A stretch of 64,000 nucleotides of DNA from Defluviitaleaceae bacterium (GTDB lineage Bacteria; Bacillota; Clostridia; Lachnospirales; WRAX01), in NCBI GenBank assembly GCA_009779935.1, contig WRAX01000003.1, positions 1 through 64,000 of the forward strand. The letters run 5' to 3'. Shown here in pieces: positions 1 to 64,000 of this stretch. Under the pieces are notes generated by a model. That model made no database searches and was not told the origin of the DNA. It saw only the letters and a list, made by a program, of their open reading frames with translations. The translations under genes were made by a program, and so were the position numbers. The number at the start of each line of letters is the position of its first letter. Within the stretch, counting starts at the first letter, position 1.

Positions 1-29
1 AAACCGTTGCTGTGTGGGCAACGAAACTT

Positions 30-58
30 ATAATAACATTTGTCGAATGAAATGTCAA
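30..58 (-). promoter_or_regulatory. Sigma-A promoter reading off the left edge
   Basis: On the minus strand a TTGACA -35 box (53-58) is 17 bp from a TATTAT -10 box (30-35) with an extended TGT before it. A-rich sequence upstream of the -35 (60-95) resembles an UP element. The transcript would start near position 23, inside a 6-bp hairpin (CGTTGC 5-10 with GCAACG 18-23), so its RNA would begin with a stem-loop. The gene it serves lies outside the window. Confidence 0.7.
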
Positions 59-142
59 GGGTTTTTTTGAAAAAAATTGAAAAAGTTTTTTGGGGATGGA
101 AAAACCGTTGAAATGGTGGTTTTATGGTGGGTTAATTTTGCG

Positions 143-835
143 TTAATTGATTCTTAGCCTAATCTCATTAGCAAAATCTGTAAACCCCATGTGCATTTCT
201 GCAATTATTCTTTGGGGGTCATTTACTTCAAACTCTGATACATGTCCAAAACGCTGCTCCCATGCAAGGCTTTGGTTTATTTCACGTAGTATGCCTTGGG
301 GTTCCGCCACTAAAGTGTATAAATGAATTATCATGTCAAAAAACATGTTTGGCTGCACGCCAAGGTAATCTAATGCGATTTGAAAGCGTTCTTCGCCCAC
401 AAATTCCACCCAGCCAAACATATAATCGCTTATGTAAAGGTGTATTTCGTTAGGCGTTACGGTTTCGCCAAAATACTTGGACATTCTTTCCGCAATCACT
501 TCAGCGTGGTTGCGCCTTTGTGGGTGGGTTAACATTTGCTCCAAATGTTCTTTGGATAAAAAGTTGTGTACGACAAACTCATCTTCATTTAGGGGAGAAA
601 AGAACATGCCAATGTCCTCGGCTTCAAAATATTCTGTATTTTCATAATTGTCCAAAGTGCGCAAAAGTTCCAGTTGCTCTAAATTATTTTCTAATCGGGT
701 CTGCCAAAAGTCATTTATTTCGTTCTCTCTTTCAACTAACCAGTCAGGTTGTAAGTTCGGCTCATAATAATCTGTGCCCTCACGCCCGCAAGCTGACAAA
801 AAGAATGCGCAAACAATAACCATCAAACAAATCAT
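143..835 (-). CDS. Hypothetical lipoprotein
   Basis: The product is 230 residues with a short hydrophobic signal and the lipobox LSAC, so the mature protein should be lipid-anchored at a cysteine about 16 residues in. The rest is acidic and rich in Phe, Asn and Glu with no repeat or motif I recognise. ATG at 835 is chosen over TTG at 838 because AGGA lies 5 nt upstream. It has its own promoter (986-1014) and a leader of about 140 nt. The genes to its right run the other way, so it is a single-gene unit here. Function unknown. Confidence 0.75.
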   Translation of the reverse strand: MICLMVIVCAFFLSACGREGTDYYEPNLQPDWLVERENEINDFWQTRLENNLEQLELLRTLDNYENTEYFEAEDIGMFFSPLNEDEFVVHNFLSKEHLEQMLTHPQRRNHAEVIAERMSKYFGETVTPNEIHLYISDYMFGWVEFVGEERFQIALDYLGVQPNMFFDMIIHLYTLVAEPQGILREINQSLAWEQRFGHVSEFEVNDPQRIIAEMHMGFTDFANEIRLRIN

Positions 836-914
836 CAAATTCCTAAACGCCTCTTTTATTTCGTCACCCCTTTCTTTTCCGTAATCTAAGAGGTCATACT
901 TTTTGTTTTATCTC

Positions 915-932
915 ATCATTCCGCTGAATGAT
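915..932 (-). promoter_or_regulatory. Hairpin in the lipoprotein leader
   Basis: A perfect 7-bp inverted repeat, ATCATTC (915-921) and GAATGAT (926-932), with a 4-nt loop sits in the untranslated leader. There is no U-tract after it, so it is not an intrinsic terminator. I do not recognise a riboswitch core around it. Confidence 0.35.
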
Positions 933-985
933 TGTGGACAAAATTCTGCTTAATGTTCTTCTGTAAGCCTACTCTACTTAATTGC

Positions 986-1014
986 ATTTTAACAAAACAG
1001 AAGTATTCTGTCAA
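986..1014 (-). promoter_or_regulatory. Sigma-A promoter of the lipoprotein gene
   Basis: TTGACA (1009-1014, minus strand), a 17-bp spacer ending TGT, then TAAAAT (986-991). An A/T-rich block just upstream of the -35 (1016-1046) is nearly the same as the block upstream of the promoter at 30-58, which suggests a shared UP element. Confidence 0.75.
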
Positions 1015-1067
1015 GTAATTTTGAAAAAAGTTGAAAAAGTTTTTAGGTCGCATTAACCAAAAAACCC

Positions 1068-1096
1068 TTGAAAAAATCAAGCATATATGGTATCAT
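1068..1096 (+). promoter_or_regulatory. Sigma-A promoter of rsmH-ftsL-PBP
   Basis: TTGAAA (1068-1073), a 17-bp spacer ending in TGG, and TATCAT (1091-1096). It lies about 25 bp before the rsmH start, so the leader is very short. No mraZ gene or MraZ-type direct repeats precede it. Confidence 0.65.
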
Positions 1097-1122
1097 TAGT
1101 AAGGTGAGGAGATTGGCGAATT

Positions 1123-2055
1123 ATGGAGATGGTGCACAAATCGGTTTTATTGGAAGAAGTGATAGAGCATCTGAATGTTAGGGATAATGGCGTTTATATT
1201 GATGCCACATTGGGCGGCGCAGGCCATTCCCACGAAATTGTTAAAAGGCTTAAAAGTGGTACTTTGGTAGGTGTGGATCAGGACGATTACGCAATTGGGC
1301 AAGCAACGAGCACCTTGCGGGAATACGCGGAAAACACCAAAATTGTTAAGGCAAATTTTTCGCAAATTAATATCATTTTGGAAAAAGCACAAATTTCCCG
1401 TGCTGACGGGGTTTTGATGGACTTGGGTGTCTCCTCGTTCCAATTAGATGATGGCGGTAGAGGCTTCTCTTATAACCACGATGCTCCGCTAGATATGCGC
1501 ATGAATCAAAGCCACGAAACATCAGCATATAACGTGGTAAATTTGTATAGCGAAGATGGCTTGCGAAATATCTTCCTTAAATATGGCGAAGAAAAGTGGT
1601 CGGCACGTATTGCCAAGTTTATTGTGGATGAGAGGGCCAAAAGTCCCATAAAAACTACTTTTCAACTGGTAAGTATTATCAAGGCCGCCATACCCAAATC
1701 TGCCCGCAAAGATGGCCCCCACCCTGCAAAACGGGTGTTTCAAGCTATTCGTATAGAGGTTAATGGTGAATTGGAAATTTTAGAACGTTCAATCGAAAAC
1801 TTTGTGAATATTTTGTCACCGGGTGGCAGAATTTGTATAATCACCTTCCATTCCTTAGAAGACCGTATTGTGAAAAATACCTTTGCAAAACTGCAAAACC
1901 CATGCACTTGCCCGAGGGAGTTTCCTGTATGTGTATGCGGCGAATTGAAAACGGTAAAAATTATTACAAAAAAGCCCATTATTCCCGGTGATGAAGAGCT
2001 TTCGATTAACCCCCGTGCCAGAAGTGCAAAGCTACGTGTGGCAGAAAAACTATAG
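1123..2055 (+). CDS. rsmH: 16S rRNA m4C1402 methyltransferase RsmH (MraW)
   Basis: RsmH N4-methylates C1402 of 16S rRNA using S-adenosylmethionine. The 310-residue protein has the expected length and the family SAM-binding motif [10 protein letters not shown] at residues 27-36, followed by MDLGVSS near residue 100 and the conserved TFHSLEDR segment near 245. A Cys cluster near 270 (CTCP...CVC) is seen in some clostridial members. The start at 1123 has GAGG about 13 nt upstream; an in-frame ATG at 1129 is an alternative. It heads a short division and cell-wall operon with ftsL and a PBP. Confidence 0.95.
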
Positions 2056-2077
2056 ATAAAATTTGGAGGTTTTGTAA

Positions 2078-2614
2078 ATGAGCAGGGATAAAACACAACG
2101 TAATTTGGAAAGGGGTCAAGGGCTTTATTTTGCCCACGATTCCGGCGCACGCCAAATTGCGCACGAAGAGATGCCGCAGCCCCGCCACGGCGGAGTTAGG
2201 GTGACAAGACAGAGGGTGAAAACTGCTTTTTCGGAGGACATTCAGGTGCGGCACCGCCAAACTTTTGGTTTTTATGCCATCTTGCTGGCTTCCTTTGCTT
2301 GTATAGTGGCAATTTTTGCCATGAGTATTCAATTACAGAGCAATATGGCACAGTTGGAGGCATCGGAAAATCACTTAGCGGCTTTGGTTGCCAGCAACAA
2401 TGCCCGCCAAAGTGAGATTCACGCTAATTTAGACTGGCGAATGATTGAATACGTCGCATTAAACCAGCTGGGTATGATGCCGCCGGAAGACTTTCAGGTA
2501 GTTGTAGCAAGGGCACGGCCACCTGAAATCGCGCCGGAAGCGACAGATCCCGAGATTTTGCAAAGTGGTTTTTCCTTTCCTAATTTTTGGCGTACGCTTG
2601 TGGGTTCTCAATAA
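2078..2614 (+). CDS. ftsL: FtsL-like cell division protein
   Basis: This bitopic protein has a long basic cytoplasmic N-terminus (about 66 residues), one membrane segment around residues 68-90, then an extracellular coiled-coil stretch (about 92-130) and a Pro-rich tail. FtsL forms a complex with FtsB/DivIC and regulates septal wall synthesis by the adjacent PBP. The call rests on topology, size (178 aa) and position between rsmH and the PBP, since sequence similarity in this family is weak. The AGGAGG-like site GGAGG lies about 10 nt before the ATG. Confidence 0.7.
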   Translation: MSRDKTQRNLERGQGLYFAHDSGARQIAHEEMPQPRHGGVRVTRQRVKTAFSEDIQVRHRQTFGFYAILLASFACIVAIFAMSIQLQSNMAQLEASENHLAALVASNNARQSEIHANLDWRMIEYVALNQLGMMPPEDFQVVVARARPPEIAPEATDPEILQSGFSFPNFWRTLVGSQ

Positions 2615-2616
2615 TT

Positions 2617-4944
2617 ATGGATAGACATGGACGTACCAAAGATCATAAAGCTCGCCAAGCAACCGTTAGAAATCGAGCCAACCGATGGCAAAGCAAGAAA
2701 TTGCCCATAATGGCTTTATTTTTCGTTGCATTGATGGGTGTTTTGCTGTTTCAAATTTATTTTTGGCAAAGCTTTGCAGGGGATGCCTATGCAGTGCGGG
2801 CTATGAATCAGGTTTTAACCCGCCATGGGGTGGGTGACACCATAACCCTACCCAACCGTGGCCGCATCACTGATAGGAATATGCAGAATTTAGCAGTTTC
2901 TTCCACGGTTTACAATATTTTTGTGGATGTGCGCATGTTGCATTATCGCATGGATACGGAATACCAACGGGAGCTTCCCGGTACCAGCCAATACCGCAGA
3001 TTTATTACACGTGATAACAACCGTGGGATTTTTACGGGTTTTTTCGGCTGGACAAATGCAGAATTTGAAGAAATGATGGCGATTGACAGGCAAACGGGCA
3101 ATTTAGTGAACAATACCCACTATTTTGTTATCGAGCGGGCGGCACCATTCTCCCGACGTATTGAATTTGAAAATTGGATTGCAGAAAGTGGCTTTTTTAC
3201 CAGAGATATACATTTTGAGCCCCAAACCCAGCGCAACTACCTTCACCATCACATTGCCGCCCCTGTTATCGGCTTTCAGCGGGATTTGTGGTGGGGATTG
3301 GAGAATTACTTTAACAGCTTTTTGGCAGGATATGCCGGGCGCAACATGGCAATGTTTGGCTTGGAAGGGAATATTGTCACCGACCGCATCCCCCCCATCC
3401 ACGGGGCAAATGTAATAACTACGCTGGATTTGAATTTTCAGCGGTTTGCAGAGGATTTAGTAGTGCGCTGGGCGGAAATGGCACAGGCCGGGCACGCTTC
3501 AATAAATGTAATGTGCCCACATACAGGTGAGATACTTGCAATGGCACAATATCCCGGTTTTGACGCAAATAACCCCGCCTGTATTGATTCGCTGACTGCC
3601 ACCTGCCCCATTTTTTTATCAACCCTGGACCCCGCAAGTGATGAATTTGTCGAGCATATGTTTAGAATTTGGGCAAACTTTAATATTAGCAACACCTTCG
3701 AGCCCGGCAGTATCTACAAGTCATTCACCTCCGCAAAAGCCCTTGAAGAAGGGTTAATTTCTCCCGACCATATGTTTTATTGCGGCGGCTTTGTTTATCG
3801 TGGGGGCTTTCGCATACGTTGCTGGACATATCCTCGTGGGCAGGGCCGCCTAAACCTCACTCAGGCCATTGCACAATCATGCAATGTGGCGCATATTGAA
3901 ATAGCAGAAATGCTTGGCCGCCAAGCCTTTTGGCAATATCAGCGGGATTTTGGTTTCGGCACAATAACAGGTATAGACTTGCCCGGGGAAAATCCCGGCA
4001 TGGTGTTTGCCCCCGCCGAGCTTAATGCCACAGAACTTGCCACATCCTCCTTCGGACAGCGTTTTACTGCCACGCCCATACAAGCAATTGCCGCCTATGC
4101 ACCCCTTATAAATGGCGGCCATGTGGTGCGCCCCCATGTGGTTTCCCGAATTACAGATAATGATGGCAACACAGTTTTTGCCCATGATATCGGGGTACAG
4201 CGCAGTGTTATTTCTCCCGAAGTATCTAATTGGATGCGCCACGCCATGGCGGAAACTGTAATATCAGGAACCGCCAGAAGTGCCGCAATTGAAGGTTTTA
4301 CACAGGGCGGCAAAACAGGCACAGCCGAGCAAGGCTTACAGGATGACCCCAATTTTAGCTGGTCCATATCCTATGTTGGTTATTTCCCGGTGGAAAATCC
4401 TCAATTTCTGATTTCGGTGGTTCTTCATCAAATACCAACCGCTGTGTATGATGCCGGTTTTCGCTCCGTTGTTCCCATGTATCGGGAGATGATGCAGGAA
4501 ATTATACGCCTGCGCAATATCCCACCTTGTTATGGTATAGAGGCCGCCGCAACAACCGATGGTAATATTATTATCGATAATTTTGTGGGCATGCACGTGC
4601 GCCCTGCCACGCATATACTTAGCGGGCAAAATTTTGATTTTCAGTTGACAGGTAGCGGAAATATGGTGGTTTCCCAATTCCCGCCTGCCGGGGTGCGGGC
4701 ATCTTCTGATACGTTTGTAGTTTTGCATTTGGAGGACGACGGAAGCGAAGCATTAATTTTTGTGCCCGATTTGGTAGGGCAAAGCTCGGAATTTGCTGCG
4801 GAAGTTTTGACGCAAAGCGGCTTTTTCCACCGTATACGCCGCAATTATCCATCATATGAAAATGGCCATTTTATCGTGCACAGTCAAACCGCCCCGGGGC
4901 TTTTCCTTCCGGAAAACACAACCATTTTGCTTACTGTTCGTTAA
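2617..4944 (+). CDS. Class B penicillin-binding protein (FtsI/SpoVD type) with PASTA domains
   Basis: A transpeptidase that cross-links septal or spore peptidoglycan. The 775-residue protein has an N-terminal membrane anchor (about 26-48), the dimerisation motif RGRITDRN near 80, and the penicillin-binding active site: S365-x-x-K368 (GSIYK), S421-C-N423 and K566-T-G568. Two PASTA repeats fill the C-terminus (about 640-775), typical of SpoVD or PBP2B-like proteins of Firmicutes. ATG at 2617, 2 nt after the ftsL stop, is preferred to an upstream TTG that overlaps ftsL. The usual murE, mraY and murF genes do not follow, so the cluster ends here. Confidence 0.92.
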   Translation: MDRHGRTKDHKARQATVRNRANRWQSKKLPIMALFFVALMGVLLFQIYFWQSFAGDAYAVRAMNQVLTRHGVGDTITLPNRGRITDRNMQNLAVSSTVYNIFVDVRMLHYRMDTEYQRELPGTSQYRRFITRDNNRGIFTGFFGWTNAEFEEMMAIDRQTGNLVNNTHYFVIERAAPFSRRIEFENWIAESGFFTRDIHFEPQTQRNYLHHHIAAPVIGFQRDLWWGLENYFNSFLAGYAGRNMAMFGLEGNIVTDRIPPIHGANVITTLDLNFQRFAEDLVVRWAEMAQAGHASINVMCPHTGEILAMAQYPGFDANNPACIDSLTATCPIFLSTLDPASDEFVEHMFRIWANFNISNTFEPGSIYKSFTSAKALEEGLISPDHMFYCGGFVYRGGFRIRCWTYPRGQGRLNLTQAIAQSCNVAHIEIAEMLGRQAFWQYQRDFGFGTITGIDLPGENPGMVFAPAELNATELATSSFGQRFTATPIQAIAAYAPLINGGHVVRPHVVSRITDNDGNTVFAHDIGVQRSVISPEVSNWMRHAMAETVISGTARSAAIEGFTQGGKTGTAEQGLQDDPNFSWSISYVGYFPVENPQFLISVVLHQIPTAVYDAGFRSVVPMYREMMQEIIRLRNIPPCYGIEAAATTDGNIIIDNFVGMHVRPATHILSGQNFDFQLTGSGNMVVSQFPPAGVRASSDTFVVLHLEDDGSEALIFVPDLVGQSSEFAAEVLTQSGFFHRIRRNYPSYENGHFIVHSQTAPGLFLPENTTILLTVR

Positions 4945-4991
4945 ACACATACTTGCAACTGTTACCTGTTGCAAAAAGGCCCGATATGTGT
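4945..4991. repeat. Nested inverted repeats at the cheX promoter
   Basis: Two perfect 7-bp inverted repeats are nested: outer ACACATA (4945-4951) with TATGTGT (4985-4991), and inner TTGCAAC (4953-4959) with GTTGCAA (4968-4974). The inner right arm overlaps the -35 box and the outer right arm abuts the -10 box of the promoter at 4969-4997. No T-run follows, so an operator or cruciform is more likely than a terminator. Confidence 0.5.
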
Positions 4992-4997
4992 TACAAT
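4969..4997 (+). promoter_or_regulatory. Sigma-A promoter of cheX-yqeG-aroE-comFB-aroK
   Basis: TTGCAA (4969-4974), a 17-bp spacer ending in TGT (extended -10) and TACAAT (4992-4997), 31 bp before the GTG of cheX. Confidence 0.65.
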
Positions 4998-5028
4998 ATT
5001 CTAACAAAATGCGGAAAGGAGATGCTAT

Positions 5029-5502
5029 GTGAAGGTAGAAGTTGTAAATTCTTTTGTACAAGGGGCGCAACACACTTTATCCACGTTTTGTGGGCAAATG
5101 GATAAACTTGGCAAGGTTTTTACCAAGCAAGCCCCCTTCCCTGCCAGTGATATTTCAATCCTCATCGGCATCCACGGCGAACTTAATGGGGAAGTTATAT
5201 ATACAATGGACGAGCGCAGCGGGCTTTTATTAGCTTCCAAGTTGATGGCAGGTTTTGATGTAACAACTTTGGATGAAATGTCCATCAGTGCCATTAAGGA
5301 AATCGGCAATATGATTTCCGGAAACGCCGCTAATGCGCTGTTTAACCATGGTTTTACTGTGGATATTACGCCGCCATCATATTTTGACAAAAACAGCTCA
5401 AATAGTTTTGATTTTTTAACACCTAACAGCAAATTGCTGTGCATACCCATATTCTATCAAGGAGAGCAGGTTTTTGAAGTAGACCTGCATTTTAAAAGCT
5501 AA
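5029..5502 (+). CDS. cheX: CheX-type CheY-P phosphatase / chemotaxis protein
   Basis: CheX dephosphorylates CheY-P and so helps reset the chemotaxis signal. The 157-residue protein has the single signature helix of the CheC/CheX/FliY family, with E91 and N94 in KEIGN followed by SGNAAN, which supply the catalytic Glu and Asn. The start is GTG with AAAGGAG 7 nt upstream. It lies away from the main motility block and is translationally coupled to yqeG (TAATG overlap). Confidence 0.85.
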   Translation: MKVEVVNSFVQGAQHTLSTFCGQMDKLGKVFTKQAPFPASDISILIGIHGELNGEVIYTMDERSGLLLASKLMAGFDVTTLDEMSISAIKEIGNMISGNAANALFNHGFTVDITPPSYFDKNSSNSFDFLTPNSKLLCIPIFYQGEQVFEVDLHFKS

Positions 5503-6050
5503 TGGTGCCAATTTCTGCCGTTTCTACGGTTTATAAAATTTTATATGCCTTCCCAAAATATTTTTTCCCTCAGGAAATGGCAAGTTCTGTCACAGAAATT
5601 AATTATGACAAGTTTTGGGAGCAAGGCATACGTGGTTTGATTTTTGACATTGATAACACGTTGGCAACTTTTGACATTGCTTTGCCGGATGAGCAAACAA
5701 CTGCTTTTTTGCGTGGCTTGGAGAAAAAGGGCTTTGCTATATGCTTCTTATCAAATAATTCCAAAAAACGGGTGAAGTTATTTAGCGAGGGCTTGGGGTA
5801 CCCTCATATTTGGCGGGCGCAAAAGCCACGCCGTAGCGGTTTGCGTAGGGCTATGGACATTTTGGGCTTGGATAAGTCCCAAGTTGTGCTAATTGGGGAT
5901 CAGATTTTTACAGATTGCTTAGCAGGCAACCGTGCGGGTGTTTACACCGTTTTAACAGCCCCCATAAATACCAGGGATGAGTGGCAGGTAAAATTAAAGC
6001 GTTTCCCCGAGAAATTAGTTTTAAGAGCTATCAGGCAGGCAAAGCTATGA
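5502..6050 (+). CDS. yqeG: YqeG-family HAD-superfamily phosphatase
   Basis: The 182-residue protein carries the HAD motifs: motif I DIDNTL (catalytic Asp about residue 50), motif II SNN near 85, a conserved Lys in AQKPR, and motif III GDQIFTD near 130. YqeG proteins (HAD-IIIA) usually sit near aroE in Firmicutes, as here; the substrate is not established. The ATG overlaps the cheX stop (TAATG) and the stop overlaps the aroE start (ATGA), so the genes are co-translated. Confidence 0.88.
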   Translation: MVPISAVSTVYKILYAFPKYFFPQEMASSVTEINYDKFWEQGIRGLIFDIDNTLATFDIALPDEQTTAFLRGLEKKGFAICFLSNNSKKRVKLFSEGLGYPHIWRAQKPRRSGLRRAMDILGLDKSQVVLIGDQIFTDCLAGNRAGVYTVLTAPINTRDEWQVKLKRFPEKLVLRAIRQAKL

Positions 6051-6835
6051 TTGTGACAGGCAAAACACGCATGGCCGGCTTGATTGGGGCAAATACCAGA
6101 AACAGCCTGTCACCTTACATCCACAACTTTTTATCGCAAAAAATGGGACAAGATGCGCTTTATGCCGCCTTTGATGTGGATGCGCATGATTTGGCGGATG
6201 CTGTTAAAGGTGCGTATGCGCTGGGTTTTGCAGGGCTTAATGTAACAGCACCCCACAAAATTAGCGTGATGGATTTTATTGCAAACCTTGATAAGTCCGC
6301 TGAAAAAGTGAGTGCAGTAAATTTGCTAAAATACACCGAAGAGGGGGTTTTTGGCTACAATACTGATGTTTGCGGGGTTTTGTCGGCTTTGAAACACCAC
6401 AAAACCCCTCAACCTAAGTCCGTTACCATTTTGGGTACGGGCGGCGCTTCCAAATCCGCACAACTTGCCCTAAGTAATTCCCGCTTAACCATAATCAACC
6501 GCAATAATGCGGAAGCAGGTGCTTTGCACAATATCCAAGGCGATTTGTTTGTGCAAGCCACATCTGCCACACCGGAGCATTTATTGCAAATTTTACCGCC
6601 CCAATTACTATCAAATTTTGGCACCGTTTTTGACATGAATTACCCAAAAGCAAATCCCTGGTTAGACCGAGTCAAAGCCCTTAAAATTCCGGCCTTTGAT
6701 GGCATTGCGATGTTGGCTTACCAAGCCATAAAAGCCTACGAAATAATATGGAGCACAAATATACCCGAAGAGATGGCGCAAGAGTTATTTTTTCACTTGG
6801 AAAAGGAGAATGGACATGGAGAAGAAGGTATTTAA
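6047..6835 (+). CDS. aroE: Shikimate dehydrogenase AroE
   Basis: AroE reduces 3-dehydroshikimate to shikimate with NADPH in the aromatic amino acid pathway. Visible motifs are the shikimate-binding SLSP near residue 20, NVTAPHK with its catalytic Lys near 65, YNTDVCG near 105, and the Rossmann motif LGTGGASKSA near 130. The protein is 262 residues. ATG at 6047 overlaps the yqeG stop (ATGA) and places the family N-terminus correctly; a longer in-frame ATG at 5981 would lie deep inside yqeG. Confidence 0.93.
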   Translation: MIVTGKTRMAGLIGANTRNSLSPYIHNFLSQKMGQDALYAAFDVDAHDLADAVKGAYALGFAGLNVTAPHKISVMDFIANLDKSAEKVSAVNLLKYTEEGVFGYNTDVCGVLSALKHHKTPQPKSVTILGTGGASKSAQLALSNSRLTIINRNNAEAGALHNIQGDLFVQATSATPEHLLQILPPQLLSNFGTVFDMNYPKANPWLDRVKALKIPAFDGIAMLAYQAIKAYEIIWSTNIPEEMAQELFFHLEKENGHGEEGI

Positions 6836-7112
6836 CAAGGAAAACTTGGATATACGCAATTATATGGAAGATTGTGTGCTGGACTTGTTGGGTCCGGTTT
6901 TGGAGAATCTTAGCTCCTGCCAATGCGACAATTGTGCGCTGGACATTATGGCAATTGCCCTAAACAGCCTGCCCACCAAATACGTGGTAACAAAAAAGGG
7001 TGAGCTTTACACAAAGCTATCCAGCCTACAAAACCAGTCGGATGTGGATATTATCACGGCCATTGCCAAAGCCAGCGTTATCGTATCCCGCAACCCACGC
7101 CACGATAGATAA
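6816..7112 (+). CDS. comFB: ComFB-family late competence protein
   Basis: A 98-residue protein with the ComFB pattern: NYMED near the N-terminus, the Cys cluster CQCDNC followed by ALDIMAIALNSLP, then YVV. In Bacillus comFB lies in a competence operon, and related proteins bind cyclic dinucleotides in cyanobacteria; the role in Clostridia is not known. ATG at 6816 is chosen because GGAG ends 7 nt upstream, whereas ATG at 6810 is too close. It overlaps the end of aroE by 20 nt and its stop overlaps the aroK start. Confidence 0.8.
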   Translation: MEKKVFNKENLDIRNYMEDCVLDLLGPVLENLSSCQCDNCALDIMAIALNSLPTKYVVTKKGELYTKLSSLQNQSDVDIITAIAKASVIVSRNPRHDR

Positions 7113-7633
7113 TGAAGCCCAATATTGCCCTAATTGGCCCAATGGGTGCGGGAAAAACGTCTGTGGGGCGTTTGCTTTCTGTCGCCTTAAACATGGGCTT
7201 TTTTGATGTTGACAAGGAAATTCAAGTAGCCAGGGGCATGTCTATCACGGAAATATTCCAAAAATTAGGCGAGACCTATTTCCGCCGACTGGAACATGAA
7301 GTGTGCCTGCAAATCCCGCAAATGCAAGGTTTTGTCATCTCCGCAGGTGGCGGAGTGATTCTAAACCCCCAAAATATCCCACTGATTAAATCAACTTGCG
7401 TTATCATCTTTCTATCCGCCACCGCCACCACCCTTCACGCACGCCTTGCAGACGACATCACACGCCCACTTTTAGTTGATGGTGACAGGCTTGAAACAAT
7501 AAAAAACCTACTAAATCAGCGTGAACCGTTATATATCCAAGCTACCGACTTCACAATAAAAACCGACAAAAAAACCCCGAAGCAGTGCTTCGAGGAGATT
7601 ATTGATATTATGAGCCGCCACGGCTGTTTATAA
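7112..7633 (+). CDS. aroK: Shikimate kinase AroK
   Basis: AroK phosphorylates shikimate at the 3-hydroxyl using ATP. The 173-residue protein has the P-loop GPMGAGKTS at residues 9-17, the shikimate-binding DVDKEI near 33, FRRLE near 58, SAGGG near 78 and the lid RP near 117. The start overlaps the comFB stop (TAATG). Its last 26 nt overlap the end of the convergent gene at 7608-7811, and a terminator for that minus-strand unit lies inside its coding region at 7568-7595. Confidence 0.93.
   Translation: MKPNIALIGPMGAGKTSVGRLLSVALNMGFFDVDKEIQVARGMSITEIFQKLGETYFRRLEHEVCLQIPQMQGFVISAGGGVILNPQNIPLIKSTCVIIFLSATATTLHARLADDITRPLLVDGDRLETIKNLLNQREPLYIQATDFTIKTDKKTPKQCFEEIIDIMSRHGCL
7568..7595 (-). terminator. 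Intrinsic terminator inside aroK, for the minus-strand unit
   Basis: Read on the minus strand, a 9-bp stem (7587-7595 with 7575-7583, one G-U pair) with a 3-nt loop is followed by seven U residues (7574-7568). It lies 13 nt beyond the stop of the gene at 7608-7811 and within the aroK reading frame on the other strand. Confidence 0.8.
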
Positions 7634-7811
7634 TTAGCACAACCACACCAATTGCCCCGCTAAATAGGATTATTCCAAGCAAAATCCCCAGCCAGTCAGG
7701 CATGGGCTTTGGCGGCGGGTTGCCCGCCTTATTGGGAAGCCACTGCAATGCTGCCACCACCCCAAAAGCCAAGGCGATTAGCAGAAAAGCAGGCACTAAC
7801 AGTACCAACAT
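7608..7811 (-). CDS. Small two-helix membrane protein
   Basis: A 67-residue protein with two predicted membrane helices (about 2-24 and 40-60) joined by a Pro/Lys-rich loop (NKAGNPPPKPMPD). No motif points to a function. The ATG overlaps the stop of the small gene upstream (TAATG), and a terminator lies 13 nt past the stop, both of which argue that it is a real gene even though its end overlaps aroK. Confidence 0.6.
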   Translation of the reverse strand: MLVLLVPAFLLIALAFGVVAALQWLPNKAGNPPPKPMPDWLGILLGIILFSGAIGVVVLIINSRGGS

Positions 7812-7987
7812 TATTCCGCTGCCGCATAAAAGCAGCGTTTTGGCGAATCTACCACGCCATCCTTGCGCAAAGCCTTAATTGCCTTGTCCACATCAGCTCT
7901 TTCCAGCCCGGTGGCCTCCATTATGCCTTTGGCATCCATCATTTCGTTGGATTTTTGCAAAGCTTCCAAAACTTTTTCTTTTGCCAT
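7811..7987 (-). CDS. Small winged-helix-like protein
   Basis: A 58-residue protein read from 7987: it starts MAKEKVLEAL and ends FYAAAE. The middle (MEATGLERADVDKAIKAL, then KDGVV) reads as a helix-turn-helix and wing, as in very short winged-helix proteins. The start has AGGAGG 7 nt upstream. It lies 40 nt after the nitroreductase and overlaps the next gene by TAATG. It may regulate its own small operon, but that is inference. Confidence 0.6.
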   Translation of the reverse strand: MAKEKVLEALQKSNEMMDAKGIMEATGLERADVDKAIKALRKDGVVDSPKRCFYAAAE

Positions 7988-8027
7988 TTTTTGCCCTCCT
8001 TAGCAAATGCGCTGTACATATACACAC

Positions 8028-8591
8028 CTACGATATATAGGTAATTTCGTTTTTATAGCGGCCATCCGCCCCATCATCCATACCGTATTCAGAATACCCA
8101 AGCATTACCGCCAGCGACGGCCTAAATCCTGCGGGGATTTTAAGGCGATTACGCCAACTTTCCCCATCTGCACCAAAAAATGCGAAAATAGGGAAATACG
8201 CAATACATGATGCAACCCCAAATGCTTGTGCCGTTATTAGCATATTTTGAGCGGACAAGCCACAAACCAGCTCAAACTGGCGTGTGGCTTCATTGCCTGA
8301 TAGGATGATTAGTGTAGATGCGCCATAAGTTCCGTCAAAACCAGGGCTAGAAAACAACGCAAAATGCTCTGCACTAATCTTGCCACCCTCACCTTTTGCA
8401 ACTCGGCTAATCTCTTCGATCAACCGTCTGTCCCGCAACACCGTAAAATGGCGGGAGTTTGGCATGATATAGGGTGCCGCCTGCCCAGCTTCCAGAATAT
8501 CTACAAGAATTTCTTGCGGCACAGGCTCGGTGGAAAAACCCCTGCAACTTCTTCGCCCCAAAATAACATCCAAAGTTTGAAACCCATCCAT
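8028..8591 (-). CDS. Nitroreductase-family protein
   Basis: A 187-residue FMN-dependent oxidoreductase of the nitroreductase fold. Features are the N-terminal RRSCRGF motif (phosphate-binding Arg residues), EAGQAAPYIMPNSRHF near 35-50, and the central GLSAQNMLITAQAFGVASC helix that lines the flavin site, ending in LGYSEYG. Substrate cannot be told from sequence. The ATG has AGGAGG about 11 nt upstream, and two small genes follow on the same strand. Confidence 0.85.
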   Translation of the reverse strand: MDGFQTLDVILGRRSCRGFSTEPVPQEILVDILEAGQAAPYIMPNSRHFTVLRDRRLIEEISRVAKGEGGKISAEHFALFSSPGFDGTYGASTLIILSGNEATRQFELVCGLSAQNMLITAQAFGVASCIAYFPIFAFFGADGESWRNRLKIPAGFRPSLAVMLGYSEYGMDDGADGRYKNEITYIS

Positions 8592-8667
8592 TGCGCTCTC
8601 ATCCTCCTAAAACCCAAACTGGCCAAATTTTATACCTTGCAAATGACTTTTTATTGTATACGCCACA

Positions 8668-8676
8668 ATTATATCA
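8668..8676 (-). promoter_or_regulatory. Extended -10 promoter of the nitroreductase unit
   Basis: On the minus strand TGATATAAT (extended -10) lies about 77 nt before the nitroreductase ATG. No good -35 box is found 17 bp upstream, so the extended -10 would have to compensate. The rest of the 160-nt gap shows nothing else clear. Confidence 0.45.
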
Positions 8677-8750
8677 AATTTTCAGGCAAATTGCATTTAT
8701 GTGTTTCTATGATGCTTGCCTTCCCGCCCGCTTTTTGCAGTAGTCGATAG

Positions 8751-9614
8751 TTATGCTTTGCCCTTGGATCCGAATAGCTCAATCTTCTCACGCACGGCAT
8801 TTTTTATGGCTTCCACGCCGGGGGCAAGCAGCTTGCGTGGGTCATAACCTTTGCCTTGCTTGTCCTTGCCATCCTCAACATATTGTCGGATGGCAGCAGC
8901 AAAAACCAGTTGCAGCTCTGTATTAACATTTATTTTGCTAACCCCAAGACCAATACTGCGTTTAACCATCTCCTCCGGGATGCCCGTGCCACCGTGCAAA
9001 ACCAGCGGAATACCACCGGTGGAATCATTAATGGCTTCCAATGCGTCAAAATCCAGCCCTTTCCAGTTGGCAGGGTAAACCCCGTGTATGTTGCCAATGC
9101 CTGCCGCCAAAAAGTCTATGCCCGTTTCGGCTATTCTGCGGCACTCATCCGCATCGGCAATTTCGCCCGCACCAATTACTCCATCTTCCTCGCCGCCAAT
9201 GGAGCCCACCTCAGCTTCCACAGAAATCCCTTTGGCATGGGCAAGTTTCAACACTTCTTTGGTTTTGGCAATATTTTCATCAATCGGAAGATGGCTACCA
9301 TCAAACATAACGCTGGTAAAGCCCGCATCGATGCACGCCAAACAATCCTCATATGTACCATGATCCAGATGGGTTGCTACGGGTACGGTGATTTTTAAGT
9401 CATTAACCATTGCTCCAACCAATGCAACAACGGTCTTAAAGCCACCCATGTACTTGGCAGCCCCCGCCGAAACTCCTAAGATAATAGGGCTGTTCATCTC
9501 TTGCGCCGTTTGCAAAATTGCCTTTGTCCACTCCAAATTGTTGATGTTGATTGCCCCAACAGCATATTGACTTGCACGGGCTTTTTTCAGCATTTCAGCC
9601 GCATTCACTAACAT
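8751..9614 (-). CDS. fba: Class II fructose-1,6-bisphosphate aldolase
   Basis: A zinc-dependent aldolase that splits fructose-1,6-bisphosphate in glycolysis. The 287-residue protein shows THLDHG (zinc His) near 83, FDGSHLP near 107, EAEVGSIGGEEDG near 135, GNIHGVY near 175 and LHGGTGIP near 208, with the substrate-binding NVNTE near 232. It is short, like the FbaA form common in Firmicutes. It follows the motility block by 34 nt with a good AGGA site and no obvious promoter, so it may be transcribed with it. Confidence 0.93.
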   Translation of the reverse strand: MLVNAAEMLKKARASQYAVGAININNLEWTKAILQTAQEMNSPIILGVSAGAAKYMGGFKTVVALVGAMVNDLKITVPVATHLDHGTYEDCLACIDAGFTSVMFDGSHLPIDENIAKTKEVLKLAHAKGISVEAEVGSIGGEEDGVIGAGEIADADECRRIAETGIDFLAAGIGNIHGVYPANWKGLDFDALEAINDSTGGIPLVLHGGTGIPEEMVKRSIGLGVSKINVNTELQLVFAAAIRQYVEDGKDKQGKGYDPRKLLAPGVEAIKNAVREKIELFGSKGKA

Positions 9615-9648
9615 AATTTTTCCTCCATATATTCAAAATTTTAATTGC

Positions 9649-10227
9649 CTATGAAATTATTCCTAATATCACATCAAAGTCCCCATTTACAGGCAATAAA
9701 AAGGTGCCCGCCATCAGCCTAAGCGAAAGGCCGCTTCTAACGGCAAAATCAGCAAAAGCCGCCGCATCATCCACTATACCGTAGTGTTGCAAAATAACAG
9801 CAATATGGTCACCCATGGCACCATGGGGAATTGTTACCCAAACGTATTCCTGGTCTTGGTTTCCGTATTGTTCTTGGTTTTGATAGGGCTGTTCTTCTGC
9901 AATATATTCAGGTTCATCGTTGTCATATACCTCTTCATCATGGGGCAACGATTCTTCATCTACCTCAGTCACATCCACCTCATCAGGAAAAACCATACCT
10001 AAAAGCCTTGCCCTTGCAATTGCCGCTTCTTGGCTGACATAGGCCGCCTCGTGGGCATCGTACAAAAGCCCCTGCAAATACTGGTTTTCATCCTCAAAAG
10101 CTGCAAAATGGGCATTGCGCTGGATGATGTAAAAAACAAATACCAAAAGCACGGTTATGGCAATGCCAAGCCCCGCACCCAACAACAAGCTACCTTTATT
10201 GCCACTTTGGTTAGCTATTTTGCCCAC
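9649..10227 (-). CDS. Membrane protein with MltG-like LysM domain
   Basis: The 192-residue protein has a membrane anchor (about 14-36), an acidic Gln/Glu-rich linker, and a C-terminal segment (about 130-192) that resembles the LysM-like subdomain of endolytic transglycosylase MltG: VTIPHGAMGDHIAVIL, then GIVDDAAAF and LMAGTFLLP. The catalytic domain of MltG is absent, so any enzymatic role is unlikely. The start is GTG; the ribosome site sits unusually close to it. It overlaps the upstream gene by 17 nt at the end of the motility block. Confidence 0.6.
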   Translation of the reverse strand: MGKIANQSGNKGSLLLGAGLGIAITVLLVFVFYIIQRNAHFAAFEDENQYLQGLLYDAHEAAYVSQEAAIARARLLGMVFPDEVDVTEVDEESLPHDEEVYDNDEPEYIAEEQPYQNQEQYGNQDQEYVWVTIPHGAMGDHIAVILQHYGIVDDAAAFADFAVRSGLSLRLMAGTFLLPVNGDFDVILGIIS

Positions 10228-10708
10228 CTCCCAAAGTCAATATAAGCCCAACTTCTCCTTTGCCCATGTCCAATTTACGGGCAATTTCTTCCACGCTTTG
10301 CCCGTCTTTGTGCATCTGTACAATATTTGCAAATTTTGGATTTATGCTTATTTTTTTACTGTCATCAATTACCATGTCCACCCGCTTGGCATATTCTTCC
10401 AAGCCCCTTGCCTGCCCAATTTTATGGATTTTTGGCGTGCCTTCGTCCATCTTCTTCTGCTTTTCGTCAATCAGGCTGTACAAAAACAGCAATTCTTGGT
10501 ACTTATTATCAAATTCCTTAAAAACATTTTTGGACATGTCGCTAAGCTCCGAAATCGCCTCATCAGCCGACCCGGAACCATCAAACATGTCCAAATTTAC
10601 AGTTTTATTGCGTGAAAGCTTTATCCCTGCCGCAACAACACATAAACCGCCTGCAACAAGCAATAGTATAAGCATAAATATGAAAAAATCCATTTGAAAC
10701 AGCGTCAT
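10211..10708 (-). CDS. SwrB/YlxL-like membrane protein
   Basis: A 165-residue protein with one N-terminal membrane helix (about 8-28), a cytoplasmic coiled-coil region (about 55-90) and a C-terminal helix-turn-helix-like segment (MHKDGQSVEEIARKLDMG). This layout and its place just beyond sigma-D match Bacillus SwrB (YlxL), which promotes assembly of the flagellar basal body. Sequence similarity is concentrated in the C-terminal part. ATG at 10708 has AAGGAG 6 nt upstream. Confidence 0.65.
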   Translation of the reverse strand: MTLFQMDFFIFMLILLLVAGGLCVVAAGIKLSRNKTVNLDMFDGSGSADEAISELSDMSKNVFKEFDNKYQELLFLYSLIDEKQKKMDEGTPKIHKIGQARGLEEYAKRVDMVIDDSKKISINPKFANIVQMHKDGQSVEEIARKLDMGKGEVGLILTLGGGQNS

Positions 10709-10717
10709 AACCGCTCC

Positions 10718-11029
10718 TTAAATCATAATGTCCAGCATTCCCCTACCGGGCTTGGGGGGGTTGTTTTTGTCATCTTGTCCATCGGCTTCCTTATCGTCAT
10801 TTTGGCCGCCTGTGCTGCCACCTCTGCCGCGCCCGTCTTTATCCAATTCCTGTTTTTGGGCTTCATCAGTTTCCCCTACGGTTTTTTGTCTTTCGTCCGC
10901 CACCTTGGCAAATTGCTGGGCAAACTGGTTGTTCTGTGTTTCCGCCCTACTACCGTCGTTGTTGGTAAGGCGGTTTACCTCCGGCATCCGTTGTATCATC
11001 ACCTGCATATCCACAGGGCGTATCGACAT
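10718..11029 (-). CDS. Small hydrophilic protein of the motility block
   Basis: A 103-residue soluble, low-complexity protein. The N-terminal half (MSIRPVDMQVMIQRMPEV) looks conserved and helical; the C-terminal half is a disordered run of Gly, Asp, Lys and Asn. No known domain. It lies between fapA and the SwrB-like gene with an AGGAGG ribosome site, so it is probably translated along with them. A flagellar or membrane-adaptor role is inferred only from position. Confidence 0.55.
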   Translation of the reverse strand: MSIRPVDMQVMIQRMPEVNRLTNNDGSRAETQNNQFAQQFAKVADERQKTVGETDEAQKQELDKDGRGRGGSTGGQNDDKEADGQDDKNNPPKPGRGMLDIMI

Positions 11030-11041
11030 GCCAATCCCCTC

Positions 11042-12655
11042 CTATTCTATGAAAACCTCTGCCTTTATAACCCCGTTGACAGAGCGCAAAACCGATATGG
11101 TAATATCATCATAAAGATATTTGTAAGCACTGCCGATAGTAACGCTAACCCCTGAATGTATGACCTTTTCAGCCACAACCTTACCAGTGGTGCGCTTTAA
11201 GGTCTCTGCAATCTCTGTCATCTCTTCTTCCATTTTTACAGCCCTGTCCCGCAACATATTGCGGTTTTGCAGCAATTGCACCAAAAGAGCCTTGCGCTTA
11301 GCATCCATATTGGCCACATCTTCATTTTGCACCACATTTTCATAACTTTCGTTAAGTTGGTTAAATTGCTGTTTTGCGGTTACATAGGCTGCCTTCATCT
11401 CCTCATATCTGGCCGCCAGCTCCATATTTCCGCCAACTTTGATTTCCGTGCGGGTACCCATGTGGGAGCCAATAGTTTTCGCCCTAACCTCCTCACCAGC
11501 GGTTACTGTGCCGCCGGCGATAAAACAGTTGTCCCCCTCCAAAACCACCGCCCCATCCACAATAATTTCGGAATGAAGTAAGGCGTTGGTTGTAAGGTTG
11601 CCTTTGGAGATTATTGTGGCATTTTGGGCAAATTTGGTGAAAACATTACAACCCGATTCCACACGCCCTTTACTGCGCCCCATAATGCCGCCATATAGGT
11701 TGATGGAGCCTGTAGCACGTATGGTTGCCGCTTCCACAATGCCCTTAATTTCAATATTACCTTGCGCCTCCACAGAAAAGCCCGAAAGCACAGCCCCTGA
11801 TATGATGACAGAGCCTGCAAAATCAATATTTCCCGTAGAAAAGTCCACATTCCCGGGTATTTCCAAAAGCGGCGAAATGGACATGCTTTTGCCCGAAATA
11901 ACCAGTTGCCCGGCAGCTTCTGAAATAAGCTCCATTTCATCATCGCTAATGATAGTGTTTTTGCCCTTGGTTAGCTTAGGTGCGGGCTTGCCGGGTTTTG
12001 CCGCAATAGCATCGCCAAAAACATCCGCACCCGTCTCACCATCAGTGGGATTTATACGGTATGCCAGCACCTCCCCCGCTTGCACGGAGCTGAAATAGTT
12101 AATTTCTTTATAATCCACAGTACCATCACCCAAAATTTTGGGCTGGTTTTTTTTGCCTGTTATGTCATAATTATAAACAACCGTACCATCGGTGCCGCTT
12201 ACGGGGGATTTGCCTTTCGCTATCACAAATGTGTCCGAATAGTCTTTGTCCGCACCCTTTTCAGTCAATCCCTTTACTGTATCTTCATCAATGCCAAATT
12301 TGATGCCAAACCCGGCAATTTTTTCCAATAACATCTCTTCCGTCAACAAAGCACCGTCATTTTGGGGGGGCGAAAATTTTACGATGGCGGACATTTTGTC
12401 CCTCGATGCTTCAAAGGTAACGCTTTCATCTACGGGGGGCCTTAGATTTTCTTCAGAAATTTTGCCCGTAACAATAGCTTCGTCGGACTTCAAAAGGTCA
12501 CTAACCACATTAAAATCCACATTTTTCAGGCCGCTTCCTTCGATGACTGTCAAAACATCCTTGCGGCTAACTTCCACGCTTTTATCCGACTTGTCGATGA
12601 CGATATACATGCCGTCCTTGCGCTCTTCAATCTTGATAAAATCCGTTGCCATCAT
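11042..12655 (-). CDS. fapA: FapA family protein (DUF342)
   Basis: The 537-residue protein has the FapA layout: an N-terminal domain (about 1-180), a glycine- and valine-rich beta-helix (about 240-410; ISGAVLSGFSVEAQGNIEIKG is typical) and a C-terminal coiled coil (about 415-500). FapA proteins are found next to motility genes in Firmicutes and a Vibrio relative inhibits flagellar assembly in response to glucose signalling; the role here is not known. Two ATG codons at 12655 and 12652 are both possible. A consensus promoter precedes it. Confidence 0.85.
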   Translation of the reverse strand: MMATDFIKIEERKDGMYIVIDKSDKSVEVSRKDVLTVIEGSGLKNVDFNVVSDLLKSDEAIVTGKISEENLRPPVDESVTFEASRDKMSAIVKFSPPQNDGALLTEEMLLEKIAGFGIKFGIDEDTVKGLTEKGADKDYSDTFVIAKGKSPVSGTDGTVVYNYDITGKKNQPKILGDGTVDYKEINYFSSVQAGEVLAYRINPTDGETGADVFGDAIAAKPGKPAPKLTKGKNTIISDDEMELISEAAGQLVISGKSMSISPLLEIPGNVDFSTGNIDFAGSVIISGAVLSGFSVEAQGNIEIKGIVEAATIRATGSINLYGGIMGRSKGRVESGCNVFTKFAQNATIISKGNLTTNALLHSEIIVDGAVVLEGDNCFIAGGTVTAGEEVRAKTIGSHMGTRTEIKVGGNMELAARYEEMKAAYVTAKQQFNQLNESYENVVQNEDVANMDAKRKALLVQLLQNRNMLRDRAVKMEEEMTEIAETLKRTTGKVVAEKVIHSGVSVTIGSAYKYLYDDITISVLRSVNGVIKAEVFIE

Positions 12656-12680
12656 CCCACCACCTCTCGACTTTAACCTA

Positions 12681-12709
12681 ATTATATCACATTTTGCCGG
12701 CTATGTCAA
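12681..12709 (-). promoter_or_regulatory. Sigma-A promoter of fapA, overlapping the sigma-D stop
   Basis: TTGACA (12704-12709), a 17-bp spacer ending TGA, and TATAAT (12681-12686) on the minus strand. This is a perfect consensus with extended -10. The -35 hexamer is made of the last two sense codons of the sigma-D gene (Leu-Thr), so the promoter is built into its 3' end. Confidence 0.8.
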
Positions 12710-13486
12710 CAAAAGGGCTTTGTGTTTTTCCAGCCGTGCACGCATTTTAAGCATTGCCTTGGAATGGATTTGGGACACGCGAGATTCTGACACCTGCAAA
12801 ACCTTGCTGATTTCTTTTAGGGTTAATTCTTCGTAATAATACAAGGCAACCACCATCTGCTCTTTTTCCGACAGGGTTTTTATGGCTTCCGCAATTTCCT
12901 GTTTTAGCTCCTCTTTGGCAAAAACCGCCTCGGGTGATGTTTCATCATCCCCGGCGGGCTCAAAACTACCTTCGTGGTTTTGATCCAAATAATCATCCAA
13001 GGAAATTAGTGAAACAAGAGATGATTTTTTAATTTCTTCTTGCACCTGCTCCAGAGGTATGTTCATAAATTGGGCAAGCTCGGCTTCTTCCGGTTCCCTG
13101 CCTAATTCGGCTTCCAACTCACTGTATGCAGTGTCCAATTGGCGGTTTTTTTGCCTTTGTGTCCTAGGCACCCAATCCAGCGAGCGAATACTGTCCAGCA
13201 CCGACCCGCGTATACGTAAAGATGCGTAGGTTTCAAACTTTACACCCTTTTCACCGTCAAATTTTTCAATGGCATCAATCAGCCCAAAGATGCCGGATGA
13301 TATTAAGTCCTCTTTATCCATGGACGTGCCAACGTAAATATTAAGCCTTCCCACAACATATTTTATCATGGACGAATAATGTACAATAAGCTCCTCTTTG
13401 GCAGTTTGCCGCACAGAAGCTTCTTTGTGGTTTCGATAAATTTCCCATGTTTTGTCGATGTCAATATCGATGTTCTTTAACGCCAT
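12701..13486 (-). CDS. fliA: RNA polymerase sigma factor for motility (FliA/SigD)
   Basis: This 261-residue sigma-28 family factor directs late flagellar and chemotaxis promoters. Region 2 is visible as SSGIFGLIDAIEKFD and FETYASLRIRGSVLD, followed by WVPRTQRQK; region 4 contains LSEKEQMVVALYYYEELTLKEI with the helix-turn-helix VSESRVSQIHSKAM. It is preceded by a good ribosome site (AAAAGGGGTG). It sits downstream of cheC-cheD as in Bacillus fla/che operons. Its last codons form the -35 box of the fapA promoter. Confidence 0.94.
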   Translation of the reverse strand: MALKNIDIDIDKTWEIYRNHKEASVRQTAKEELIVHYSSMIKYVVGRLNIYVGTSMDKEDLISSGIFGLIDAIEKFDGEKGVKFETYASLRIRGSVLDSIRSLDWVPRTQRQKNRQLDTAYSELEAELGREPEEAELAQFMNIPLEQVQEEIKKSSLVSLISLDDYLDQNHEGSFEPAGDDETSPEAVFAKEELKQEIAEAIKTLSEKEQMVVALYYYEELTLKEISKVLQVSESRVSQIHSKAMLKMRARLEKHKALLLT

Positions 13487-13540
13487 GGTTTTTCACCCCT
13501 TTTGTCAAAGAGTTGTAGTTGCAAACTAAGTTATCTCCAT

Positions 13541-13837
13541 TTAGCTTGCCTCATTATTAGCATGTTCATCCCGCTCTGCAAATGCAGGTTCTGCGGGGTT
13601 TGGTTCATCTTCAAAATCTTCCAGTACATATTGGGCAAGCAATTCCTCTTCCTCTGTTTTTGGTGGAAAAATTTTGCGCAACACCATTTTCACAATTAAG
13701 CCCAAAATGTAAAACGCTACCATGCTGACCAGCAAGTGAAGCAAAACATCTGGCAAATCCCGTCCAATAACAACATTTACAACGGTAACAGCTAAGCCGG
13801 CCAAAAGGCACAGGATAATCTCAAGTTTTTCAAGCAT
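13541..13837 (-). CDS. Small membrane protein of the che region
   Basis: A 98-residue protein with two membrane helices (about 5-25 and 30-55) and an acidic, probably cytoplasmic tail (about 62-98, many Glu, Asp and Ala). No family recognised. ATG at 13837 is chosen because AAAGGTG lies about 12 nt upstream; a TTG 42 nt earlier would overlap cheD. It lies between cheD and sigma-D on the same strand and is likely co-transcribed. Confidence 0.55.
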   Translation of the reverse strand: MLEKLEIILCLLAGLAVTVVNVVIGRDLPDVLLHLLVSMVAFYILGLIVKMVLRKIFPPKTEEEELLAQYVLEDFEDEPNPAEPAFAERDEHANNEAS

Positions 13838-13853
13838 ATCAACCAGCACCTTT

Positions 13854-14339
13854 CTAAATCTCTTTTGTACCCTTGCCAATTGTTTTTACCAGCAACCTAC
13901 CATCATCTGTGTAAAGCTCTATGGTGCGGCCGTAGTTTTCCCGCACGTCTTGGGATTTAATTGGCACGCCAAGCTCTCTCAAAATTTTAAGAGATGCATC
14001 CACATTCCTATCCCCTACACGCATTGCGCCATCGGTAGCAGAAAAATTAAACATTTGCGCCCCGCCGGCAAGCTTAGCAACAATACTTTTTTTATTTGCC
14101 CCGGCCTTCGCCATATCATTAATCAAGCGGATTGTGGCGGTATCTACAAATTTCGCCACATTGCTGTTGTTTGTTATCTGGGTAGAATCAGGCAACATGC
14201 AATGCGCCATGCCTGCCACCTTATTTACAGGGTCATAAAGACAGATGCCAACGCAACTGCCCAAACCCAGTGTTGTCAGCATTCCGGGGTGTTTAACCAC
14301 CTTCATATCCGCCATGCCCACCATTGTTTTCGCTGCCAT
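13854..14339 (-). CDS. cheD: CheD receptor glutamine deamidase
   Basis: CheD deamidates glutamines on chemoreceptors and, bound to CheC, boosts CheC phosphatase activity. The 161-residue protein has the catalytic Cys29 in GLGSCVGICLYD and His46 in MAHCMLPD, plus the family motif AKLAGGAQMF near 90. It follows cheC by 1 nt, as expected for a partnered pair. No receptor gene lies in this window. Confidence 0.94.
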   Translation of the reverse strand: MAAKTMVGMADMKVVKHPGMLTTLGLGSCVGICLYDPVNKVAGMAHCMLPDSTQITNNSNVAKFVDTATIRLINDMAKAGANKKSIVAKLAGGAQMFNFSATDGAMRVGDRNVDASLKILRELGVPIKSQDVRENYGRTIELYTDDGRLLVKTIGKGTKEI

Positions 14340-14340
14340 A

Positions 14341-14946
14341 TCAACCTACCCCTAAAGAGCTGAGAATAATTCCAAAAGATTCAAAATCGGGCACCAGCAG
14401 GAAGAATCCTGTGGCATTTTTTTCTTGTGTTTCAAACAAAGTGTCAATCAAAAGTACACCTTCGGACATTTTGCTAAATTCGATGGCAGGTACGGAAAGA
14501 ATTGCCGCAGCCATATCACGGGTAAGCATTGGTGGCGTAGGGGTTACAGATTTGCCTATAAAAGATGCCACCGAACCCAAGTAAGAAGAGCAAAGTATAT
14601 TACCAATTTCTCCTAGGGCAGATAGCTCCATCTCGGTAAATTCTTCAACTTCCTGCGAATCGCCCCCTACAAGGCCGTTTATAAGCACACGGGCAGATTC
14701 GGGCGCAATCAAAAACATCATCATGCCATTAATATCACCCGAAATGTTGACTAAGATGCCGAAAACAATGGCTTCTTCGCCACCCATTATGGCTCCTGCC
14801 TCATTAAACTTTACAAGTCTAACTTCCGGCACAGTCATCTTAACTTGGGAGGAAAGCATGGTCGCCAAAGCTCCTGCCGCATTTCCCACGCCAATGTTGC
14901 CAATTTCTTTTAATACATCAAAGTGCAGCTCGTTAAGCTGGTTCAT
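14341..14946 (-). CDS. cheC: CheC CheY-P phosphatase
   Basis: CheC removes phosphate from CheY-P and helps adaptation together with CheD. The 201-residue protein carries both active-site helices: KEIGNIGVGNAAGAL (E14, N17) and LGEIGNILCSSYLGS (E113, N116). ATG at 14946 matches the family start (MNQLNELH); a GTG at 14967 abuts the only clear ribosome site AAAGGG, so TTG at 14958 is also possible. It precedes cheD and follows the PilZ gene. Confidence 0.93.
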   Translation of the reverse strand: MNQLNELHFDVLKEIGNIGVGNAAGALATMLSSQVKMTVPEVRLVKFNEAGAIMGGEEAIVFGILVNISGDINGMMMFLIAPESARVLINGLVGGDSQEVEEFTEMELSALGEIGNILCSSYLGSVASFIGKSVTPTPPMLTRDMAAAILSVPAIEFSKMSEGVLLIDTLFETQEKNATGFFLLVPDFESFGIILSSLGVG

Positions 14947-14984
14947 ATTTCTAAGCAAAATACGCACCCCTTTCTGTGGGTTGG

Positions 14985-15713
14985 CTATTGCGGCACATTG
15001 CCCACAACACGCCTTTGTTTTTTCTGCTCATCAAAAATATATTTAACAATTTCTTCCTGCTGCTCGAGAGGGATGCCTGTAAAAATTACACGGTATTGGA
15101 ATTTATGGGTGGTTTTTGGCAGAAATTGCTTTTCCAGCACCTGTCCTTTTAGCACCATGTGGTTGTCCCCCAAGATAAATTCGCATCTTATGGGATTTCT
15201 TAGATCCATTTCCTTGTCGGTTACAAAGCGCAGGCCGCCACCGCCAATATCTTTAATGATACCTTCAAAGGTTTCCCCTAGCTGGTCTAAGCGCACGGTT
15301 TGGATAATGGCACTGTACAAATCCTCGTTTTCCTCTTCTTCCGCTTCCCCTTCAATAATAGAATATTTCATATCAATATTGCAAGAGAAGCGAAAAAACT
15401 CCCGTCGTTGCACACGGTAGCCATCATTGGACAAGCGCAGGGCAACAAAATAATTTTCCCCATCCTTAACAAAGCCTTCAAAGTATCCCTTAAAAACCAG
15501 CATGGCTTGCTTGGTGTACACTGTTACCTCATATTCCCTACCTTGCAACATATCCAGCAACTGGTCACCCCTGGCGGGTTGGTACACACTTAGGATGTTG
15601 TTGCGTTTATCCAAAATATCCAGCACCTTGCTGGTATATACAATTTCGCCCATATTTCTAAATTGCACCTTGATGTCAAGCTTATCCCCCACGGTGATAT
15701 TGACAAAAGACAT
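14985..15713 (-). CDS. PilZ-domain flagellar brake protein (YcgR/YpfB type)
   Basis: The 242-residue protein has an N-terminal YcgR-like domain (about 1-95) and a C-terminal PilZ domain (about 100-225). PilZ proteins of this type bind cyclic di-GMP and slow the flagellar motor. The arginine motif QRREFFR (R104-x3-R108) is intact, but the second motif, normally D/NxSxxG, reads D155-I-G-G-G-G160, so the Ser is replaced by Gly. Binding may be altered. It occupies the place held by cheB-cheA-cheW in Bacillus. Confidence 0.85.
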   Translation of the reverse strand: MSFVNITVGDKLDIKVQFRNMGEIVYTSKVLDILDKRNNILSVYQPARGDQLLDMLQGREYEVTVYTKQAMLVFKGYFEGFVKDGENYFVALRLSNDGYRVQRREFFRFSCNIDMKYSIIEGEAEEEENEDLYSAIIQTVRLDQLGETFEGIIKDIGGGGLRFVTDKEMDLRNPIRCEFILGDNHMVLKGQVLEKQFLPKTTHKFQYRVIFTGIPLEQQEEIVKYIFDEQKKQRRVVGNVPQ

Positions 15714-15755
15714 GGATTTTGCCCCCTCTTTTTAAAAACTTTTCTAAATTTTATA

Positions 15756-16634
15756 TTATCCGCCAAAGAAGCCGCCAAGCCGCTTCATAAAGCCCTTCAT
15801 GCCTGATTCTTTGGCAGGTTTTCTGTCCAGTAAGATGTTGCCAATTCTTTCAATTTCCCTTGTAAAGTTGGAATTAGGGAAGGATAGCAAACATGGTTTT
15901 TGCTGTTTAACAGCTTTAACCAAGCTTTGGTCAAAAAGTATTGTTCCCAGATGTTCTATATCCATCTCCAAAAATTTTTGTGATACTTTGTGTAGGTTTT
16001 TGAAAATCCCATCCCCTTCTTTTTTGTCATCCGCACGGTTTATGACTATTTTGAATTGGGGAATATGCCCACCCCGCTCTTTTACAGATTTCATAAGGGA
16101 ATAGGCGTCGGTGATGGAGGTGGGCTCGGGTGCACAAACCACAATGCTTTCCCGTGATGCTACTACGAATTTTAGTACGGCGTTGGAAATGCCCGCACCT
16201 GTGTCGATTAGAATAATATCCGCCATGTGGTCCAATTGTACCAACTTGTCAACCATGGTGCTAAGGGCATCTTCGCCCGCATTTGCCATTTCGGTAAGCC
16301 CGCTGCCGCCGGATATGAAGCCCAAATTACTTTCAAGGCGGGTTATTGCTGCATCCAATGTGCATCTTCCGTGTATTACGTCCAACAAGCTACGCTCAGG
16401 GGCAACGCCCAACAAAATTTCAATATTTGCAAGCCCAAGGTCTGCATCCAGCACAATTACCCTATAACCCTGCCGTTGAAGGAAAAGCCCCAAATTGACG
16501 GTAAAATTCGTTTTACCTACGCCACCTTTGCCGCTGGTTACGGCAATAACCCTTGCCCCAAATATAGGTACTTCGGGCAAGGCAACCTCGCTACGTGAAT
16601 TTAGCAAATCTCTCAGCTTATCAGCTTGATCCAT
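15756..16634 (-). CDS. flhG: FlhG (YlxH) ATPase, flagellar number regulator
   Basis: A MinD-type ATPase of 292 residues that controls flagellar number and placement by activating the FlhF GTPase. The N-terminal activator motif DQADKLR is present at residues 2-8, followed by the deviant Walker A SGKGGVGKT at 34-42 and the Walker A' region LDADLGLANIEILLG near 62. The C-terminal end (MKGFMKRLGGFFGG) looks like the amphipathic membrane helix of MinD relatives. It follows flhF by 12 nt. Confidence 0.94.
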   Translation of the reverse strand: MDQADKLRDLLNSRSEVALPEVPIFGARVIAVTSGKGGVGKTNFTVNLGLFLQRQGYRVIVLDADLGLANIEILLGVAPERSLLDVIHGRCTLDAAITRLESNLGFISGGSGLTEMANAGEDALSTMVDKLVQLDHMADIILIDTGAGISNAVLKFVVASRESIVVCAPEPTSITDAYSLMKSVKERGGHIPQFKIVINRADDKKEGDGIFKNLHKVSQKFLEMDIEHLGTILFDQSLVKAVKQQKPCLLSFPNSNFTREIERIGNILLDRKPAKESGMKGFMKRLGGFFGG

Positions 16635-16646
16635 AACTTCTCCCCG

Positions 16647-17852
16647 CTAAAAATCATCGTCATTAAGCCCAAGAAGGCGCATTGCCACCTCGCCGGGCGC
16701 AATGGTTTTAATGTCATCAGGCACATTTTGCCCAAAGGTGATGTAGGACAGTTTTTTACCCGTGTTGTAACAAACATTAACAATGGAGCCCAACTTGCCC
16801 GTTTCATCCATTTTAGTGAAGATAATTTCAAAATCACAGATATTGGTAAATGTATCGATAATATCAAGCATGTCCTCGTATTTGGTGGTTAGGGAAAGTA
16901 CCAAAAACACTCTTAAATCATCCACCGCATCTAAAAATTGCACCAGCTCCCCTAAATGTTCCCGATGTTTATGGGAGCGGCCTGCCGTGTCGATAAGAAT
17001 AATGTCGCAAGTATCCTTGCTGTCACGAATATGCTTGGTCAAGTCGTCAGGTTTATATGCAACAGCCACATCAATACCTAAAATATCGCCATAGGTTTTA
17101 AGTTGCTCCACTGCGGCAATGCGGTAAGTGTCGGCAGTTACAAGGTTAACATCCATGCCACGGTTAAGGGATAAATCCGCTGTTAGCTTGGCTATGGTTG
17201 TGGTTTTGCCCACACCCGTAGGTCCTACAAAAGCAAATTTTTGCGGGTTGCCTTTGGCGGGTTTGGTAGCAAGCCCTTGTGGCTCTCCAATTATCCCTAC
17301 AAGGCTATTATACACCACCGCAACAATTAATTCAATATCAATTTGTTCGTGGGAGGCATCTTCCGGCAATTCATCTAAAATTTCCTGGGCAATATGGGGT
17401 AAAACTTGGTTTTCCACCAGTGTATCGTAAAAAACTTGCAACATGTTGTTTTGGTATATTCGTTGCCTGTCCGCCTTGTAATTGCCCGCCTTTGCCACAC
17501 TAAGCTGGCTTTGGGCACGCCCCAAAGCATCACCTGTAGTGTGCAGCATATCCGACAGCATTTTAATGCGCTGTTCTTTTTCGTCAATTTGTGCAGACAA
17601 TTGGGCAACCTGCGCCACCTGCTCAAAACCTGTGGTTTTGGGCATTTCAAATGTTGGCTCAGGGGCTTGGGGTTGTTTAACCTTTTCATCATGGGCGGCG
17701 GTAACCTCCACATAAGACTTGCGCAAAAAAGCAAATATTCCCTTTGGCTGGATTTTTTTGATGTTGATAACCAAAGCATCCAAGCCCATCTCGTCCCTGA
17801 TTTTTTCGATGGCCTCCTGTTCGGTAGCCCCGGTAAATTTTTTAATTTTCAC
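16647..17852 (-). CDS. flhF: FlhF SRP-type GTPase
   Basis: FlhF is a signal-recognition-like GTPase that sets the site of flagellar assembly. The 401-residue protein has the N-terminal B domain (about 1-120, starting MKIKKFTGATEQEAI), a helical N domain, and the G domain with G1 GPTGVGKTT at 210-218, VTADTYRIAAVEQL near 240, DTAGRSHKH near 290 and TKMDETGKLG near 345. Start GTG with AAGGAGG 7 nt upstream. It forms a unit with flhG and flhA. Confidence 0.94.
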   Translation of the reverse strand: MKIKKFTGATEQEAIEKIRDEMGLDALVINIKKIQPKGIFAFLRKSYVEVTAAHDEKVKQPQAPEPTFEMPKTTGFEQVAQVAQLSAQIDEKEQRIKMLSDMLHTTGDALGRAQSQLSVAKAGNYKADRQRIYQNNMLQVFYDTLVENQVLPHIAQEILDELPEDASHEQIDIELIVAVVYNSLVGIIGEPQGLATKPAKGNPQKFAFVGPTGVGKTTTIAKLTADLSLNRGMDVNLVTADTYRIAAVEQLKTYGDILGIDVAVAYKPDDLTKHIRDSKDTCDIILIDTAGRSHKHREHLGELVQFLDAVDDLRVFLVLSLTTKYEDMLDIIDTFTNICDFEIIFTKMDETGKLGSIVNVCYNTGKKLSYITFGQNVPDDIKTIAPGEVAMRLLGLNDDDF

Positions 17853-17881
17853 GTGCTACCTCCTTTTGCCACAGGCGGATT

Positions 17882-17910
17882 ATCGTATTGCAGATAGGTT
17901 GCTGTGCCAA
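17882..17910 (-). promoter_or_regulatory. Possible promoter of flhF
   Basis: TTGGCA (17905-17910), a 17-bp spacer and TACGAT (17882-17887) on the minus strand, between the hairpin after flhA and the flhF start. It lacks the extended -10 seen at other promoters in this window, so support is moderate. Confidence 0.4.
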
Positions 17911-17931
17911 GGGCGGGGGCAATCCCCACCC
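17911..17931. repeat. GC-rich hairpin element after flhA
   Basis: GGGCGGGG (17911-17918) can pair with CCCCACCC (17924-17931); on the minus-strand RNA the one mismatch becomes a G-U pair. It begins at the flhA stop codon. It is one of four related GC-rich palindromes in this window (see 28674, 33453 and 52826). Confidence 0.55.
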
Positions 17932-19991
17932 TACAAGGCAACCATTCCTACGGATTGTATTTCTGCATTGGCTTCCAATTCGTTATAAGACAGTACCACC
18001 AAATCAGGCGCAATAGGCTCCACCAGCCGCTTAAAATAGGCACGCACAATAGGTGATGTTAGGATAATGGGCTGGCGACCCATGCTGGTTAACTTATTAA
18101 CTTCTGCGCTTAATTTATCAAAGATTTGCTGGGTTATGGCAGGATCAAGGGCAAGATAGCTGCCCTGCTCTGTCTGGGTGACAGATTGCATAATTTGCTG
18201 CTCCAAATTAGGGTCAACTGTAATTACGGAATTCATCTCGCCGGCAAAATACTTGCGGCTAATAGAGCGTTTTAATGCCTGCCGCACATATTCGGTTAGC
18301 ATATCCGAATCCCTTGTGATTTGGGCATAATCCGCTAAGGTTTCTAAAATCGTCACCAAATCACGGATTGTTACACCTTCACGCAGCAAATTGCTTAACA
18401 CCTTTTGGATTTCGCCGTAATTCATCAGCTTTGGCACAAGCTCTTCCACCAGCACCGAATTAGCTTCACGGATATTGCCCACAAGATTTTGCACATCTTG
18501 GCGGCTCATCAACTCATGTAGATGGGCTTTTATAACCTCAGTCAAGTGGGTTGCGATTATGGCGGGCGGATCCACAACCGTGTATCCAAGCGCCTCTGCC
18601 CGCTCCCTTTGGGATTCGTTAATCCATAAGGCGGGCAAGCCCAAATAAGGCTCCACAGTTTCAATGCCGTCAATTTCCTCTTCGATATATCCGGGATTCA
18701 TAGCCATATAGTGGTCAAACATAATATCACCGCCGGCAACCTCCACACCCTTGATGTGGATGCGGTATTCGCTGGGGGGCAGGCGGATATTGTCCCGCAC
18801 ACGTATCATTGGCACAACCGTACCAAGTTCCAGCGCAATTTGTCGGCGTATCATAACTGCCCTATCCATTAAGTCGCCGCCTTGGCTGGTTTCTACCAGT
18901 GGAATAAGGCCGTATCCGATGAATAGGGTAATTGGATCCACCCCAAGTAGGGTATTAACATTCTCCGGCCGCCTAATTTCTTCCAGCTCTGCTTCTACAC
19001 CTTCGGTTGCGCCGCCGATTTCTGTGGCAACAGCCGCAATAGCCTTGCGATGCTGTACCCGTGTGCCAAAGAAAACCAGCAAAAGCCCAAAGGGCACAAA
19101 GAAATACCAAGGCAAACCGCCAAAAAGCCCAAGGAAGGCAACCGCACCGCCTGCAATGTATAAAACAATGCTTTGGCTAAAAAGCTGGCCGCCAAGCTGG
19201 CTGGTAATGCCGTTTTCGGAAGTGGTTTTTGTAACCAAAATACCTGTGGCAACAGCAATCAAAAGGGCGGGTATTTGCCCCACAAGCCCATCACCAATAG
19301 TCATCAGCGAAAAAACTTGGAAGGCATCGCCGATTTCCAAAGGTTCGCCGCCGTGCAGGCCAAGGCTGCCCATAACCGTGCCGCCAATTAAGTTTATCAG
19401 GGTTATCAAAATCGCTGCAATAGCGTTATTTTTAACAAATTTAGCGGCACCATCCATGGCGCCGTGGAAGCTGGCTTCGTCTGTAATTTTCTTTCTGCGT
19501 TCTTTAGCTTCCTCGTCGGTTATTGCGCCTGCATTAAGGTCTGCATCCACCGCCATTTGCTTACCGGGCATGGCATCAAGGGTAAAGCGGGCAGAAACCT
19601 CCGCCACACGTTCAGAACCCTTGGTGATAACCAAAAAGTTAACAATTACAATAACCGCAAAAATAATAAAACCAAGTACCAGGTTGCCTTGCACCACAAC
19701 CTCGCCAAAAACTTGGATAACATTACCCGCAAAGCCTGTGCCAAGAATTAGGCGGGTGGCAGACAAGTTAAGCACCAAGCTGAAAATGGTAGTTATCAAA
19801 AGTAGCATGGGAAAGGCGGACATTTCCATGGCCTCTTTGGCGTATAGGGCGTTAAGCAAAATCATCAGCGCAAAGCCAATGTTAATCATAACCAAAAAAT
19901 CCATCATCCAGTGCGGCACAGGCACGATGATAAGCAAAACCGCCAAAACGATACCAACACCAATAATAAACTCTTTTGGCAATGTTCTCAT
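17931..19991 (-). CDS. flhA: FlhA export gate protein
   Basis: FlhA forms the nonameric ring of the flagellar type III export gate and uses the proton gradient. The 686-residue protein has eight membrane helices in the first half, including the conserved FHIPEP-family region with the loop MDGAAKFVKNNAIAAI, and a cytoplasmic C-terminal domain (about 340-686) that docks chaperone-substrate complexes. Length and layout are standard. The stop codon lies within a GC-rich hairpin element. Confidence 0.96.
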   Translation of the reverse strand: MRTLPKEFIIGVGIVLAVLLIIVPVPHWMMDFLVMINIGFALMILLNALYAKEAMEMSAFPMLLLITTIFSLVLNLSATRLILGTGFAGNVIQVFGEVVVQGNLVLGFIIFAVIVIVNFLVITKGSERVAEVSARFTLDAMPGKQMAVDADLNAGAITDEEAKERRKKITDEASFHGAMDGAAKFVKNNAIAAILITLINLIGGTVMGSLGLHGGEPLEIGDAFQVFSLMTIGDGLVGQIPALLIAVATGILVTKTTSENGITSQLGGQLFSQSIVLYIAGGAVAFLGLFGGLPWYFFVPFGLLLVFFGTRVQHRKAIAAVATEIGGATEGVEAELEEIRRPENVNTLLGVDPITLFIGYGLIPLVETSQGGDLMDRAVMIRRQIALELGTVVPMIRVRDNIRLPPSEYRIHIKGVEVAGGDIMFDHYMAMNPGYIEEEIDGIETVEPYLGLPALWINESQRERAEALGYTVVDPPAIIATHLTEVIKAHLHELMSRQDVQNLVGNIREANSVLVEELVPKLMNYGEIQKVLSNLLREGVTIRDLVTILETLADYAQITRDSDMLTEYVRQALKRSISRKYFAGEMNSVITVDPNLEQQIMQSVTQTEQGSYLALDPAITQQIFDKLSAEVNKLTSMGRQPIILTSPIVRAYFKRLVEPIAPDLVVLSYNELEANAEIQSVGMVAL

Positions 19992-20007
19992 GGCTTCACC
20001 CCTCTCA

Positions 20008-21099
20008 TTAAATGGTTAGCTGTGGCTCTCTCACGCTGTACACATATGCCAAAATTTCGGCAACTGCCTGCCAAAGCTCGGCGGGTATCTCATCCCCCAC
20101 ATCTACCACGCTGTACAGGGTGCGGGCAAGGGGTTTGTTTTCCACAATCATAACTTCATTTTCATTTGCAATATCACGTATTTTGTGGGCAAGATTGTCT
20201 GCACCTTTTGCCACCAAAACCGGGGCTTTCGCCGACAGGCGATTGTATTTTATAACGCAGGCAAAGTGGGTTGGGTTTGTGATAACCACATCTGCCCCGG
20301 GCACCTCCTGCATCATACGGCGCATACTGGTTTCCCGCATTTTTTGGCGTATGCGACCCTTTATCATGGGGTCACCTTCTGCTTGCTTGTATTCATCTTT
20401 AATTTCTTGCTTAGTCATACGCAGGTCTTTTTCGTGCTTAAATTTATTATAAGTAAAGTCAATTGCCGCTACAAAAATGTACAAAACACCGATGGTGATG
20501 CCCACAGTAACATATACATTGGCAATGTAGGCAATTGCCGCCCATAAATCCATGTAGAAGAACATGGCTATCATGTCCAGCTCGCTAACCAGCACAAAAT
20601 ACACAACAGCAAGTATCACACTAAATTTAATTAGGGTTTTTACCAGCTCCACAAGTATTTTTAGGGAGAAGATTTTTTTAATACCCTTAGCGGGACTCAT
20701 CTTAGAAAATTTTGGCTGCATGGGCTTGAATGTGGGCTTCCAGCCAACTTGTGCCAAATTTATCATAAGTCCAAGTGCCATAACCACAAGGGCAACCGGC
20801 AAAAATATAAGTATGATTTGTCCAAACATCGTCCAAATATGGCGTGCCATAGCTTGTGTTTCCATTAATTCGGCCGTTCTTGCGCCATATTGGAAGTTGG
20901 TTGTAATAAGTCCCGCAAGGCGGTTAAGCATACCCGGCGCAAACATACGCAGTGATGCAAATGCAGCAACAAACAGCACCGCCGTGCCAATTTCTTGAGA
21001 TTGGGCAACTTGCCCTTCTTCACGGGCTTTTTCTCGTTTTTTAGGGGTTGCTTTTTCGGTTTTTTCGGCAGATGGCTGGTTGAAAAAACCCAAATCCAT
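20008..21099 (-). CDS. flhB: FlhB export switch protein
   Basis: FlhB is an export gate component that switches substrate class after hook completion by cutting itself. The 363-residue protein begins with the basic motif KTEKATPKKREKAREEGQ, has four membrane helices, and carries the autocleavage site N275-P-T-H in the cytoplasmic domain. ATG at 21099 is preferred over a TTG at 21138 that overlaps fliR. It lies between fliR and flhA in the canonical order. Confidence 0.95.
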   Translation of the reverse strand: MDLGFFNQPSAEKTEKATPKKREKAREEGQVAQSQEIGTAVLFVAAFASLRMFAPGMLNRLAGLITTNFQYGARTAELMETQAMARHIWTMFGQIILIFLPVALVVMALGLMINLAQVGWKPTFKPMQPKFSKMSPAKGIKKIFSLKILVELVKTLIKFSVILAVVYFVLVSELDMIAMFFYMDLWAAIAYIANVYVTVGITIGVLYIFVAAIDFTYNKFKHEKDLRMTKQEIKDEYKQAEGDPMIKGRIRQKMRETSMRRMMQEVPGADVVITNPTHFACVIKYNRLSAKAPVLVAKGADNLAHKIRDIANENEVMIVENKPLARTLYSVVDVGDEIPAELWQAVAEILAYVYSVREPQLTI

Positions 21100-21124
21100 G
21101 GGGATAAGTATCTGCCTGTCCAAG

Positions 21125-21940
21125 TTAATTGGTTTCAACCGGCACCATCCTCCACATCATTTCCACAATATTCGCCACAACATCTACCATCACCATGTCA
21201 AATGCACCGATAAGGAAGGGCATAATAAAGTAAATTACCACAAGCCCGGCCATAACCTTAATTGGCAAACCCACCACAAACACATTCATATTAGGCACGG
21301 CTTTTACCAAAATGCCCAAAACAATGTCCACAGTAAGGATGGTGCCAACCACGGGCAATGCCATGCGCAAGCCCAAGTGGAAGTAGTTTACCATTATTGA
21401 AAGCATTTGACCCGCCAAATGTTCGTTACCCAGTACCACAGCCTGTCCCAGCCCTATGATGCCAAAGCTGTCAAAAAACGCTTGGATAACCAGATGGATT
21501 GCACCCGATGTCATAAAAAACACACTAACTATTAGGAAGTATAGGTTGCCTGTTATGGGCGTTTGCTGCATCCCAAAAGGATCCATAACATTTACCATGC
21601 CAAAGCCAATTTGAAAATCCACCAACTGCCCTACAAAGTGGAAGATGGAGAATAGCACCATCACCACAAGGCCGATGATAATACCCACCAAAAACTCACT
21701 CATCAAAAGTATGGCAAAGCCTGTGATGCTAAGGTCGTAAGGAGGTAGCTGCACCACATTGGCAACAAAGGCAAGTAGCGCAATACCCAGTGAAAGCACC
21801 AAGCGGGCTTGTATTGGCAGGTTTTGACCTGATGTAACGGGTAGGATGATGAAAAACCCCATAACCCGCACAAATACAGCCATAAACACATCTATATTAG
21901 AATACAGGTAAACCAAGGTTTGGGCGGCGGTTAAATCCAA
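21125..21940 (-). CDS. fliR: FliR export gate protein
   Basis: A 271-residue membrane protein of the export gate core, which assembles with FliP5 and FliQ4. About six membrane helices are visible, with the typical RVMGFFIILPV near residue 25 and the FGMVNVMDPFGMQQTPI segment near 115 that starts the conserved cytoplasmic loop. Start is TTG. The family is fused to FlhB in some Clostridia, but here the two genes are separate. Confidence 0.93.
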   Translation of the reverse strand: MDLTAAQTLVYLYSNIDVFMAVFVRVMGFFIILPVTSGQNLPIQARLVLSLGIALLAFVANVVQLPPYDLSITGFAILLMSEFLVGIIIGLVVMVLFSIFHFVGQLVDFQIGFGMVNVMDPFGMQQTPITGNLYFLIVSVFFMTSGAIHLVIQAFFDSFGIIGLGQAVVLGNEHLAGQMLSIMVNYFHLGLRMALPVVGTILTVDIVLGILVKAVPNMNVFVVGLPIKVMAGLVVIYFIMPFLIGAFDMVMVDVVANIVEMMWRMVPVETN

Positions 21941-21955
21941 TTATTTCACCACCCT

Positions 21956-22231
21956 TTAAGATAGCAAATGATACGGGATGTCGTAGAAAAGAGAGCGGGT
22001 AAATCCCGTTAAATTATTTATCATCCACGCACCAAAAAATATCAATGCTAAAAATACAGCCAAAATTTTAGGCACAAAGGCCAAAGTCGCCTCTTGTATG
22101 GATGTGATAGTTTGGAACAAGCTAACCATAAGCCCCACAATCAATCCCAAAATCAGCGGCGGGGCGGCGGTTAAAATAACTGTCCAAATAGCATTTTGCA
22201 TAACTGTCATTACGGTTTCTGGTGATAGCAT
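21956..22231 (-). CDS. fliQ: FliQ export gate protein
   Basis: A 91-residue protein with two membrane helices, the usual FliQ size, beginning MLSPETVMTVMQNAI and carrying the conserved SLFQTITSIQEATLAFVPK loop. It is part of the FliP-FliQ-FliR core. ATG at 22231 has GGAGG 9 nt upstream; an upstream start would overlap fliP. It lies 15 nt from fliR. Confidence 0.94.
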   Translation of the reverse strand: MLSPETVMTVMQNAIWTVILTAAPPLILGLIVGLMVSLFQTITSIQEATLAFVPKILAVFLALIFFGAWMINNLTGFTRSLFYDIPYHLLS

Positions 22232-22244
22232 AATTAGAGCCTCC

Positions 22245-23093
22245 TCAGAAAGTCGCCATGGCGGTTTGCACAATCAAATGCCATCCATCTACCAGCACAA
22301 ACAGCATTACCTTAAAAGGCAGGGAAATCATAGCGGGGGGCAGCATCATCATGCCCATCGCCATCAGTACTGATGCCACAACCATGTCAATTATAATAAA
22401 TGGGATAAAGATGAAAACGCCGAAAGCAAAGCCGATTGCCAGTTCGTGCAATATAAATGCAGGTATCAGCACATAGTTTGGTATGGTATCAAGGTCGATT
22501 ATTATGTTATTTTCGTCCGTCTCATACTCCACACCGGCAAGGTTGGAGAAAAAGGTGATATTTTCACCCATAGCGGGGCCGGGCCTGCCCAGCATAAAGC
22601 GACGCAGGGCAGCCATGCCATTGTCAATCGCCTCTTCTTGTGTAATGTACCCAGCCGCTAAGGGTTGAAAGGCATTTTCATTAATTTCGGTTATATAGGG
22701 GTTCATTATAAACAGGGTAAGCACCAAGGCGATGCCGATAAGCACCGTATTTGGCGGCATTTGCTGCGTGCCCATCCCCGAACGCAGAAAGGAGAAGATT
22801 ATGATTAGGCGGGTGAATGATGTCATCACGACCAGCAATGCGGGCAATAAGGCGATAAGTACAGATAAAAACAGAATTTGCAGGGTGACAGAACCTTGCA
22901 AAGCCTCGTCATCCAACCCTTCTGCCGGGGGGGTGATATAAATTTGGGGCAGGTCGGGAAAAACCCCTGCCTGTGTATAATCTGCGGCAAAGGGATGTGC
23001 AAATGCAGCAAAAACCAAAACACACACAAACAGGATTTTCCACACCCGCTTGTGCTTCATATACACTTTTCCAATTTTCGCCAATTTTTGCAT
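22245..23093 (-). CDS. fliP: FliP export gate protein
   Basis: A 282-residue gate protein with a cleavable signal peptide (about 12-38), then four membrane helices. Family motifs include LLVVMTSFTRLIIIFSFLR near 95 and the GENITFFSNLAG-like loop, and the C-terminal LPPAMISLPFKVMLFVLVDGW. Start at 23093 has AAAGGGA immediately upstream, which is close; an ATG at 23060 (MKHKRVW) is an alternative. It precedes fliQ in canonical order. Confidence 0.94.
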   Translation of the reverse strand: MQKLAKIGKVYMKHKRVWKILFVCVLVFAAFAHPFAADYTQAGVFPDLPQIYITPPAEGLDDEALQGSVTLQILFLSVLIALLPALLVVMTSFTRLIIIFSFLRSGMGTQQMPPNTVLIGIALVLTLFIMNPYITEINENAFQPLAAGYITQEEAIDNGMAALRRFMLGRPGPAMGENITFFSNLAGVEYETDENNIIIDLDTIPNYVLIPAFILHELAIGFAFGVFIFIPFIIIDMVVASVLMAMGMMMLPPAMISLPFKVMLFVLVDGWHLIVQTAMATF

Positions 23094-23145
23094 ACATTCC
23101 CTTTCCAGCGTAATTCTACCATAATTTGCCCATCAAATGGAAAAT

Positions 23146-23583
23146 CTATTCCTTCGGCTGGGTATCGTCCGTTTGAGATTTGGCATCGTCCTTCTTTTTG
23201 GGCATCAGGCGGGACAAGTATTTCTCAAATGGCATGTCGGGCAGGGGTTTGTTGTCAATAATAATAGAATCTCCGCTGACTTCGCCAAGAAGGGTTATGC
23301 CGTTACGACTAACCCCAATGAGAAAAAATTTGTCACCCGCCTGCACCAGTTGTACAGAACTTTGCGGACCAACGCCAAGCCCTTCCACCATTTTGATATT
23401 TCTATGGTGGCGGCTACCGAGCCCACCCCTCACTTTACCCATAAGGCGTATGGAAAAGTACGCTAAAAAAAGTACAAGGGCAAGTACACCAATAACGGTC
23501 AAAAGTTGCCAAGCCGAAGCCAAGCCGTCCGTGGAGAAAGGCGATGCAGATTCCGGCGGGTTAATGTAAAGTACAGCAAACAT
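23146..23583 (-). CDS. fliO: FliO export assembly protein
   Basis: A 145-residue protein with one membrane helix (about 26-46) and a small cytoplasmic domain, including the conserved stretch RNIKMVEGLGVGPQ then VQLVQAGDKFFLIGVS. FliO helps FliP oligomerise. The C-terminal tail is charged and disordered. It starts 3 nt past the cheY stop and precedes fliP. Confidence 0.85.
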   Translation of the reverse strand: MFAVLYINPPESASPFSTDGLASAWQLLTVIGVLALVLFLAYFSIRLMGKVRGGLGSRHHRNIKMVEGLGVGPQSSVQLVQAGDKFFLIGVSRNGITLLGEVSGDSIIIDNKPLPDMPFEKYLSRLMPKKKDDAKSQTDDTQPKE

Positions 23584-23586
23584 GCC

Positions 23587-23952
23587 CTAACCTATAACCT
23601 TTGCTACAGCCTCCAAAACCCTGTCGTGCTGGAAGGGTTTTACAATAAAGTCCCTTGCGCCCGCTTGGATAGATTCCACAACCATGGATTGTTGCCCCAT
23701 GGCAGAGCACATAACAACAATAGCATCTGCATCAAATTCCTTAATGCTCTTGGTGGCTTGGATGCCATTCATTTCGGGCATTGTAATGTCCATGATAACC
23801 AACTTGGGCTTTAAGGCCTTGTACTGCTCTACGGCTTTTAGGCCGTTTTCTGGCTCGCCCACCACCTCATAGCCATTTTTTGTCAAAATGTCTTTCAACA
23901 TCATGCGCATAATTGCTGCATCATCAACAAGCAATATGGTTTTTTCTGCCAT
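23587..23952 (-). CDS. cheY: Response regulator CheY
   Basis: CheY-P binds FliM and FliY and changes motor rotation. The 121-residue single receiver domain has the acidic pocket D10-D11, phosphoacceptor D55 in VIMDITMP, S83 at the switch Thr/Ser position and K105 in IVKPF. There is no output domain. It lies between fliY and fliO, the usual place in Firmicutes, with AAAGGAG upstream. Confidence 0.95.
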   Translation of the reverse strand: MAEKTILLVDDAAIMRMMLKDILTKNGYEVVGEPENGLKAVEQYKALKPKLVIMDITMPEMNGIQATKSIKEFDADAIVVMCSAMGQQSMVVESIQAGARDFIVKPFQHDRVLEAVAKVIG

Positions 23953-23982
23953 TTTTTTCTCTCCTTTGTCTAAGTGGTTTCG

Positions 23983-25245
23983 TTATATTCTGTGTTCTGC
24001 ATTAACAATGTCAGTAACCCTGATGCCGAAGTTTTCGTCAATTACTACAACTTCGCCTTTTGCAACAAATTTGCCATTTACCAAAATATCAATCGGCTCA
24101 CCTGCCAACTTATTAAGCTCAATAATAGAGCCCGGGGAAAATTCTAAAATATCCTTAATTTTCCTTGTGGTTCTACCCAGCTCCACTGTCACTTCCAGCG
24201 GCACATCCATTATAATTTCGATGTTTTCTTTTTGCTGCATAACATCAGTTATATCAAAACTTTGAAACTGCGCCGGCTGGGCTGCCACGGGGGGCATTGG
24301 CATATATTGAGGTTGGTGGTATCCCGGTGGCGGAGCGTATCCGTGGGGTGCATAGCCAGGAGGCGGGGCGTGTCCCGTTTGTGCTGGTTGATGTATATCC
24401 ATAGGTGGTGACCCTCCTTCCATTGGTTGCTGTGCGGGCTGTGGAACAGGTTGTTTCGGTTGCTGTGCGGGTTGTGGAGCGGCCGCATGCGGCTCCTCTT
24501 CCTTTGCATCAAAGGAAGATTGCATGGTTTCCACCATATATTTAGCAAAGCTCATGGGTAAAAGCTGCATAATACTGGAATCCACCAGCATGCCGATTTC
24601 CATCCTAAACTCCACACATACAGCATGATCCTCTTCAAAGCCAAGCCCTTGCAAGATAACTTCATCCCCAAAATCCACTAAGGATGCTTTGGGTGTGTCT
24701 ATATCAATTTTCATATTAACAAGGGACGCAAGGGATGTGGATGATGAGCCAATCATCTGGTTCATAACCTCTTGGATGGCGGAAAAATCCATCTCATTTA
24801 GCTCTTCATCACCCTCCACCTCACCACCATATCCCATCATTAGGCTGGTGATAACTTTCACATCCCGCTGGTTAAGCAGAAGTAGGTTTGTGCCTTTTAT
24901 GCCTTCCACATAATCTACACGAATGCCTACGCAGGGTTTTTCGTATTTATTGGCAATATCCGACAGGCGTATAATGGAGACCCGTGGTGTTGTTATTACA
25001 ACCCTTTGCCCCAACAAGGCAAAAAGGGTTGTAGCAGACGTTCCTATGGAGATATTGCCCAGTTCGCCCAAAACATCTTTTTCTTCGGGAGTGAGAAGGT
25101 TGTTTAGCTCGTCATCGTCACCGTTATCGCTTTGTAAAGTATCATCAACAATATCTTCGATAACCTCCTCAGACCCTGCCGAATCTTCTGTTTCTGTGCC
25201 GCCCAACAAGGCGTTAATCTCCTCTTGGGATAACATATCAGCCAT
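23983..25245 (-). CDS. fliY: Flagellar switch phosphatase FliY
   Basis: FliY combines a FliN-type C-ring domain with CheY-P phosphatase activity. The 420-residue protein has an N-terminal CheY-binding peptide ([11 protein letters not shown]), two CheC-like active helices ([12 protein letters not shown] near 60 and [12 protein letters not shown] near 155), a Pro/Gln/Tyr-rich linker (about 250-335), and a FliN domain (about 340-420) with [18 protein letters not shown]. It follows fliM by 3 nt. Confidence 0.95.
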
Positions 25246-25248
25246 GGT

Positions 25249-26241
25249 CTATTCCTCCCTTTGTATAAGTTTTGTGATTTGCACAGCATTGCGCCCTCGG
25301 CTGATGCCTGCCTTGGCGTAAAACTTTTTCAACGGACCCACACGCACCTCGAAATCCGCATCTGTATAGGAATCCAGCATAAGCACGTCACCTATTGCCA
25401 AATTCACAAAATCGCTTACCATAATATTGGTGCGTCCCACCACGGCGGAAATTGCCACATCCGCTTTTTCCAGCTTGTCCTGCAAGTCCTCAGTATAGTC
25501 CGTATCAGAGTCATCACGGGCTGTGGCAAACCAATATTTGGTGTATAACCTGTCAAGCACAGGCTCGATAACCGGTATAGGTAGGCAAAAGTTCATCAAA
25601 CCCTCCACATTCCCCACTTTTACTGACATGGTGATAAGTGCGGTGGTTTCTGTCGGCGGTATAATTTGCCCAAATTGCGGGTTTGTTTCTATACGGTTTA
25701 AGCGTGGGCGTATTTCTTTAACATTCTCCCAAGCTTCCGGTAATGGGTTTAGCATATGTGCCACAACCCTTTCCAGTAAAACCTTCTCAATCTCCGAAAA
25801 GTCCCTTATTTGTTTGATGCCCGTTCCCGGACCGCCCAGTATCCTATCAATTATAGCATAACCAATATTGGCAGAAAGTTCCAAAATTATGGAGCCTTTT
25901 AGGGGCAAAAGTTCCACAATAGACAGTATGCAGGGGTTTGTTAGGGCGTTGGAAAATTCGTTAAACGCCACCTGCTCCGCCGAGATTACCTCAATATTAA
26001 CAGCGGCACGCAAATAACCCGATAAGAAAGAAGAAAGCGAGCGGCAATAGGAATCATACATGATTTCCAAAGTGCGCTGTTGCTCTTTATTCACTTTTTG
26101 CGGGCGAGCAAAATCATAAGGTACAATGGGTTTTTTGCCCTTTTCCTGCAAGGTGGCTTCTTCCACCTCCAAGGCCGCACCGCCGTCTGATATACTTCGC
26201 AACAACTCATCAATTTCAGATTGACTTAAAACCTCAGCCAT
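25249..26241 (-). CDS. fliM: Flagellar switch protein FliM
   Basis: FliM forms the C-ring and binds CheY-P. The 330-residue protein has the N-terminal CheY-binding segment LSQSEIDELLRSI (residues 5-17), the middle CheC-like domain without the phosphatase Glu-Asn pair, and the C-terminal FliN-like domain ending in a cluster around GDVLMLDSYTDADFEVRV. Standard length. It lies between fliL and fliY. Confidence 0.95.
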   Translation of the reverse strand: MAEVLSQSEIDELLRSISDGGAALEVEEATLQEKGKKPIVPYDFARPQKVNKEQQRTLEIMYDSYCRSLSSFLSGYLRAAVNIEVISAEQVAFNEFSNALTNPCILSIVELLPLKGSIILELSANIGYAIIDRILGGPGTGIKQIRDFSEIEKVLLERVVAHMLNPLPEAWENVKEIRPRLNRIETNPQFGQIIPPTETTALITMSVKVGNVEGLMNFCLPIPVIEPVLDRLYTKYWFATARDDSDTDYTEDLQDKLEKADVAISAVVGRTNIMVSDFVNLAIGDVLMLDSYTDADFEVRVGPLKKFYAKAGISRGRNAVQITKLIQREE

Positions 26242-26288
26242 CTATATTTGCACCCACTTTCTATCGCAAAGTAACGTAAACGTCACGA

Positions 26289-26801
26289 TTAATGCACCGC
26301 AAATTGATTAAAATAAACTTCCACAATCATAGGGCTTGCAAAAGCCGCTTGTAAGGCAGTTAAAATATCCTCACGCAACACATCCGCCCCATCGGGACGG
26401 CGCAACTCCTCCGCCGTGGCACGGCGCAAAATGCTGGTTACCGCATCCCGCACAACAGGTTGGCGTTCTGCCAAAAGTATCCAAAAATCATCGGCGGCTT
26501 CTTCGTCCAAATTGTTAATGCCAAGGGATAAGTTGACCAAAACAAAGTTGTTTGGGCCACCGGGGCTGGTTGCCAACAAGTTGGTTGTAATAGAATCACC
26601 TAAATCGAAAATGCGCTGGTCTAAGGCCGATGGCACTTCTGTTAAAACATGGGATACATTGCCGCTTGCAGAATCACCATCGTTGCCCATGTTCATTATC
26701 AAAAACACGGCAACCCCCGCAAGTGCTAATATAATCACCGCAAGCATTGCCACAATAATAAGCATCATGCCTTTGTTGTTGCCTTTTGATTCTTCGGACA
26801 T
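26289..26801 (-). CDS. fliL: FliL, stator-associated protein
   Basis: A 170-residue protein with one membrane helix (about 14-34) and a periplasmic-type domain (about 60-170), ending VEVYFNQFAVH as in FliL. FliL surrounds the stator and supports torque. Start ATG at 26801 has AAAGGG about 12 nt upstream. It lies between motB and fliM, a common Firmicutes order. Confidence 0.85.
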   Translation of the reverse strand: MSEESKGNNKGMMLIIVAMLAVIILALAGVAVFLIMNMGNDGDSASGNVSHVLTEVPSALDQRIFDLGDSITTNLLATSPGGPNNFVLVNLSLGINNLDEEAADDFWILLAERQPVVRDAVTSILRRATAEELRRPDGADVLREDILTALQAAFASPMIVEVYFNQFAVH

Positions 26802-26828
26802 AAGGTTTACACACCCTTTCTAAGAGGT

Positions 26829-27602
26829 TTAATTAACTTGTGTCAAGATAATTTCCACACGCCTGTTAGCTTGGCGGCCTTCCGCCGTGGCATTGTCTGC
26901 CACAGGGCGGTGCTCGCCATGGGAAACCACCGTAACCATATCAGGATCAACTACTTGAAATTGGTATATCATTAAATTTGCAACGGCATGGGCACGCCCT
27001 GCGCCAAGCATCCTGTTATCAGGAAAAACTATTGATCCACGCATGGGTACATTATCCGTATGGCCTTCGATGGAAACATGTACCTGCCCACGCAATTCTC
27101 CGATAGCAGATGCAATGGCTTCTAAAATAGGCATAACCTCAGGTCGTATTGTAGCACGTCCGCTGTCAAAATACATATCACCGTGGGCACTGATAACAAT
27201 GCGCCCATCTTCGCCAATATCCACATCCACATGGTCACCCACCATTAAATAGTAGGCAAAATACGTCCGCAGTACATCCGCCACCATTTCCATTTGGTTT
27301 TGGTGGTGTCCATCGCCGCCGGTTGCCACTGGCCGCTCAAAACTTATGGTGTTAAAATCCGGTAATGTTACAATGCCGTTGCCCATCAGGTCGTTTATGC
27401 CTTGCCCTGCAAAATCAAAGGGCGCAGGCAGGTTGTTGCTAAACGATGCGGCAATTACCAGCCGCTCCCACAACTCCTCATCCACCTCGGAAAGGGCATA
27501 AAGCATAACAAACAGGGCAAACAAAACCGTCATCAAGTCCGAATAGGACAACAGCCACAACGCCTGCCCGCCGCCTTCTTCCTTTTTCTTGCGTTTAGCC
27601 AC
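26829..27602 (-). CDS. motB: Motor stator protein MotB
   Basis: MotB anchors the stator to peptidoglycan. The 257-residue protein has one membrane helix with the proton-binding Asp in LLSYSDLMTVLFALFVM (residues about 15-31), a plug-like linker, and an OmpA-type peptidoglycan-binding domain (about 130-255) with EGHTDNVPM. The GTG start overlaps the motA stop (TAGTG), with GGAGGGG upstream, so the pair is co-translated. Confidence 0.95.
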   Translation of the reverse strand: MAKRKKKEEGGGQALWLLSYSDLMTVLFALFVMLYALSEVDEELWERLVIAASFSNNLPAPFDFAGQGINDLMGNGIVTLPDFNTISFERPVATGGDGHHQNQMEMVADVLRTYFAYYLMVGDHVDVDIGEDGRIVISAHGDMYFDSGRATIRPEVMPILEAIASAIGELRGQVHVSIEGHTDNVPMRGSIVFPDNRMLGAGRAHAVANLMIYQFQVVDPDMVTVVSHGEHRPVADNATAEGRQANRRVEIILTQVN

Positions 27603-28396
27603 TAAGCATCCCCTCCGCCTTCAGTGGAGGCTTTCCGTAATGAAGGTGCCAAGAAAGCCTTCAGCTTTTCTTCAATAATGCGAGGGTTTTCGCCATTTTG
27701 GATAGACAGCATCCCCTCTATCTGAACTTCTTTTAGCAACATTTCTTGGGCATTAAAAATCTGCAATTTACGGGAAATCGGGGATGCGATAAAGTTTGCC
27801 ACAAGCGCACCATAAAATGTGGTTATCATAGCAAGTGCCATGTTTTGCGCCAAAAGCTCAATATCCTGCAAGTTGCCCATCATCAAAACCAGCGCAACCA
27901 TCGTACCAACCATGCCCCAAGCGGGTGCCATGGCAGCAGCCATATCCCAAAGGCTTCTTATATCATTATGCCTGTTTTCCATGTAAACCATTTCAGTTTC
28001 CAATACAGAACGCACAAGCTCGGGGTCTGCACCATCCACAACAAGCATTATGCCTTTTTGCAAAAACGGGTCATCCATGCTCTGGGCAGATTCTTCCAGC
28101 GCAAGCACCCCTTCACGTCGGGCAAGGTTGGAAAGGTTAATTATATTTTCGATGGTGCCTGTGTGGTCAAATTTTGGTGGCAAAAAAACCATTTTGGCGG
28201 CTAAAAGTGCCTTTATAACCCTGTCTAATGGGTTTGCAATAAGTATAGATGCAAACACACCACCAATAACAATCATTATAGAACCTGCATCAACGAAAGC
28301 CATGATGGAATCCACCGGCGCATCACCGTTAAAAACTATGGTTAGCAGGGTAAAAACTATACCGGCTATCAGACCTATCAACGAAGCTAAATCCAC
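27602..28396 (-). CDS. motA: Motor stator protein MotA
   Basis: MotA and MotB form the proton channel that drives rotation. The 264-residue protein has four membrane helices, and the conserved MotA segments PAWGMVGTMVALVLMMGNL near 160 and the ATAFYG-like MALAMITTFYGALVANF near 188. A charged cytoplasmic loop lies between helices 2 and 3. GTG start with GGGGG upstream. It follows flbD by 12 nt. Confidence 0.95.
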   Translation of the reverse strand: MDLASLIGLIAGIVFTLLTIVFNGDAPVDSIMAFVDAGSIMIVIGGVFASILIANPLDRVIKALLAAKMVFLPPKFDHTGTIENIINLSNLARREGVLALEESAQSMDDPFLQKGIMLVVDGADPELVRSVLETEMVYMENRHNDIRSLWDMAAAMAPAWGMVGTMVALVLMMGNLQDIELLAQNMALAMITTFYGALVANFIASPISRKLQIFNAQEMLLKEVQIEGMLSIQNGENPRIIEEKLKAFLAPSLRKASTEGGGDA

Positions 28397-28408
28397 AGCG
28401 CAACCCCC

Positions 28409-28594
28409 TTAAATGTTGTATATATCACGTTTGAACTGTTTTGTAAGTGCAATTATATCCTCAACAGATTCTTTAACAATAAATTTGCTACCTGTGGTGG
28501 TTGTTATTGTGGTGTCGGGGTTTGCCTCCACCAGCATTATAAGCTCACAGTTTAGCACAATTTCTTTGTCATTTAATCTGGTAATTTTTATCAT
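28409..28594 (-). CDS. flbD: FlbD family small flagellar protein
   Basis: A 61-residue protein beginning MIKITRLNDKEIVLNCELI, the FlbD (SwrD) pattern. SwrD in Bacillus raises motor torque and is needed for swarming. ATG with GGAGG 8 nt upstream. It is the first gene after the promoter at 28624-28652, so it heads the motA-motB unit. Confidence 0.9.
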   Translation of the reverse strand: MIKITRLNDKEIVLNCELIMLVEANPDTTITTTTGSKFIVKESVEDIIALTKQFKRDIYNI

Positions 28595-28623
28595 AAAATA
28601 CCTCCAAAAACATACTTCCCAAT

Positions 28624-28652
28624 ATCATAACAGAATCCGTCAAAAAAGTCAA
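28624..28652 (-). promoter_or_regulatory. Sigma-A promoter of flbD-motA-motB and downstream genes
   Basis: TTGACT (28647-28652), a 17-bp spacer ending TGT (extended -10), and TATGAT (28624-28629) on the minus strand. It lies just after a pair of GC-rich hairpins that follow flgE, so the block may be split into two transcripts here. Confidence 0.65.
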
Positions 28653-28673
28653 GTTTTAATTGGCATTGCCGTG

Positions 28674-28728
28674 GGGTGGGGTCCTGCCCCACCCATCACG
28701 ACTGCCTTTGAAGCGGGGCAAGCCCCCG
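28674..28728. repeat. Double GC-rich hairpin between flgE and flbD
   Basis: Two adjacent palindromes: GGGTGGGG (28674-28681) with CCCCACCC (28687-28694), perfect 8 bp; and CGGGGCAAGCCCCCG (28714-28728). The second core is identical to one at 52826-52840. They lie a few bases after the flgE stop on the transcribed minus strand. They may act as transcript 3' ends or stabilisers; no U-tract follows. Confidence 0.6.
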
Positions 28729-28731
28729 GCA

Positions 28732-30207
28732 TTATCTACGTAAATTTACAAGCTCTTGCAGCATTTCATCTGACGTGGATATCACACGGGAATTGGCTTG
28801 GAAGCCTCTTTGTGTGGTTATCATCTCGGTAAATTCTGCCGCCATGTCCACATTACTCATTTCCAACGTGCCGCCAAGTATATTTGTTCCGCCCTGTCCC
28901 GGTGTTAGGCCGATGCCGTCAAATTCACCGCTGTTTGCGGTCATAGAGAACAGGTTGCCGCCCATGGCCGCAAGGCCTGCCGGATTATCAAATAGGGCAA
29001 TGGCAATTTGCCAAAGGTCAAAACGCTGACCATTGCTAAATGTACCGGAAATTATACCATCGCCGCCAATGGAAAGGCCAAGCAGCCTGCCGGCCTCCAA
29101 ACCATCCATGTTGCGGGCATTTACGGTGGTGTTTTGGTTTACCTGTGTCATGGTGCTAAAATCCAACCTGATGTATCTGTTTGTGGCAGTTGGTGCACCA
29201 GGACCTGTACCCGCACCATGCACTTGTCCAAAAACCAAATCGGGGTTCATGCCGGCACCGGGTGTTAGCACCATGTAATTCACAAATCCACCCATGGTAG
29301 ATGGCACAACAGGCGGTGTGCCCGCAGCCGGTGGAATTACAGGGTTGCCGCTTTCGTTAAACCTAAAACTTGTAAGCAGTGTCCAGCCGGTATCGGGCGG
29401 TGTTGTTGGTGGGTCAACCGGCACAACCACGCCCGCCGCACTCACATTAAAAGCCATATTATCATCAGTACGGGTCATGGTATTGCTTCTAAACACATCC
29501 CAGCCCGGCGGTGTGCCGGCTGCATTCCATCTAAACTCAATATCCATACGGTAGTTTGTTCCAAGGGAATCTTGGAAGGTGATATTGGACAAGATGGGCT
29601 CGGCACCGGCGGTTGCTTCTGTGCTTCGGATATTGTCCCTAATGGATACATTGCCCGTGGCACGGGGCGGCACATTGCGCATTTGCGGCCCAATGGTTAT
29701 ACCTTGCACGGGTTGGCGCACAGGGCCGATAATATTCCCCTCTGCATCCCTTGCGGGGCCGCCTGCTATATTATCCCAGCTGGTTGGCCAGCCCTGCAAC
29801 AAAAGCCCGTTGGGCAAGCCGATATTCCAGTCCTCATCCCTTACAAAATCGCCTGCACGGGTAAAAAACACGCCGCCAACCGCATCACCAACCACGAAAA
29901 AGCCTTCGTTTTCAATCATCAAATGCAATGGGTCATCAGTACGTTGTGCTGCACCTGTGGACATGTTGCGGCTAATGCTGTTTACATTAACACCAAGACC
30001 CACCTGCATTGGGTTTGTTCCCCCCCGCCCGGCTGCCGGGTTTGGTGCACTTGCCCCCGACAGGGTTTGGCTAAATGCCTCCGCAAAGGTCATGCGGCTG
30101 GCTTTGAAGCCCGTTGTATTTACATTGGCGATATTGTGTGCAATAACATCCATCCGGCTCTGGTGGGTGCGCAGTCCGCTAACACCAGAAAACATAGAAC
30201 GCATCAT
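28732..30207 (-). CDS. flgE: Flagellar hook protein FlgE
   Basis: FlgE polymerises into the hook. The 491-residue protein has the rod/hook N-terminus (MFSGVSGLRTHQSRMDV, then HNIANVNTTGFKASR), a large variable middle region, and the C-terminal heptad segment AAEFTEMITTQRGFQANSRV. The middle is rich in Gly, Pro and Thr (about 205-370), longer than in Bacillus FlgE. It follows a TIGR02530-like gene and an unknown gene after flgD. Confidence 0.94.
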   Translation of the reverse strand: MMRSMFSGVSGLRTHQSRMDVIAHNIANVNTTGFKASRMTFAEAFSQTLSGASAPNPAAGRGGTNPMQVGLGVNVNSISRNMSTGAAQRTDDPLHLMIENEGFFVVGDAVGGVFFTRAGDFVRDEDWNIGLPNGLLLQGWPTSWDNIAGGPARDAEGNIIGPVRQPVQGITIGPQMRNVPPRATGNVSIRDNIRSTEATAGAEPILSNITFQDSLGTNYRMDIEFRWNAAGTPPGWDVFRSNTMTRTDDNMAFNVSAAGVVVPVDPPTTPPDTGWTLLTSFRFNESGNPVIPPAAGTPPVVPSTMGGFVNYMVLTPGAGMNPDLVFGQVHGAGTGPGAPTATNRYIRLDFSTMTQVNQNTTVNARNMDGLEAGRLLGLSIGGDGIISGTFSNGQRFDLWQIAIALFDNPAGLAAMGGNLFSMTANSGEFDGIGLTPGQGGTNILGGTLEMSNVDMAAEFTEMITTQRGFQANSRVISTSDEMLQELVNLRR

Positions 30208-30237
30208 AACTTTATCCTCCTCAAAAGATAGCCAATG

Positions 30238-30594
30238 CTATCCGTTTGCCGCAGGTTGCGACGATTTTTCATACAATCCGGCAAAGCCGTGCATTTGCAC
30301 TCCCACAACTCTAACCGGTCTTGCGTCTTCTTCTTCCTCACAGGCTTGTCCGCCTGTGGTTATAAGTGTTTCGGTATGCTCTCTCTGCTCTATTTGCCAT
30401 AAAGACTGTTTGAAGGCACGCAGTTTTTCAGCAAATTCTGCCATTTCCTGCTCTGTGCCATTTTCGGGGCGGTGGTGCGCCACAAATTCTGCAATGCGCC
30501 TGTTTTTCTCGTCATCACACATGGCGTTTAGGCCACGCACCATCCTGTCTTTGTAATGGGCAATGGCAGCGGACAATTTGTAGCTTAAATCCAC
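30238..30594 (-). CDS. Unknown protein of the hook gene region
   Basis: A 118-residue soluble, mostly helical and charged protein. No family recognised. The GTG start has AGGAGG 7 nt upstream, and the gene sits between the TIGR02530-type gene and flgE on the same strand, which makes it likely to be expressed with them. The region from residue 80 on (CEEEEDARP) is acidic and probably disordered. Possible roles such as a hook chaperone are guesswork. Confidence 0.5.
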   Translation of the reverse strand: MDLSYKLSAAIAHYKDRMVRGLNAMCDDEKNRRIAEFVAHHRPENGTEQEMAEFAEKLRAFKQSLWQIEQREHTETLITTGGQACEEEEDARPVRVVGVQMHGFAGLYEKSSQPAANG

Positions 30595-30671
30595 TTGGTT
30601 GCCTCCTTAAAGGCACTGTGCGGCACTCCGTCTGTCATTCGGGAATGCAAAACCTCTTATAAAAGTCCGGT

Positions 30672-31061
30672 TTACACAATCACAGCACCGTCGATATTGG
30701 TAAAAACTTGATCCTGCTGGTTAAGTGCTGTTATCACCACTTTGTTAGTAATGTTTACCACCAGTGCAATATTGTCAATCAGCACCAAACCGTCACGTAT
30801 GCCCTTTCCTTGGGCTTTTGCCACGCCTTGCTCCAACCTTTGCAGTTGTTGCCCGTTAAGCCTAATATTTCTGGCATCCAACCTTGCGTTGGCGTGTTTG
30901 GAAAAGTGAACATCCTTTTGGTTTTGGCGCAAGCCTTCCATCATCTGTTGGAAATCACTTCCATTTACAGCTTGGCTTGCCGCCACATTTTGCAGTTGTG
31001 CCTTGGTGTGGGTTTGGTGCTGTGCAGGGTTGATTATTCGGTTGTTAATAATAGGTTGCAT
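30672..31061 (-). CDS. Flagellar operon protein (TIGR02530 family)
   Basis: The 129-residue protein matches the pattern of a small family found only between flgD and flgE: VHFSKHANARLDARNI, LNGQQLQRLEQGV, and LVLIDNIALVVNITNK ending TNIDGAVIV. Its biochemical role is not established. ATG at 31061 has AGGAGT 7 nt upstream, while GTG at 31070 lies too close to it. It lies 11 nt after flgD. Confidence 0.85.
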   Translation of the reverse strand: MQPIINNRIINPAQHQTHTKAQLQNVAASQAVNGSDFQQMMEGLRQNQKDVHFSKHANARLDARNIRLNGQQLQRLEQGVAKAQGKGIRDGLVLIDNIALVVNITNKVVITALNQQDQVFTNIDGAVIV

Positions 31062-31072
31062 AACAATCACTC

Positions 31073-32089
31073 CTACTCATCATCGTCAGCTGTGCCAAAG
31101 CCCATAAACTCACGATAAGGCATTATTTCTGCACTGTCATCGTCCTGCATTTTCAGCCCAACCCAAACCTGTCCATTGCGGATAAAAGCATCGGTTACAA
31201 TGGCGTCACGGTCATCATATTGCACAATATATGGCGGGGTTCCCGCACCCATTCTGCGCAAATTAATGGCTTCGGTTAGGAAGTTGATTTGGTCAATACG
31301 GTGGTCATTTCCGCCAACGGTGGCGTAAACATTGCCATCACGTATGCTAAGGCCTTGGATGGTACCGCCTGCCGCAATATCGCCGCTGGCAAACAAACCA
31401 ATATATTGCCCAAGAATTAAGGACCTGTCTGCAATATTAACAACCTCGCCCACAGGCACACGCTCGTTACCAATGGCAAGCATGGGGAAGGGGCCGGTAA
31501 AGTCAATAAACTCCACACGTCCTTCGATAAACTGTGGCGGTTCGCCGCTTACAGCTTGCACATATCTGCCAACCAATGCCAAGCTTTGGCTGATAATGCC
31601 GCTGGAATTAAGGTTGTTGTTGATATTGCTAAGCAAGGTAAGCGTTAATGCAAGGCTGTCATCTGCCGCCATACGCACATCGGTTAAGCGCACCCTGTCA
31701 GGCTCCTCTTGCCCTTCACGGTGGATAACAAGCCAAGGCTCGCCCGCACGTATTTCAACCGAATCCACACGCCCGGCAACCTCCGTTAAAGAGCCCGTTA
31801 TGGGATTTCGGCTTATGGCCATAACATGCTGCCCCATCATGCCAAAAGCATGGGTGCGGTTAAATGTCGCATTAAGATTCTGCATCTGCTCCAAGGATGA
31901 AAATTGAGCCATTTGCGCAATAAAATCCCTGTCGTCCATTGGGTTTAGGGGGTCTTGATGGCGCAATTGGGTGATAAGCAGGTTCAAAAATGCGTTTCTG
32001 TCCAAATCGTTGGTTGCCTCTCTCAAAATCGTTGGTAGGGGTGCGTTGGGGTCAAAGGGCATGCTATAACGCGGGTCAACAGTCGCCAT
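31073..32089 (-). CDS. flgD: Hook cap / scaffold protein FlgD
   Basis: FlgD caps the growing hook. The 338-residue protein has the conserved N-terminus (LNLLITQLRHQDPLNPMDD then FIAQMAQFSSLEQM, residues about 33-72), which recruits to the rod tip, and then a longer C-terminal region than in enteric FlgD, with beta-rich segments that seem to be repeated (about 185-215 and 225-260). Order fliK-flgD-flgE is canonical. Confidence 0.92.
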   Translation of the reverse strand: MATVDPRYSMPFDPNAPLPTILREATNDLDRNAFLNLLITQLRHQDPLNPMDDRDFIAQMAQFSSLEQMQNLNATFNRTHAFGMMGQHVMAISRNPITGSLTEVAGRVDSVEIRAGEPWLVIHREGQEEPDRVRLTDVRMAADDSLALTLTLLSNINNNLNSSGIISQSLALVGRYVQAVSGEPPQFIEGRVEFIDFTGPFPMLAIGNERVPVGEVVNIADRSLILGQYIGLFASGDIAAGGTIQGLSIRDGNVYATVGGNDHRIDQINFLTEAINLRRMGAGTPPYIVQYDDRDAIVTDAFIRNGQVWVGLKMQDDDSAEIMPYREFMGFGTADDDE

Positions 32090-32104
32090 AAAATCACTCC
32101 TTCC

Positions 32105-33403
32105 TTATACTTGATAATCGATTGCATTTTCTTCCACCTCTGCCACGGTGGGTGTTGGAGCCGCAGCTTCTTCATCAGCCATTGCCGCCGCCATCATGTC
32201 ACGGATACGCCGGTCGCTTACCTCACGTCCAAATTCCATAAACTCATGTGGGTCATTTTCGTTGCGCACATTAACTTCAATATCCGCAATGTTAATGCCC
32301 GCCTGCTCCAAAGAATCCCGTAGGTTGTTAAAACCTGCTTCGATTAACTCTTTCACCCTTTGGTTTTCGGCGGTAAATTGGGCAGTTACAATGCCGTTGA
32401 TGGTGGCAATGCGCATTGTCAAATCCCCTAAATGCTCAGGCTTTAGCTGTATGCGCATTTCTGCCATACCTTCGCCGCTTACAAAGCGCACTTGTTGCAC
32501 AATTTGGTCAGCGATGGTTTGTGGTGTAACCACGGGGGAAGCCATAGCCATTGGTATAGATTGGGTAGATGCAACATTACTTTGCACAGGCACTTCAACC
32601 GCTGCACTATGGATTGCTGCTGGCATAATATCGCCAATAGTTGTTTGCAAATTTTCCGCCACCGGCGCTACCGCTTCCTTGGTTGCTGCCAAGTCGGCTG
32701 TGGTGTTGGTATTTGCAGTGTTTTGTGTGGTTGTAGCATTTGCGTGTGCGGGCACTTCCATAACTTCCTGCACGGGTTCGCCAATTGCCAAATCGGTTTC
32801 AATGGCATCAAAGCTTTCGCCATCAAAAAGCTGTGTGGGTGGGCGGTTGTGCAAGTTATGGTTTTCGGAAACTCGCTTCAATCCTTCCAACACCGGCAGG
32901 GCTTCGGGGTAATTGAGAAGCTCCACTTGACTTTCCATGTCCTCGGCTGTCATCAATACCAAAGCACGATTTTCTGCATCACCCAAGGCTTCCAGCGGCA
33001 TTTCCAGCTTTTGCAAAATTTCTTGCAAAGCCTCCATGGTAATGCCCAAAATCGCTGCCATTTCAGCTAAAACCAGCTCTTGGTCAGCATCATCCAAAGC
33101 GGGAGCGTAATCCGCAGCAGCATCAGTAATGGCTTGTGTTTCTGCGGTTTGTTCGACCCCGGAAGTGTGGTTTTGGCTCTGTTCCGTAGTTGTGTTGTTT
33201 TCGCTTCTGCCAGCAGATTCTGCAGGCCTGTCATTACGAATAGGCTCACGATTGTCCCGTTGCCTATCCTGCCTTGGTTCGTTGGCGGAAGATACACCGG
33301 CCATAACACTGTCAAACCCGGCATTTTCACCACGATTGGTACGATTGTTAGCAGCACGTGTCTGCACTCCTTGCACAACAGCATTGGTTAGTGAATTAAT
33401 CAT
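32105..33403 (-). CDS. fliK: Hook-length control protein FliK
   Basis: FliK measures hook length and triggers the FlhB switch. The 432-residue protein has a low-complexity N-terminal half (many Asn, Glu, Ala; exported, unfolded ruler) and a globular C-terminal domain (about 295-385) with MRIQLKPEHLGDLTMRI and VKELIEAGFNNLRDSLEQAG. The far C-terminus is acidic and extended. ATG with AGGAGG upstream. Confidence 0.9.
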   Translation of the reverse strand: MINSLTNAVVQGVQTRAANNRTNRGENAGFDSVMAGVSSANEPRQDRQRDNREPIRNDRPAESAGRSENNTTTEQSQNHTSGVEQTAETQAITDAAADYAPALDDADQELVLAEMAAILGITMEALQEILQKLEMPLEALGDAENRALVLMTAEDMESQVELLNYPEALPVLEGLKRVSENHNLHNRPPTQLFDGESFDAIETDLAIGEPVQEVMEVPAHANATTTQNTANTNTTADLAATKEAVAPVAENLQTTIGDIMPAAIHSAAVEVPVQSNVASTQSIPMAMASPVVTPQTIADQIVQQVRFVSGEGMAEMRIQLKPEHLGDLTMRIATINGIVTAQFTAENQRVKELIEAGFNNLRDSLEQAGINIADIEVNVRNENDPHEFMEFGREVSDRRIRDMMAAAMADEEAAAPTPTVAEVEENAIDYQV

Positions 33404-33452
33404 CTTTTCACCTCCTCTTGTTAAATAGGATATTTATCTCAAGCAACGATAC

Positions 33453-33492
33453 CGTAGCGGCGCACAGCGTGCGACCCCAAGCGGCAAGCCGC
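33453..33492. repeat. GC-rich double palindrome between motE and fliK
   Basis: CGCAC (33461-33465) pairs with GTGCG (33469-33473), and GCGGC (33481-33485) with GCCGC (33488-33492). The whole 107-nt gap between the genes is much richer in G and C than normal gaps in this window. It resembles, but does not match, the elements at 17911, 28674 and 52826. Confidence 0.5.
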
Positions 33493-33510
33493 AAAAGACC
33501 AAATTAATGT

Positions 33511-34338
33511 TTAATTCGGGTACATTTGGCGGTACAAAAGTGCCGCCGTGTCAATACTAAGCTGGTTAATAATCGCCACCCGCTGATTAACGGGTAAATC
33601 CACCATAACCCTTGCAATCATAGGCATATCCGTGGTCGCCATAGATTCGATTACACGAGCAACCGTAATAGGTGAAGCACTGCCCCAGCTTGACAAGTAG
33701 TTCTGCCATCTTTCTTCCATCGCATGCTGCCCTGCCGCTGCTGCAAAAATCTCCTCAGCGGTTTCCGGGTGCATGGTTTCAAAAAAATTAACGAAAGCAT
33801 CTATGTTATTTTCGGCAATTTCCCTTTCAAATCTTTCCCTGTCGGCAAGTATTTCTAAATGATGCTCTTCAATTTCCCGCAGGCGGTCCAGCTCCATCAA
33901 ATCCTCGTTTGCGGCAGTGTATAGCACATCCCGCTCCTCAGCAACCGCCGCATTGTCGGCAATGGTCCGCTCCAGTTGGTTTTCCAGTTCCAAAATTTGC
34001 GCTTCCAAGCCGGCAATGGTGTCAGCAGGGCTATAAGTCTGAATCGGCAAGCCTGTTTCCGGGTCATATTCCGCCTCCGCAAACATACCTCCCACAATGG
34101 GTAGGTTGCGAAGCATGGGCAAAATCACATTGGTGCGCAACCCAAACACATCAAAAGCCACAAGGGCAGTAAAACCGCCCGCAAGCACAATAAAAATCAA
34201 AAGGATGATAAGCCAAATCTTTTTCTTGCCACCCTTTTCGGCTTTTTTCTGTTCTTTTTTCATGGCTTTTGCCATTTTTTTGTTGGCCTTTGGGTCACCC
34301 GCCGTGGCTGGGTTTGCCGCCGTTTTCACATTTGCCAT
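33511..34338 (-). CDS. motE: MotE-like protein (MgtE N-terminal-type domain)
   Basis: A 275-residue protein with a basic cytoplasmic start, one membrane helix (about 40-62), a long coiled coil (about 110-180) and a C-terminal domain that resembles the N-domain of MgtE (ESMATTDMPMIARVMVDLP, then VAIINQL). MotE-like (YlxF) proteins act with the export apparatus or stator. It sits between fliJ and fliK, the standard position in Clostridia. ATG at 34338. Confidence 0.78.
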   Translation of the reverse strand: MANVKTAANPATAGDPKANKKMAKAMKKEQKKAEKGGKKKIWLIILLIFIVLAGGFTALVAFDVFGLRTNVILPMLRNLPIVGGMFAEAEYDPETGLPIQTYSPADTIAGLEAQILELENQLERTIADNAAVAEERDVLYTAANEDLMELDRLREIEEHHLEILADRERFEREIAENNIDAFVNFFETMHPETAEEIFAAAAGQHAMEERWQNYLSSWGSASPITVARVIESMATTDMPMIARVMVDLPVNQRVAIINQLSIDTAALLYRQMYPN

Positions 34339-34342
34339 TATA

Positions 34343-34783
34343 TCAACTCCGGCTTCCTCGATAACTTACAATCTCATCAATAACCTTCTGTTCTGCTTGT
34401 TTTTCCTCATTCAAAAACTCTTCATAATCATTTTCTTTCAGCACATCCAATGCTTTGCGGTTCTTCATGGCCTCTACCAGTTCTATCCGCTTTTCTTCCA
34501 CCCGTTGTTCTGCCAGTTGAATAGCCGCCTTCTGCTCTCTTATCAGGATTTTCATTCTGTCTAAAAATAAATTGTGCTGGCGAATCTCGTCAGGCTTTAC
34601 ACCCTTGTGCAAGCCATTTCGGAAACTTTCTATGCATTCCATGCGTACCCGCTCTAAGTGTATAAGCTTTGCACGCTCCTGTTCCAGTTCCATCACGGCT
34701 TTGCCAAATTCATTTTTCTTTAACTCTTCGACCTTTTCACGCACACTTAGTACGGATGCCAGCCGAAAGACGAATTTCGCCAT
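34343..34783 (-). CDS. fliJ: FliJ export chaperone escort
   Basis: A 146-residue protein that is a single long coiled coil, opening with FVFRLASVLSVREKVEELK as FliJ does. FliJ forms the stalk of the FliI ATPase ring and links it to FlhA. Start overlaps the fliI stop (TAATG), which couples the two. Confidence 0.9.
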   Translation of the reverse strand: MAKFVFRLASVLSVREKVEELKKNEFGKAVMELEQERAKLIHLERVRMECIESFRNGLHKGVKPDEIRQHNLFLDRMKILIREQKAAIQLAEQRVEEKRIELVEAMKNRKALDVLKENDYEEFLNEEKQAEQKVIDEIVSYRGSRS

Positions 34784-36105
34784 TATCCTTCACCAAGATT
34801 GTTGCCTATGATGCCCGCCATAATGTCCACCGCCTCTTCCAACTCAAACTTCTCATGGGTGTCTTGGGTCAAAAAGTTCTTAATTGCGGCGTTTTTGTCA
34901 ATGGCATCATCAATTTCTGCGCTAGAACCCCGCACATATGCGCCAATATTTATCAAATCCTCCGCATCCCGATAAACCGCCATGGATTTCTTGATTTCGT
35001 TGGATAGGGTTTTGTGGTTTTTGTCTACAATATCAGACATAACACGGGATACACTGGCAAGCACATCAATTGCGGGATAGTGGTTGCGGTTGGCAATTTT
35101 ACGGTTTAAGACGATGTGGCCGTCCAAAATCCCCCTTGCCGTGTCAGTTACAGGCTCTGTTAGGTCATCACCATCTACCAAAACTGTGTAAAGTCCGGTA
35201 ATGGAGCCTTTATCGGAATTTCCTGCCCTTTCCAACAATTTGGGCATGGAAGCAAATACTGACGGCGTGTATCCTCTTGTAACAGGCGGCTCGCCTGCGG
35301 CAAGCCCCACTTCCCGTTGCGCCATGGCAAAACGGGTGAGGGAGTCCATCAGCAACATCACATCCCGGCCTTGGTCACGGAAATATTCAGCAATTGCAGT
35401 TGCAACCTCTGCCGCTTTCAAGCGCACAAGAGCGGGCATATCCGATGTGGCAACCACCACAACCGAGCGGCGCAATCCCTCTTCGCCCAAGTCTTTTTCA
35501 ATAAACTCCCGCACTTCACGGCCACGCTCGCCAATCAACCCAATTACGCTGATATCTGCGTGGGTGTTGCGGGCTATCATCCCCAAAAGAGTGGATTTGC
35601 CAACGCCGGAACCTGCAAAAATACCCACACGCTGCCCTCGCCCAACGGTCAGTAGGCCATCAATTGCTTTAACGCCAACCGTCATTGATTTGGTGATTCT
35701 GTCCCGCATTAGGGGATTTGGCGGGGAATTGCTAATAGGAAAGTCCATACCTTCAACAGGCGGCAACCCATCCAATGGTTGACCCAACCCATTAAGCACC
35801 CTGCCCAAAATAGCATCAGAAACCTTTAAGGTTAGAGGGCTTGCAGCTTCCACAACGCTGCCGGGCCCAACGCCCGCTATGTTGCCAAGGGGCATTAACA
35901 ACACATGGTTGCCACGAAAACCTACGACTTCGGCAGTTACGGGGGTTGCGTATTTACCTGAGCGGATAAGGCAGGTTGCCCCAATGTTAACCTCCGGACC
36001 CACCGCTTCAATGGTAAGCCCAACGACCTGTGCCACCCGCCCCAGCCGTTTCACATAGCTCTTTTGCAAAATGGCTTCATATTTGCTTAAATCCACATCA
36101 AACAC
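34783..36105 (-). CDS. fliI: Flagellum-specific ATPase FliI
   Basis: FliI is the hexameric export ATPase, related to the F1 beta subunit. The 440-residue protein has the Walker A FAGSGVGKSTLLG near 165, Walker B VMLLMDSLTRFA near 248, and the conserved EPPVTRGYTPSVF near 275, with VDGDDLTEPVTDTARGILDG near 320. Start GTG with AGGAGG 9 nt upstream. It lies between fliH and fliJ. Confidence 0.95.
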   Translation of the reverse strand: MFDVDLSKYEAILQKSYVKRLGRVAQVVGLTIEAVGPEVNIGATCLIRSGKYATPVTAEVVGFRGNHVLLMPLGNIAGVGPGSVVEAASPLTLKVSDAILGRVLNGLGQPLDGLPPVEGMDFPISNSPPNPLMRDRITKSMTVGVKAIDGLLTVGRGQRVGIFAGSGVGKSTLLGMIARNTHADISVIGLIGERGREVREFIEKDLGEEGLRRSVVVVATSDMPALVRLKAAEVATAIAEYFRDQGRDVMLLMDSLTRFAMAQREVGLAAGEPPVTRGYTPSVFASMPKLLERAGNSDKGSITGLYTVLVDGDDLTEPVTDTARGILDGHIVLNRKIANRNHYPAIDVLASVSRVMSDIVDKNHKTLSNEIKKSMAVYRDAEDLINIGAYVRGSSAEIDDAIDKNAAIKNFLTQDTHEKFELEEAVDIMAGIIGNNLGEG

Positions 36106-36129
36106 GAAGCCATCCTCCTCTATTAACTA

Positions 36130-36930
36130 TTATTGTGCCAAAATCTGCGCTAAATCTTGCTTAATTTGATCGAGCTGCATCCCGAGGCTGGAATCTACCA
36201 CGCCAAAAGGTGTTTCTATTAAGCAATCCCCCGCCCCAAGGGAATGGTCTTTGATGATTTCCAAACTGGCTCCGCCCTCAACAAATGTCATAATTTCATC
36301 CTTGCGGGTAATGGCTTGCTCGTAATCGTCAGCGGAAACTCGCAGGGTAATTTCTCCGGTAAAGCTGGATTGGCTAAGACCTTGCTTAATAAGCGTAATT
36401 ATCATGCCTTGATTCGCTCTGACCGCCCCGTCACCGATTTTACGTACAACATCAGCAATTAACCGGGCAATTTCAGGTTCAAAGCGGGCAAGGGCATCTT
36501 CCCGTTCCCTTTGGGTTTGGACTTTTAGGACTTCCGCATCGTCCACCAAAGCTTGGGCTTTTTGCTTCCCTTCGGCATAACCCTTAGCGTGACCTTCGTC
36601 ATAGCCAGTTTCACGGGCTTCATCCAAGGTATGCTCCCTGTCCACAGCAAGTTTTGTGGCGGCAGCATCAGCAATTTTGCCCGCATCCGCCCTTGCAATC
36701 GCCAAAATTTCTTCCGCTTGGCGGTTTGCCTTGTCAATTATCGATTGGGCTTGCTCTTTGATGTCCTCAATATTGCCTACCTCTGGCATTTCAGGCTCTG
36801 CTGGGGTGGTTTCAGGGGCAGGGGGCGTTAAAATCGCCGCCGCCTGCACTTCTTCCGACGAATTGGCGATGGATGCCTGGTTTTCAGTATCCATCGTAAC
36901 CACATGGGATTTGATAATCTTCTTAAACAA
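36130..36930 (-). CDS. fliH: FliH, regulator of FliI
   Basis: A 266-residue protein with an acidic Pro-rich N-terminus, a long coiled coil (about 70-150) with a Tyr/Gly-rich patch (AYDEGHAKGYAEG-like YDEGHAKGYAEGKQKA), and a C-terminal domain (about 160-266). FliH holds FliI inactive and tethers it to the C-ring. TTG start with GGAGGGG 9 nt upstream. It overlaps fliG by 8 nt. Confidence 0.88.
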   Translation of the reverse strand: MFKKIIKSHVVTMDTENQASIANSSEEVQAAAILTPPAPETTPAEPEMPEVGNIEDIKEQAQSIIDKANRQAEEILAIARADAGKIADAAATKLAVDREHTLDEARETGYDEGHAKGYAEGKQKAQALVDDAEVLKVQTQREREDALARFEPEIARLIADVVRKIGDGAVRANQGMIITLIKQGLSQSSFTGEITLRVSADDYEQAITRKDEIMTFVEGGASLEIIKDHSLGAGDCLIETPFGVVDSSLGMQLDQIKQDLAQILAQ

Positions 36931-38026
36931 TCATATCATCCCCTCCGCCACGGGACACAATTAGCTCGCCTGTATCTTGCAATCTGCGGATTATGCTAAC
37001 AATTTTCTGTTGCGCTTCTTCCACATCGGATTTACGCAACGGCCCCATAAACTCCATTTCCTCGGAAATCATCTGCACCAAGCGTTTGGACATATTGGCA
37101 AAAATTACTTGGCGCACTTCCTCGGTTGTGCCTTTTAGTGCAATTGCCAAATCACGGTTATCAATACCCTCCCGCAAAAAACGCTGTATGCTGCGGCCGT
37201 CCATATTGAGGATATCCTCGAAGATGAACATTTTTCTGCGAATTTCTTCGGACAAATCTGCATCTTCAGATTCCAGAATTTCCAAGATGTTTTTCTCGGT
37301 GGTTCTGTCAACCGAGTTTAGGATTTCTACAACCGAATCAACACCGCCAACCACGGCATAATCCTCCATTAGCATGCTGGAAAGCTTCTTTTCCAAGGCC
37401 CGCTCTACTTCCTTAATAACATCAGGTGATGTCCTGTCCATTATGGCAATTCTTTTGGCGACTTCCGCTTGTTTTTCCGGGCTTAGTTCAACCAAAATTT
37501 GGCTGGCTTGCTGGGGCCGCAAATATGACAAAATCAAGGCAATTGCCTGCGGGTGCTCCCCTTGTATAAAGTTTAGAATCTGGCTGGCATCGGTTTTTTT
37601 GATAAAGTCGAAGGGGCGTGCTTTTAGGGCAACGGTAAGTTTGGAAATAATTTCCACAGCTTTGTTTTCGCCCAGTGCTTTTTCCAAAATTTGGCGTGCA
37701 TGGTTAATGCCGCCCTCGGTGATATATTGCTGGGCAAGGCAAATCTGGTAAAATTCCGCTAAAACAGCCTCCCGCACATCGGGCATTATCAAATTGGTAT
37801 TGGCAATTTCAAGGGTAAGGGTTTCAATTTCCTCTTCTTTAAGATGCTTAAAAACCTGTGCAGACCGTTCCGGCCCAAGGGTTATCAGCAAAATTGCTGC
37901 CTTTTCCTTGCCTTTTAGCCCCGAAATATCAGTGGAACCCGATACGGGAGGCGGGGGCGGCGAGCTTGGCTCCATCCCTATCATTTCCTCATCATCAATA
38001 TCAATATCTTGCACCATGTTTGACAT
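36923..38026 (-). CDS. fliG: Flagellar rotor protein FliG
   Basis: FliG couples stator to rotor. The 367-residue protein has an unusual acidic, Pro-rich N-terminal extension (about 1-33, with SPPPPPPVSG) ahead of the normal start LKGKEKAAILLITLGPE, the EHPQ motif at about residue 155 (QGEHPQAIALILSYL), and the C-terminal torque helix with charged residues (LREGIDNRDLAIALKGT). The extension is not present in Bacillus or enteric FliG. Confidence 0.95.
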   Translation of the reverse strand: MSNMVQDIDIDDEEMIGMEPSSPPPPPVSGSTDISGLKGKEKAAILLITLGPERSAQVFKHLKEEEIETLTLEIANTNLIMPDVREAVLAEFYQICLAQQYITEGGINHARQILEKALGENKAVEIISKLTVALKARPFDFIKKTDASQILNFIQGEHPQAIALILSYLRPQQASQILVELSPEKQAEVAKRIAIMDRTSPDVIKEVERALEKKLSSMLMEDYAVVGGVDSVVEILNSVDRTTEKNILEILESEDADLSEEIRRKMFIFEDILNMDGRSIQRFLREGIDNRDLAIALKGTTEEVRQVIFANMSKRLVQMISEEMEFMGPLRKSDVEEAQQKIVSIIRRLQDTGELIVSRGGGDDMIV

Positions 38027-38055
38027 CCCATCACCACCTTTGGCAAATTAATTTG

Positions 38056-39729
38056 TTACTCCCAATCCTCATTAATCCAGTTGCGCAACAGTTGGGCAAC
38101 AGCTTCCGGTTTTTCGGTTACAAATGTATCAATTTGTTCCTTAACAGCAGAATCTTTTTGAGAGCGGATTTCTTCCAAACGCTCCGCTTCGGAAATTCTG
38201 CTTTCTTCCAATTGGCTGGAAACCAGCAAATCTTCCACAGACAATTCCGGTTCGATTTCTTCCACAACTTCCGGCTGGGTGCGGCGGATAAGGCCAAATG
38301 CCAAAAGTCCGATAAACACGATAACCAGCACCAACATCACGATAGTTGACAATGGCAACGGCGGTGCAGGCTCCAAGCCTACAAAGCTGTTAAAATCATA
38401 AACCATCAAGGAAATATTTTCCACAGGAATGCCCGTTGCCGCTGCCACATGGGCAATGTGCGCCGTCATGTCACCTTCATAGGGCACACGCACAGGGGTT
38501 TCCCGTTGAAATTGCAACCAAGCAGCATCGCCTTCTTCAATAAGGCCGAGGGTTATCAAATCCTCTTGATGGTGGATATTATGGCGGCCGGCAAATACCG
38601 ACACACTGGATTCTTCCCCGATAAACCGCCCGGGGGCGTTGTGGGTGCGCATGGTTTCGATGGTATCGTATAGGAAATGACGAAGTGTATCCACTTCCAT
38701 CAATGCCATCGCACCTTCACGCCCTTCATCCCCAAACAGTGGGCCGCCGGGAAAGTCGTTGGGCTGGGTTCCAGGCTCCATAGCCCAGTTTCCGGCATCG
38801 TCAATAAGTGCTCTAAGTTCCTGCACATGTTCGCTGGACATAAGTCCTGCATGTTCGCCCAAATCACCTTCAAGCACGCTGTTTACATGCTCTATCATGC
38901 GCTGGTTAATTTCAAACCAATCCAAAGCAACTCTGGCTTGCGCTGTCACCTCATCGTACATCGGGAAAAGGGATTCGATGGCGTTGCGTTGCACCAAATT
39001 ACGCTCGGCAAGTTCGGTGGCTTCCACCACAGCACGACCCGTTAAAATACTGTCATTGCGCTGCCCGTTCTCAAAAAGCACTTGGGAAGTGTTGGCATCC
39101 ATAACAATAACACGTTCAAGGCTAAGGCCTTGTATGCTTCTCGCCACCAAAAGTGCAATATTTTCACCGATTTCCGAGTTTAGGTTGTTGCCGGAAACCA
39201 TAACAGAAGCCGTAGCGGGGGTTGTTGGCGCAATCATCATATGGGTTGCAGGCGCATCTATGGTAACCATGGCCGTTTGCACGTTTGGCAGCATCATTAT
39301 CATGTCTTCGATGCGGGTTGCACCCGCCCGGGTAAGCATGGCGTTTTGCATGGTAGCAGTAACACCCATACCGGACTCTGCAATAGCATCACGGAAGGTA
39401 AAACGGGGGTCCAGCATGGTAGGCGACAAAAGCACTGTTGTCCTTGCTCGCTCCACATCCTGCTGGGGTACATAAACAACGCCACTACCCGTGTCAGGAC
39501 GGTTTCTAATGCCCTCATCATCAAGCACAATAGATATTTGGGAGACGGTTAAACTGTCCGCATCACCAAAAGCAGGCACCCATGTGGTGCGAAACGCTAA
39601 AATCAGCGTAATCACAAGGGCGATTAAAACAATGCCCGCAATGGCTGCTATCTTAATTTTTTGGCTTTTTGTAAGGGCCGTCCATCTTTCACGCAGGTTG
39701 TTAAACCAAGTTTGTAGCCTCTCTCGCAA
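38056..39729 (-). CDS. fliF: MS-ring protein FliF
   Basis: FliF builds the MS ring. The 557-residue protein has a first membrane helix (about 26-48), ring-building motifs 1-2 (about 50-215), a large variable middle, a second membrane helix (about 458-480), and a short C-terminal tail (LRNWINEDWE) that binds FliG. TTG start with GAGGTG upstream. The second segment of the family, around 130-200, reads normally. Confidence 0.95.
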   Translation of the reverse strand: MRERLQTWFNNLRERWTALTKSQKIKIAAIAGIVLIALVITLILAFRTTWVPAFGDADSLTVSQISIVLDDEGIRNRPDTGSGVVYVPQQDVERARTTVLLSPTMLDPRFTFRDAIAESGMGVTATMQNAMLTRAGATRIEDMIMMLPNVQTAMVTIDAPATHMMIAPTTPATASVMVSGNNLNSEIGENIALLVARSIQGLSLERVIVMDANTSQVLFENGQRNDSILTGRAVVEATELAERNLVQRNAIESLFPMYDEVTAQARVALDWFEINQRMIEHVNSVLEGDLGEHAGLMSSEHVQELRALIDDAGNWAMEPGTQPNDFPGGPLFGDEGREGAMALMEVDTLRHFLYDTIETMRTHNAPGRFIGEESSVSVFAGRHNIHHQEDLITLGLIEEGDAAWLQFQRETPVRVPYEGDMTAHIAHVAAATGIPVENISLMVYDFNSFVGLEPAPPLPLSTIVMLVLVIVFIGLLAFGLIRRTQPEVVEEIEPELSVEDLLVSSQLEESRISEAERLEEIRSQKDSAVKEQIDTFVTEKPEAVAQLLRNWINEDWE

Positions 39730-39768
39730 AACTTTTCACCTCGCATTTCGTCTAAGACGCTACAATCG

Positions 39769-40098
39769 CTAAATCTGCATCCGCATAATTTCTCTGTACG
39801 CATCAATAATTCGGCTTGTTACCTGTACCGCAAAGTGCATGGAAACATATGCCATTTCCTGTGCCAAAACCACGCTAAGCATATCATCGTGGTTGCCAAG
39901 GGCAAATTCTATTTGCAAGTGTTCTGCACGGGAAACACTTCTGCCTGCTTCATTAACCATGTCCATATAGGAGTCCAGAAGGTTTTGGAAAGCCAGCGGT
40001 TCTCTTGTTTCGTTAACCATGGCAGAACCTGTCAAGCTTTGCATATTGCCAATTATTTCTAAATTTGGTTGAAAAGTTGTAACTGCGGGTATATTCAT
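39769..40098 (-). CDS. fliE: Rod/MS-ring adaptor FliE
   Basis: A 109-residue protein joining the MS ring and the rod. It shows ESLDSYMDMVNEAGRS-like FQNLLDSYMDMVNEAGRSVS near 48-66 and a C-terminal MAYVSMHFAVQVTSRIIDAYREIMRMQI-type helix, standard for FliE. ATG with GGGG upstream. Order flgB-flgC-fliE-fliF is canonical. Confidence 0.92.
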   Translation of the reverse strand: MNIPAVTTFQPNLEIIGNMQSLTGSAMVNETREPLAFQNLLDSYMDMVNEAGRSVSRAEHLQIEFALGNHDDMLSVVLAQEMAYVSMHFAVQVTSRIIDAYREIMRMQI

Positions 40099-40119
40099 AG
40101 CGGGGCTCCCCTCAAATTA

Positions 40120-40680
40120 TTATCTTCCAGCCATTTCAAGTGTCCTTTGCATCATGGCTTGTGCCATGTTCATTGCGGTAATATTTGCCTCATAACTTCG
40201 TGTGGCAGAAATCATATTTACCATCTCGGAAATTGTGTTTACGTTGGGACGCTCCACATAACCGTAAACATCGGCATCTGGGTGACCGGGGTCATAAACC
40301 CTCGGTCCCGGGCTGTCATCTTCTTGGATGGAATGCACCCGCACCCCACTCCCCCCTGCATGCCCGCCTTCGATACCTCTAAATGGCAGTCCGGTGCCTG
40401 AAAAAGTGCGGTTGATAGCCCCATGAAAGGAAGTCGAAAGGGACCCTCCCCGCCCGCCGCCACGTACGGTTTGCCCAATGGCTCTACTTAATGCACCTGC
40501 AAATGTTGCACCAAGTGTTTCTGCTCTTTCCTCAAAAATCACGGCACGGCGGCGGTATGGGCCGCCATCGGCGGTTCTGGTAGTGTCCACATTTGCCAAA
40601 TTTTGTGCGTGAATGTCCATTCTTGTGCGCTGAGCAGAAAGCCCTGTTGCACTTATGTTCATGCTGTTAAAAAAACTCAT
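40120..40680 (-). CDS. flgC: Proximal rod protein FlgC
   Basis: A 186-residue rod protein with the N-terminal motif FFNSMNISATGLSAQRTRMD, then NLANVDTT, and the C-terminal helix SYEANITAMNMAQAMMQRTL. ATG at 40680 has AAGGG 10 nt upstream and fits the family start; TTG at 40686 is less likely. The middle is Gly- and Arg-rich (about 75-110), longer than in Bacillus FlgC. Confidence 0.93.
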   Translation of the reverse strand: MSFFNSMNISATGLSAQRTRMDIHAQNLANVDTTRTADGGPYRRRAVIFEERAETLGATFAGALSRAIGQTVRGGGRGGSLSTSFHGAINRTFSGTGLPFRGIEGGHAGGSGVRVHSIQEDDSPGPRVYDPGHPDADVYGYVERPNVNTISEMVNMISATRSYEANITAMNMAQAMMQRTLEMAGR

Positions 40681-40700
40681 TGGCAATCATCCCTTCAACA

Positions 40701-41075
40701 TTAAACGGCACCGATGACCATGTTAATAATGCGGTAATGGTTCATAATCCCACTGGAAATCACGTTAAAACGCATATTATTGTCAAATAATTGTACCATT
40801 TCCAGCTCTATATCCACATTGTTTTCATCCCAGCGATAGTTAAGGTGGTCAAATTCCGTAAAAACACGGGGCTGCACCATAGTTAAGTCTAATTGCCTTG
40901 TTTGGCGAAAATTGCTAACTGCTGCCGCCAAAGAATCTTCAAAAGAAACCACACTGCGCTTAAATCCCGGGGTATCCACATTGGAAATGTTGTTGGTAAT
41001 AACTTGCCCCCGAGCAGTCGTTCCTTGCAGTGCAGTTCCTAAAATATTAGTAAAATTAAACATATTTATCTGCAA
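40701..41075 (-). CDS. flgB: Proximal rod protein FlgB
   Basis: A 124-residue rod protein with ITNNISNVDTPGFKRS near 28-43 and a C-terminal helix ending INMVIGA, as in FlgB. TTG at 41075 has AAGGG 9 nt upstream; ATG at 41063 matches the usual family start but lacks a near ribosome site. It is the first gene of the motility block, with a promoter in the end of purD. Confidence 0.92.
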   Translation of the reverse strand: MQINMFNFTNILGTALQGTTARGQVITNNISNVDTPGFKRSVVSFEDSLAAAVSNFRQTRQLDLTMVQPRVFTEFDHLNYRWDENNVDIELEMVQLFDNNMRFNVISSGIMNHYRIINMVIGAV

Positions 41076-41105
41076 AATCCCACACCCTTCGACAAATATT
41101 TGTTT

Positions 41106-41134
41106 ATTTTATCACAAAGTTTATCACATGTCAA
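41106..41134 (-). promoter_or_regulatory. Sigma-A promoter of the motility block, in the end of purD
   Basis: TTGACA (41129-41134), a 17-bp spacer ending TGA, and TAAAAT (41106-41111) on the minus strand. The -35 overlaps the last purD codons (Val-Asp-Met-stop). Between the boxes lie two direct copies of TGTGATAAA 12 bp apart (41120-41128 and 41108-41116), one helical turn, which could be a regulator site. Confidence 0.8.
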
Positions 41135-42455
41135 CAACAATGTTGTCGCCACGCTTTTTGTTGATTATTGCAAGTATGTTTTGGGCAAATGTGTCCATAT
41201 CTGTCAAATCCCCAATATCTTTGCGATAGTGCATGCCTAAAAAATCAATACTGTTCATGGTTTTGTAGGCGGTTTCCCTCGCTTCTTCTAAATCTTTGCC
41301 GCTGGCCACCACATTAAACACCCTGCCGCCATTGGTAAAAAATGTATCTTTATCTTTTTTTGTACCCGCATGGAAAATTTTGACATCTTTTCCAAAGTCC
41401 CGTAGACCATAGATTTCAAAGCCCGTCTTAGGCTCGCCGGGGTACCCCTTGCTGGCGGCAACCACGCAGCATGTAGCACTATTTTTCCATCTAAGCTTAA
41501 AATTATCCAATTTTTTGTGCACGCAAGCAAGCATGCAATCCAAAAAATCCGTGTCCAGCCGCATTAAAACTGCTTGTGTTTCAGGGTCGCCGGGGCGGCA
41601 GTTGTATTCAATAACTTTTGGGCCGTCCTCCGTCAGCATCAAACCAACGAAAAGTACACCCACAAAGTCAATCCCTTCTTGCTTAAAACCTTCCATTGTG
41701 GGCTTAAAAATCTCCTCCGTCGCCCTCAGGGACACAGCTCTGGTATAATGGGGGTTTGGCGAAATAACTCCCATACCGCCTGTGTTTGGCCCGTAATCCC
41801 GGTCAAAAGCCGCTTTGTGATCCTTAGCGGATGTCATCGGCAAAATGTTTTCACCGTCACAAAAACACAGCATGGAACATTCAACGCCGTGCAAAAATTC
41901 CTCAATCACAACGGTTTTGCCTGATGCGCCGAAAATGCGCTTGTTAAGTATGCTGTCCAAAGCCCGCTCTGCACTTTCGATATTGGCACAAATAAGCACA
42001 CCTTTGCCTGCCGCAAGCCCATCAGCCTTAATAACCAGCGGAAATTCGGAATTTACCACATGCAGCATGGCAGCTTCGTAATCCTCAAAAACTTCATAGG
42101 ATGCAGTGGGTATGCTGTATTTCTTCATAAAATCCTTGGCAAAGGACTTGCTACCCTCGATTTGTGCGGCATGCTTGTTGGGACCAAAAATCGTCAGTCC
42201 CTCTCCTTGGAAAGCATCCACAATACCAGCCACAAGGGGTGCATCCATGGGGCAAATGGTCAAATCCACACCCACATTTTTAGCAAATGCAATAAGTTCT
42301 TCAAAATTCATAGGGTTTATAGGGACGCATTGGGCGATATCTTCAATTCCGCCATTACCGGGTGCGGCATAAATGCGGCTTACATTGTTGCTTTTGCTTA
42401 AAGCCCAGCAAATGGCATGTTCTCGCCCACCACCGCCTACAACCAAGATTTTCAT
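41124..42455 (-). CDS. purD: Phosphoribosylamine-glycine ligase PurD
   Basis: PurD makes glycinamide ribonucleotide from phosphoribosylamine, glycine and ATP. The 443-residue ATP-grasp protein starts VGGGGREHAI, has the family loop ADGLAAGKGV near 144, CSMLCF and GGMGVISPNPHYT near 200-225, and FNCRPGDPETQ-type YNCRPGDPETQAVL near 290. Start overlaps the purN stop (ATGA). Its 3' end contains the -35 box of the flgB promoter. Confidence 0.95.
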   Translation of the reverse strand: MKILVVGGGGREHAICWALSKSNNVSRIYAAPGNGGIEDIAQCVPINPMNFEELIAFAKNVGVDLTICPMDAPLVAGIVDAFQGEGLTIFGPNKHAAQIEGSKSFAKDFMKKYSIPTASYEVFEDYEAAMLHVVNSEFPLVIKADGLAAGKGVLICANIESAERALDSILNKRIFGASGKTVVIEEFLHGVECSMLCFCDGENILPMTSAKDHKAAFDRDYGPNTGGMGVISPNPHYTRAVSLRATEEIFKPTMEGFKQEGIDFVGVLFVGLMLTEDGPKVIEYNCRPGDPETQAVLMRLDTDFLDCMLACVHKKLDNFKLRWKNSATCCVVAASKGYPGEPKTGFEIYGLRDFGKDVKIFHAGTKKDKDTFFTNGGRVFNVVASGKDLEEARETAYKTMNSIDFLGMHYRKDIGDLTDMDTFAQNILAIINKKRGDNIVVDM

Positions 42456-43048
42456 GGCAATTCTCCCTTCGCAAAGCTAAATACAACTTGTGGCAAAATT
42501 TGCCATTCAGCCTCTTCCATCACTCGCTTTTGTAGCGTTTCTGCTGTGTCCCCCTGTTTTACGGCAACTTTTTTCTGTAAAATAATACTTCCTGTATCAA
42601 TTCCCCCATCAACATAGTGGACGGTTGCGCCCGTTTCCCGCTCCCCGGCCGCCAGAACCGCCTCATGCACCGCCAAACCGTAAAATCCCTTACCCCCATG
42701 GGCAGGCAACAGCGACGGATGCACATTTATAATGGGTTTACCCAAATCGTTAATAAATTTTTCACTTAAAACCATAAGGCATCCGCAAAGCACTACCAAA
42801 TCAATGTTTTTGCGGGTTAGCGCATCCAACAGGGCTTCTTCTCTCGCTACGTTGTCCGCAAAATCGTCTTTACTAAGCACAAGGCTGTCAATCCCTGCGT
42901 TTTTTGCCCTTTCAAGTGCATGGGCTTGTCCATTGGTGCTAACTACCAATGCAACCTGCACATTGCGGATTTTACTTGCGTCGATGGCATCCAAAATAGC
43001 CTGCAAATTGGTGCCGCCACCGGAAACCAAAGCGGCAATTTTAAGCAT
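42452..43048 (-). CDS. purN: Phosphoribosylglycinamide formyltransferase PurN
   Basis: PurN transfers a formyl group from 10-formyltetrahydrofolate to GAR. The 198-residue protein has VSGGGTNLQAILDA near 8, INVHPSLLPA near 106 (catalytic Asn and His) and VHYVDGGIDTGSII near 142 (catalytic Asp). The usual HxLG signature near the formate is present in the same span. It overlaps purM by 8 nt and purD by 4 nt, so the three are co-translated. Confidence 0.95.
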   Translation of the reverse strand: MLKIAALVSGGGTNLQAILDAIDASKIRNVQVALVVSTNGQAHALERAKNAGIDSLVLSKDDFADNVAREEALLDALTRKNIDLVVLCGCLMVLSEKFINDLGKPIINVHPSLLPAHGGKGFYGLAVHEAVLAAGERETGATVHYVDGGIDTGSIILQKKVAVKQGDTAETLQKRVMEEAEWQILPQVVFSFAKGELP

Positions 43049-44069
43049 AAATCAAGCCGCCTGCTTCGTTTTTGCGCACATCGCCAACAACAAAGGCGGC
43101 ATCGCCCATTTCCTTTAACTTTTTCATGGCGGCATCCACTTGGCTTTCTTCCACGCAAACCACTAAACCAATGCCCATATTAAAGATATTGTGCATTTCT
43201 TCCCTATTAATGCGCCCTTCACGTTCCAAATATTGGAAAATCGGGTGCACGTCCCATGAACCCATGTTAATGCGAGCCTGCAAGTTATCAGAAAGAAAAC
43301 GTGGTACATTCTCCAAAAATCCGCCGCCGGTAATATTGGCAATGCCCTTCACATCAACGGCAGAAATCAAGCCCTTTACCGTATTTGCATAAATTTTAGT
43401 GGGTGCCAGCAACTCTTCACCCATGGTTTTACCAAATTCTGTAATATATCTTCCCACATTTTCGGGATTTGGCTGGATAACCTTGCGCACCAGCGAATAT
43501 CCATTGGAATGTAAGCCGCTGGAACCAATACCAATCAGCACATCTCCATCATTGATTTTTGAACCATCTATGATATCCTTTTTATCAACAATACCAACGG
43601 CCATGCCTGCCAAATCATACTCATCATCAGCGTAAAAGCCGGGCATTTCGGCGGTTTCTCCACCAATCAAGGCGCAATTGGACTGGCGGCAACCCTCTGC
43701 CACCCCTGCCACAATTTGCCCAATTTTTTCGGGATAAACCTTACCACAGGCAATATAATCAAGAAAATACAAGGGCTCTGCCCCTGTGCAAATAATATCG
43801 TTGACAGAATATGCCACACAGTCAATACCAATAGTGTCATGCTTATCCATAACAAAGGCAATTTTCAGCTTTGTGCCAACCCCGTCCGTGCCACTGGCAA
43901 GGATGGGTTCTTCCATATGCTTAAACTGGGCAAGCGAAAAAAGCCCCGCAAAACCGCCGATAGAGGAAAATACCCCCTGCCGGGCAGTTGATTTTACATG
44001 GGCTTTAATTAAATCTATAGCTTGATAGCCAGCATCCACGTCCACTCCAGAAAGCTTGTAGTTTTCCAC
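43041..44069 (-). CDS. purM: Phosphoribosylformylglycinamidine cyclo-ligase PurM
   Basis: PurM (AIR synthetase) closes the imidazole ring of purines using ATP. The 342-residue protein has GVDVDAGYQAID near the N-terminus, SGTDGVGTKLKIA near 60, GAEPLYFLDYIACG near 105, and GGETAEMPGFY near 135. GTG at 44069 has AGGAGG 6 nt upstream; longer starts would add a region with no ribosome site. First gene of the purMND unit. Confidence 0.95.
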   Translation of the reverse strand: MENYKLSGVDVDAGYQAIDLIKAHVKSTARQGVFSSIGGFAGLFSLAQFKHMEEPILASGTDGVGTKLKIAFVMDKHDTIGIDCVAYSVNDIICTGAEPLYFLDYIACGKVYPEKIGQIVAGVAEGCRQSNCALIGGETAEMPGFYADDEYDLAGMAVGIVDKKDIIDGSKINDGDVLIGIGSSGLHSNGYSLVRKVIQPNPENVGRYITEFGKTMGEELLAPTKIYANTVKGLISAVDVKGIANITGGGFLENVPRFLSDNLQARINMGSWDVHPIFQYLEREGRINREEMHNIFNMGIGLVVCVEESQVDAAMKKLKEMGDAAFVVGDVRKNEAGGLIYA

Positions 44070-44143
44070 GGCCAACCTCCTATGTGACAAAAAGACAATG
44101 TTTACTATAAAATGGCAATGCAAAGCACAGCCATACTTGATTG

Positions 44144-44172
44144 ATTTTACCACCAAATTTAATATTTGTCAA
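44144..44172 (-). promoter_or_regulatory. Sigma-A promoter of purM-purN-purD
   Basis: TTGACA (44167-44172), a 17-bp spacer ending TGG (extended -10), and TAAAAT (44144-44149) on the minus strand. The leader to the purM GTG is about 70 nt and shows no purine riboswitch core. Confidence 0.75.
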
Positions 44173-44252
44173 GACATTATTAATAAAAATGTAAAAAACC
44201 CAAACATTTTGCTGGAAAATAATACCAAGTTATTCCAATTGGGCTGTGGATG

Positions 44253-44261
44253 TGGTATAAT
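44253..44261 (+). promoter_or_regulatory. Extended -10 promoter of the gene at 44283
   Basis: TGGTATAAT at 44253-44261 is an extended -10 box 22 nt before the start. A weak -35 TTCCAA (44233-44238) lies 17 bp upstream. The leader is very short and leads straight into AAGGAG. Confidence 0.6.
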
Positions 44262-44282
44262 CCTATTTTAAGGAGTGATTAG

Positions 44283-44561
44283 ATGAATTGGAAAATATTT
44301 ACTGTGTCAGGCGGATTTTACTTCTTCGGGGAAGAGGTTGCCGCCCCCGAGGGTTATATTGCATGCGTAAAAGCCGCCATGTTCCGCCGTTTTGAAGGGG
44401 GTAAGGGTTTGCCCGGCGTCGCCCGTGGAGACGAAAATGCCATTGTGTACCTTGACACCTTTAACCCGGCACAAGAAGTATTTTTCCCTGTTTCTGCCGT
44501 GTATGCCATTTTGCCCAGCATAAATTTGTATGAATTTAAGGGGGCAAAAATTGATGCTTAA
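44283..44561 (+). CDS. Uncharacterised small protein
   Basis: A 92-residue soluble protein, mixed alpha/beta in appearance, with several Gly, Val and Phe residues. No motif or family recognised. ATG with AAGGAG 8 nt upstream and its own promoter support it as a gene. Its end overlaps the start of the glycine-rich gene by 8 nt (ATGCTTAA), so the two are likely translated together. Confidence 0.5.
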   Translation: MNWKIFTVSGGFYFFGEEVAAPEGYIACVKAAMFRRFEGGKGLPGVARGDENAIVYLDTFNPAQEVFFPVSAVYAILPSINLYEFKGAKIDA

Positions 44562-44940
44562 AGGCGGCTTTGGGGACGGGGATAAACACGCACATCCCGC
44601 AGGCAGCGGAAACGGCCATGGAAGCGGTTATGGTTATAGTTATGGCTATGGGCGGTATTTTACCTTTAACAGCCGTAGCCGGCAACCCATACCCACAGTA
44701 ACCACCGCAGAAAATAGGGGAACCGACAACACTTACACAGGTGGGGATGATGGCTTTTCCGCTTTGCGGGTGATTGTAGGGGGTGGCTATGGCATTGGCG
44801 GTGGCGGGGCTTTTGGCGGTGGTTTCGGTAATGGCTTCGACGGCGGCCATGCCCATGGAGATGGCGGTGGTTTCGGTAATGGCAATCCCCATAAAGAAAA
44901 CGGCGAGGGGTATCCCCACGCCTTGATTATTCGTTTATAA
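44554..44940 (+). CDS. Glycine-rich protein
   Basis: A 128-residue protein that is extremely rich in Gly, with Tyr (GYGYSYGYG) and His/Asn (HAHGDGGGFGNGN) clusters and a short ordered end HALIIRL. There is no signal peptide, so export is not indicated. Low-complexity Gly/Tyr-rich tracts can drive phase separation or surface binding, but function is not known. ATG at 44554 has AAGGGGG 9 nt upstream and overlaps the previous gene. The reading frame is open for its full length and ends before the convergent cupin gene. Confidence 0.5.
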   Translation: MLKGGFGDGDKHAHPAGSGNGHGSGYGYSYGYGRYFTFNSRSRQPIPTVTTAENRGTDNTYTGGDDGFSALRVIVGGGYGIGGGGAFGGGFGNGFDGGHAHGDGGGFGNGNPHKENGEGYPHALIIRL

Positions 44941-44941
44941 G

Positions 44942-45319
44942 CTACCACACCACATTCCCTTCCAAGATAACGCCATCATCTCTGGTAGCTTGTTTTAGGC
45001 TACCTTCTTTTGTTTGGATGCATATGTAAACCAAGTCACTGTCTGCTTTTAAGCTTCGTGCACCTGCCGGCTTAACTTTAACCACACTCCCCTCTTCCAG
45101 TGCAACCGTCTGCCCGTCGATATACAGCACGCCGCTTCCTTTCAGAAAAATAAAGATTTCCTCATTTTCCTTGTGGGTGTGAATAAATGGGCTTGTTTGC
45201 CCTGCATCAATTTTACTTATTGATATTTCGCAACCTGTCAAACCCAGCTGCTCCCTTAAAAATAGCTTACCCTTTACATTAGACAGTGCACCCAATTTAG
45301 CCATGTTAAAATTTTCCAT
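44942..45319 (-). CDS. Cupin-domain protein
   Basis: A 125-residue single cupin. The two cupin motifs are visible: HTHKENEEIFIFLKGSG (metal-binding His-x-His and Glu) near 48-64, and later a short second motif (EEGSVVKVKPAGARSL). Family members bind metals and small ligands; the substrate is unknown. ATG at 45319 has AAGGAGG 9 nt upstream. It is divergent from the HxlR gene and probably its target. Confidence 0.82.
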   Translation of the reverse strand: MENFNMAKLGALSNVKGKLFLREQLGLTGCEISISKIDAGQTSPFIHTHKENEEIFIFLKGSGVLYIDGQTVALEEGSVVKVKPAGARSLKADSDLVYICIQTKEGSLKQATRDDGVILEGNVVW

Positions 45320-45331
45320 AATTTTTCCTCC

Positions 45332-45361
45332 TTGATTTTTATGTGTGCTAATATTATAATA
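45332..45361. promoter_or_regulatory. Divergent promoters of hxlR and the cupin gene sharing a -10 site
   Basis: Plus strand: TTGATT (45332-45337), 17 bp, TATAAT (45355-45360) toward hxlR. Minus strand: TTTACA (45379-45384), 17 bp, TATTAT (45356-45361) toward the cupin gene. The two -10 boxes overlap almost completely, so only one polymerase could occupy the site at a time. Confidence 0.6.
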
Positions 45362-45388
45362 GTTATGTAATAGCAAAATGTAAAGTAG

Positions 45389-45421
45389 GCACTTAAAAGT
45401 GCTGTAATTACCTTTTAGTAA
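45389..45421. promoter_or_regulatory. Candidate HxlR operators
   Basis: Two inverted repeats lie between the promoters and the hxlR gene: GCACTTAAAAGTGC (45389-45402), 6-bp arms with a 2-nt gap, and TTACCTTTTAGTAA (45408-45421), TTAC/GTAA arms. The second has the TTAC-N6-GTAA shape of YodB-type HxlR sites. Their position downstream of the plus-strand start suggests autoregulation. Confidence 0.5.
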
Positions 45422-45441
45422 CCAATGGAGGAAGATGCACC

Positions 45442-45780
45442 ATGACTAAGTTTGAAGAATTTCCAAATTGTCCGGCAGAAATAACATTAATGTTGGTTGG
45501 CGACAAATGGAAAATATTAATAATTCGTGAATTGTTATTTGGCACAAAGCGTTTTGGTGAATTGCGAAAAAGGCTGACCGGCATATCCCAAAAGGTGCTA
45601 ACCCAGCATTTGCGAGCCATGGAGGAAAGCAAACTTGTGCATCGTGAAGTTTTTGCAGAAGTGCCGCCAAGGGTGGAATATTCCCTAACAGACACGGGGC
45701 GCAGCTTGGAGCCCGTGTTTGACGTAATATGCCGCTGGGGCGAAGATTATCGGGAAAAGATGAGGGGGATGAGGCAATGA
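45442..45780 (+). CDS. HxlR-family transcriptional regulator
   Basis: A 112-residue winged-helix DNA-binding protein. It has the family start CPAEITLMLVGDKWKILIIR, then ELLFGTKRFGELRK and a wing, YSLTDTGRSLEPVFDVICRWGED. HxlR proteins often respond to thiol-reactive or aldehyde stress via a conserved Cys; here Cys is seen near residue 10. It lies opposite the cupin gene and its stop overlaps the MoxR gene start (ATGA). Confidence 0.85.
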   Translation: MTKFEEFPNCPAEITLMLVGDKWKILIIRELLFGTKRFGELRKRLTGISQKVLTQHLRAMEESKLVHREVFAEVPPRVEYSLTDTGRSLEPVFDVICRWGEDYREKMRGMRQ

Positions 45781-46502
45781 ACCTAATGTTGGTGGGCATG
45801 CCGGGAATTGGCAAAACGGCTATTGTGGAGAATATTTTTGGGGATGGTCTGGTAAAAATCCTTGTGTCCACTATGTTGGAAGAGGACGTGGGTGGCCTGC
45901 CCTACCGTGAAGGAGCAACGGAGCGGCGCACCCAACCCAAATTTTTGCGGGAATTGGAGGAAAAGGCACGAAACAACCAAAAAGCCTGCCTTTTTTTGGA
46001 TGAATTGGACAAAGCAAGGCAAGAAGTGGCAGACACATTGCTAACCCTTATCCAAAGCCGCAAAATAAACGAATGGGGCTTGCCTGATAACTGTCAAATT
46101 GTAGCGGCGGCTAATCCGCCTGAATTTGGCGGCGGCAACGGGATTAGCGAGCCAATGCAGTCTCGTTTTTCCATTATAAACTGGCTGCCCGATCCCGTAA
46201 AGTGGGCGAATTGGTGCTTAGAAAAATACCCCCATGCGGCGGACATTGCAGATGCAGTGCGAAATGGCCAAATCCCAATTTATGACAGGGTTGGGCAGGG
46301 ACTTGATACACGCACAACCTGCCCCCGCACCCTTGAAATGGCTATTTTGGCGGAAGATTGTCCCTTGGCCAGCCGTGTTGATAAAATCAAGGGTTTGTTA
46401 ACGCCCCAAGCCGCATCCTTTTTCGTGGAACAGTCCGCCGCCGAAAAGCAGGCACGCCAAATAATCAGCCAGCAAAGGCTTGGCCAGGTGCTTCGCTTAT
46501 GA
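45777..46502 (+). CDS. MoxR-type AAA+ ATPase
   Basis: A 241-residue AAA+ ATPase with Walker A GMPGIGKT (residues 7-14), Walker B FLDELDKA (D75-E76) and the sensor region DNCQIVAAANPPEFGG typical of MoxR/BchI proteins. Such ATPases work with VWA-domain partners as chaperones that load or unload metals or ligands. The start ATG overlaps the hxlR stop; an earlier in-frame ATG at 45729 would lie within hxlR. It is short, lacking most of the C-terminal lid. Confidence 0.7.
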   Translation: MNLMLVGMPGIGKTAIVENIFGDGLVKILVSTMLEEDVGGLPYREGATERRTQPKFLRELEEKARNNQKACLFLDELDKARQEVADTLLTLIQSRKINEWGLPDNCQIVAAANPPEFGGGNGISEPMQSRFSIINWLPDPVKWANWCLEKYPHAADIADAVRNGQIPIYDRVGQGLDTRTTCPRTLEMAILAEDCPLASRVDKIKGLLTPQAASFFVEQSAAEKQARQIISQQRLGQVLRL

Positions 46503-47575
46503 TTATTGAGGAAAAACATTTTGACGGGCTTCATCCCGCCCCCGGTTACACGGATTTTCGGCGCATCTACATCTCCCGCTCCTTATCCGACCCGCAAGCC
46601 GGTGTTATGCGCAAACATGCCAGCTGCCACATTTGGTTACAGCACAACCTGCGCAAGCCTGATAATGCAGACTGTAAGCTATGGAGCATCGCTACCGATG
46701 CGGAGATTGCACTTAATCTCTATAACGAAGATGATGAATTTATTATTAACCGCCCCCGAAGCCTGTTAAAAGGTGTGATTACAAAGCAAAACCTGCCCGA
46801 AGGCTTGCCGGATAGTTTGATTTACGCCGAGGAAATTTACGCATGGCTTGCGGCGCAACCCATGGCAAAACAGCTTAATTTCCCCAGCTCCCACGACGAG
46901 GGTGCCAATGACTACGATGATGGCGAAAACCATAACCAAGCCGAGCCAAAAGACCCTTGTGAGCTAATATCCAAAGCCCAAGATTTTTGCCAAAATTTAG
47001 CACAAGCTGTTGCTGATAGGGCACAGGCCGGCACAAGCAGGCAAATGATGGAGGATTTTCAAAAGCATGTGGCAGAACAGCGCAAATTTACCCTTCACGG
47101 GGCTTTGGAAGCAGAACTTGCCGCCTGTTATGCTGTGCAACGCAAACCATCTTACCGCCGACCCAAAAGGCGGGAAAATCCCGATTTTATCCAAAAAGGG
47201 GCAGTTAAAATACGCACCCGCCCCCATATTATCGTATATTGTGACCGCAGTGCCAGCTTTGACCGGCAAAAAACCCAAACTGCCACCGACCGTATAGCAG
47301 AAATTTGCAAAAAATACCGTGCCAATGTGCAGGTGGATGTGTTGTATTTTAATGACCACATTTTGGAAGCAGACCCCGTGCAAGGGGCCAACGGCACCAA
47401 TTATCAAGCCGTGCGGGACAGTATTTGGCATCATAACCCGGAAATTGCCATCGTCATAACCGATGATGATCCTTGCGAACCGTTATCCCCTGTAAGTGCC
47501 CATGTTTTAGTTGTCCCCATAGGCTCGTCCCGCACATTTTTTGCCCAGCGCATAGGCGGCAGTGACGTATTTTAA
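46499..47575 (+). CDS. VWA-like / DUF2201-type metallopeptidase-like protein
   Basis: A 358-residue protein. The C-terminal third (about 225-358) is a von Willebrand A-type fold: MIDAS motif D249-R-S251-A-S253 in VYCDRSASF, with GTNYQAV near 303 and VITDDD near 322. The N-terminal part (about 1-200) resembles the putative metallopeptidase region of DUF2201 proteins but lacks an HExxH I can see. It overlaps the ATPase by ATGA and forms a chaperone-type pair with it. Its end touches the convergent ygiQ gene. Confidence 0.6.
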   Translation: MIIEEKHFDGLHPAPGYTDFRRIYISRSLSDPQAGVMRKHASCHIWLQHNLRKPDNADCKLWSIATDAEIALNLYNEDDEFIINRPRSLLKGVITKQNLPEGLPDSLIYAEEIYAWLAAQPMAKQLNFPSSHDEGANDYDDGENHNQAEPKDPCELISKAQDFCQNLAQAVADRAQAGTSRQMMEDFQKHVAEQRKFTLHGALEAELAACYAVQRKPSYRRPKRRENPDFIQKGAVKIRTRPHIIVYCDRSASFDRQKTQTATDRIAEICKKYRANVQVDVLYFNDHILEADPVQGANGTNYQAVRDSIWHHNPEIAIVITDDDPCEPLSPVSAHVLVVPIGSSRTFFAQRIGGSDVF

Positions 47576-49393
47576 TCACTTTTTAGATCGTTTGGGAGAC
47601 TTGGGGCGCAACAATGCTTTGGGATCGTGCCCGATAAGATCCTTACGCCCTGCACGTATTAGGGCAGCTTTAACAATTTCGTAATTAACAGGCAGGCGAT
47701 ACTGAATCAATGCCCTTTGGGCGGTTTTTTCCCGCTGGCTTTTTGGAACAAAAATTTTTGCCATGGTGCGGGGTTCCAGCCCCGTGTAAAACATACAGGT
47801 GGACAGAGTTCCGGGGGTTGGATAAAAATCCTGCACCTGTTCCGGTTTTGCACCTGCATCCCGCAAATATTCCGCCAACTGTATGGCATCTTCCAAATTA
47901 CAGCCCGGGTGGCTGGAAATTAGATATGGCACAAGATACTGGGCTTTACCCAGTTGCCTATTGGCACGCTCAAATTTTACGGCAAATTTTTTATATAGGT
48001 CAAAACCGGGCTTGCCCATATGGGTCAACGCCTTATCGGAAACATGTTCGGGGGCAACTTTTAGGCGACCGCTAACATGATGCTGGCATAATTCCCGCAA
48101 AAAGTCATCCCCGTCGGGGTCGCCCAACAAATAATCATAACGTATGCCGGAACGCACAAAAACCTTTTTAACCTTAGGTATTTCCCGCAAAGCTCGCAAA
48201 AGTTTCAAATATGGCTTATGGTCAAATTTTAGATTGGGGCAAGGCGTGGGGGCAAGGCATTTGCGTTTGCAAGGCTTTGCATCCTCTTTTTTCCACCTAT
48301 CACAAGGGGGTGCGGAAAAGTTTGCGGTGGGGCCGCCCACATCGTGTATATGCCCCTTAAAAGACGGGTCGTGGGTAAAATTTATTGCCTCGGCAATAAC
48401 TGATTTATGGCTACGCACCTGCACATAACGCCCCTGATGAAAGCTTAAGGCGCAAAAATTGCAGCTGCCAAAACAGCCACGGTTGTTGGTAATGCTAAAC
48501 TTAACTTCCTCTATGGCAGGCACGCCGCCTTGTTTTGCGTACATTGGGTGAAAATCCCGCATATAGGGAAGGGAGTGAACCCTGTCAAGCTCAGATGTGG
48601 TTAGGGGGTCGGCGGGGCGGTTTTGCACCACATATGTGCCGCCATAATCCTCCACCAAGGTTTTTGCCGTTAAAAAGTCTGTATTATCATATTGTGCCAC
48701 AAAACTTTGGGCAAATTGCTTTTTGCCCTCGGATGTGGCATCTTTTATTTGCTTAAATGAAGGCAACAAAACAGGTTCGTATAAAAAGCTGATATCTTTG
48801 GTTTTGAACACCGTACCGTTAATAAATGTGATGTGTTGGGCATCCAGCCCACTTTCCAAGGCTTCTGCAATTTCCACAATTTGCCGTTCGCCCATGCCAT
48901 AAACCAACAAATCAGCAGAAGAATCCAGTAAAATGGATCGCCGCACGGCATTGTCCCAGTAGTCATAATGGGCAAGGCGGCGCAAGCTTGCTTCCAGCCC
49001 GCCGATGATAATTGGCACATCCTTATAAGCTTCACGAATTTTGTTGCAATATACAATTGTGGCACGGTTAGGGCGTTTGCCTGCTTCTCCCCCTGCCGTA
49101 TATGTATCGGTTTTGCGCTTATGCAGGGCAACGCTATAGTGGTTTACCATGGAGTCGATATTACCCCCGGTTACCAAAAAACCCAACTTTGGGCGGCCAA
49201 AACGTGTAAAGTCATCGGTGGTTTTCCAGTTTGGCTGGGGGATTACGGCCACGCTATACCCACGGGATTCCAGCACACGGGCTATGATGGCAGCACCAAA
49301 ACTGGGGTGGTCCACATAGGCATCCCCTGTAACCAGCACAAAATCCACGGGAACATCCTGTGTTTCTTCAATTGTAGTTGGCAAAAATGGCAC
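47576..49393 (-). CDS. ygiQ: YgiQ-family radical SAM protein
   Basis: A 605-residue radical SAM protein with an N-terminal B12-like domain (ends VLVTGDAYVDHPSFG region near 20-40) and the cluster C307-x3-C311-x2-C314 (GCFGSCNFC). A Cys-rich patch (CKRKCLAPTPCPNL) follows. Function of the YgiQ family is not established. GTG at 49393 has GGAAGG 9 nt upstream and fits the family start FLPTT; TTG at 49402 is too close to it. Stop codons of this and the VWA gene abut with no gap. Confidence 0.88.
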   Translation of the reverse strand: MPFLPTTIEETQDVPVDFVLVTGDAYVDHPSFGAAIIARVLESRGYSVAVIPQPNWKTTDDFTRFGRPKLGFLVTGGNIDSMVNHYSVALHKRKTDTYTAGGEAGKRPNRATIVYCNKIREAYKDVPIIIGGLEASLRRLAHYDYWDNAVRRSILLDSSADLLVYGMGERQIVEIAEALESGLDAQHITFINGTVFKTKDISFLYEPVLLPSFKQIKDATSEGKKQFAQSFVAQYDNTDFLTAKTLVEDYGGTYVVQNRPADPLTTSELDRVHSLPYMRDFHPMYAKQGGVPAIEEVKFSITNNRGCFGSCNFCALSFHQGRYVQVRSHKSVIAEAINFTHDPSFKGHIHDVGGPTANFSAPPCDRWKKEDAKPCKRKCLAPTPCPNLKFDHKPYLKLLRALREIPKVKKVFVRSGIRYDYLLGDPDGDDFLRELCQHHVSGRLKVAPEHVSDKALTHMGKPGFDLYKKFAVKFERANRQLGKAQYLVPYLISSHPGCNLEDAIQLAEYLRDAGAKPEQVQDFYPTPGTLSTCMFYTGLEPRTMAKIFVPKSQREKTAQRALIQYRLPVNYEIVKAALIRAGRKDLIGHDPKALLRPKSPKRSKK

Positions 49394-49417
49394 GTCAACC
49401 AACCTTCCGTCATAAAT

Positions 49418-49446
49418 TTGGACTTACTGTAGTAAACTTATAAAAA
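49418..49446 (+). promoter_or_regulatory. Weak promoter of the membrane-protein gene at 49468
   Basis: TTGGAC (49418-49423), a 17-bp spacer and TAAAAA (49441-49446). A small inverted repeat TTACT-GT-AGTAA sits between the boxes. It lies about 22 nt before a TTG start with a GAGGTGG site. Confidence 0.4.
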
Positions 49447-49467
49447 ATAAGTACGAGGTGGATTATA

Positions 49468-49863
49468 TTGGAAAAGAGAGGTTTTAGCATTAAGCGGGAG
49501 CAGGTTTTAGGCGTTGTTTTGGGCGTTATAATCGCCTATGCCATTACTGCCATTGCCTTTATCGCCACGGCATTGGCCATCACATACACCAATTTGTCCG
49601 AAAGTGTGCTGCCTGCCATTGTTATGATAACATGCGTGATAAGCGTGATGTTTGCAGGCTTTGATGCCTCTCGCAAGGCTTCTAAAAACGGCTGGGCTTG
49701 GGGCATGTGTGCAGGGTTAATTTATGCCATTGTTTTTATCACCATCATCGTTATTACCACCGGCGGTTTTGTGTTGGATGTGCGAAAGTTTTTATTGCTT
49801 GGCTTATCGCTGGTAGGCGGCGGTATTGGCGGGGCAATTGGCATTAACTTTAATAAGCGATAA
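49468..49863 (+). CDS. TIGR04086-family membrane protein
   Basis: A 131-residue protein with four predicted membrane helices (about 15-37, 48-68, 75-98 and 105-127) and a Gly-rich last helix (GLSLVGGGIGGAIG). Proteins of this type are found in Firmicutes and have no known role. The start is TTG at 49468 with GAGGTGG 8 nt upstream. It is followed by a clear terminator, so it is a one-gene unit. Confidence 0.65.
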   Translation: MEKRGFSIKREQVLGVVLGVIIAYAITAIAFIATALAITYTNLSESVLPAIVMITCVISVMFAGFDASRKASKNGWAWGMCAGLIYAIVFITIIVITTGGFVLDVRKFLLLGLSLVGGGIGGAIGINFNKR

Positions 49864-49868
49864 AGGCA

Positions 49869-49891
49869 GGGCGGACATTGTCCGCCCTTTT
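49869..49891 (+). terminator. Intrinsic terminator after the gene at 49468
   Basis: An 8-bp stem GGGCGGAC (49869-49876) with GTCCGCCC (49880-49887) and a 3-nt loop ends in TTTT (49888-49891). It lies 5 nt past the stop. On the other strand it may also serve yggS weakly. Confidence 0.85.
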
Positions 49892-49897
49892 CCGTAT

Positions 49898-50554
49898 CTA
49901 CCCAAAAATACCCCGCCCGATGCGCACAATATTCGCACCGCATTCTATTGCGGCTTCATAATCCCCACTCATACCCATGGATAAAAACCTTGCCTGGGCA
50001 ATTTTATTCAAATCTTGGTGCAGTTGCGCCATTTTTTCAAAATAATTGCGCCTTTGGCTCTCGGTTGCATCGGCCGGCCCCATGGTCATCAAACCGTGTA
50101 CGGCGATACTGGGCAGTTGTATTACTTGCTCGGCAAATTCCAGCACCTCTTCTGGCACAATGCCGTGCTTGCTTGCTTCGCCGGCAATATTCACTTCTAT
50201 CAGCACATCTGCCATCGAATCCCGTTGGTTTGCCATGCGGCTTATTTCTTCTGCCAAACGCAAACTGTCTAAACTATGGATAAGTGCGGCTTTGCCCAGT
50301 ACCTGACCCACCTTGTTCCTTTGTAAATGCCCAAGAAAATGCCATACCAAATCTTGTAAATGTGGTTGTTTTGCCACCAAATCCTGCGCCCGATTTTCCC
50401 CCACATGGTGCAAGCCTTGTAAGCCTTGCAAATCCACCAAATCAACGGACTTGGTAACAACAATCAAAATAATATCAGAAGCCGCCCGTCCCGATTTTGC
50501 CGCTGATTTGGCAATATTATCATTTACACGTTTCAGATTGTCGGAAACATTCAT
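49898..50554 (-). CDS. yggS: YggS-family PLP-binding protein
   Basis: A PLP homeostasis protein of 218 residues. The PLP-binding Lys35 lies in IVVTKSVD, followed by HVGENRAQDLVAK near 57, WHFLGHLQRNK near 80, GLMTMGP near 155, and SMGMSGDYEAAIECG near 190, all diagnostic. ATG at 50554 has GAGG 9 nt upstream. It lies just after the amidase gene on the same strand, and the gap is 5 nt. Confidence 0.94.
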   Translation of the reverse strand: MNVSDNLKRVNDNIAKSAAKSGRAASDIILIVVTKSVDLVDLQGLQGLHHVGENRAQDLVAKQPHLQDLVWHFLGHLQRNKVGQVLGKAALIHSLDSLRLAEEISRMANQRDSMADVLIEVNIAGEASKHGIVPEEVLEFAEQVIQLPSIAVHGLMTMGPADATESQRRNYFEKMAQLHQDLNKIAQARFLSMGMSGDYEAAIECGANIVRIGRGIFG

Positions 50555-50559
50555 CGCTG

Positions 50560-52716
50560 CTACCTCGCCGGTGTCCAAATATTCACAACTTCGTAGATGG
50601 ACCGCACAATGGTTACGGCCGCCAGCTGTCGGAAATTATCACAGGCAAAAAGCTCGCCGCCACGGGGGGTGTCAATAAACTCCAATTCCAACAAAGCCGC
50701 AGGTATGCGGGTGGAATTTAGCACCTGTATACGTGGGCGGTGGCGCACACCTCTATCCACAGATTCAAAGGCTTCCACCATATTAGCTTGGAAAATTTCC
50801 GCAAGATGGCGGGAATTAAAGTCGGCAGGCTCGTCATCATGTATGGTGTATAGGGTTTCTGTACCGGTCGCTACACGGTTTGCGGCATTTACATGTACAG
50901 ATATAAAGATATCCGCAACATCGTTGGCGGTGGCGGCACGGTGGGCGTTTACCACGGTAATATCACTGTCACGGGTCATATAAACCTGCACAAACCCGTC
51001 TGCCCGCAAAATTTCCGCCACCCGCAGGGAAATATCCAGTACCACATTGGCTTCCCGCATGCCATGGTGTACTGCGCCGGGGTCTTGCCCGCCGTGCCCC
51101 GGGTCCAACATCACCACAAAGGGGTGGATATCACGCGGGTTAACGTGGCGGATGAAAAAGCTGTCAGCATCATAAGTCAGCGTAAAGGCACGTATGCTGT
51201 TGGTGTGGAAAATTAGGCGGGTTTGCCCGTTTTCGGTTGTAATTTCCACGCTGTTTAGCGCACCACGGCGCACCATATATGTACCATATCCAAAAAAGCT
51301 TGAAAAATCCCCGGGAAGGATAAATGTGTAGCGACCTCGCAAATAATCATCCACACGCTGTATTTGGCTCATATCAAGCCCGGCGGGACGGCGCAAGCCA
51401 ACTGTGCCCGTCTCCTCTTGAAAGTAGATATTGCGATATGTAGGGTCTGTTAGTATAATTTCCACGGTGGCGGCATAGTAATCCCGTTTAACATTAAAGG
51501 ACACATTTTGTGATAAATCCACCACCACACGGGCTGTGTGGGGGTCAAATTGCCCAAGGCGCACAGCATTTGCAAGTACGCCGCCGCCGATTTCGCCAAA
51601 GGCCATCATGCGGGCATTTGGCAGGTCTATTACCATGCGTGGGGGGTTATCCAAAAAGAAAATATCGGTTTGGGGCAACACGCTGCCGCTGATGGTGATG
51701 GTTTCTGTGCCGTTTTGGGAATAGGAGGAGGTAAACGCCACATCCAAAATCTCCTTAGGCTCAAAGGTGACAACTACGTGGCGGCGGTCCTGTGACAGTG
51801 CCACACGATACACCACCGGGGCAGTTAAATCAAAAACCACACGGGCAACAGAATGGCCGTGGATATAATTTTGACCTGTGCGCACAAGCCCCAAAAATTC
51901 GTTATTAATACCATGGGTGCTTGGGGCGAAGTTGGCACGCCCGTTCAAAATATCCACCCGCAGGCGACCATCTTGGTGCATATACCAATCCACCCCTGTA
52001 ATGCGCCCAGCGGCAGTGATTGTAAATTGGTTGTGGTGCTCGTTCCAGGTAATGGAATTTACATTGGTTAAGGCATTGCTTTCCATGGCAATGGGCCGGG
52101 AATTGTCAATGGACAGATAGGCCAAATTAGGTCTTTTCTCCCCCTCTTCCTCAGGTTCCGCCATAAGCTCCATGTCATCGTAGTGTGTATCTTCTATTTC
52201 CTCTTCTTCCTCGGTGGAAGGATGCTCGTCCTCCATACTATCATTGCCATTATATGTCAAAAAAACTGTGCTGGTTGCATTGTCCCAGCCCACATCAAAG
52301 CCCAAAGCCCCCGCCACAAAGGACAAGGGTACCATGGTACGGTCGTTTATAATTTGCGGGGCAACATCCATAGTAAGCATGGCGTCGTCCATCCTAAATT
52401 GATGGTCACCCACATGCATTATAATCAGACTTTGCGGATGGTTGATAATAATGCGCTGTTGCTCGGGTTGAAAATCCACCACAGCATCTAACTGCTCAAA
52501 AACATGGCGCACGGGCACAAATGTGCGGTTATCAAGGATAAAGGATGGTGCGTCAGCTTCCGGCAGCGGCCGCCCATCCAGCACCAAATTTACCACCCTT
52601 GCACCACTTGCAAGGGTACCGGCATAAGCCCCCTGCCCCATTAAAACAACAAAACACAAAAATGTGACAGAATATATTAACAATTTTGTAACATTTTTAA
52701 TAAGCTTGTGTGTCAC
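50560..52716 (-). CDS. Secreted N-acetylmuramoyl-L-alanine amidase with AMIN domains
   Basis: A zinc amidase of 718 residues that cuts peptidoglycan outside the cell. Order: signal peptide (about 10-33), a copper-amine-oxidase N1-like domain (about 40-160), an acidic linker (about 160-195), two AMIN-like domains (about 200-305 and 325-430), and an Amidase_3 domain (about 530-718). Zinc ligands H541 (DPGHGG), E555 (MREANV) and H608 (SVHVNA) and the catalytic Glu E677 (LLELEF) are all present. GTG at 52716 has GGGGG 8 nt upstream; ATG at 52737 is an alternative. It has its own promoter. Confidence 0.92.
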   Translation of the reverse strand: MTHKLIKNVTKLLIYSVTFLCFVVLMGQGAYAGTLASGARVVNLVLDGRPLPEADAPSFILDNRTFVPVRHVFEQLDAVVDFQPEQQRIIINHPQSLIIMHVGDHQFRMDDAMLTMDVAPQIINDRTMVPLSFVAGALGFDVGWDNATSTVFLTYNGNDSMEDEHPSTEEEEEIEDTHYDDMELMAEPEEEGEKRPNLAYLSIDNSRPIAMESNALTNVNSITWNEHHNQFTITAAGRITGVDWYMHQDGRLRVDILNGRANFAPSTHGINNEFLGLVRTGQNYIHGHSVARVVFDLTAPVVYRVALSQDRRHVVVTFEPKEILDVAFTSSYSQNGTETITISGSVLPQTDIFFLDNPPRMVIDLPNARMMAFGEIGGGVLANAVRLGQFDPHTARVVVDLSQNVSFNVKRDYYAATVEIILTDPTYRNIYFQEETGTVGLRRPAGLDMSQIQRVDDYLRGRYTFILPGDFSSFFGYGTYMVRRGALNSVEITTENGQTRLIFHTNSIRAFTLTYDADSFFIRHVNPRDIHPFVVMLDPGHGGQDPGAVHHGMREANVVLDISLRVAEILRADGFVQVYMTRDSDITVVNAHRAATANDVADIFISVHVNAANRVATGTETLYTIHDDEPADFNSRHLAEIFQANMVEAFESVDRGVRHRPRIQVLNSTRIPAALLELEFIDTPRGGELFACDNFRQLAAVTIVRSIYEVVNIWTPAR

Positions 52717-52752
52717 AGCAAATCCCCCTATAATCATGTTATTACGACATTA

Positions 52753-52781
52753 ATTGTAACACAAAAAAACACATTTTGCAA
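52753..52781 (-). promoter_or_regulatory. Sigma-A promoter of the amidase gene
   Basis: TTGCAA (52776-52781), a 17-bp spacer ending TGT (extended -10), and TACAAT (52753-52758) on the minus strand, 37 nt before the GTG start. It lies in the gap after the S41 gene, so the amidase is not only read from upstream. Confidence 0.7.
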
Positions 52782-52825
52782 TATGCTGTCGCCATGTTAT
52801 AGAATTGTAATAATTGCCACATGAC

Positions 52826-52840
52826 CGGGGCAAGCCCCCG
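52826..52840. repeat. GC-rich hairpin after the first S41 gene
   Basis: CGGGGCAAGCCCCCG is a compact palindrome identical over 15 bp to one at 28714-28728. It lies three bases beyond the S41 stop codon and could end or stabilise the transcript. Confidence 0.55.
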
Positions 52841-52842
52841 CC

Positions 52843-54210
52843 TTACCAGTTGCCCTCCGCAATTAACGCAAGCACTGTTTGCAAAGCATCCATACCATCA
52901 CGGTTAAAATGGTGGGGCACTGTGCCATATTCCCAGGGTCTGCCGTCTGCGCTTATTATATACAGCATGTCGTATCGCACTTCGAAGGTGGTGTTGGGTA
53001 AAGTAATAAAAGCAGGCATTAAAGCCGCATCCGATACCATGCCCCCTGTGGTTTGCCCTACCAATGTAGCAAATCCTGTTTGGTGAAGAAATGCTGCTAT
53101 TTGTTGTGCAGCAGAAAAGTTATTCATATCAGTGAGCAACCATACTTTGCCATTAAAAGGCGCACGGCGTTCGGGATGGGGTGCAATGGATACGGTTCGT
53201 GATATATAGTAATCCATAAGGCGCAAATCGTTTACCACATCTTCTGAAAGGGTGACTTCCGGGAAGATATTTGGCAAGTCATCAATGTTAAAAGGCACCC
53301 TTTCACCCATGCTCCTTGGCGCTCGCCTCATAAGTCGTGTGTTATATTCCCCCGCCATATAAAATTGGTGAAAGATGGTTTCCAACGGATAGTCAATTAA
53401 GGGGGCGATTAAAGGGCGTGTAAAAAACTCGGTATAACCGCCGTAAATCCCCCTCATATCCAAAATTAGGTGCTCAAAACCTTCCAGTTGGCTGTAAAAC
53501 TCATCTACCTGCCGCAAAGTGTCCGAGGCGGGGTTGCGCACCCAATTATCTCCATAAATTCTTGGCAACCTTATATATGCAATTCTCCCATCTTCTATTA
53601 TATTTGTGGTTATGTTGTAATCATCGAACCCAAGCAAAGGTGTTACCATTTGGCTGTGATAAAGATGTTTTTCGTCAAATGTTGGATTGGCTAACCTGTC
53701 ACCAAAGTAGCTGTAAACGGTTCTTCGGCGATTATCAAACCTTTCATAAGCACTTCGAAAGTATGTATCATAAGAAGCCAGCCATAAGTGACCCACAGGA
53801 GAAGCGTGGCTAAAAAAATCCAGCCTTAGCATTTCCCAAAAGGGTATATAATCCCATTCTATGGATTCGTCTAAAATGCGCTCTCTTAACTCCGGCACAA
53901 GAGCCAGCATATCAACCTCATTGCGCCTGTAAATGATACCAAAGGTTGGAACATTTTCTTTAAGGGCAGTCATTAAATAGTCAAAATCTTCCAAAAACTG
54001 CTCCCGGGTTAGTTGGGGCGGTTGCCATTGGGGGCGGGGCGGGTCTGTGACAAGGGTTTTTATTAAGTCCAGCTCTGTGGGCTGTTGGGCAACCACTTCT
54101 GGTGCGTAGGCATCGTCACCGGGCATAAAAATAATTGGCAAAATAATTACAACCGCTGCAAACAAGGCTACAAGCATGGTTACCATAAAAACTGTTTTGC
54201 TTTTTTTCAT
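52843..54210 (-). CDS. Membrane-anchored S41-type peptidase (copy 1)
   Basis: A 455-residue protein with one N-terminal membrane anchor (about 9-31) and an extracellular body. The S41 core is in the C-terminal third: a conserved LILDMRGIYGGY strand near 247, and the catalytic Ser366 in TDMNNFSAAQQ, then TLVGQTTGG. The CtpA-type lysine (GKG) is Gly here, so it resembles S41B or IRBP-like members, and the base is uncertain. There is no PDZ domain. It is paired with a secreted peptide gene upstream and is a close paralogue of 54628-55968. Confidence 0.72.
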   Translation of the reverse strand: MKKSKTVFMVTMLVALFAAVVIILPIIFMPGDDAYAPEVVAQQPTELDLIKTLVTDPPRPQWQPPQLTREQFLEDFDYLMTALKENVPTFGIIYRRNEVDMLALVPELRERILDESIEWDYIPFWEMLRLDFFSHASPVGHLWLASYDTYFRSAYERFDNRRRTVYSYFGDRLANPTFDEKHLYHSQMVTPLLGFDDYNITTNIIEDGRIAYIRLPRIYGDNWVRNPASDTLRQVDEFYSQLEGFEHLILDMRGIYGGYTEFFTRPLIAPLIDYPLETIFHQFYMAGEYNTRLMRRAPRSMGERVPFNIDDLPNIFPEVTLSEDVVNDLRLMDYYISRTVSIAPHPERRAPFNGKVWLLTDMNNFSAAQQIAAFLHQTGFATLVGQTTGGMVSDAALMPAFITLPNTTFEVRYDMLYIISADGRPWEYGTVPHHFNRDGMDALQTVLALIAEGNW

Positions 54211-54227
54211 ATTTAACCTCCAAAGTG

Positions 54228-54272
54228 AAACACCCCAACCCCTGCATGTGCGATGGTGGGGTTGGGGTGTTT
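54228..54272 (-). terminator. Strong hairpin between peptide 1 and protease 1
   Basis: A perfect 15-bp stem (54258-54272 with 54228-54242) and a 15-nt loop lie between the peptide stop and the protease ATG. On the minus-strand RNA the stem is followed by a short U-rich run. It could end most transcripts so that the peptide is made in excess of the protease. Confidence 0.65.
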
Positions 54273-54295
54273 TGTATTATGTTGCATTTAGCACG

Positions 54296-54493
54296 TTAAG
54301 GCCTTGTTTGACCCGGGCGGAAAACGCCTGGTATATTAACACCTCCACTGCCATCGCAAAAATCGGGGTGAGGGGAAAGTGCGCCAACACCTATGTAATC
54401 CGGTTGGCTATCCAGGCTTCCTGCCATAACAACAGCACTGGCGGAAAATACCATGGTCAGCGTCAAAATTGACGCAACGATTTTCTTTTTCAT
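54296..54493 (-). CDS. Secreted small peptide precursor 1
   Basis: A 65-residue precursor with a clean signal peptide (MKKKIVASILTLTMVFSASA then VVMA; cleavage near A24-G25). The mature part begins GSLDSQPDYIGVGALS and ends with a different tail (PHPDFCDGSGG...RPGQTRP) containing one Cys. It is 39-41 residues after cleavage. Residues 1-40 match peptide 2 except one Asp/Asn change. ATG at 54493 has AGGAGG 8 nt upstream, but that site is buried in a hairpin. It lies upstream of a protease gene. Confidence 0.65.
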   Translation of the reverse strand: MKKKIVASILTLTMVFSASAVVMAGSLDSQPDYIGVGALSPHPDFCDGSGGVNIPGVFRPGQTRP

Positions 54494-54528
54494 TTGCAAT
54501 TCCTCCTAAAAAATGTTTTTTTAGGAGG
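54376..54528. repeat. Long direct repeat, copy 1
   Basis: A 153-bp block, without gaps, recurs at 56160-56312 (offset 1784). It covers the signal-peptide region, the start and the ribosome-site hairpin of the peptide gene. A few substitutions occur, mainly silent. The promoter beyond it also matches, at an offset 24 bp larger because of a tandem insertion in copy 2. Confidence 0.8.
54502..54528 (-). promoter_or_regulatory. Hairpin hiding the ribosome site of peptide 1
   Basis: On the minus-strand RNA a 12-bp stem pairs CCUCCUAAAAAA with UUUUUUAGGAGG around a 3-nt loop. AGGAGG is the ribosome site for the peptide start, which lies 8 nt downstream. All six bases of the site are paired, so translation should be controlled by opening this stem. 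Confidence 0.75.
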
Positions 54529-54539
54529 CTTCTTGTAAC

Positions 54540-54568
54540 ATTATATCAAACGCCATCTGTATTGTCAA
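54540..54568 (-). promoter_or_regulatory. Consensus sigma-A promoter of peptide 1
   Basis: TTGACA (54563-54568), a 17-bp spacer ending TGA and TATAAT (54540-54545) on the minus strand. Both boxes are perfect consensus with extended -10, so transcription should be very strong. Sequence upstream of the -35 is shared with the promoter of peptide 2. Confidence 0.85.
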
Positions 54569-54627
54569 GTGTTTTTTGATGCTTTTGGACAATTATTTTT
54601 TAATACTTAACGTTTGTTTGGTTAAAT

Positions 54628-55968
54628 TCAGTAATTCCCCTCCGCAATTAACGCAAGCACTGTTTGCAAAGCATTCATACCATCACGGTTAAAATGGTGG
54701 GGTACTGTGCCGTACTCCCAGGGTCTGCCGTCTGCGCTTATTATGTATAGGGGGTCATAGCGCACCATAAAGCCTGTGTTTGGTAGCGTGAAGTTAAAAG
54801 AGCTTGTAAGCGCATCCGCCGCCGCACCGCCTGTGGTTTGCCCAACAAGGGTAGCAAAGCCTGTTTGGTGAAGAAAAGATGCGACCTGCTGTGCGGCAGA
54901 AAAGTTATTCATATCTGTTAATAACCACACTTTGCCATTAAATGGCGCACGGCGTTCTGGATGGGGTGCCACGCTAATTGTGCGCGCAATATGGTAATCC
55001 ATATATCGTAAATCTTCCGCCACCGCTTCCGTAAGGCCGCCATGGGGGAATATATAGCTTAGATCATCCATATAAAAAGGCACTCTTTCGCCGATAGCCC
55101 TTGGCATGCTAATCATAAACCTTGTATTGCGGTCACCGGCCATAATAAACTGGTGAAAGGTGGTTTCCAAAGGATAATCAATAAGGGGTGCAATTAACAA
55201 GCGGGTTAGGGCAGTTGGCCAACCTCCCAGTATGCCTCTCATATCTATAATAAGATGCTCGGCACCTTCCAGTTGGCTATAGAAATCATCAACACGCCGT
55301 ATATTGCTGGGGGTGGGCATTGCGTTGTCCAACATTACGCTACTCGGCAACCTTATATAGGCAACACGCCCTTCCTGCATGATATTTGCAACTATCTGGC
55401 TTTCACTGAACCCCTTGTACATATTTGATATATGTAGGACATGGTGATCGGTATGCCACATAGCATTTCCAAGCCTGCCCCCAAAGTAAGCATAAACATT
55501 TCTTTGGTTCATTGGGCCCGGCGGAAAGTATTGGTGACTTTTTAAATATAAATGCCCAACAGGAAAAGCATGTCTAAAAAAGTCCTGCCTAAGCATATTA
55601 AAAAAGGGGGCATAGTCCCACTCTATGCTCTCATCTAAAATGCGCTCCCTAAGCTCCGGTGCCAGGGCCAGCATATCAACACCATTGCGCCTGTAAATTA
55701 CCCCAAAGGATGGGAAGTTTTCTTCCAGGGTGGTTATTAGAAAATCAAAATCTTCCAAAAACTGTTCCCGGGTTAGCTCCGGCGGCCGCCATTGGTGGCG
55801 CTCTCTTGTTAATGCAGGCTGTGTAGGTTCTATCACATTAGCATTATTTGTCACTTCAAAGTCACAATCACTACCCTGTGGCATAAAAATAGCCGGCAAA
55901 AAAATTAATACCGCAGATAGTAGGGATATAGCTACAGTTATGCCTAAAATCGCTTTATACTTTTCCAT
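54628..55968 (-). CDS. Membrane-anchored S41-type peptidase (copy 2)
   Basis: A 446-residue paralogue of the protein at 52843-54210, with an N-terminal membrane anchor (about 8-30), the same N-terminal motif LTREQFLEDFDFLI near 68, and the S41 core with Ser357 in MNNFSAAQQ and LVGQTTGGAA. It has the same Gly in place of the CtpA lysine. The two differ mostly in the region around 150-240. ATG has AGGAGG 6 nt upstream. The gene lies 84 nt after peptide 2, with a hairpin in between. Confidence 0.72.
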   Translation of the reverse strand: MEKYKAILGITVAISLLSAVLIFLPAIFMPQGSDCDFEVTNNANVIEPTQPALTRERHQWRPPELTREQFLEDFDFLITTLEENFPSFGVIYRRNGVDMLALAPELRERILDESIEWDYAPFFNMLRQDFFRHAFPVGHLYLKSHQYFPPGPMNQRNVYAYFGGRLGNAMWHTDHHVLHISNMYKGFSESQIVANIMQEGRVAYIRLPSSVMLDNAMPTPSNIRRVDDFYSQLEGAEHLIIDMRGILGGWPTALTRLLIAPLIDYPLETTFHQFIMAGDRNTRFMISMPRAIGERVPFYMDDLSYIFPHGGLTEAVAEDLRYMDYHIARTISVAPHPERRAPFNGKVWLLTDMNNFSAAQQVASFLHQTGFATLVGQTTGGAAADALTSSFNFTLPNTGFMVRYDPLYIISADGRPWEYGTVPHHFNRDGMNALQTVLALIAEGNY

Positions 55969-55988
55969 CGCTTCCTCCTAAAATAAAA

Positions 55989-56022
55989 CACCACACAACC
56001 CATGATGCGGGGCTGTGTGGTG
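55989..56022 (-). terminator. Hairpin between peptide 2 and protease 2
   Basis: A 13-bp stem pairs 56010-56022 with 55989-56001; the one DNA mismatch is a G-U pair in the minus-strand RNA. It is followed by UUUUAUUUU, a typical intrinsic-terminator tail. The sequence is unrelated to the hairpin at 54228-54272 but the place is the same. Confidence 0.7.
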
Positions 56023-56052
56023 AAAAACTAATTAATTAATTTAAGCCCTATT

Positions 56053-56277
56053 TTAGTCTTGTCCGGGTCTCCATCCACAGCAGCAAGGTGGAAATGGATC
56101 CGGACGAAATGGTGGTCTGTGTCCACCGCCGCCCCCATCACAAACCCCGGGTTGGGTTGAAAGTGCGCCAACACCTATGTAATCTGGTTGGCTATTCAGG
56201 CTTCCGGCCATAACAACAGCACTGGCGGAAAACACCATGGTCAGCGTCAAAATTGACGCAACGATTTTCTTTTTCAT
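56053..56277 (-). CDS. Secreted small peptide precursor 2
   Basis: A 74-residue precursor with the same signal peptide as peptide 1 (cleavage near A24-G25). The mature part starts GSLNSQPDYIGVGALS, and the tail is different: TQPGVCDGGGGGHRPPF, then a Pro-rich FPPCCCGWRPGQD end with three adjacent Cys. P43, C46, D47 and G48 are shared with peptide 1. ATG at 56277 has AGGAGG 8 nt upstream within a hairpin. It lies upstream of protease 2. Confidence 0.65.
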   Translation of the reverse strand: MKKKIVASILTLTMVFSASAVVMAGSLNSQPDYIGVGALSTQPGVCDGGGGGHRPPFRPDPFPPCCCGWRPGQD

Positions 56278-56312
56278 TTGCAATTCCTCCTAAAAAATGT
56301 TTTTTTAGGAAG
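56160..56312. repeat. Long direct repeat, copy 2
   Basis: The counterpart of 54376-54528, aligned without gaps. Together they show that the cassette was duplicated and that the region encoding the signal and the leader stayed alike while the mature tail diverged. Confidence 0.8.
56286..56312 (-). promoter_or_regulatory. Hairpin hiding the ribosome site of peptide 2
   Basis: The same 12-bp stem as in copy 1, with loop positions 56298-56300. One base differs (C to U in the left arm) and forms a G-U pair in RNA, so pairing is retained. This difference supports an RNA structure on the minus strand rather than a DNA palindrome. Confidence 0.75.
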
Positions 56313-56342
56313 CTCCTTTCGAAGCTCCTTTCGAAGCTCCTT
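56309..56342 (-). repeat. Tandem 12-bp repeat in the leader of peptide 2
   Basis: GAAGCTCCTTTC occurs 2.8 times (56309-56342). Copy 1 has a single degenerate unit at the same site. On the RNA the unit reads GAAAGGAGCUUC, so each adds an AAAGGAG, a ribosome-site-like sequence, upstream of the hidden one. Confidence 0.75.
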
Positions 56343-56347
56343 GTAAT

Positions 56348-56376
56348 ATTATAGCAAATACAAATGGTGGTGTCAA
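56348..56376 (-). promoter_or_regulatory. Consensus sigma-A promoter of peptide 2
   Basis: TTGACA (56371-56376), a 17-bp spacer ending TGC and TATAAT (56348-56353) on the minus strand, equivalent to the promoter at 54540-54568. Confidence 0.85.
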
Positions 56377-56423
56377 GTGTTTTTTGCATTCTTTTTGTAA
56401 AATTTTATTCAGAAAACTTTATC

Positions 56424-56452
56424 TTGAAATTTGCGTATATTTTATATATAAT
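56424..56452 (+). promoter_or_regulatory. Sigma-A promoter of the zinc-ribbon-mcsA-mcsB-clpC unit
   Basis: TTGAAA (56424-56429), a 17-bp spacer and TATAAT (56447-56452), 29 bp before the ATG at 56482. No CtsR heptad repeat (GGTCAAA type) is seen in this promoter region. Confidence 0.65.
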
Positions 56453-56481
56453 GAAGAGATAGAAACGGGAGGCTTTGGCTT

Positions 56482-57024
56482 ATGGCAGACATTAAAGGCG
56501 GCATTGAGAAGGCAGTAAAGGCTGTTGCACATGGCGGCGGCACATTTGTTAAGACAACTAAATTAACCATATCCCTTTCCAGTGAGGAAGGCAAGTTAAA
56601 CAACATTTACACCCAAATCGGGAAAAGTGTGCACGAAATTTATAAGCACGGCGGCTCGCTGGGTGCAATGTTTGACGAAAGGTATAAAGAGATTTTGGAG
56701 GCAGAGGCACGCATTGCGGATATTAAAAACCGTTTAGAAATCGCCAAGGGCGTGGTGCTTTGCGCAAAATGCAACGCATCCGCCAAGCGTGGGTCGGCTT
56801 TTTGCCCCAAATGCGGGGAAAGCTTTGGCGAAGCGGCAGAAGCGTCGGAAACGCCCGCCGTTGCCCCCCATGCACGGCACACCCCCCATGTTGCGCCCCC
56901 GGTTTCTGAACCGGAGCCCATGCCTGTACCAAATCCTGTACCACAGGGGAAAACTTGCGGTATTTGCGGTTCGGTAGCAGCTGTGGGCGAGCGGTTTTGT
57001 ATGTCCTGCGGGCGGGCATTGTAA
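56482..57024 (+). CDS. Coiled-coil protein with two zinc ribbons
   Basis: A 180-residue protein. An N-terminal helical/coiled-coil region (about 1-92) is followed by a zinc ribbon (LCAKCNASAKRGSAFCPKCG, residues about 94-112), a Pro/His-rich disordered linker (about 118-155), and a second ribbon (TCGICG...FCMSCG, 158-178). It is the first gene of the unit and stands where ctsR is found in Bacillus. It is not a CtsR homologue by eye. ATG has GGGAGG 9 nt upstream. Confidence 0.7.
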   Translation: MADIKGGIEKAVKAVAHGGGTFVKTTKLTISLSSEEGKLNNIYTQIGKSVHEIYKHGGSLGAMFDERYKEILEAEARIADIKNRLEIAKGVVLCAKCNASAKRGSAFCPKCGESFGEAAEASETPAVAPHARHTPHVAPPVSEPEPMPVPNPVPQGKTCGICGSVAAVGERFCMSCGRAL

Positions 57025-57044
57025 TGCAATAAGGAGTTGATAAT

Positions 57045-57461
57045 TTGGATAATGACATAAATAATAAGATACAAAACTTTCTGCAATATGTTTTTGAGAT
57101 GGTGGAGGATATGGAGCGTTTATCCCAACGGGACGGGGGAGTTTTGGCTTGCCCAAAATGTGCCACAACCTATGCCGGCTTCAAAAAAAGCGGAAAAATG
57201 GGTTGTGCCCGGTGTTATGACGCCTTTCGCCCACATCTTTCCAGGGCTTTGGTTAATATACATGGTTCGGAAGTGCATAGGGGAAAAATTCCCCGTGGCA
57301 TGGGGGGCAGGCACCAAGAATTGGTTATAAGGCGGGAACTTGCAGAAAACCGCCTGATGTTAAAAAAAGCCCTGGAAAGCGAGCAATATGAAGAAGCCGC
57401 CCGCCTGCGGGACATTATCCATAATTTGGAGCAAGGAGGTGGCGAAAATGAAGTGGTTTGA
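57045..57461 (+). CDS. mcsA: McsA, activator of the McsB kinase
   Basis: McsA activates the McsB protein-arginine kinase. The 138-residue protein has two zinc-binding CxxC pairs (CPKC at about 36, CARC at about 54) and a C-terminal UVR-like helical motif (LKKALESEQYEEAARLRDIIHNLEQ, residues about 104-128). The start is TTG with AAGGAG 8 nt upstream. It follows the zinc-ribbon gene by 20 nt and overlaps mcsB. Confidence 0.9.
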   Translation: MDNDINNKIQNFLQYVFEMVEDMERLSQRDGGVLACPKCATTYAGFKKSGKMGCARCYDAFRPHLSRALVNIHGSEVHRGKIPRGMGGRHQELVIRRELAENRLMLKKALESEQYEEAARLRDIIHNLEQGGGENEVV

Positions 57462-58470
57462 GCAGGCGGAGGTTGACAAAAACATTGTCATCTCCTCCCG
57501 TGTGCGCCTTGCCCGCAATTTGGATAAATTCGCCTTCCCTTACCGCCTAAATCCCGCCATGGCTAAGGAGGTTTTGCAGGAAGTTTGTGAAGCCGTTTCC
57601 GGCCTTGAAAATAGACTGGATTTTATGGAGCTAACCAGTACGCCACCTTGGGAGAGCAATGTTTTATACGAAAGGCATTTAATAAGCCGCCATATGGCAG
57701 AAAAAACCCTGCCCTGCGGAATAGCTTATGGTGAAGGCGAAAATTTATCAATAATGATTAATGAAGAGGACCATATCCGTATACAGGCGGTTTTTGAAGG
57801 CAATAATTTGGAGGCGGCTTATAAAAAAGCCATGGAAGCGGACAATGCCTTGGGGCAGGATTTGGACTATGCCTTTGACGGCGATTTTGGCTTTTTAACA
57901 TCCTGCCCAACCAACACGGGCACGGGTTTGCGTGCTTCTTATATGTTGCACATCCCCTTTTTGGAATCCACAGGCATGTTAAAGGCGCAGGCGGAAATGC
58001 TTACCAAAACAGGCTTTGCCATACGTGGCGCCCATGGGGAGGGTAGCAGTCCCCGTGGCGGCATTTACCAAATTTCCAACCAAATTACCCTTGGTAAAAG
58101 TGAGGATGAGATTATCACCGCAATACAGCGGCTGGTGGAGCAAATTGCGGACAAAGAAGCCCATCTGCGCACCCAGCTGACCAAAGACCTAAATGCAGAA
58201 GTGATGGATGCCATTTGGCGTGCCCATGGCATTTTAGCCAATTGCCGTAAAATTGCCCTTGATGAGGCCATGAAACTGCTTTCGGACATACGCCTTGGGA
58301 TTATGATGGGCATCCTGCCACCCCCAATGGGCGGGCACACCATATATAGCATTATGACCAATATACAAGATGCCACCCTGCAAGCCATAACAATGCCGGC
58401 CGACGATGCCCGCCATCTGGAAATTTTGCGGGCAGATTATTTGCGGCAATGTTTCAATAGGCCGTTATAA
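57448..58470 (+). CDS. mcsB: Protein-arginine kinase McsB
   Basis: McsB phosphorylates arginine residues and marks proteins for ClpCP degradation. The 340-residue protein has the ATP:guanido phosphotransferase motifs: VISSRVRLARN near 14, PCGIAYGEGENLSIMINEEDHIRIQ near 90-114, and SCPTNTGTGLRASYMLH near 150, plus RGGIYQISNQ near 208. ATG at 57448 has AAGGAGG 7 nt upstream and overlaps the mcsA end by 14 nt. Confidence 0.95.
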   Translation: MKWFEQAEVDKNIVISSRVRLARNLDKFAFPYRLNPAMAKEVLQEVCEAVSGLENRLDFMELTSTPPWESNVLYERHLISRHMAEKTLPCGIAYGEGENLSIMINEEDHIRIQAVFEGNNLEAAYKKAMEADNALGQDLDYAFDGDFGFLTSCPTNTGTGLRASYMLHIPFLESTGMLKAQAEMLTKTGFAIRGAHGEGSSPRGGIYQISNQITLGKSEDEIITAIQRLVEQIADKEAHLRTQLTKDLNAEVMDAIWRAHGILANCRKIALDEAMKLLSDIRLGIMMGILPPPMGGHTIYSIMTNIQDATLQAITMPADDARHLEILRADYLRQCFNRPL

Positions 58471-58479
58471 GGAGGAAAA

Positions 58480-60951
58480 ATGCAATCAAAATTCACACAA
58501 AAGGCGCAAGAGGCCATTAGAAATTCCGACAATGCCGCCCGCCGTTTCGGGCACAACTTTATTGGTACGGAGCATTTGCTGTTAGGGCTTGCCCAAGCGA
58601 ATGATTCTGTATCCAAAAAAACCTTGGAAATGCAAGGTGCAACCGCCGATGTGATAGAACGCAAAATTTACGAGATTATGGAAAGCGGCACAGGCAACAC
58701 CATGGAAATGGGAAGCAGTAAGCCGCAAGGCTACACCCCCCGCACCAAACGGATTTTTGAACAATCTAACGCAGAGGCGCAAAGGATGGGCACCGGTTAT
58801 ATTGGCACAGAGCATTTATTACTTGCCTTGTTAAAGGAGCATGATTCCCTTGCGGTGCAAATTTTGGCATCCATCGGTGTTAATATACAAAAAGCCCATG
58901 ATGATATGCTTGCCATGCTAAGCGAATATTCATCAAACATCCAAAACCCTTACACCAAATTCCAGCAGGGGGGCAAACAGCAAAAATCCACAACCCCCAC
59001 GCTGGACCAGTTTAGCAGGGATTTTAACCAAATGGCAACAGACCAAAAGTTTGACCCCATTATAGGCCGCACCAAGGAAATCGAGCGCATTGTGCAAATA
59101 CTATCCCGACGCACAAAAAACAACCCCTGCTTGGTAGGCGACCCCGGCGTGGGCAAAACCGCAGTAGCAGAGGGGCTTGCCCAAAAAATTATCGCCGGTG
59201 ATGTGCCTGAAACCTTAAAGGAAAAGCGCATTGTTTCGCTGGATTTGGCGGCAATGGTAGCAGGCACCAAATACCGGGGAGAGTTTGAAGAGCGCATTAA
59301 AAAAGTGATGGCAGAGGTTAAGCAAGCCACCAATATTATCTTGTTTGTGGACGAATTGCACACAATAATCGGTGCCGGCGGGGCAGAAGGGTCAATCGAC
59401 GCTTCCAATATTATGAAACCATCCCTGTCCCGTGGGGAAATACAGATGATTGGTGCCACCACCATGGACGAATACCGCAAGTATATCGAAAAAGATGCGG
59501 CATTGGAGCGGCGCTTCCAGCCCGTTATTGTAGATGAACCAAGTGAGGAAGATGCAATCCACATGCTGATGGGTTTGCGGGATAAATACGAAGCCCACCA
59601 TTCCGTACAAATTACGGAAGATGCCATTAAAGCATCTGTAAAACTGTCCGTCCGTTATATTAGCGACCGCTTTTTGCCCGACAAGGCAATAGACTTGCTG
59701 GACGAGGCAGCATCCAGGGTGCGCCTTAAAACCCACACAATGCCCACCGGCGTTAAGGAAATTGAAGCAGAAATTGCCACGCTGGAACAAGAAAAAGAAG
59801 AGGCGGTAAAAACCCAGAATTATGAAGCCGCCGCCAAAATAAAAGCCAAGCAAGACGGGCTTAAAGGGAATTTAGAACGGGAAAAAGATGACTGGGCTAA
59901 AAAAAGTGCGGATGGGCAGCAAATCGTCACCGAAGATGATATTGCGGACATTGTGGCATCTTGGACCGGCATGCCCGTTAAAAAGTTACAGCAAGAGGAA
60001 AGTGAAAGACTTATCAAAATGGAAGACGAGATACACCAACGTCTTATCGGGCAAAAAGAGGCAGTTGCCGCCGTTTCCAAGGCAATACGCCGTGGGCGTG
60101 TAGGCTTAAAGGACCCCAAACGCCCAACAGGCTCCTTCCTTTTCCTTGGCCCTACGGGAGTTGGTAAAACAGAGCTTGCCCGTAGCCTTGCCCAGGTTCT
60201 TTTCGGTAATGAAGAAGCTTTAATAAGGGTAGATATGTCCGAATATATGGAAAAACACAGCGTTTCTAAGATGATAGGTTCGCCGCCCGGCTATGTGGGG
60301 CACGACGAAAGGGGTGGCCAGTTAAGCGAAAAAATACGCCGCAAGCCCTATTCCGTCCTACTTTTTGATGAGGTGGAAAAAGCCCATCCGGATGTATTTA
60401 ACATCCTGCTGCAAGTACTGGATGACGGGCATATAACCGACAGCCACGGCCGTAAGGTGGATTTTAAGAACACCGTTATTATAATGACATCCAATGTGGG
60501 TGCCCGCAACATTGTTTCGCCTAAAAAAATGGGTTTTGCCACCCAGCAGGATGATACAGCACAGCACAAGGAAATGCAAAGGGGCATAATGGAAGAGGTT
60601 AAGCGGATTTTTAAGCCCGAGTTTCTAAACCGCATTGATGACATTATCACCTTCCAGCAGCTTACTAAGGACGAAATTGCACAAATTGCCCGCCTTATGC
60701 TTGTGGAAAGCGCAAAGCGGGTAAAGCTTGCCATGGGCATAGAAATAACCGTAACAGATGCGGCGGTTACACTTATTGCGGATGCCGGTTTTGACCCCAA
60801 TTACGGTGCACGCCCCCTTCGCCGTGCAATCCAATCTAAGGTGGAAGATTTGGCGGCAGAAAAAATACTGTCCGGGGATATTCCCCGTTTTGCCGATTTA
60901 ATAATTGATGCCAAGGACGGAAGTATTTGCATCGAAATTGCAAAGGCATAG
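58480..60951 (+). CDS. clpC: ClpC AAA+ unfoldase
   Basis: ClpC unfolds proteins, including arginine-phosphorylated ones, for ClpP. The 823-residue protein has a ClpN repeat pair (about 1-145), AAA-1 with Walker [10 protein letters not shown] (220-228), the UVR middle domain (about 420-460), and AAA-2 with GPTGVGKTE (557-565), ending in IEIAKA. ATG has GGAGG 6 nt upstream. A copy of its last 16 codons lies at 61659-61706, beyond the flavodoxin gene. Confidence 0.96.
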
Positions 60952-60981
60952 GGGCTTACAAAAAACAAGGAGGAATCCGCC

Positions 60982-61638
60982 TTGAAGCTTATTTGCATAT
61001 CCGCATCAAATATTTCACATCAAAGCCCGCAAAGCAGCACATCATACAGAATTTGTGAGCTTGCAATAAATGAAATAAGCAAAGAGTTAGGAGTTGCAAA
61101 AGGTGAAATTATAGAGTTAAAGAACAAGTCTATACATCCCTGTATGGGCTGCGGCAAGTGCTATCACTCCCTTAGATGTGTTTTTAATGATGACTTTAAC
61201 TTTATATACGAAAAAGTGATTGAAGCGAATGCCGTCATCATCGTTTCACCTCACTATGCTCCAATTCCGGCGAAATTAGCAGCCTTGCTGGAAAAGATGG
61301 AGCAGATAACATTCTTGCATTGGGGCAAGGACAACTCTTATAAATCCGAGGTGTTTGGAAAACCTGCGGGGTTAATATCCCATGGCGGCGGCGGGGAATG
61401 GGCACTTAAAAGCTACAAAGCCATGGTTAACGACACAATCGCTAATGCACTTGATACAATACAGCTAAAAACCGTACCGTTGAACGAAGAGTGGGAAACC
61501 GGAATTTCCTTGCCCGTGAAAAAGGTGGCGTTTATAGAGGGGTGCATTTTCCCCCACCAAGATTATGATTGGGATTTTATAAGGACGGAAATCTCCACAT
61601 ACGCCAAACAAATCATCGAAAAGTATCGGTGCATCTAA
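60982..61638 (+). CDS. Flavodoxin-fold NAD(P)H oxidoreductase
   Basis: A 218-residue protein of the NADPH-dependent FMN reductase fold: FMN-binding ISASNISHQSPQSSTS at the N-terminus, then a Cys-rich motif CMGCGKCYHSLRC (residues about 54-66, perhaps an iron-sulfur cluster or disulfide), and a central SPHYAPIPAKLAALLEKME. TTG start with AAGGAGG 7 nt upstream. It lies 30 nt after clpC. The fragment of clpC beyond it suggests that this gene was inserted into the clpC-HU interval. Confidence 0.75.
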   Translation: MKLICISASNISHQSPQSSTSYRICELAINEISKELGVAKGEIIELKNKSIHPCMGCGKCYHSLRCVFNDDFNFIYEKVIEANAVIIVSPHYAPIPAKLAALLEKMEQITFLHWGKDNSYKSEVFGKPAGLISHGGGGEWALKSYKAMVNDTIANALDTIQLKTVPLNEEWETGISLPVKKVAFIEGCIFPHQDYDWDFIRTEISTYAKQIIEKYRCI

Positions 61639-61650
61639 AACGTTGTATTT

Positions 61651-61706
61651 ATTTGGCAATTGATGCCAAGGATGGAAGTATTTGTATAGAAATTGCAAAA
61701 AAATAA
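61651..61706 (+). pseudogene. Orphan copy of the clpC 3' end
   Basis: ATTTGGCAATTGATGCC and the rest of this 56-bp segment align with the end of clpC (60896-60951) without gaps. The frame gives [15 protein letters not shown] followed by a stop, versus [15 protein letters not shown] in clpC. Most differences are at third codon positions, which points to a diverged clpC tail rather than a fresh duplication. It has no start and is not part of an open gene. Confidence 0.7.
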
Positions 61707-61735
61707 TAAAAATGCGATTTTTTCACAAATAGGAC

Positions 61736-61764
61736 TTGACAAACGCTCCAAAAAGGTGTATTTT
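61736..61764 (+). promoter_or_regulatory. Sigma-A promoter of the HU gene
   Basis: TTGACA (61736-61741), a 17-bp spacer and TATTTT (61759-61764), giving a leader of about 46 nt before the ATG. Confidence 0.7.
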
Positions 61765-61815
61765 ATTAGTTACTGGGGACGCACCCCGCCATAATTACCC
61801 AAGGAGGAAATTTTA

Positions 61816-62091
61816 ATGAACAAATCTGAATTAGTTTCAGCAGTAGCTGAAAAAGCAGAAATAACCAAAAAGGATGCCGAGAAGTTCATATCAACTTTCG
61901 TAGATGTTGTAACTGGTGAGCTTGCGAAAGGCGGCAAAGTGCAATTGGTAGGCTTTGGTACCTTTGATGTGGCTGAGAGAGCCGCCCGTGAAGGCAGAAA
62001 CCCGCAAACCGGTGCACCAATGAAAATTGCCGCTTCTAAAGCTCCACGCTTTAAGGTTGGCAAGGCTTTGAAGGATGCTGTAAACAAGTAA
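61816..62091 (+). CDS. hup: DNA-binding protein HU
   Basis: HU packs and bends DNA. The 91-residue protein has the family start MNKSELVSAVAEKAE, the beta-arm motif with FGTFDVAERAAREGRNPQTG near 46-65, and the end KALKDAVNK. ATG with AAGGAGG 9 nt upstream. Single gene with a promoter before and a terminator after. Confidence 0.95.
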   Translation: MNKSELVSAVAEKAEITKKDAEKFISTFVDVVTGELAKGGKVQLVGFGTFDVAERAAREGRNPQTGAPMKIAASKAPRFKVGKALKDAVNK

Positions 62092-62102
62092 ACATATATA
62101 AT

Positions 62103-62134
62103 GCACCCCTAGGCCATGTGGCAGGGGTGTTTTT
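62103..62134 (+). terminator. Intrinsic terminator after the HU gene
   Basis: CACCCCT (62104-62110) pairs with AGGGGTG (62123-62129), with an inner GCC/GGC step, followed by TTTTTATTTT. It lies about 12 nt past the HU stop. Confidence 0.85.
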
Positions 62135-62206
62135 ATTTTGTGTGCCATTTTTATTTTTTAGAAAAATTTTGTAACGAATTTGAAACGGCACATCTAACTG
62201 ATATAG

Positions 62207-62359
62207 CCCTTCCGCATCCATCAGGTGTTGTGCGAGCCGGAAGAACCCATAAAGAGACTTTTCCCTGCGGACGTTCGTGGAATTGTCTTTCAAGAAAATT
62301 GGTTTGATTTTTGGGAAAGCAGAAAGCTGGGCAAGGGCGACCTCACCATGCCCGATTAA
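62207..62359 (+). pseudogene. Possible remnant of a coding sequence
   Basis: A 50-codon open stretch, bounded by an in-frame stop at 62204, ends in the protein-like string GIVFQENWFDFWESRKLG...MPD and a stop. Another frame just upstream (ending 62307) reads PHPSGVVRAGRTHKETFP. One nucleotide shift would join them, so this may be a decayed gene end. No family is recognised. Low confidence. Confidence 0.3.
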
Positions 62360-62384
62360 AAATTCAAGAAAGGCCGGAAATATA

Positions 62385-62483
62385 ATGAACATAAAAAATG
62401 GTGCAGAAGCATTTAATGGTGCGCAACCAATGTGCGCCGCCACATTGGAGAAAATTAAAAACAACCAAATTGATGACGTATAA
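62385..62483 (+). CDS. Very small open reading frame
   Basis: A 32-codon frame (MNIKNGAEAFNGAQPMCA, then ATLEKIKN) with AAGG 11 nt before the ATG, and upstream of the strong terminator at 62559-62592. It could be a real microprotein or a chance frame in a degenerate region; I see no motif. Confidence 0.3.
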   Translation: MNIKNGAEAFNGAQPMCAATLEKIKNNQIDDV

Positions 62484-62558
62484 GGGGCTAACAAAATGGC
62501 ACATGTTGGTGCGGCTTTATTGGTCATTGGGCTGTTGCGTAGCAAAAAAATAAAGATG

Positions 62559-62592
62559 CGGGATTGGCAATTGGTTGCTAATCCCGTTTTTT
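62559..62592 (+). terminator. Strong intrinsic terminator in the gap before the VanW gene
   Basis: A 12-bp stem CGGGATTGGCAA (62559-62570) with TTGCTAATCCCG (62575-62586, one G-U) and a 4-nt loop is followed by six Ts (62587-62592). It ends a transcript coming from the left, which shows that some of the 62135-62558 gap is transcribed. Confidence 0.85.
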
Positions 62593-62641
62593 GTCATTTT
62601 ATCAGGCTGGATTGTGGACAGAATATACCTTGGGTGATTTT

Positions 62642-63949
62642 ATGAAAAATATTTTGGCTTTTGGCCTAAGCTTAGGCATAATAACAATGTTAGCAATGGC
62701 AACACCTGATTATGATAAGAAAATTTTACAAAACATCCGCATAAATGGTGTGGATATGGGCGATATAAGCGGATACGATGCCTTGGAGTTGCTGGAAACT
62801 TCCTGTCCCATTGGTGAGCAAAAAATCACCATTGATGGTCAGATTTATATTTTTGCGGACTTTGGTGCAGGTTACGATTTCGCCACCGCCGTGGACGAAG
62901 CCTTGGCATTTAGCGATTGCGGCGGTTTTTTTGACAGATTAAAGAAAAAACGGGCATTAAGATCCAGCCCTTTGGAAATTTATGCTAATTTTATCTATGA
63001 TGAAGACAGGGTAGCGGAAGCCGTTGCCCAAATAGCCGCAAGCAGGTGTATCAACCCCATTGATGCCGGTTACACACTTGAAGATGGCCGGTTCGTTATC
63101 ATCGGCCACAAAATGGGGCAAGAAGTTGATACAGCGGCCTTGCAAGCCCAAATTATTCAGGTTTTGCTCAGCTGCAAGGGCGGGGATGTTGTTTTACCGC
63201 TAATTCCGGTTGCCCCCCGGTTGAAAGAGGCAGATTTTGCCATATCCACCCAGTTGCTGGGCAGTTTTACCACCCCCTTCGACCCTTCCCGCACCGAGCG
63301 TGCCGTAAATCTATCAACCGCCAACAATTACCTTAACAACCAAACCATCCTACCGGGCGAAACCATGTCCGTTTGCCGAGTTTTGCGCCCCCGTATCCTT
63401 GAAAATGGTTATGTGGAGGCAGGGCAGATTATTAACGGCCTGCCGTCATCCGGCATTGGCGGGGGCATTTGCCAAATTTCCAGCACCTTGTATATGGCAG
63501 CATTATATGCCGAATTGGATATTGTGGAGCGGCGAAACCACAGCCTTATGGTGGCATATGCCGGACCCGCCACCGATGCAACGCTGGCCGAAGGAGCCAT
63601 CGACCTTAAAATTAGAAACAGCACGGCGTTTCCCATGCTGGTGCAGTCGGTTTTAAGCTCCCACGGACATACAGTTAATATTTATGGACACGAAAGCCGC
63701 CCCAACGGCCGCCATATAACTTTTGAGGCAGTGCTGATTGAAACCATGCCCTATGACGACAAATTTGTGGAAGATGCCGCCCTGCCGCCAAATTACAGCC
63801 AAATCGCATCATTTGGCATGGATGGTGCAAAATACGAGCTGTACAAAGTTGTGGCAGAAAATGGCGAAGCAAAAAGGACGAAGGTGAACACAAGCACCTA
63901 TCGCCCTTTGCAGCGTATTATTAAAATTGGTGTGCAACCTGATTTATAA
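62642..63949 (+). CDS. VanW-family cell-wall protein
   Basis: A 435-residue protein with an N-terminal signal/anchor helix (about 2-18), a peptidoglycan-binding-4-like region (about 40-210) and a VanW domain (about 215-355) with the Gly-rich signature SSGIGGGICQISSTLY near 277. VanW is linked to vancomycin-resistance clusters but its role is unknown. No VanR/VanS or ligase genes are nearby. ATG at 62642 has GGGTGA 5 nt upstream; the longer frame from 62591 has no ribosome site. Confidence 0.88.
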   Translation: MKNILAFGLSLGIITMLAMATPDYDKKILQNIRINGVDMGDISGYDALELLETSCPIGEQKITIDGQIYIFADFGAGYDFATAVDEALAFSDCGGFFDRLKKKRALRSSPLEIYANFIYDEDRVAEAVAQIAASRCINPIDAGYTLEDGRFVIIGHKMGQEVDTAALQAQIIQVLLSCKGGDVVLPLIPVAPRLKEADFAISTQLLGSFTTPFDPSRTERAVNLSTANNYLNNQTILPGETMSVCRVLRPRILENGYVEAGQIINGLPSSGIGGGICQISSTLYMAALYAELDIVERRNHSLMVAYAGPATDATLAEGAIDLKIRNSTAFPMLVQSVLSSHGHTVNIYGHESRPNGRHITFEAVLIETMPYDDKFVEDAALPPNYSQIASFGMDGAKYELYKVVAENGEAKRTKVNTSTYRPLQRIIKIGVQPDL

Positions 63950-64000
63950 CTTACCAACCAAACCAACACCGGGGCGCAATGTAGGCAAACCGGGCGTCCA

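What the first reader, a model, noticed from the sequence alone, without database searches (positions are those of the whole stretch)
52843..56376. Twin cassette: variable secreted peptide plus membrane-anchored S41-type protease
Two tandem units each contain a consensus promoter, a small secreted peptide gene, an RNA hairpin and a protease gene in the same order and strand. The peptides share 39 of their first 40 residues (signal and start of the mature part) and then diverge, apart from P43, C46, D47, G48 and a C-terminal RPGQ. The proteases are close paralogues anchored outside the cell. Inference: the protease matures, exports or responds to the peptide, or gives self-protection against it. 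I know of no described system with these parts.
Basis: partly seen in the sequence, partly recalled or inferred. Interest (0 to 1): 0.85.

Follow-up and report, generated by a model that had tools for sequence, protein, structure and literature searches.

The report
Secreted variable peptide with private protease
Gut Clostridia carry repeated gene pairs, each a small secreted peptide with a very variable tail plus its own membrane-anchored protease, apparently an undescribed peptide-producing system whose product could be a weapon or a signal.

Summary
Two tandem units lie on the minus strand (52843-56376), each with a 12/12 consensus promoter, a small Sec peptide, a hairpin and a membrane-anchored S41 protease. 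It is also not a local curiosity.

The same genome has a second twin locus, and a congener has a single unit. Two genera of another family in the order carry ten more complete units. Of 16 intact, uncut peptide genes found, 15 are followed directly by an S41.

Promoter, hairpin and peptide plan (conserved head, Gly/Pro/Cys-rich hypervariable tail) recur. In the window's genome the DNA is mosaic. The promoter, peptide head and S41 3' end are nearly identical between units. The peptide tail, hairpin and S41 body are old and diverged, and tail similarity follows S41 similarity (within-group permutation p=0.002).

Distant S41 cousins sit in precursor-S41-radical-SAM cassettes and in one regulator-peptide-S41 trio. 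So the S41 very probably acts on its neighbour peptide outside the cell. I favour release of the variable tail (0.42) over self-protection (0.3). No activity was shown. No Pfam or NCBIfam model covers the peptide, and I found no paper on the pair; the nearest precedents are the nisin-resistance S41 and the C-terminal protease of thuricin CD-like clusters.

The parts
56348..56376 (-). Promoter of unit 1, TTGACA-N17-TATAAT with TG before the -10
   Evidence: 12/12 consensus; same in both C17 units
56286..56312 (-). 5'UTR stem of 12 pairs that contains the whole AGGAGG ribosome-binding site of unit 1
   Evidence: fold of 56230-56360, z -3.8; present in all four own units
56053..56277 (-). Peptide 1, 74 aa: Sec signal (about 1-24), conserved segment GSLNSQPDYIGVGALS, then tail CDGGGGGHRPPFRPDPFPPCCCGWRPGQD
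   Evidence: ORF with AGGAGG; four full homologues in own genome counting itself
55989..56022 (-). Terminator-like hairpin between peptide 1 and S41 1, 13 pairs then TTTTATTTT
54628..55968 (-). S41 protease 1, 446 aa; N-terminal membrane anchor (about 7-29), extracellular S41 domain 201-423, putative dyad His139/Ser357
   Evidence: Pfam PF03572 E 1.9e-14; AlphaFold model and PDB matches; alignment
54540..54568 (-). Promoter of unit 2, TTGACA-N17-TATAAT
   Evidence: 12/12 consensus
54502..54528 (-). 5'UTR stem of 12 pairs containing the AGGAGG of unit 2 (a G-U of unit 1 is G-C here)
54296..54493 (-). Peptide 2, 65 aa: same head, tail CDGSGGVNIPGVFRPGQTRP
54228..54272 (-). Hairpin between peptide 2 and S41 2, 15-pair outer stem, sequence unrelated to that of unit 1
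   Evidence: z -4.8
52843..54210 (-). S41 protease 2, 455 aa, same architecture as S41 1
   Evidence: Pfam PF03572 E 3.8e-14

Best explanation
Each unit is a self-contained peptide-production cassette. A strong promoter and a partly blocked ribosome site drive a small Sec-exported propeptide. Its head (signal plus about 16 mature residues) is constant; its Gly/Pro/Cys-rich tail is the diversified product. A leaky hairpin lets a smaller amount of message through to the S41 gene. The S41 enzyme, anchored in the membrane with its active site outside, cuts the exported peptide of its own unit and releases or trims the tail. Tail and S41 body diversify as one block while the flanking DNA is kept uniform by recombination between units. 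Shown: gene content, order, promoters, hairpins, recurrence, mosaic DNA, co-divergence. Inferred: export, topology, that the peptide is the substrate, and that cutting activates rather than destroys it.
For: Recurrence: 15 of 16 intact uncut peptide genes in four genomes of three genera (two families) are followed directly by an S41. Promoters in G584/G569 are TTGACA-N17 with 10-11/12 matches, and hairpins stand between the genes. Co-divergence: S41 against tail r 0.51, p 0.0024; S41 N-terminal and middle part against tail r 0.48, p 0.0028; last 60 residues against tail r 0.18, p 0.11. Residues 25-40 under purifying selection suit a recognised pro-region. Distant S41 cousins stand directly after radical-SAM RiPP precursors (MKPIIETGW leader, variable Cys/Gly/Pro core) in the order precursor-S41-radical SAM, in a radical-SAM cluster of the same genome (L088), and directly after a pheromone-type peptide in a regulator-peptide-S41 trio (L202). 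The Ser is invariant in 19 of 19 aligned enzymes and the His conserved in 17.
Against: No cleavage, product or activity is shown. A protease that only removed a constant leader would not need to diversify with the tail, which suits pair-specific immunity better. Co-divergence is also expected from linked inheritance. One intact relative (G002:C61) has the peptide with a 179-aa lipoprotein instead of an S41. L053 has the S41 without a peptide.
Confidence: 0.42

Rival explanations
1. Self-protection. The secreted peptide harms close relatives, and the anchored S41 destroys the peptide of its own unit at the producer's surface, as the nisin resistance protein cuts nisin. Diversification of tail plus S41 body is then toxin-immunity specificity.
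For: Toxin-then-immunity gene order; many non-identical pairs per genome; diversified interior between uniform flanks; tail-S41 co-divergence; SaNSR is a membrane-anchored S41 with a His/Ser dyad that recognises the C-terminal part of nisin (PMC4828448), and its structure 4y68 is a Foldseek match (E 7e-10); intact S41 without peptide (L053) would be orphan immunity; a relative of the peptide pairs with a lipoprotein, and lipoprotein immunity is known (NisI).
Against: No toxicity shown; the tails are not strongly cationic (charge 0 to +1 in the own units). Hosts are known here only as assembled genomes, so there are no inhibition data. Cousin S41s in radical-SAM clusters fit either role.
Confidence: 0.3
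2. Signalling. The peptide is a pro-pheromone, and the S41 makes (or clears) the signal that a cytoplasmic HTH-TPR (RRNPP-type) receptor reads after uptake.
For: L202 has receptor-peptide-S41 in a row (TPR and weak RapH_N hits); the G002 unit lies next to an HTH regulator with a weak RNPP_C match and its own small secreted peptide; known RRNPP propeptides are Sec-exported and cut by extracellular proteases (PMC11343458).
Against: No receptor lies beside the window or C17 loci; the L202 peptide is of another sequence type (AGP...PP) and its S41 is very distant; constitutive consensus promoters are unusual for a quorum signal.
Confidence: 0.13
3. Not an enzyme-substrate pair: the peptide is a surface or matrix protein (Gly/Pro-rich) and the S41 a general housekeeping or degradative protease co-transcribed with it.
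For: Low-complexity Gly/Pro tails; most S41 cousins stand alone and are lipoproteins or secreted.
Against: Repeated one-to-one pairing in three genera, private S41 per peptide, tail-S41 co-divergence.
Confidence: 0.1

Closest known systems
Nisin resistance protein NSR (SaNSR, Streptococcus agalactiae; PDB 4y68)
   Same: Single N-terminal membrane anchor, extracellular PDZ-less S41 domain, Ser/His dyad (as described in PMC4828448), acts on a secreted peptide
   Different: NSR has the TASSAEM motif (here NNFSAAQ), sits with an ABC transporter and two-component system in strains that do not make the peptide, and is not the closest fold match (8vcb, 4l8k, IRBP rank higher)
C-terminal (S41-type) protease of thuricin CD-like sactibiotic clusters
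   Same: Protease gene beside small peptide genes; role stated as 'immunity or leader cleavage' and not settled (PMC3132745)
   Different: Those clusters have radical-SAM maturases and an ABC transporter; the window units have neither, and the peptide carries a Sec signal
RRNPP quorum-sensing pairs (Rap-Phr, PlcR-PapR, NprR-NprX)
   Same: Short Sec propeptide with variable C-terminal part, many paralogous cassettes, extracellular proteolysis
   Different: The partner gene is a cytoplasmic TPR receptor, not a protease; the maturing proteases described (such as Bpr, WprA, Vpr) are general extracellular ones
Precursor-S41-radical SAM cassettes found here (L114, L169)
   Same: Conserved leader plus variable Cys/Gly/Pro core directly before an anchored S41, in twin cassettes (L114)
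   Different: Cytoplasmic-type leader (MKPIIETGW) without Sec signal, radical-SAM enzyme present, S41 in a separate clade

Membership tests
Peptidase family S41 (Pfam PF03572) | Match to the S41 domain above the curated cut-off | tested here: met
   54 and 53 bits, cut-off 24
Peptidase family S41, C-terminal processing (Ser/Lys, PDZ) type | Ser/Lys dyad and PDZ domain | tested here: not met
   The Lys position (Ser+25, placed from my knowledge of CtpB/D1P) is Ala or Met in these enzymes; only PF03572 is found, no PDZ; NCBIfam prc 11.6 bits, cut-off 218.6
Peptidase family S41, Ser/His type | Conserved Ser in the S-A-A region and His in a G-H motif | tested here: met
   Ser357 in 19/19, His139 in 17/19 aligned enzymes; activity itself untested
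Nisin resistance protein (NSR) | N-terminal membrane anchor and S41 fold | tested here: met
   Hydrophobic helix 2-27 in the model, no lipobox; 4y68 Foldseek E 7e-10
Nisin resistance protein (NSR) | TASSAEM motif | tested here: not met
   NNFSAAQ in the window enzymes
Nisin resistance protein (NSR) | nsrFP-RK operon partners | tested here: not met
   No ABC transporter or two-component genes recognised among the neighbouring ORFs
Nisin resistance protein (NSR) | Cleaves a lantibiotic | not testable with these tools
   Needs enzyme assay
RRNPP quorum-sensing system | Sec propeptide adjacent to an HTH-TPR receptor gene | tested here: not met
   No receptor gene beside the window or C17 units; present in the L054 neighbourhood and in L202
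RiPP (radical-SAM class) | Modifying enzyme in the locus | tested here: not met
   No radical-SAM match within 5 kb of the window or C17 S41s
Lactococcin 972 bacteriocins (TIGR01653) | Model match above cut-off | tested here: not met
   13.7 bits over the signal peptide only, cut-off 32.1

The most novel reading that the evidence does not exclude
A new class of secreted-peptide system in which a diversifying peptide tail and a private, membrane-anchored S41 protease form one exchangeable specificity block, flanked by a uniform promoter-head and protease 3' end. Units multiply and shuffle blocks within a genome, giving each strain its own set of peptide-protease pairs. The same S41 lineage has been paired repeatedly with Sec-type peptides, radical-SAM RiPPs and pheromone-type peptides.
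Probability: 0.4. Interest if true: 0.85.

Novelty: new variant of a known kind. Interest (0 to 1): 0.7.

Why it matters
If right, a group of gut and termite-gut Clostridia makes strain-specific secreted peptides with only two genes per peptide and no modifying enzyme in the window's loci, each with its own surface protease. That gives a handle on how these bacteria compete or communicate, a simple genomic signature (consensus promoter, small Sec peptide, hairpin, anchored S41) for finding more, and a test case for why S41 proteases keep turning up beside peptide genes, a point left open for thuricin CD-like clusters.

Tried and rejected
Peptide profile A1 over 196 relatives and profile A8 over 373 genomes: nearly all hits weaker than about 1e-9 that I could judge were signal peptides of large proteins, or the AGP-type peptides beside HTH-TPR genes; not counted as members. 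Viral contigs, phages and plasmids hold no relative of the S41. PADLOC: no defence match. Lactococcin 972 and Phr N-terminus models: weak, sub-cut-off matches. G002:C8 peptide: belongs to an HTH-TPR pair, not this family. The AlphaFold model from five sequences is only moderate (pLDDT 67), so I did not map variable residues on the substrate tunnel. The 5'UTR stem of the own units has no clear counterpart in G002 and was not tested as a stem in the other family. The radical-SAM association of the wider S41 set is real but a minority (6 of 90 within 500 bp), so it is used as context, not proof.

Full report
WHAT IS THERE. The window holds two tandem units on the minus strand between ORFs of a 725-aa protein (50560-52737) and a 180-aa zinc-ribbon-like protein (56482-57024). 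Each unit reads: 12/12 consensus sigma-70 promoter, 5'UTR stem that pairs the whole AGGAGG, small Sec peptide, hairpin, S41 protease with an N-terminal membrane anchor. The units do not match Pfam, NCBIfam or PADLOC apart from the S41 domain and sub-cut-off hits.

MORE COPIES. The window's own genome (a 2.1-Mb assembly; its nearest named relatives are Defluviitaleaceae MAGs, a group covered by a paper on higher-termite gut MAGs, PMC7024585) has a second twin locus on C17, a decayed peptide on C25 and a broken S41 next to a transposase-like gene on C27. The congener G002 has one unit (L054) and one S41 without peptide (L053). A search of 84,980 species genomes for close S41 relatives found only three loci in two such MAGs.

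SAME SYSTEM IN ANOTHER FAMILY. Surveying S41 cousins in the order and scanning upstream revealed units in G584 and G569 (family f5). A profile of three of those peptides found 12 peptide genes. Ten are complete and all ten are followed directly by an S41; two run off their contigs. They form twins on four contigs. They share the plan: signal, short conserved mature segment, variable Gly/Pro/Cys tail, often with a C-x-G-x-G-G motif as in the window (CDGGGGG). Their promoters are TTGACA-N17 with 10-11/12 matches in nine of nine testable cases, and hairpins of unrelated sequence stand between the genes in most units. Of all intact uncut genes of this peptide type, 15 of 16 have the S41 next door; the exception, G002:C61, has a lipoprotein instead. 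In the same loci 9 of 82 S41 genes but none of 323 true non-S41 genes have such a peptide just upstream (Fisher p 3e-6, with paralogues not independent).

MOSAIC DNA. Between the four own units the promoter, 5'UTR and peptide codons 1-24 are 87-96% identical, as are the last 46 S41 codons (85-97%), while peptide tail, hairpin and S41 codons 1-60 and 144-344 are 34-69% identical. pS is 0.06-0.12 in the head, 0.57-0.89 in the tail, mostly 0.5-0.96 in the S41 body and 0.10-0.35 at its 3' end. C17 unit 1 is the clearest mosaic: its S41 groups with that of G002 (100/100), yet its last 46 codons are 97% identical to window unit 1. So the interior is old and the flanks were recently made uniform by recombination. 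Residues 25-40 are nevertheless under purifying selection at protein level. Tail similarity tracks S41 similarity within genome groups (r 0.51, permutation p 0.0024), and the body rather than the last 60 residues carries this. Linked inheritance alone could give such a correlation, so this supports, but does not prove, mutual recognition.

THE ENZYME. The AlphaFold model (pLDDT 67) matches S41 structures: 8vcb, 4l8k, IRBP, CPAF, CtpA and also 4y68, the SaNSR structure by my own knowledge of the entry (one search lists it as a Streptococcus agalactiae lipoprotein). A sequence profile finds IRBP, 8vcb, 4l8k and CPAF but not 4y68. Ser357 is invariant and His139 nearly so; the Lys of the Ser/Lys type is missing. 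This is the arrangement described for SaNSR (PMC4828448), but the NSR motif and operon are absent.

COUSINS IN PEPTIDE CLUSTERS. L114 carries twin precursor-S41-radical SAM cassettes and L169 one, with precursors that share MKPIIETGW and then diverge into Cys/Gly/Pro cores. The window's own genome has a radical-SAM cluster with two S41s, ABC transporters and Cys-rich precursor-like ORFs (L088). L202 has an HTH-TPR receptor, a Pro-rich Sec peptide and an anchored S41 in a row. The tree places these outside the window clade, so S41 enzymes have been paired with small variable peptides more than once.

HOW IT MOST LIKELY WORKS. The S41 acts on its neighbour peptide outside the cell. I put release of the tail first (0.42) because cousins sit where a leader or propeptide must be removed and because a constant pro-region is kept; self-protection is close behind (0.30) because tail and enzyme body diversify as one block and a private enzyme per peptide is otherwise hard to explain. 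Both give the peptide a role in competition or signalling. None of this has been shown biochemically.

NOVELTY. I found no paper on the pair in nine searches of the held library. The library is partial. A protease next to peptide genes is a known kind; the Sec-only, two-gene, mosaic, multi-copy form is new to me.

Noticed in passing
L088 (own genome C5:58000-77000): Radical-SAM/SPASM peptide cluster: HTH-TPR pseudogene with convergent secreted peptide, ABC transporters, two S41 genes, two radical-SAM genes, Cys-rich precursor-like ORF 8878-9063 (MKSSDQMTSIIDLMWEPEETVELLSP...).
   Followed up: partly
L284 1857-3277 (own genome C24), L283, L285-L291, L293, L084 6129-7621: Recurrent pair of a ~430-aa HTH-TPR regulator directly followed by a 46-69 aa Sec peptide (MKK...AGPI...PP type in many); looks like an RRNPP-type quorum-sensing family in this order.
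   Followed up: partly
L054 1297-2442, L088/L137, L134, L138, L169 10556-11663: Smaller 300-342 aa HTH regulators (weak RNPP_C matches in L054 and L169) with a small secreted peptide gene convergent at their 3' end.
   Followed up: partly
L282 1054-1907 (G002:C61): Peptide with the same VCDGGPGAGRP motif followed by a 179-aa lipoprotein of no known family instead of an S41: a possible alternative partner.
   Followed up: partly
L114 4834-11614, L169 7116-10296: Precursor (MKPIIETGW leader, variable Cys/Gly/Pro core)-S41-radical SAM cassettes with no NCBIfam model for the precursor; possible new RiPP class.
   Followed up: partly
L203 5380-10337 (G590): Tandem anchored S41 genes with Cys-rich precursor-like ORFs (M[EK]YLV.PQ.I.TR...C...MSLN) and a weak radical-SAM match nearby.
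   Followed up: no
window 56286-56312 and 54502-54528: 5'UTR stem that sequesters the whole ribosome-binding site under a perfect promoter; regulation unknown. In window unit 1 and C17 unit 1 it is preceded by AAGGAGCTTCG repeats.
   Followed up: partly
window 44530-44940 (+): Gly-rich, low-complexity ORF of 136 aa; reality as a gene not checked.
   Followed up: no
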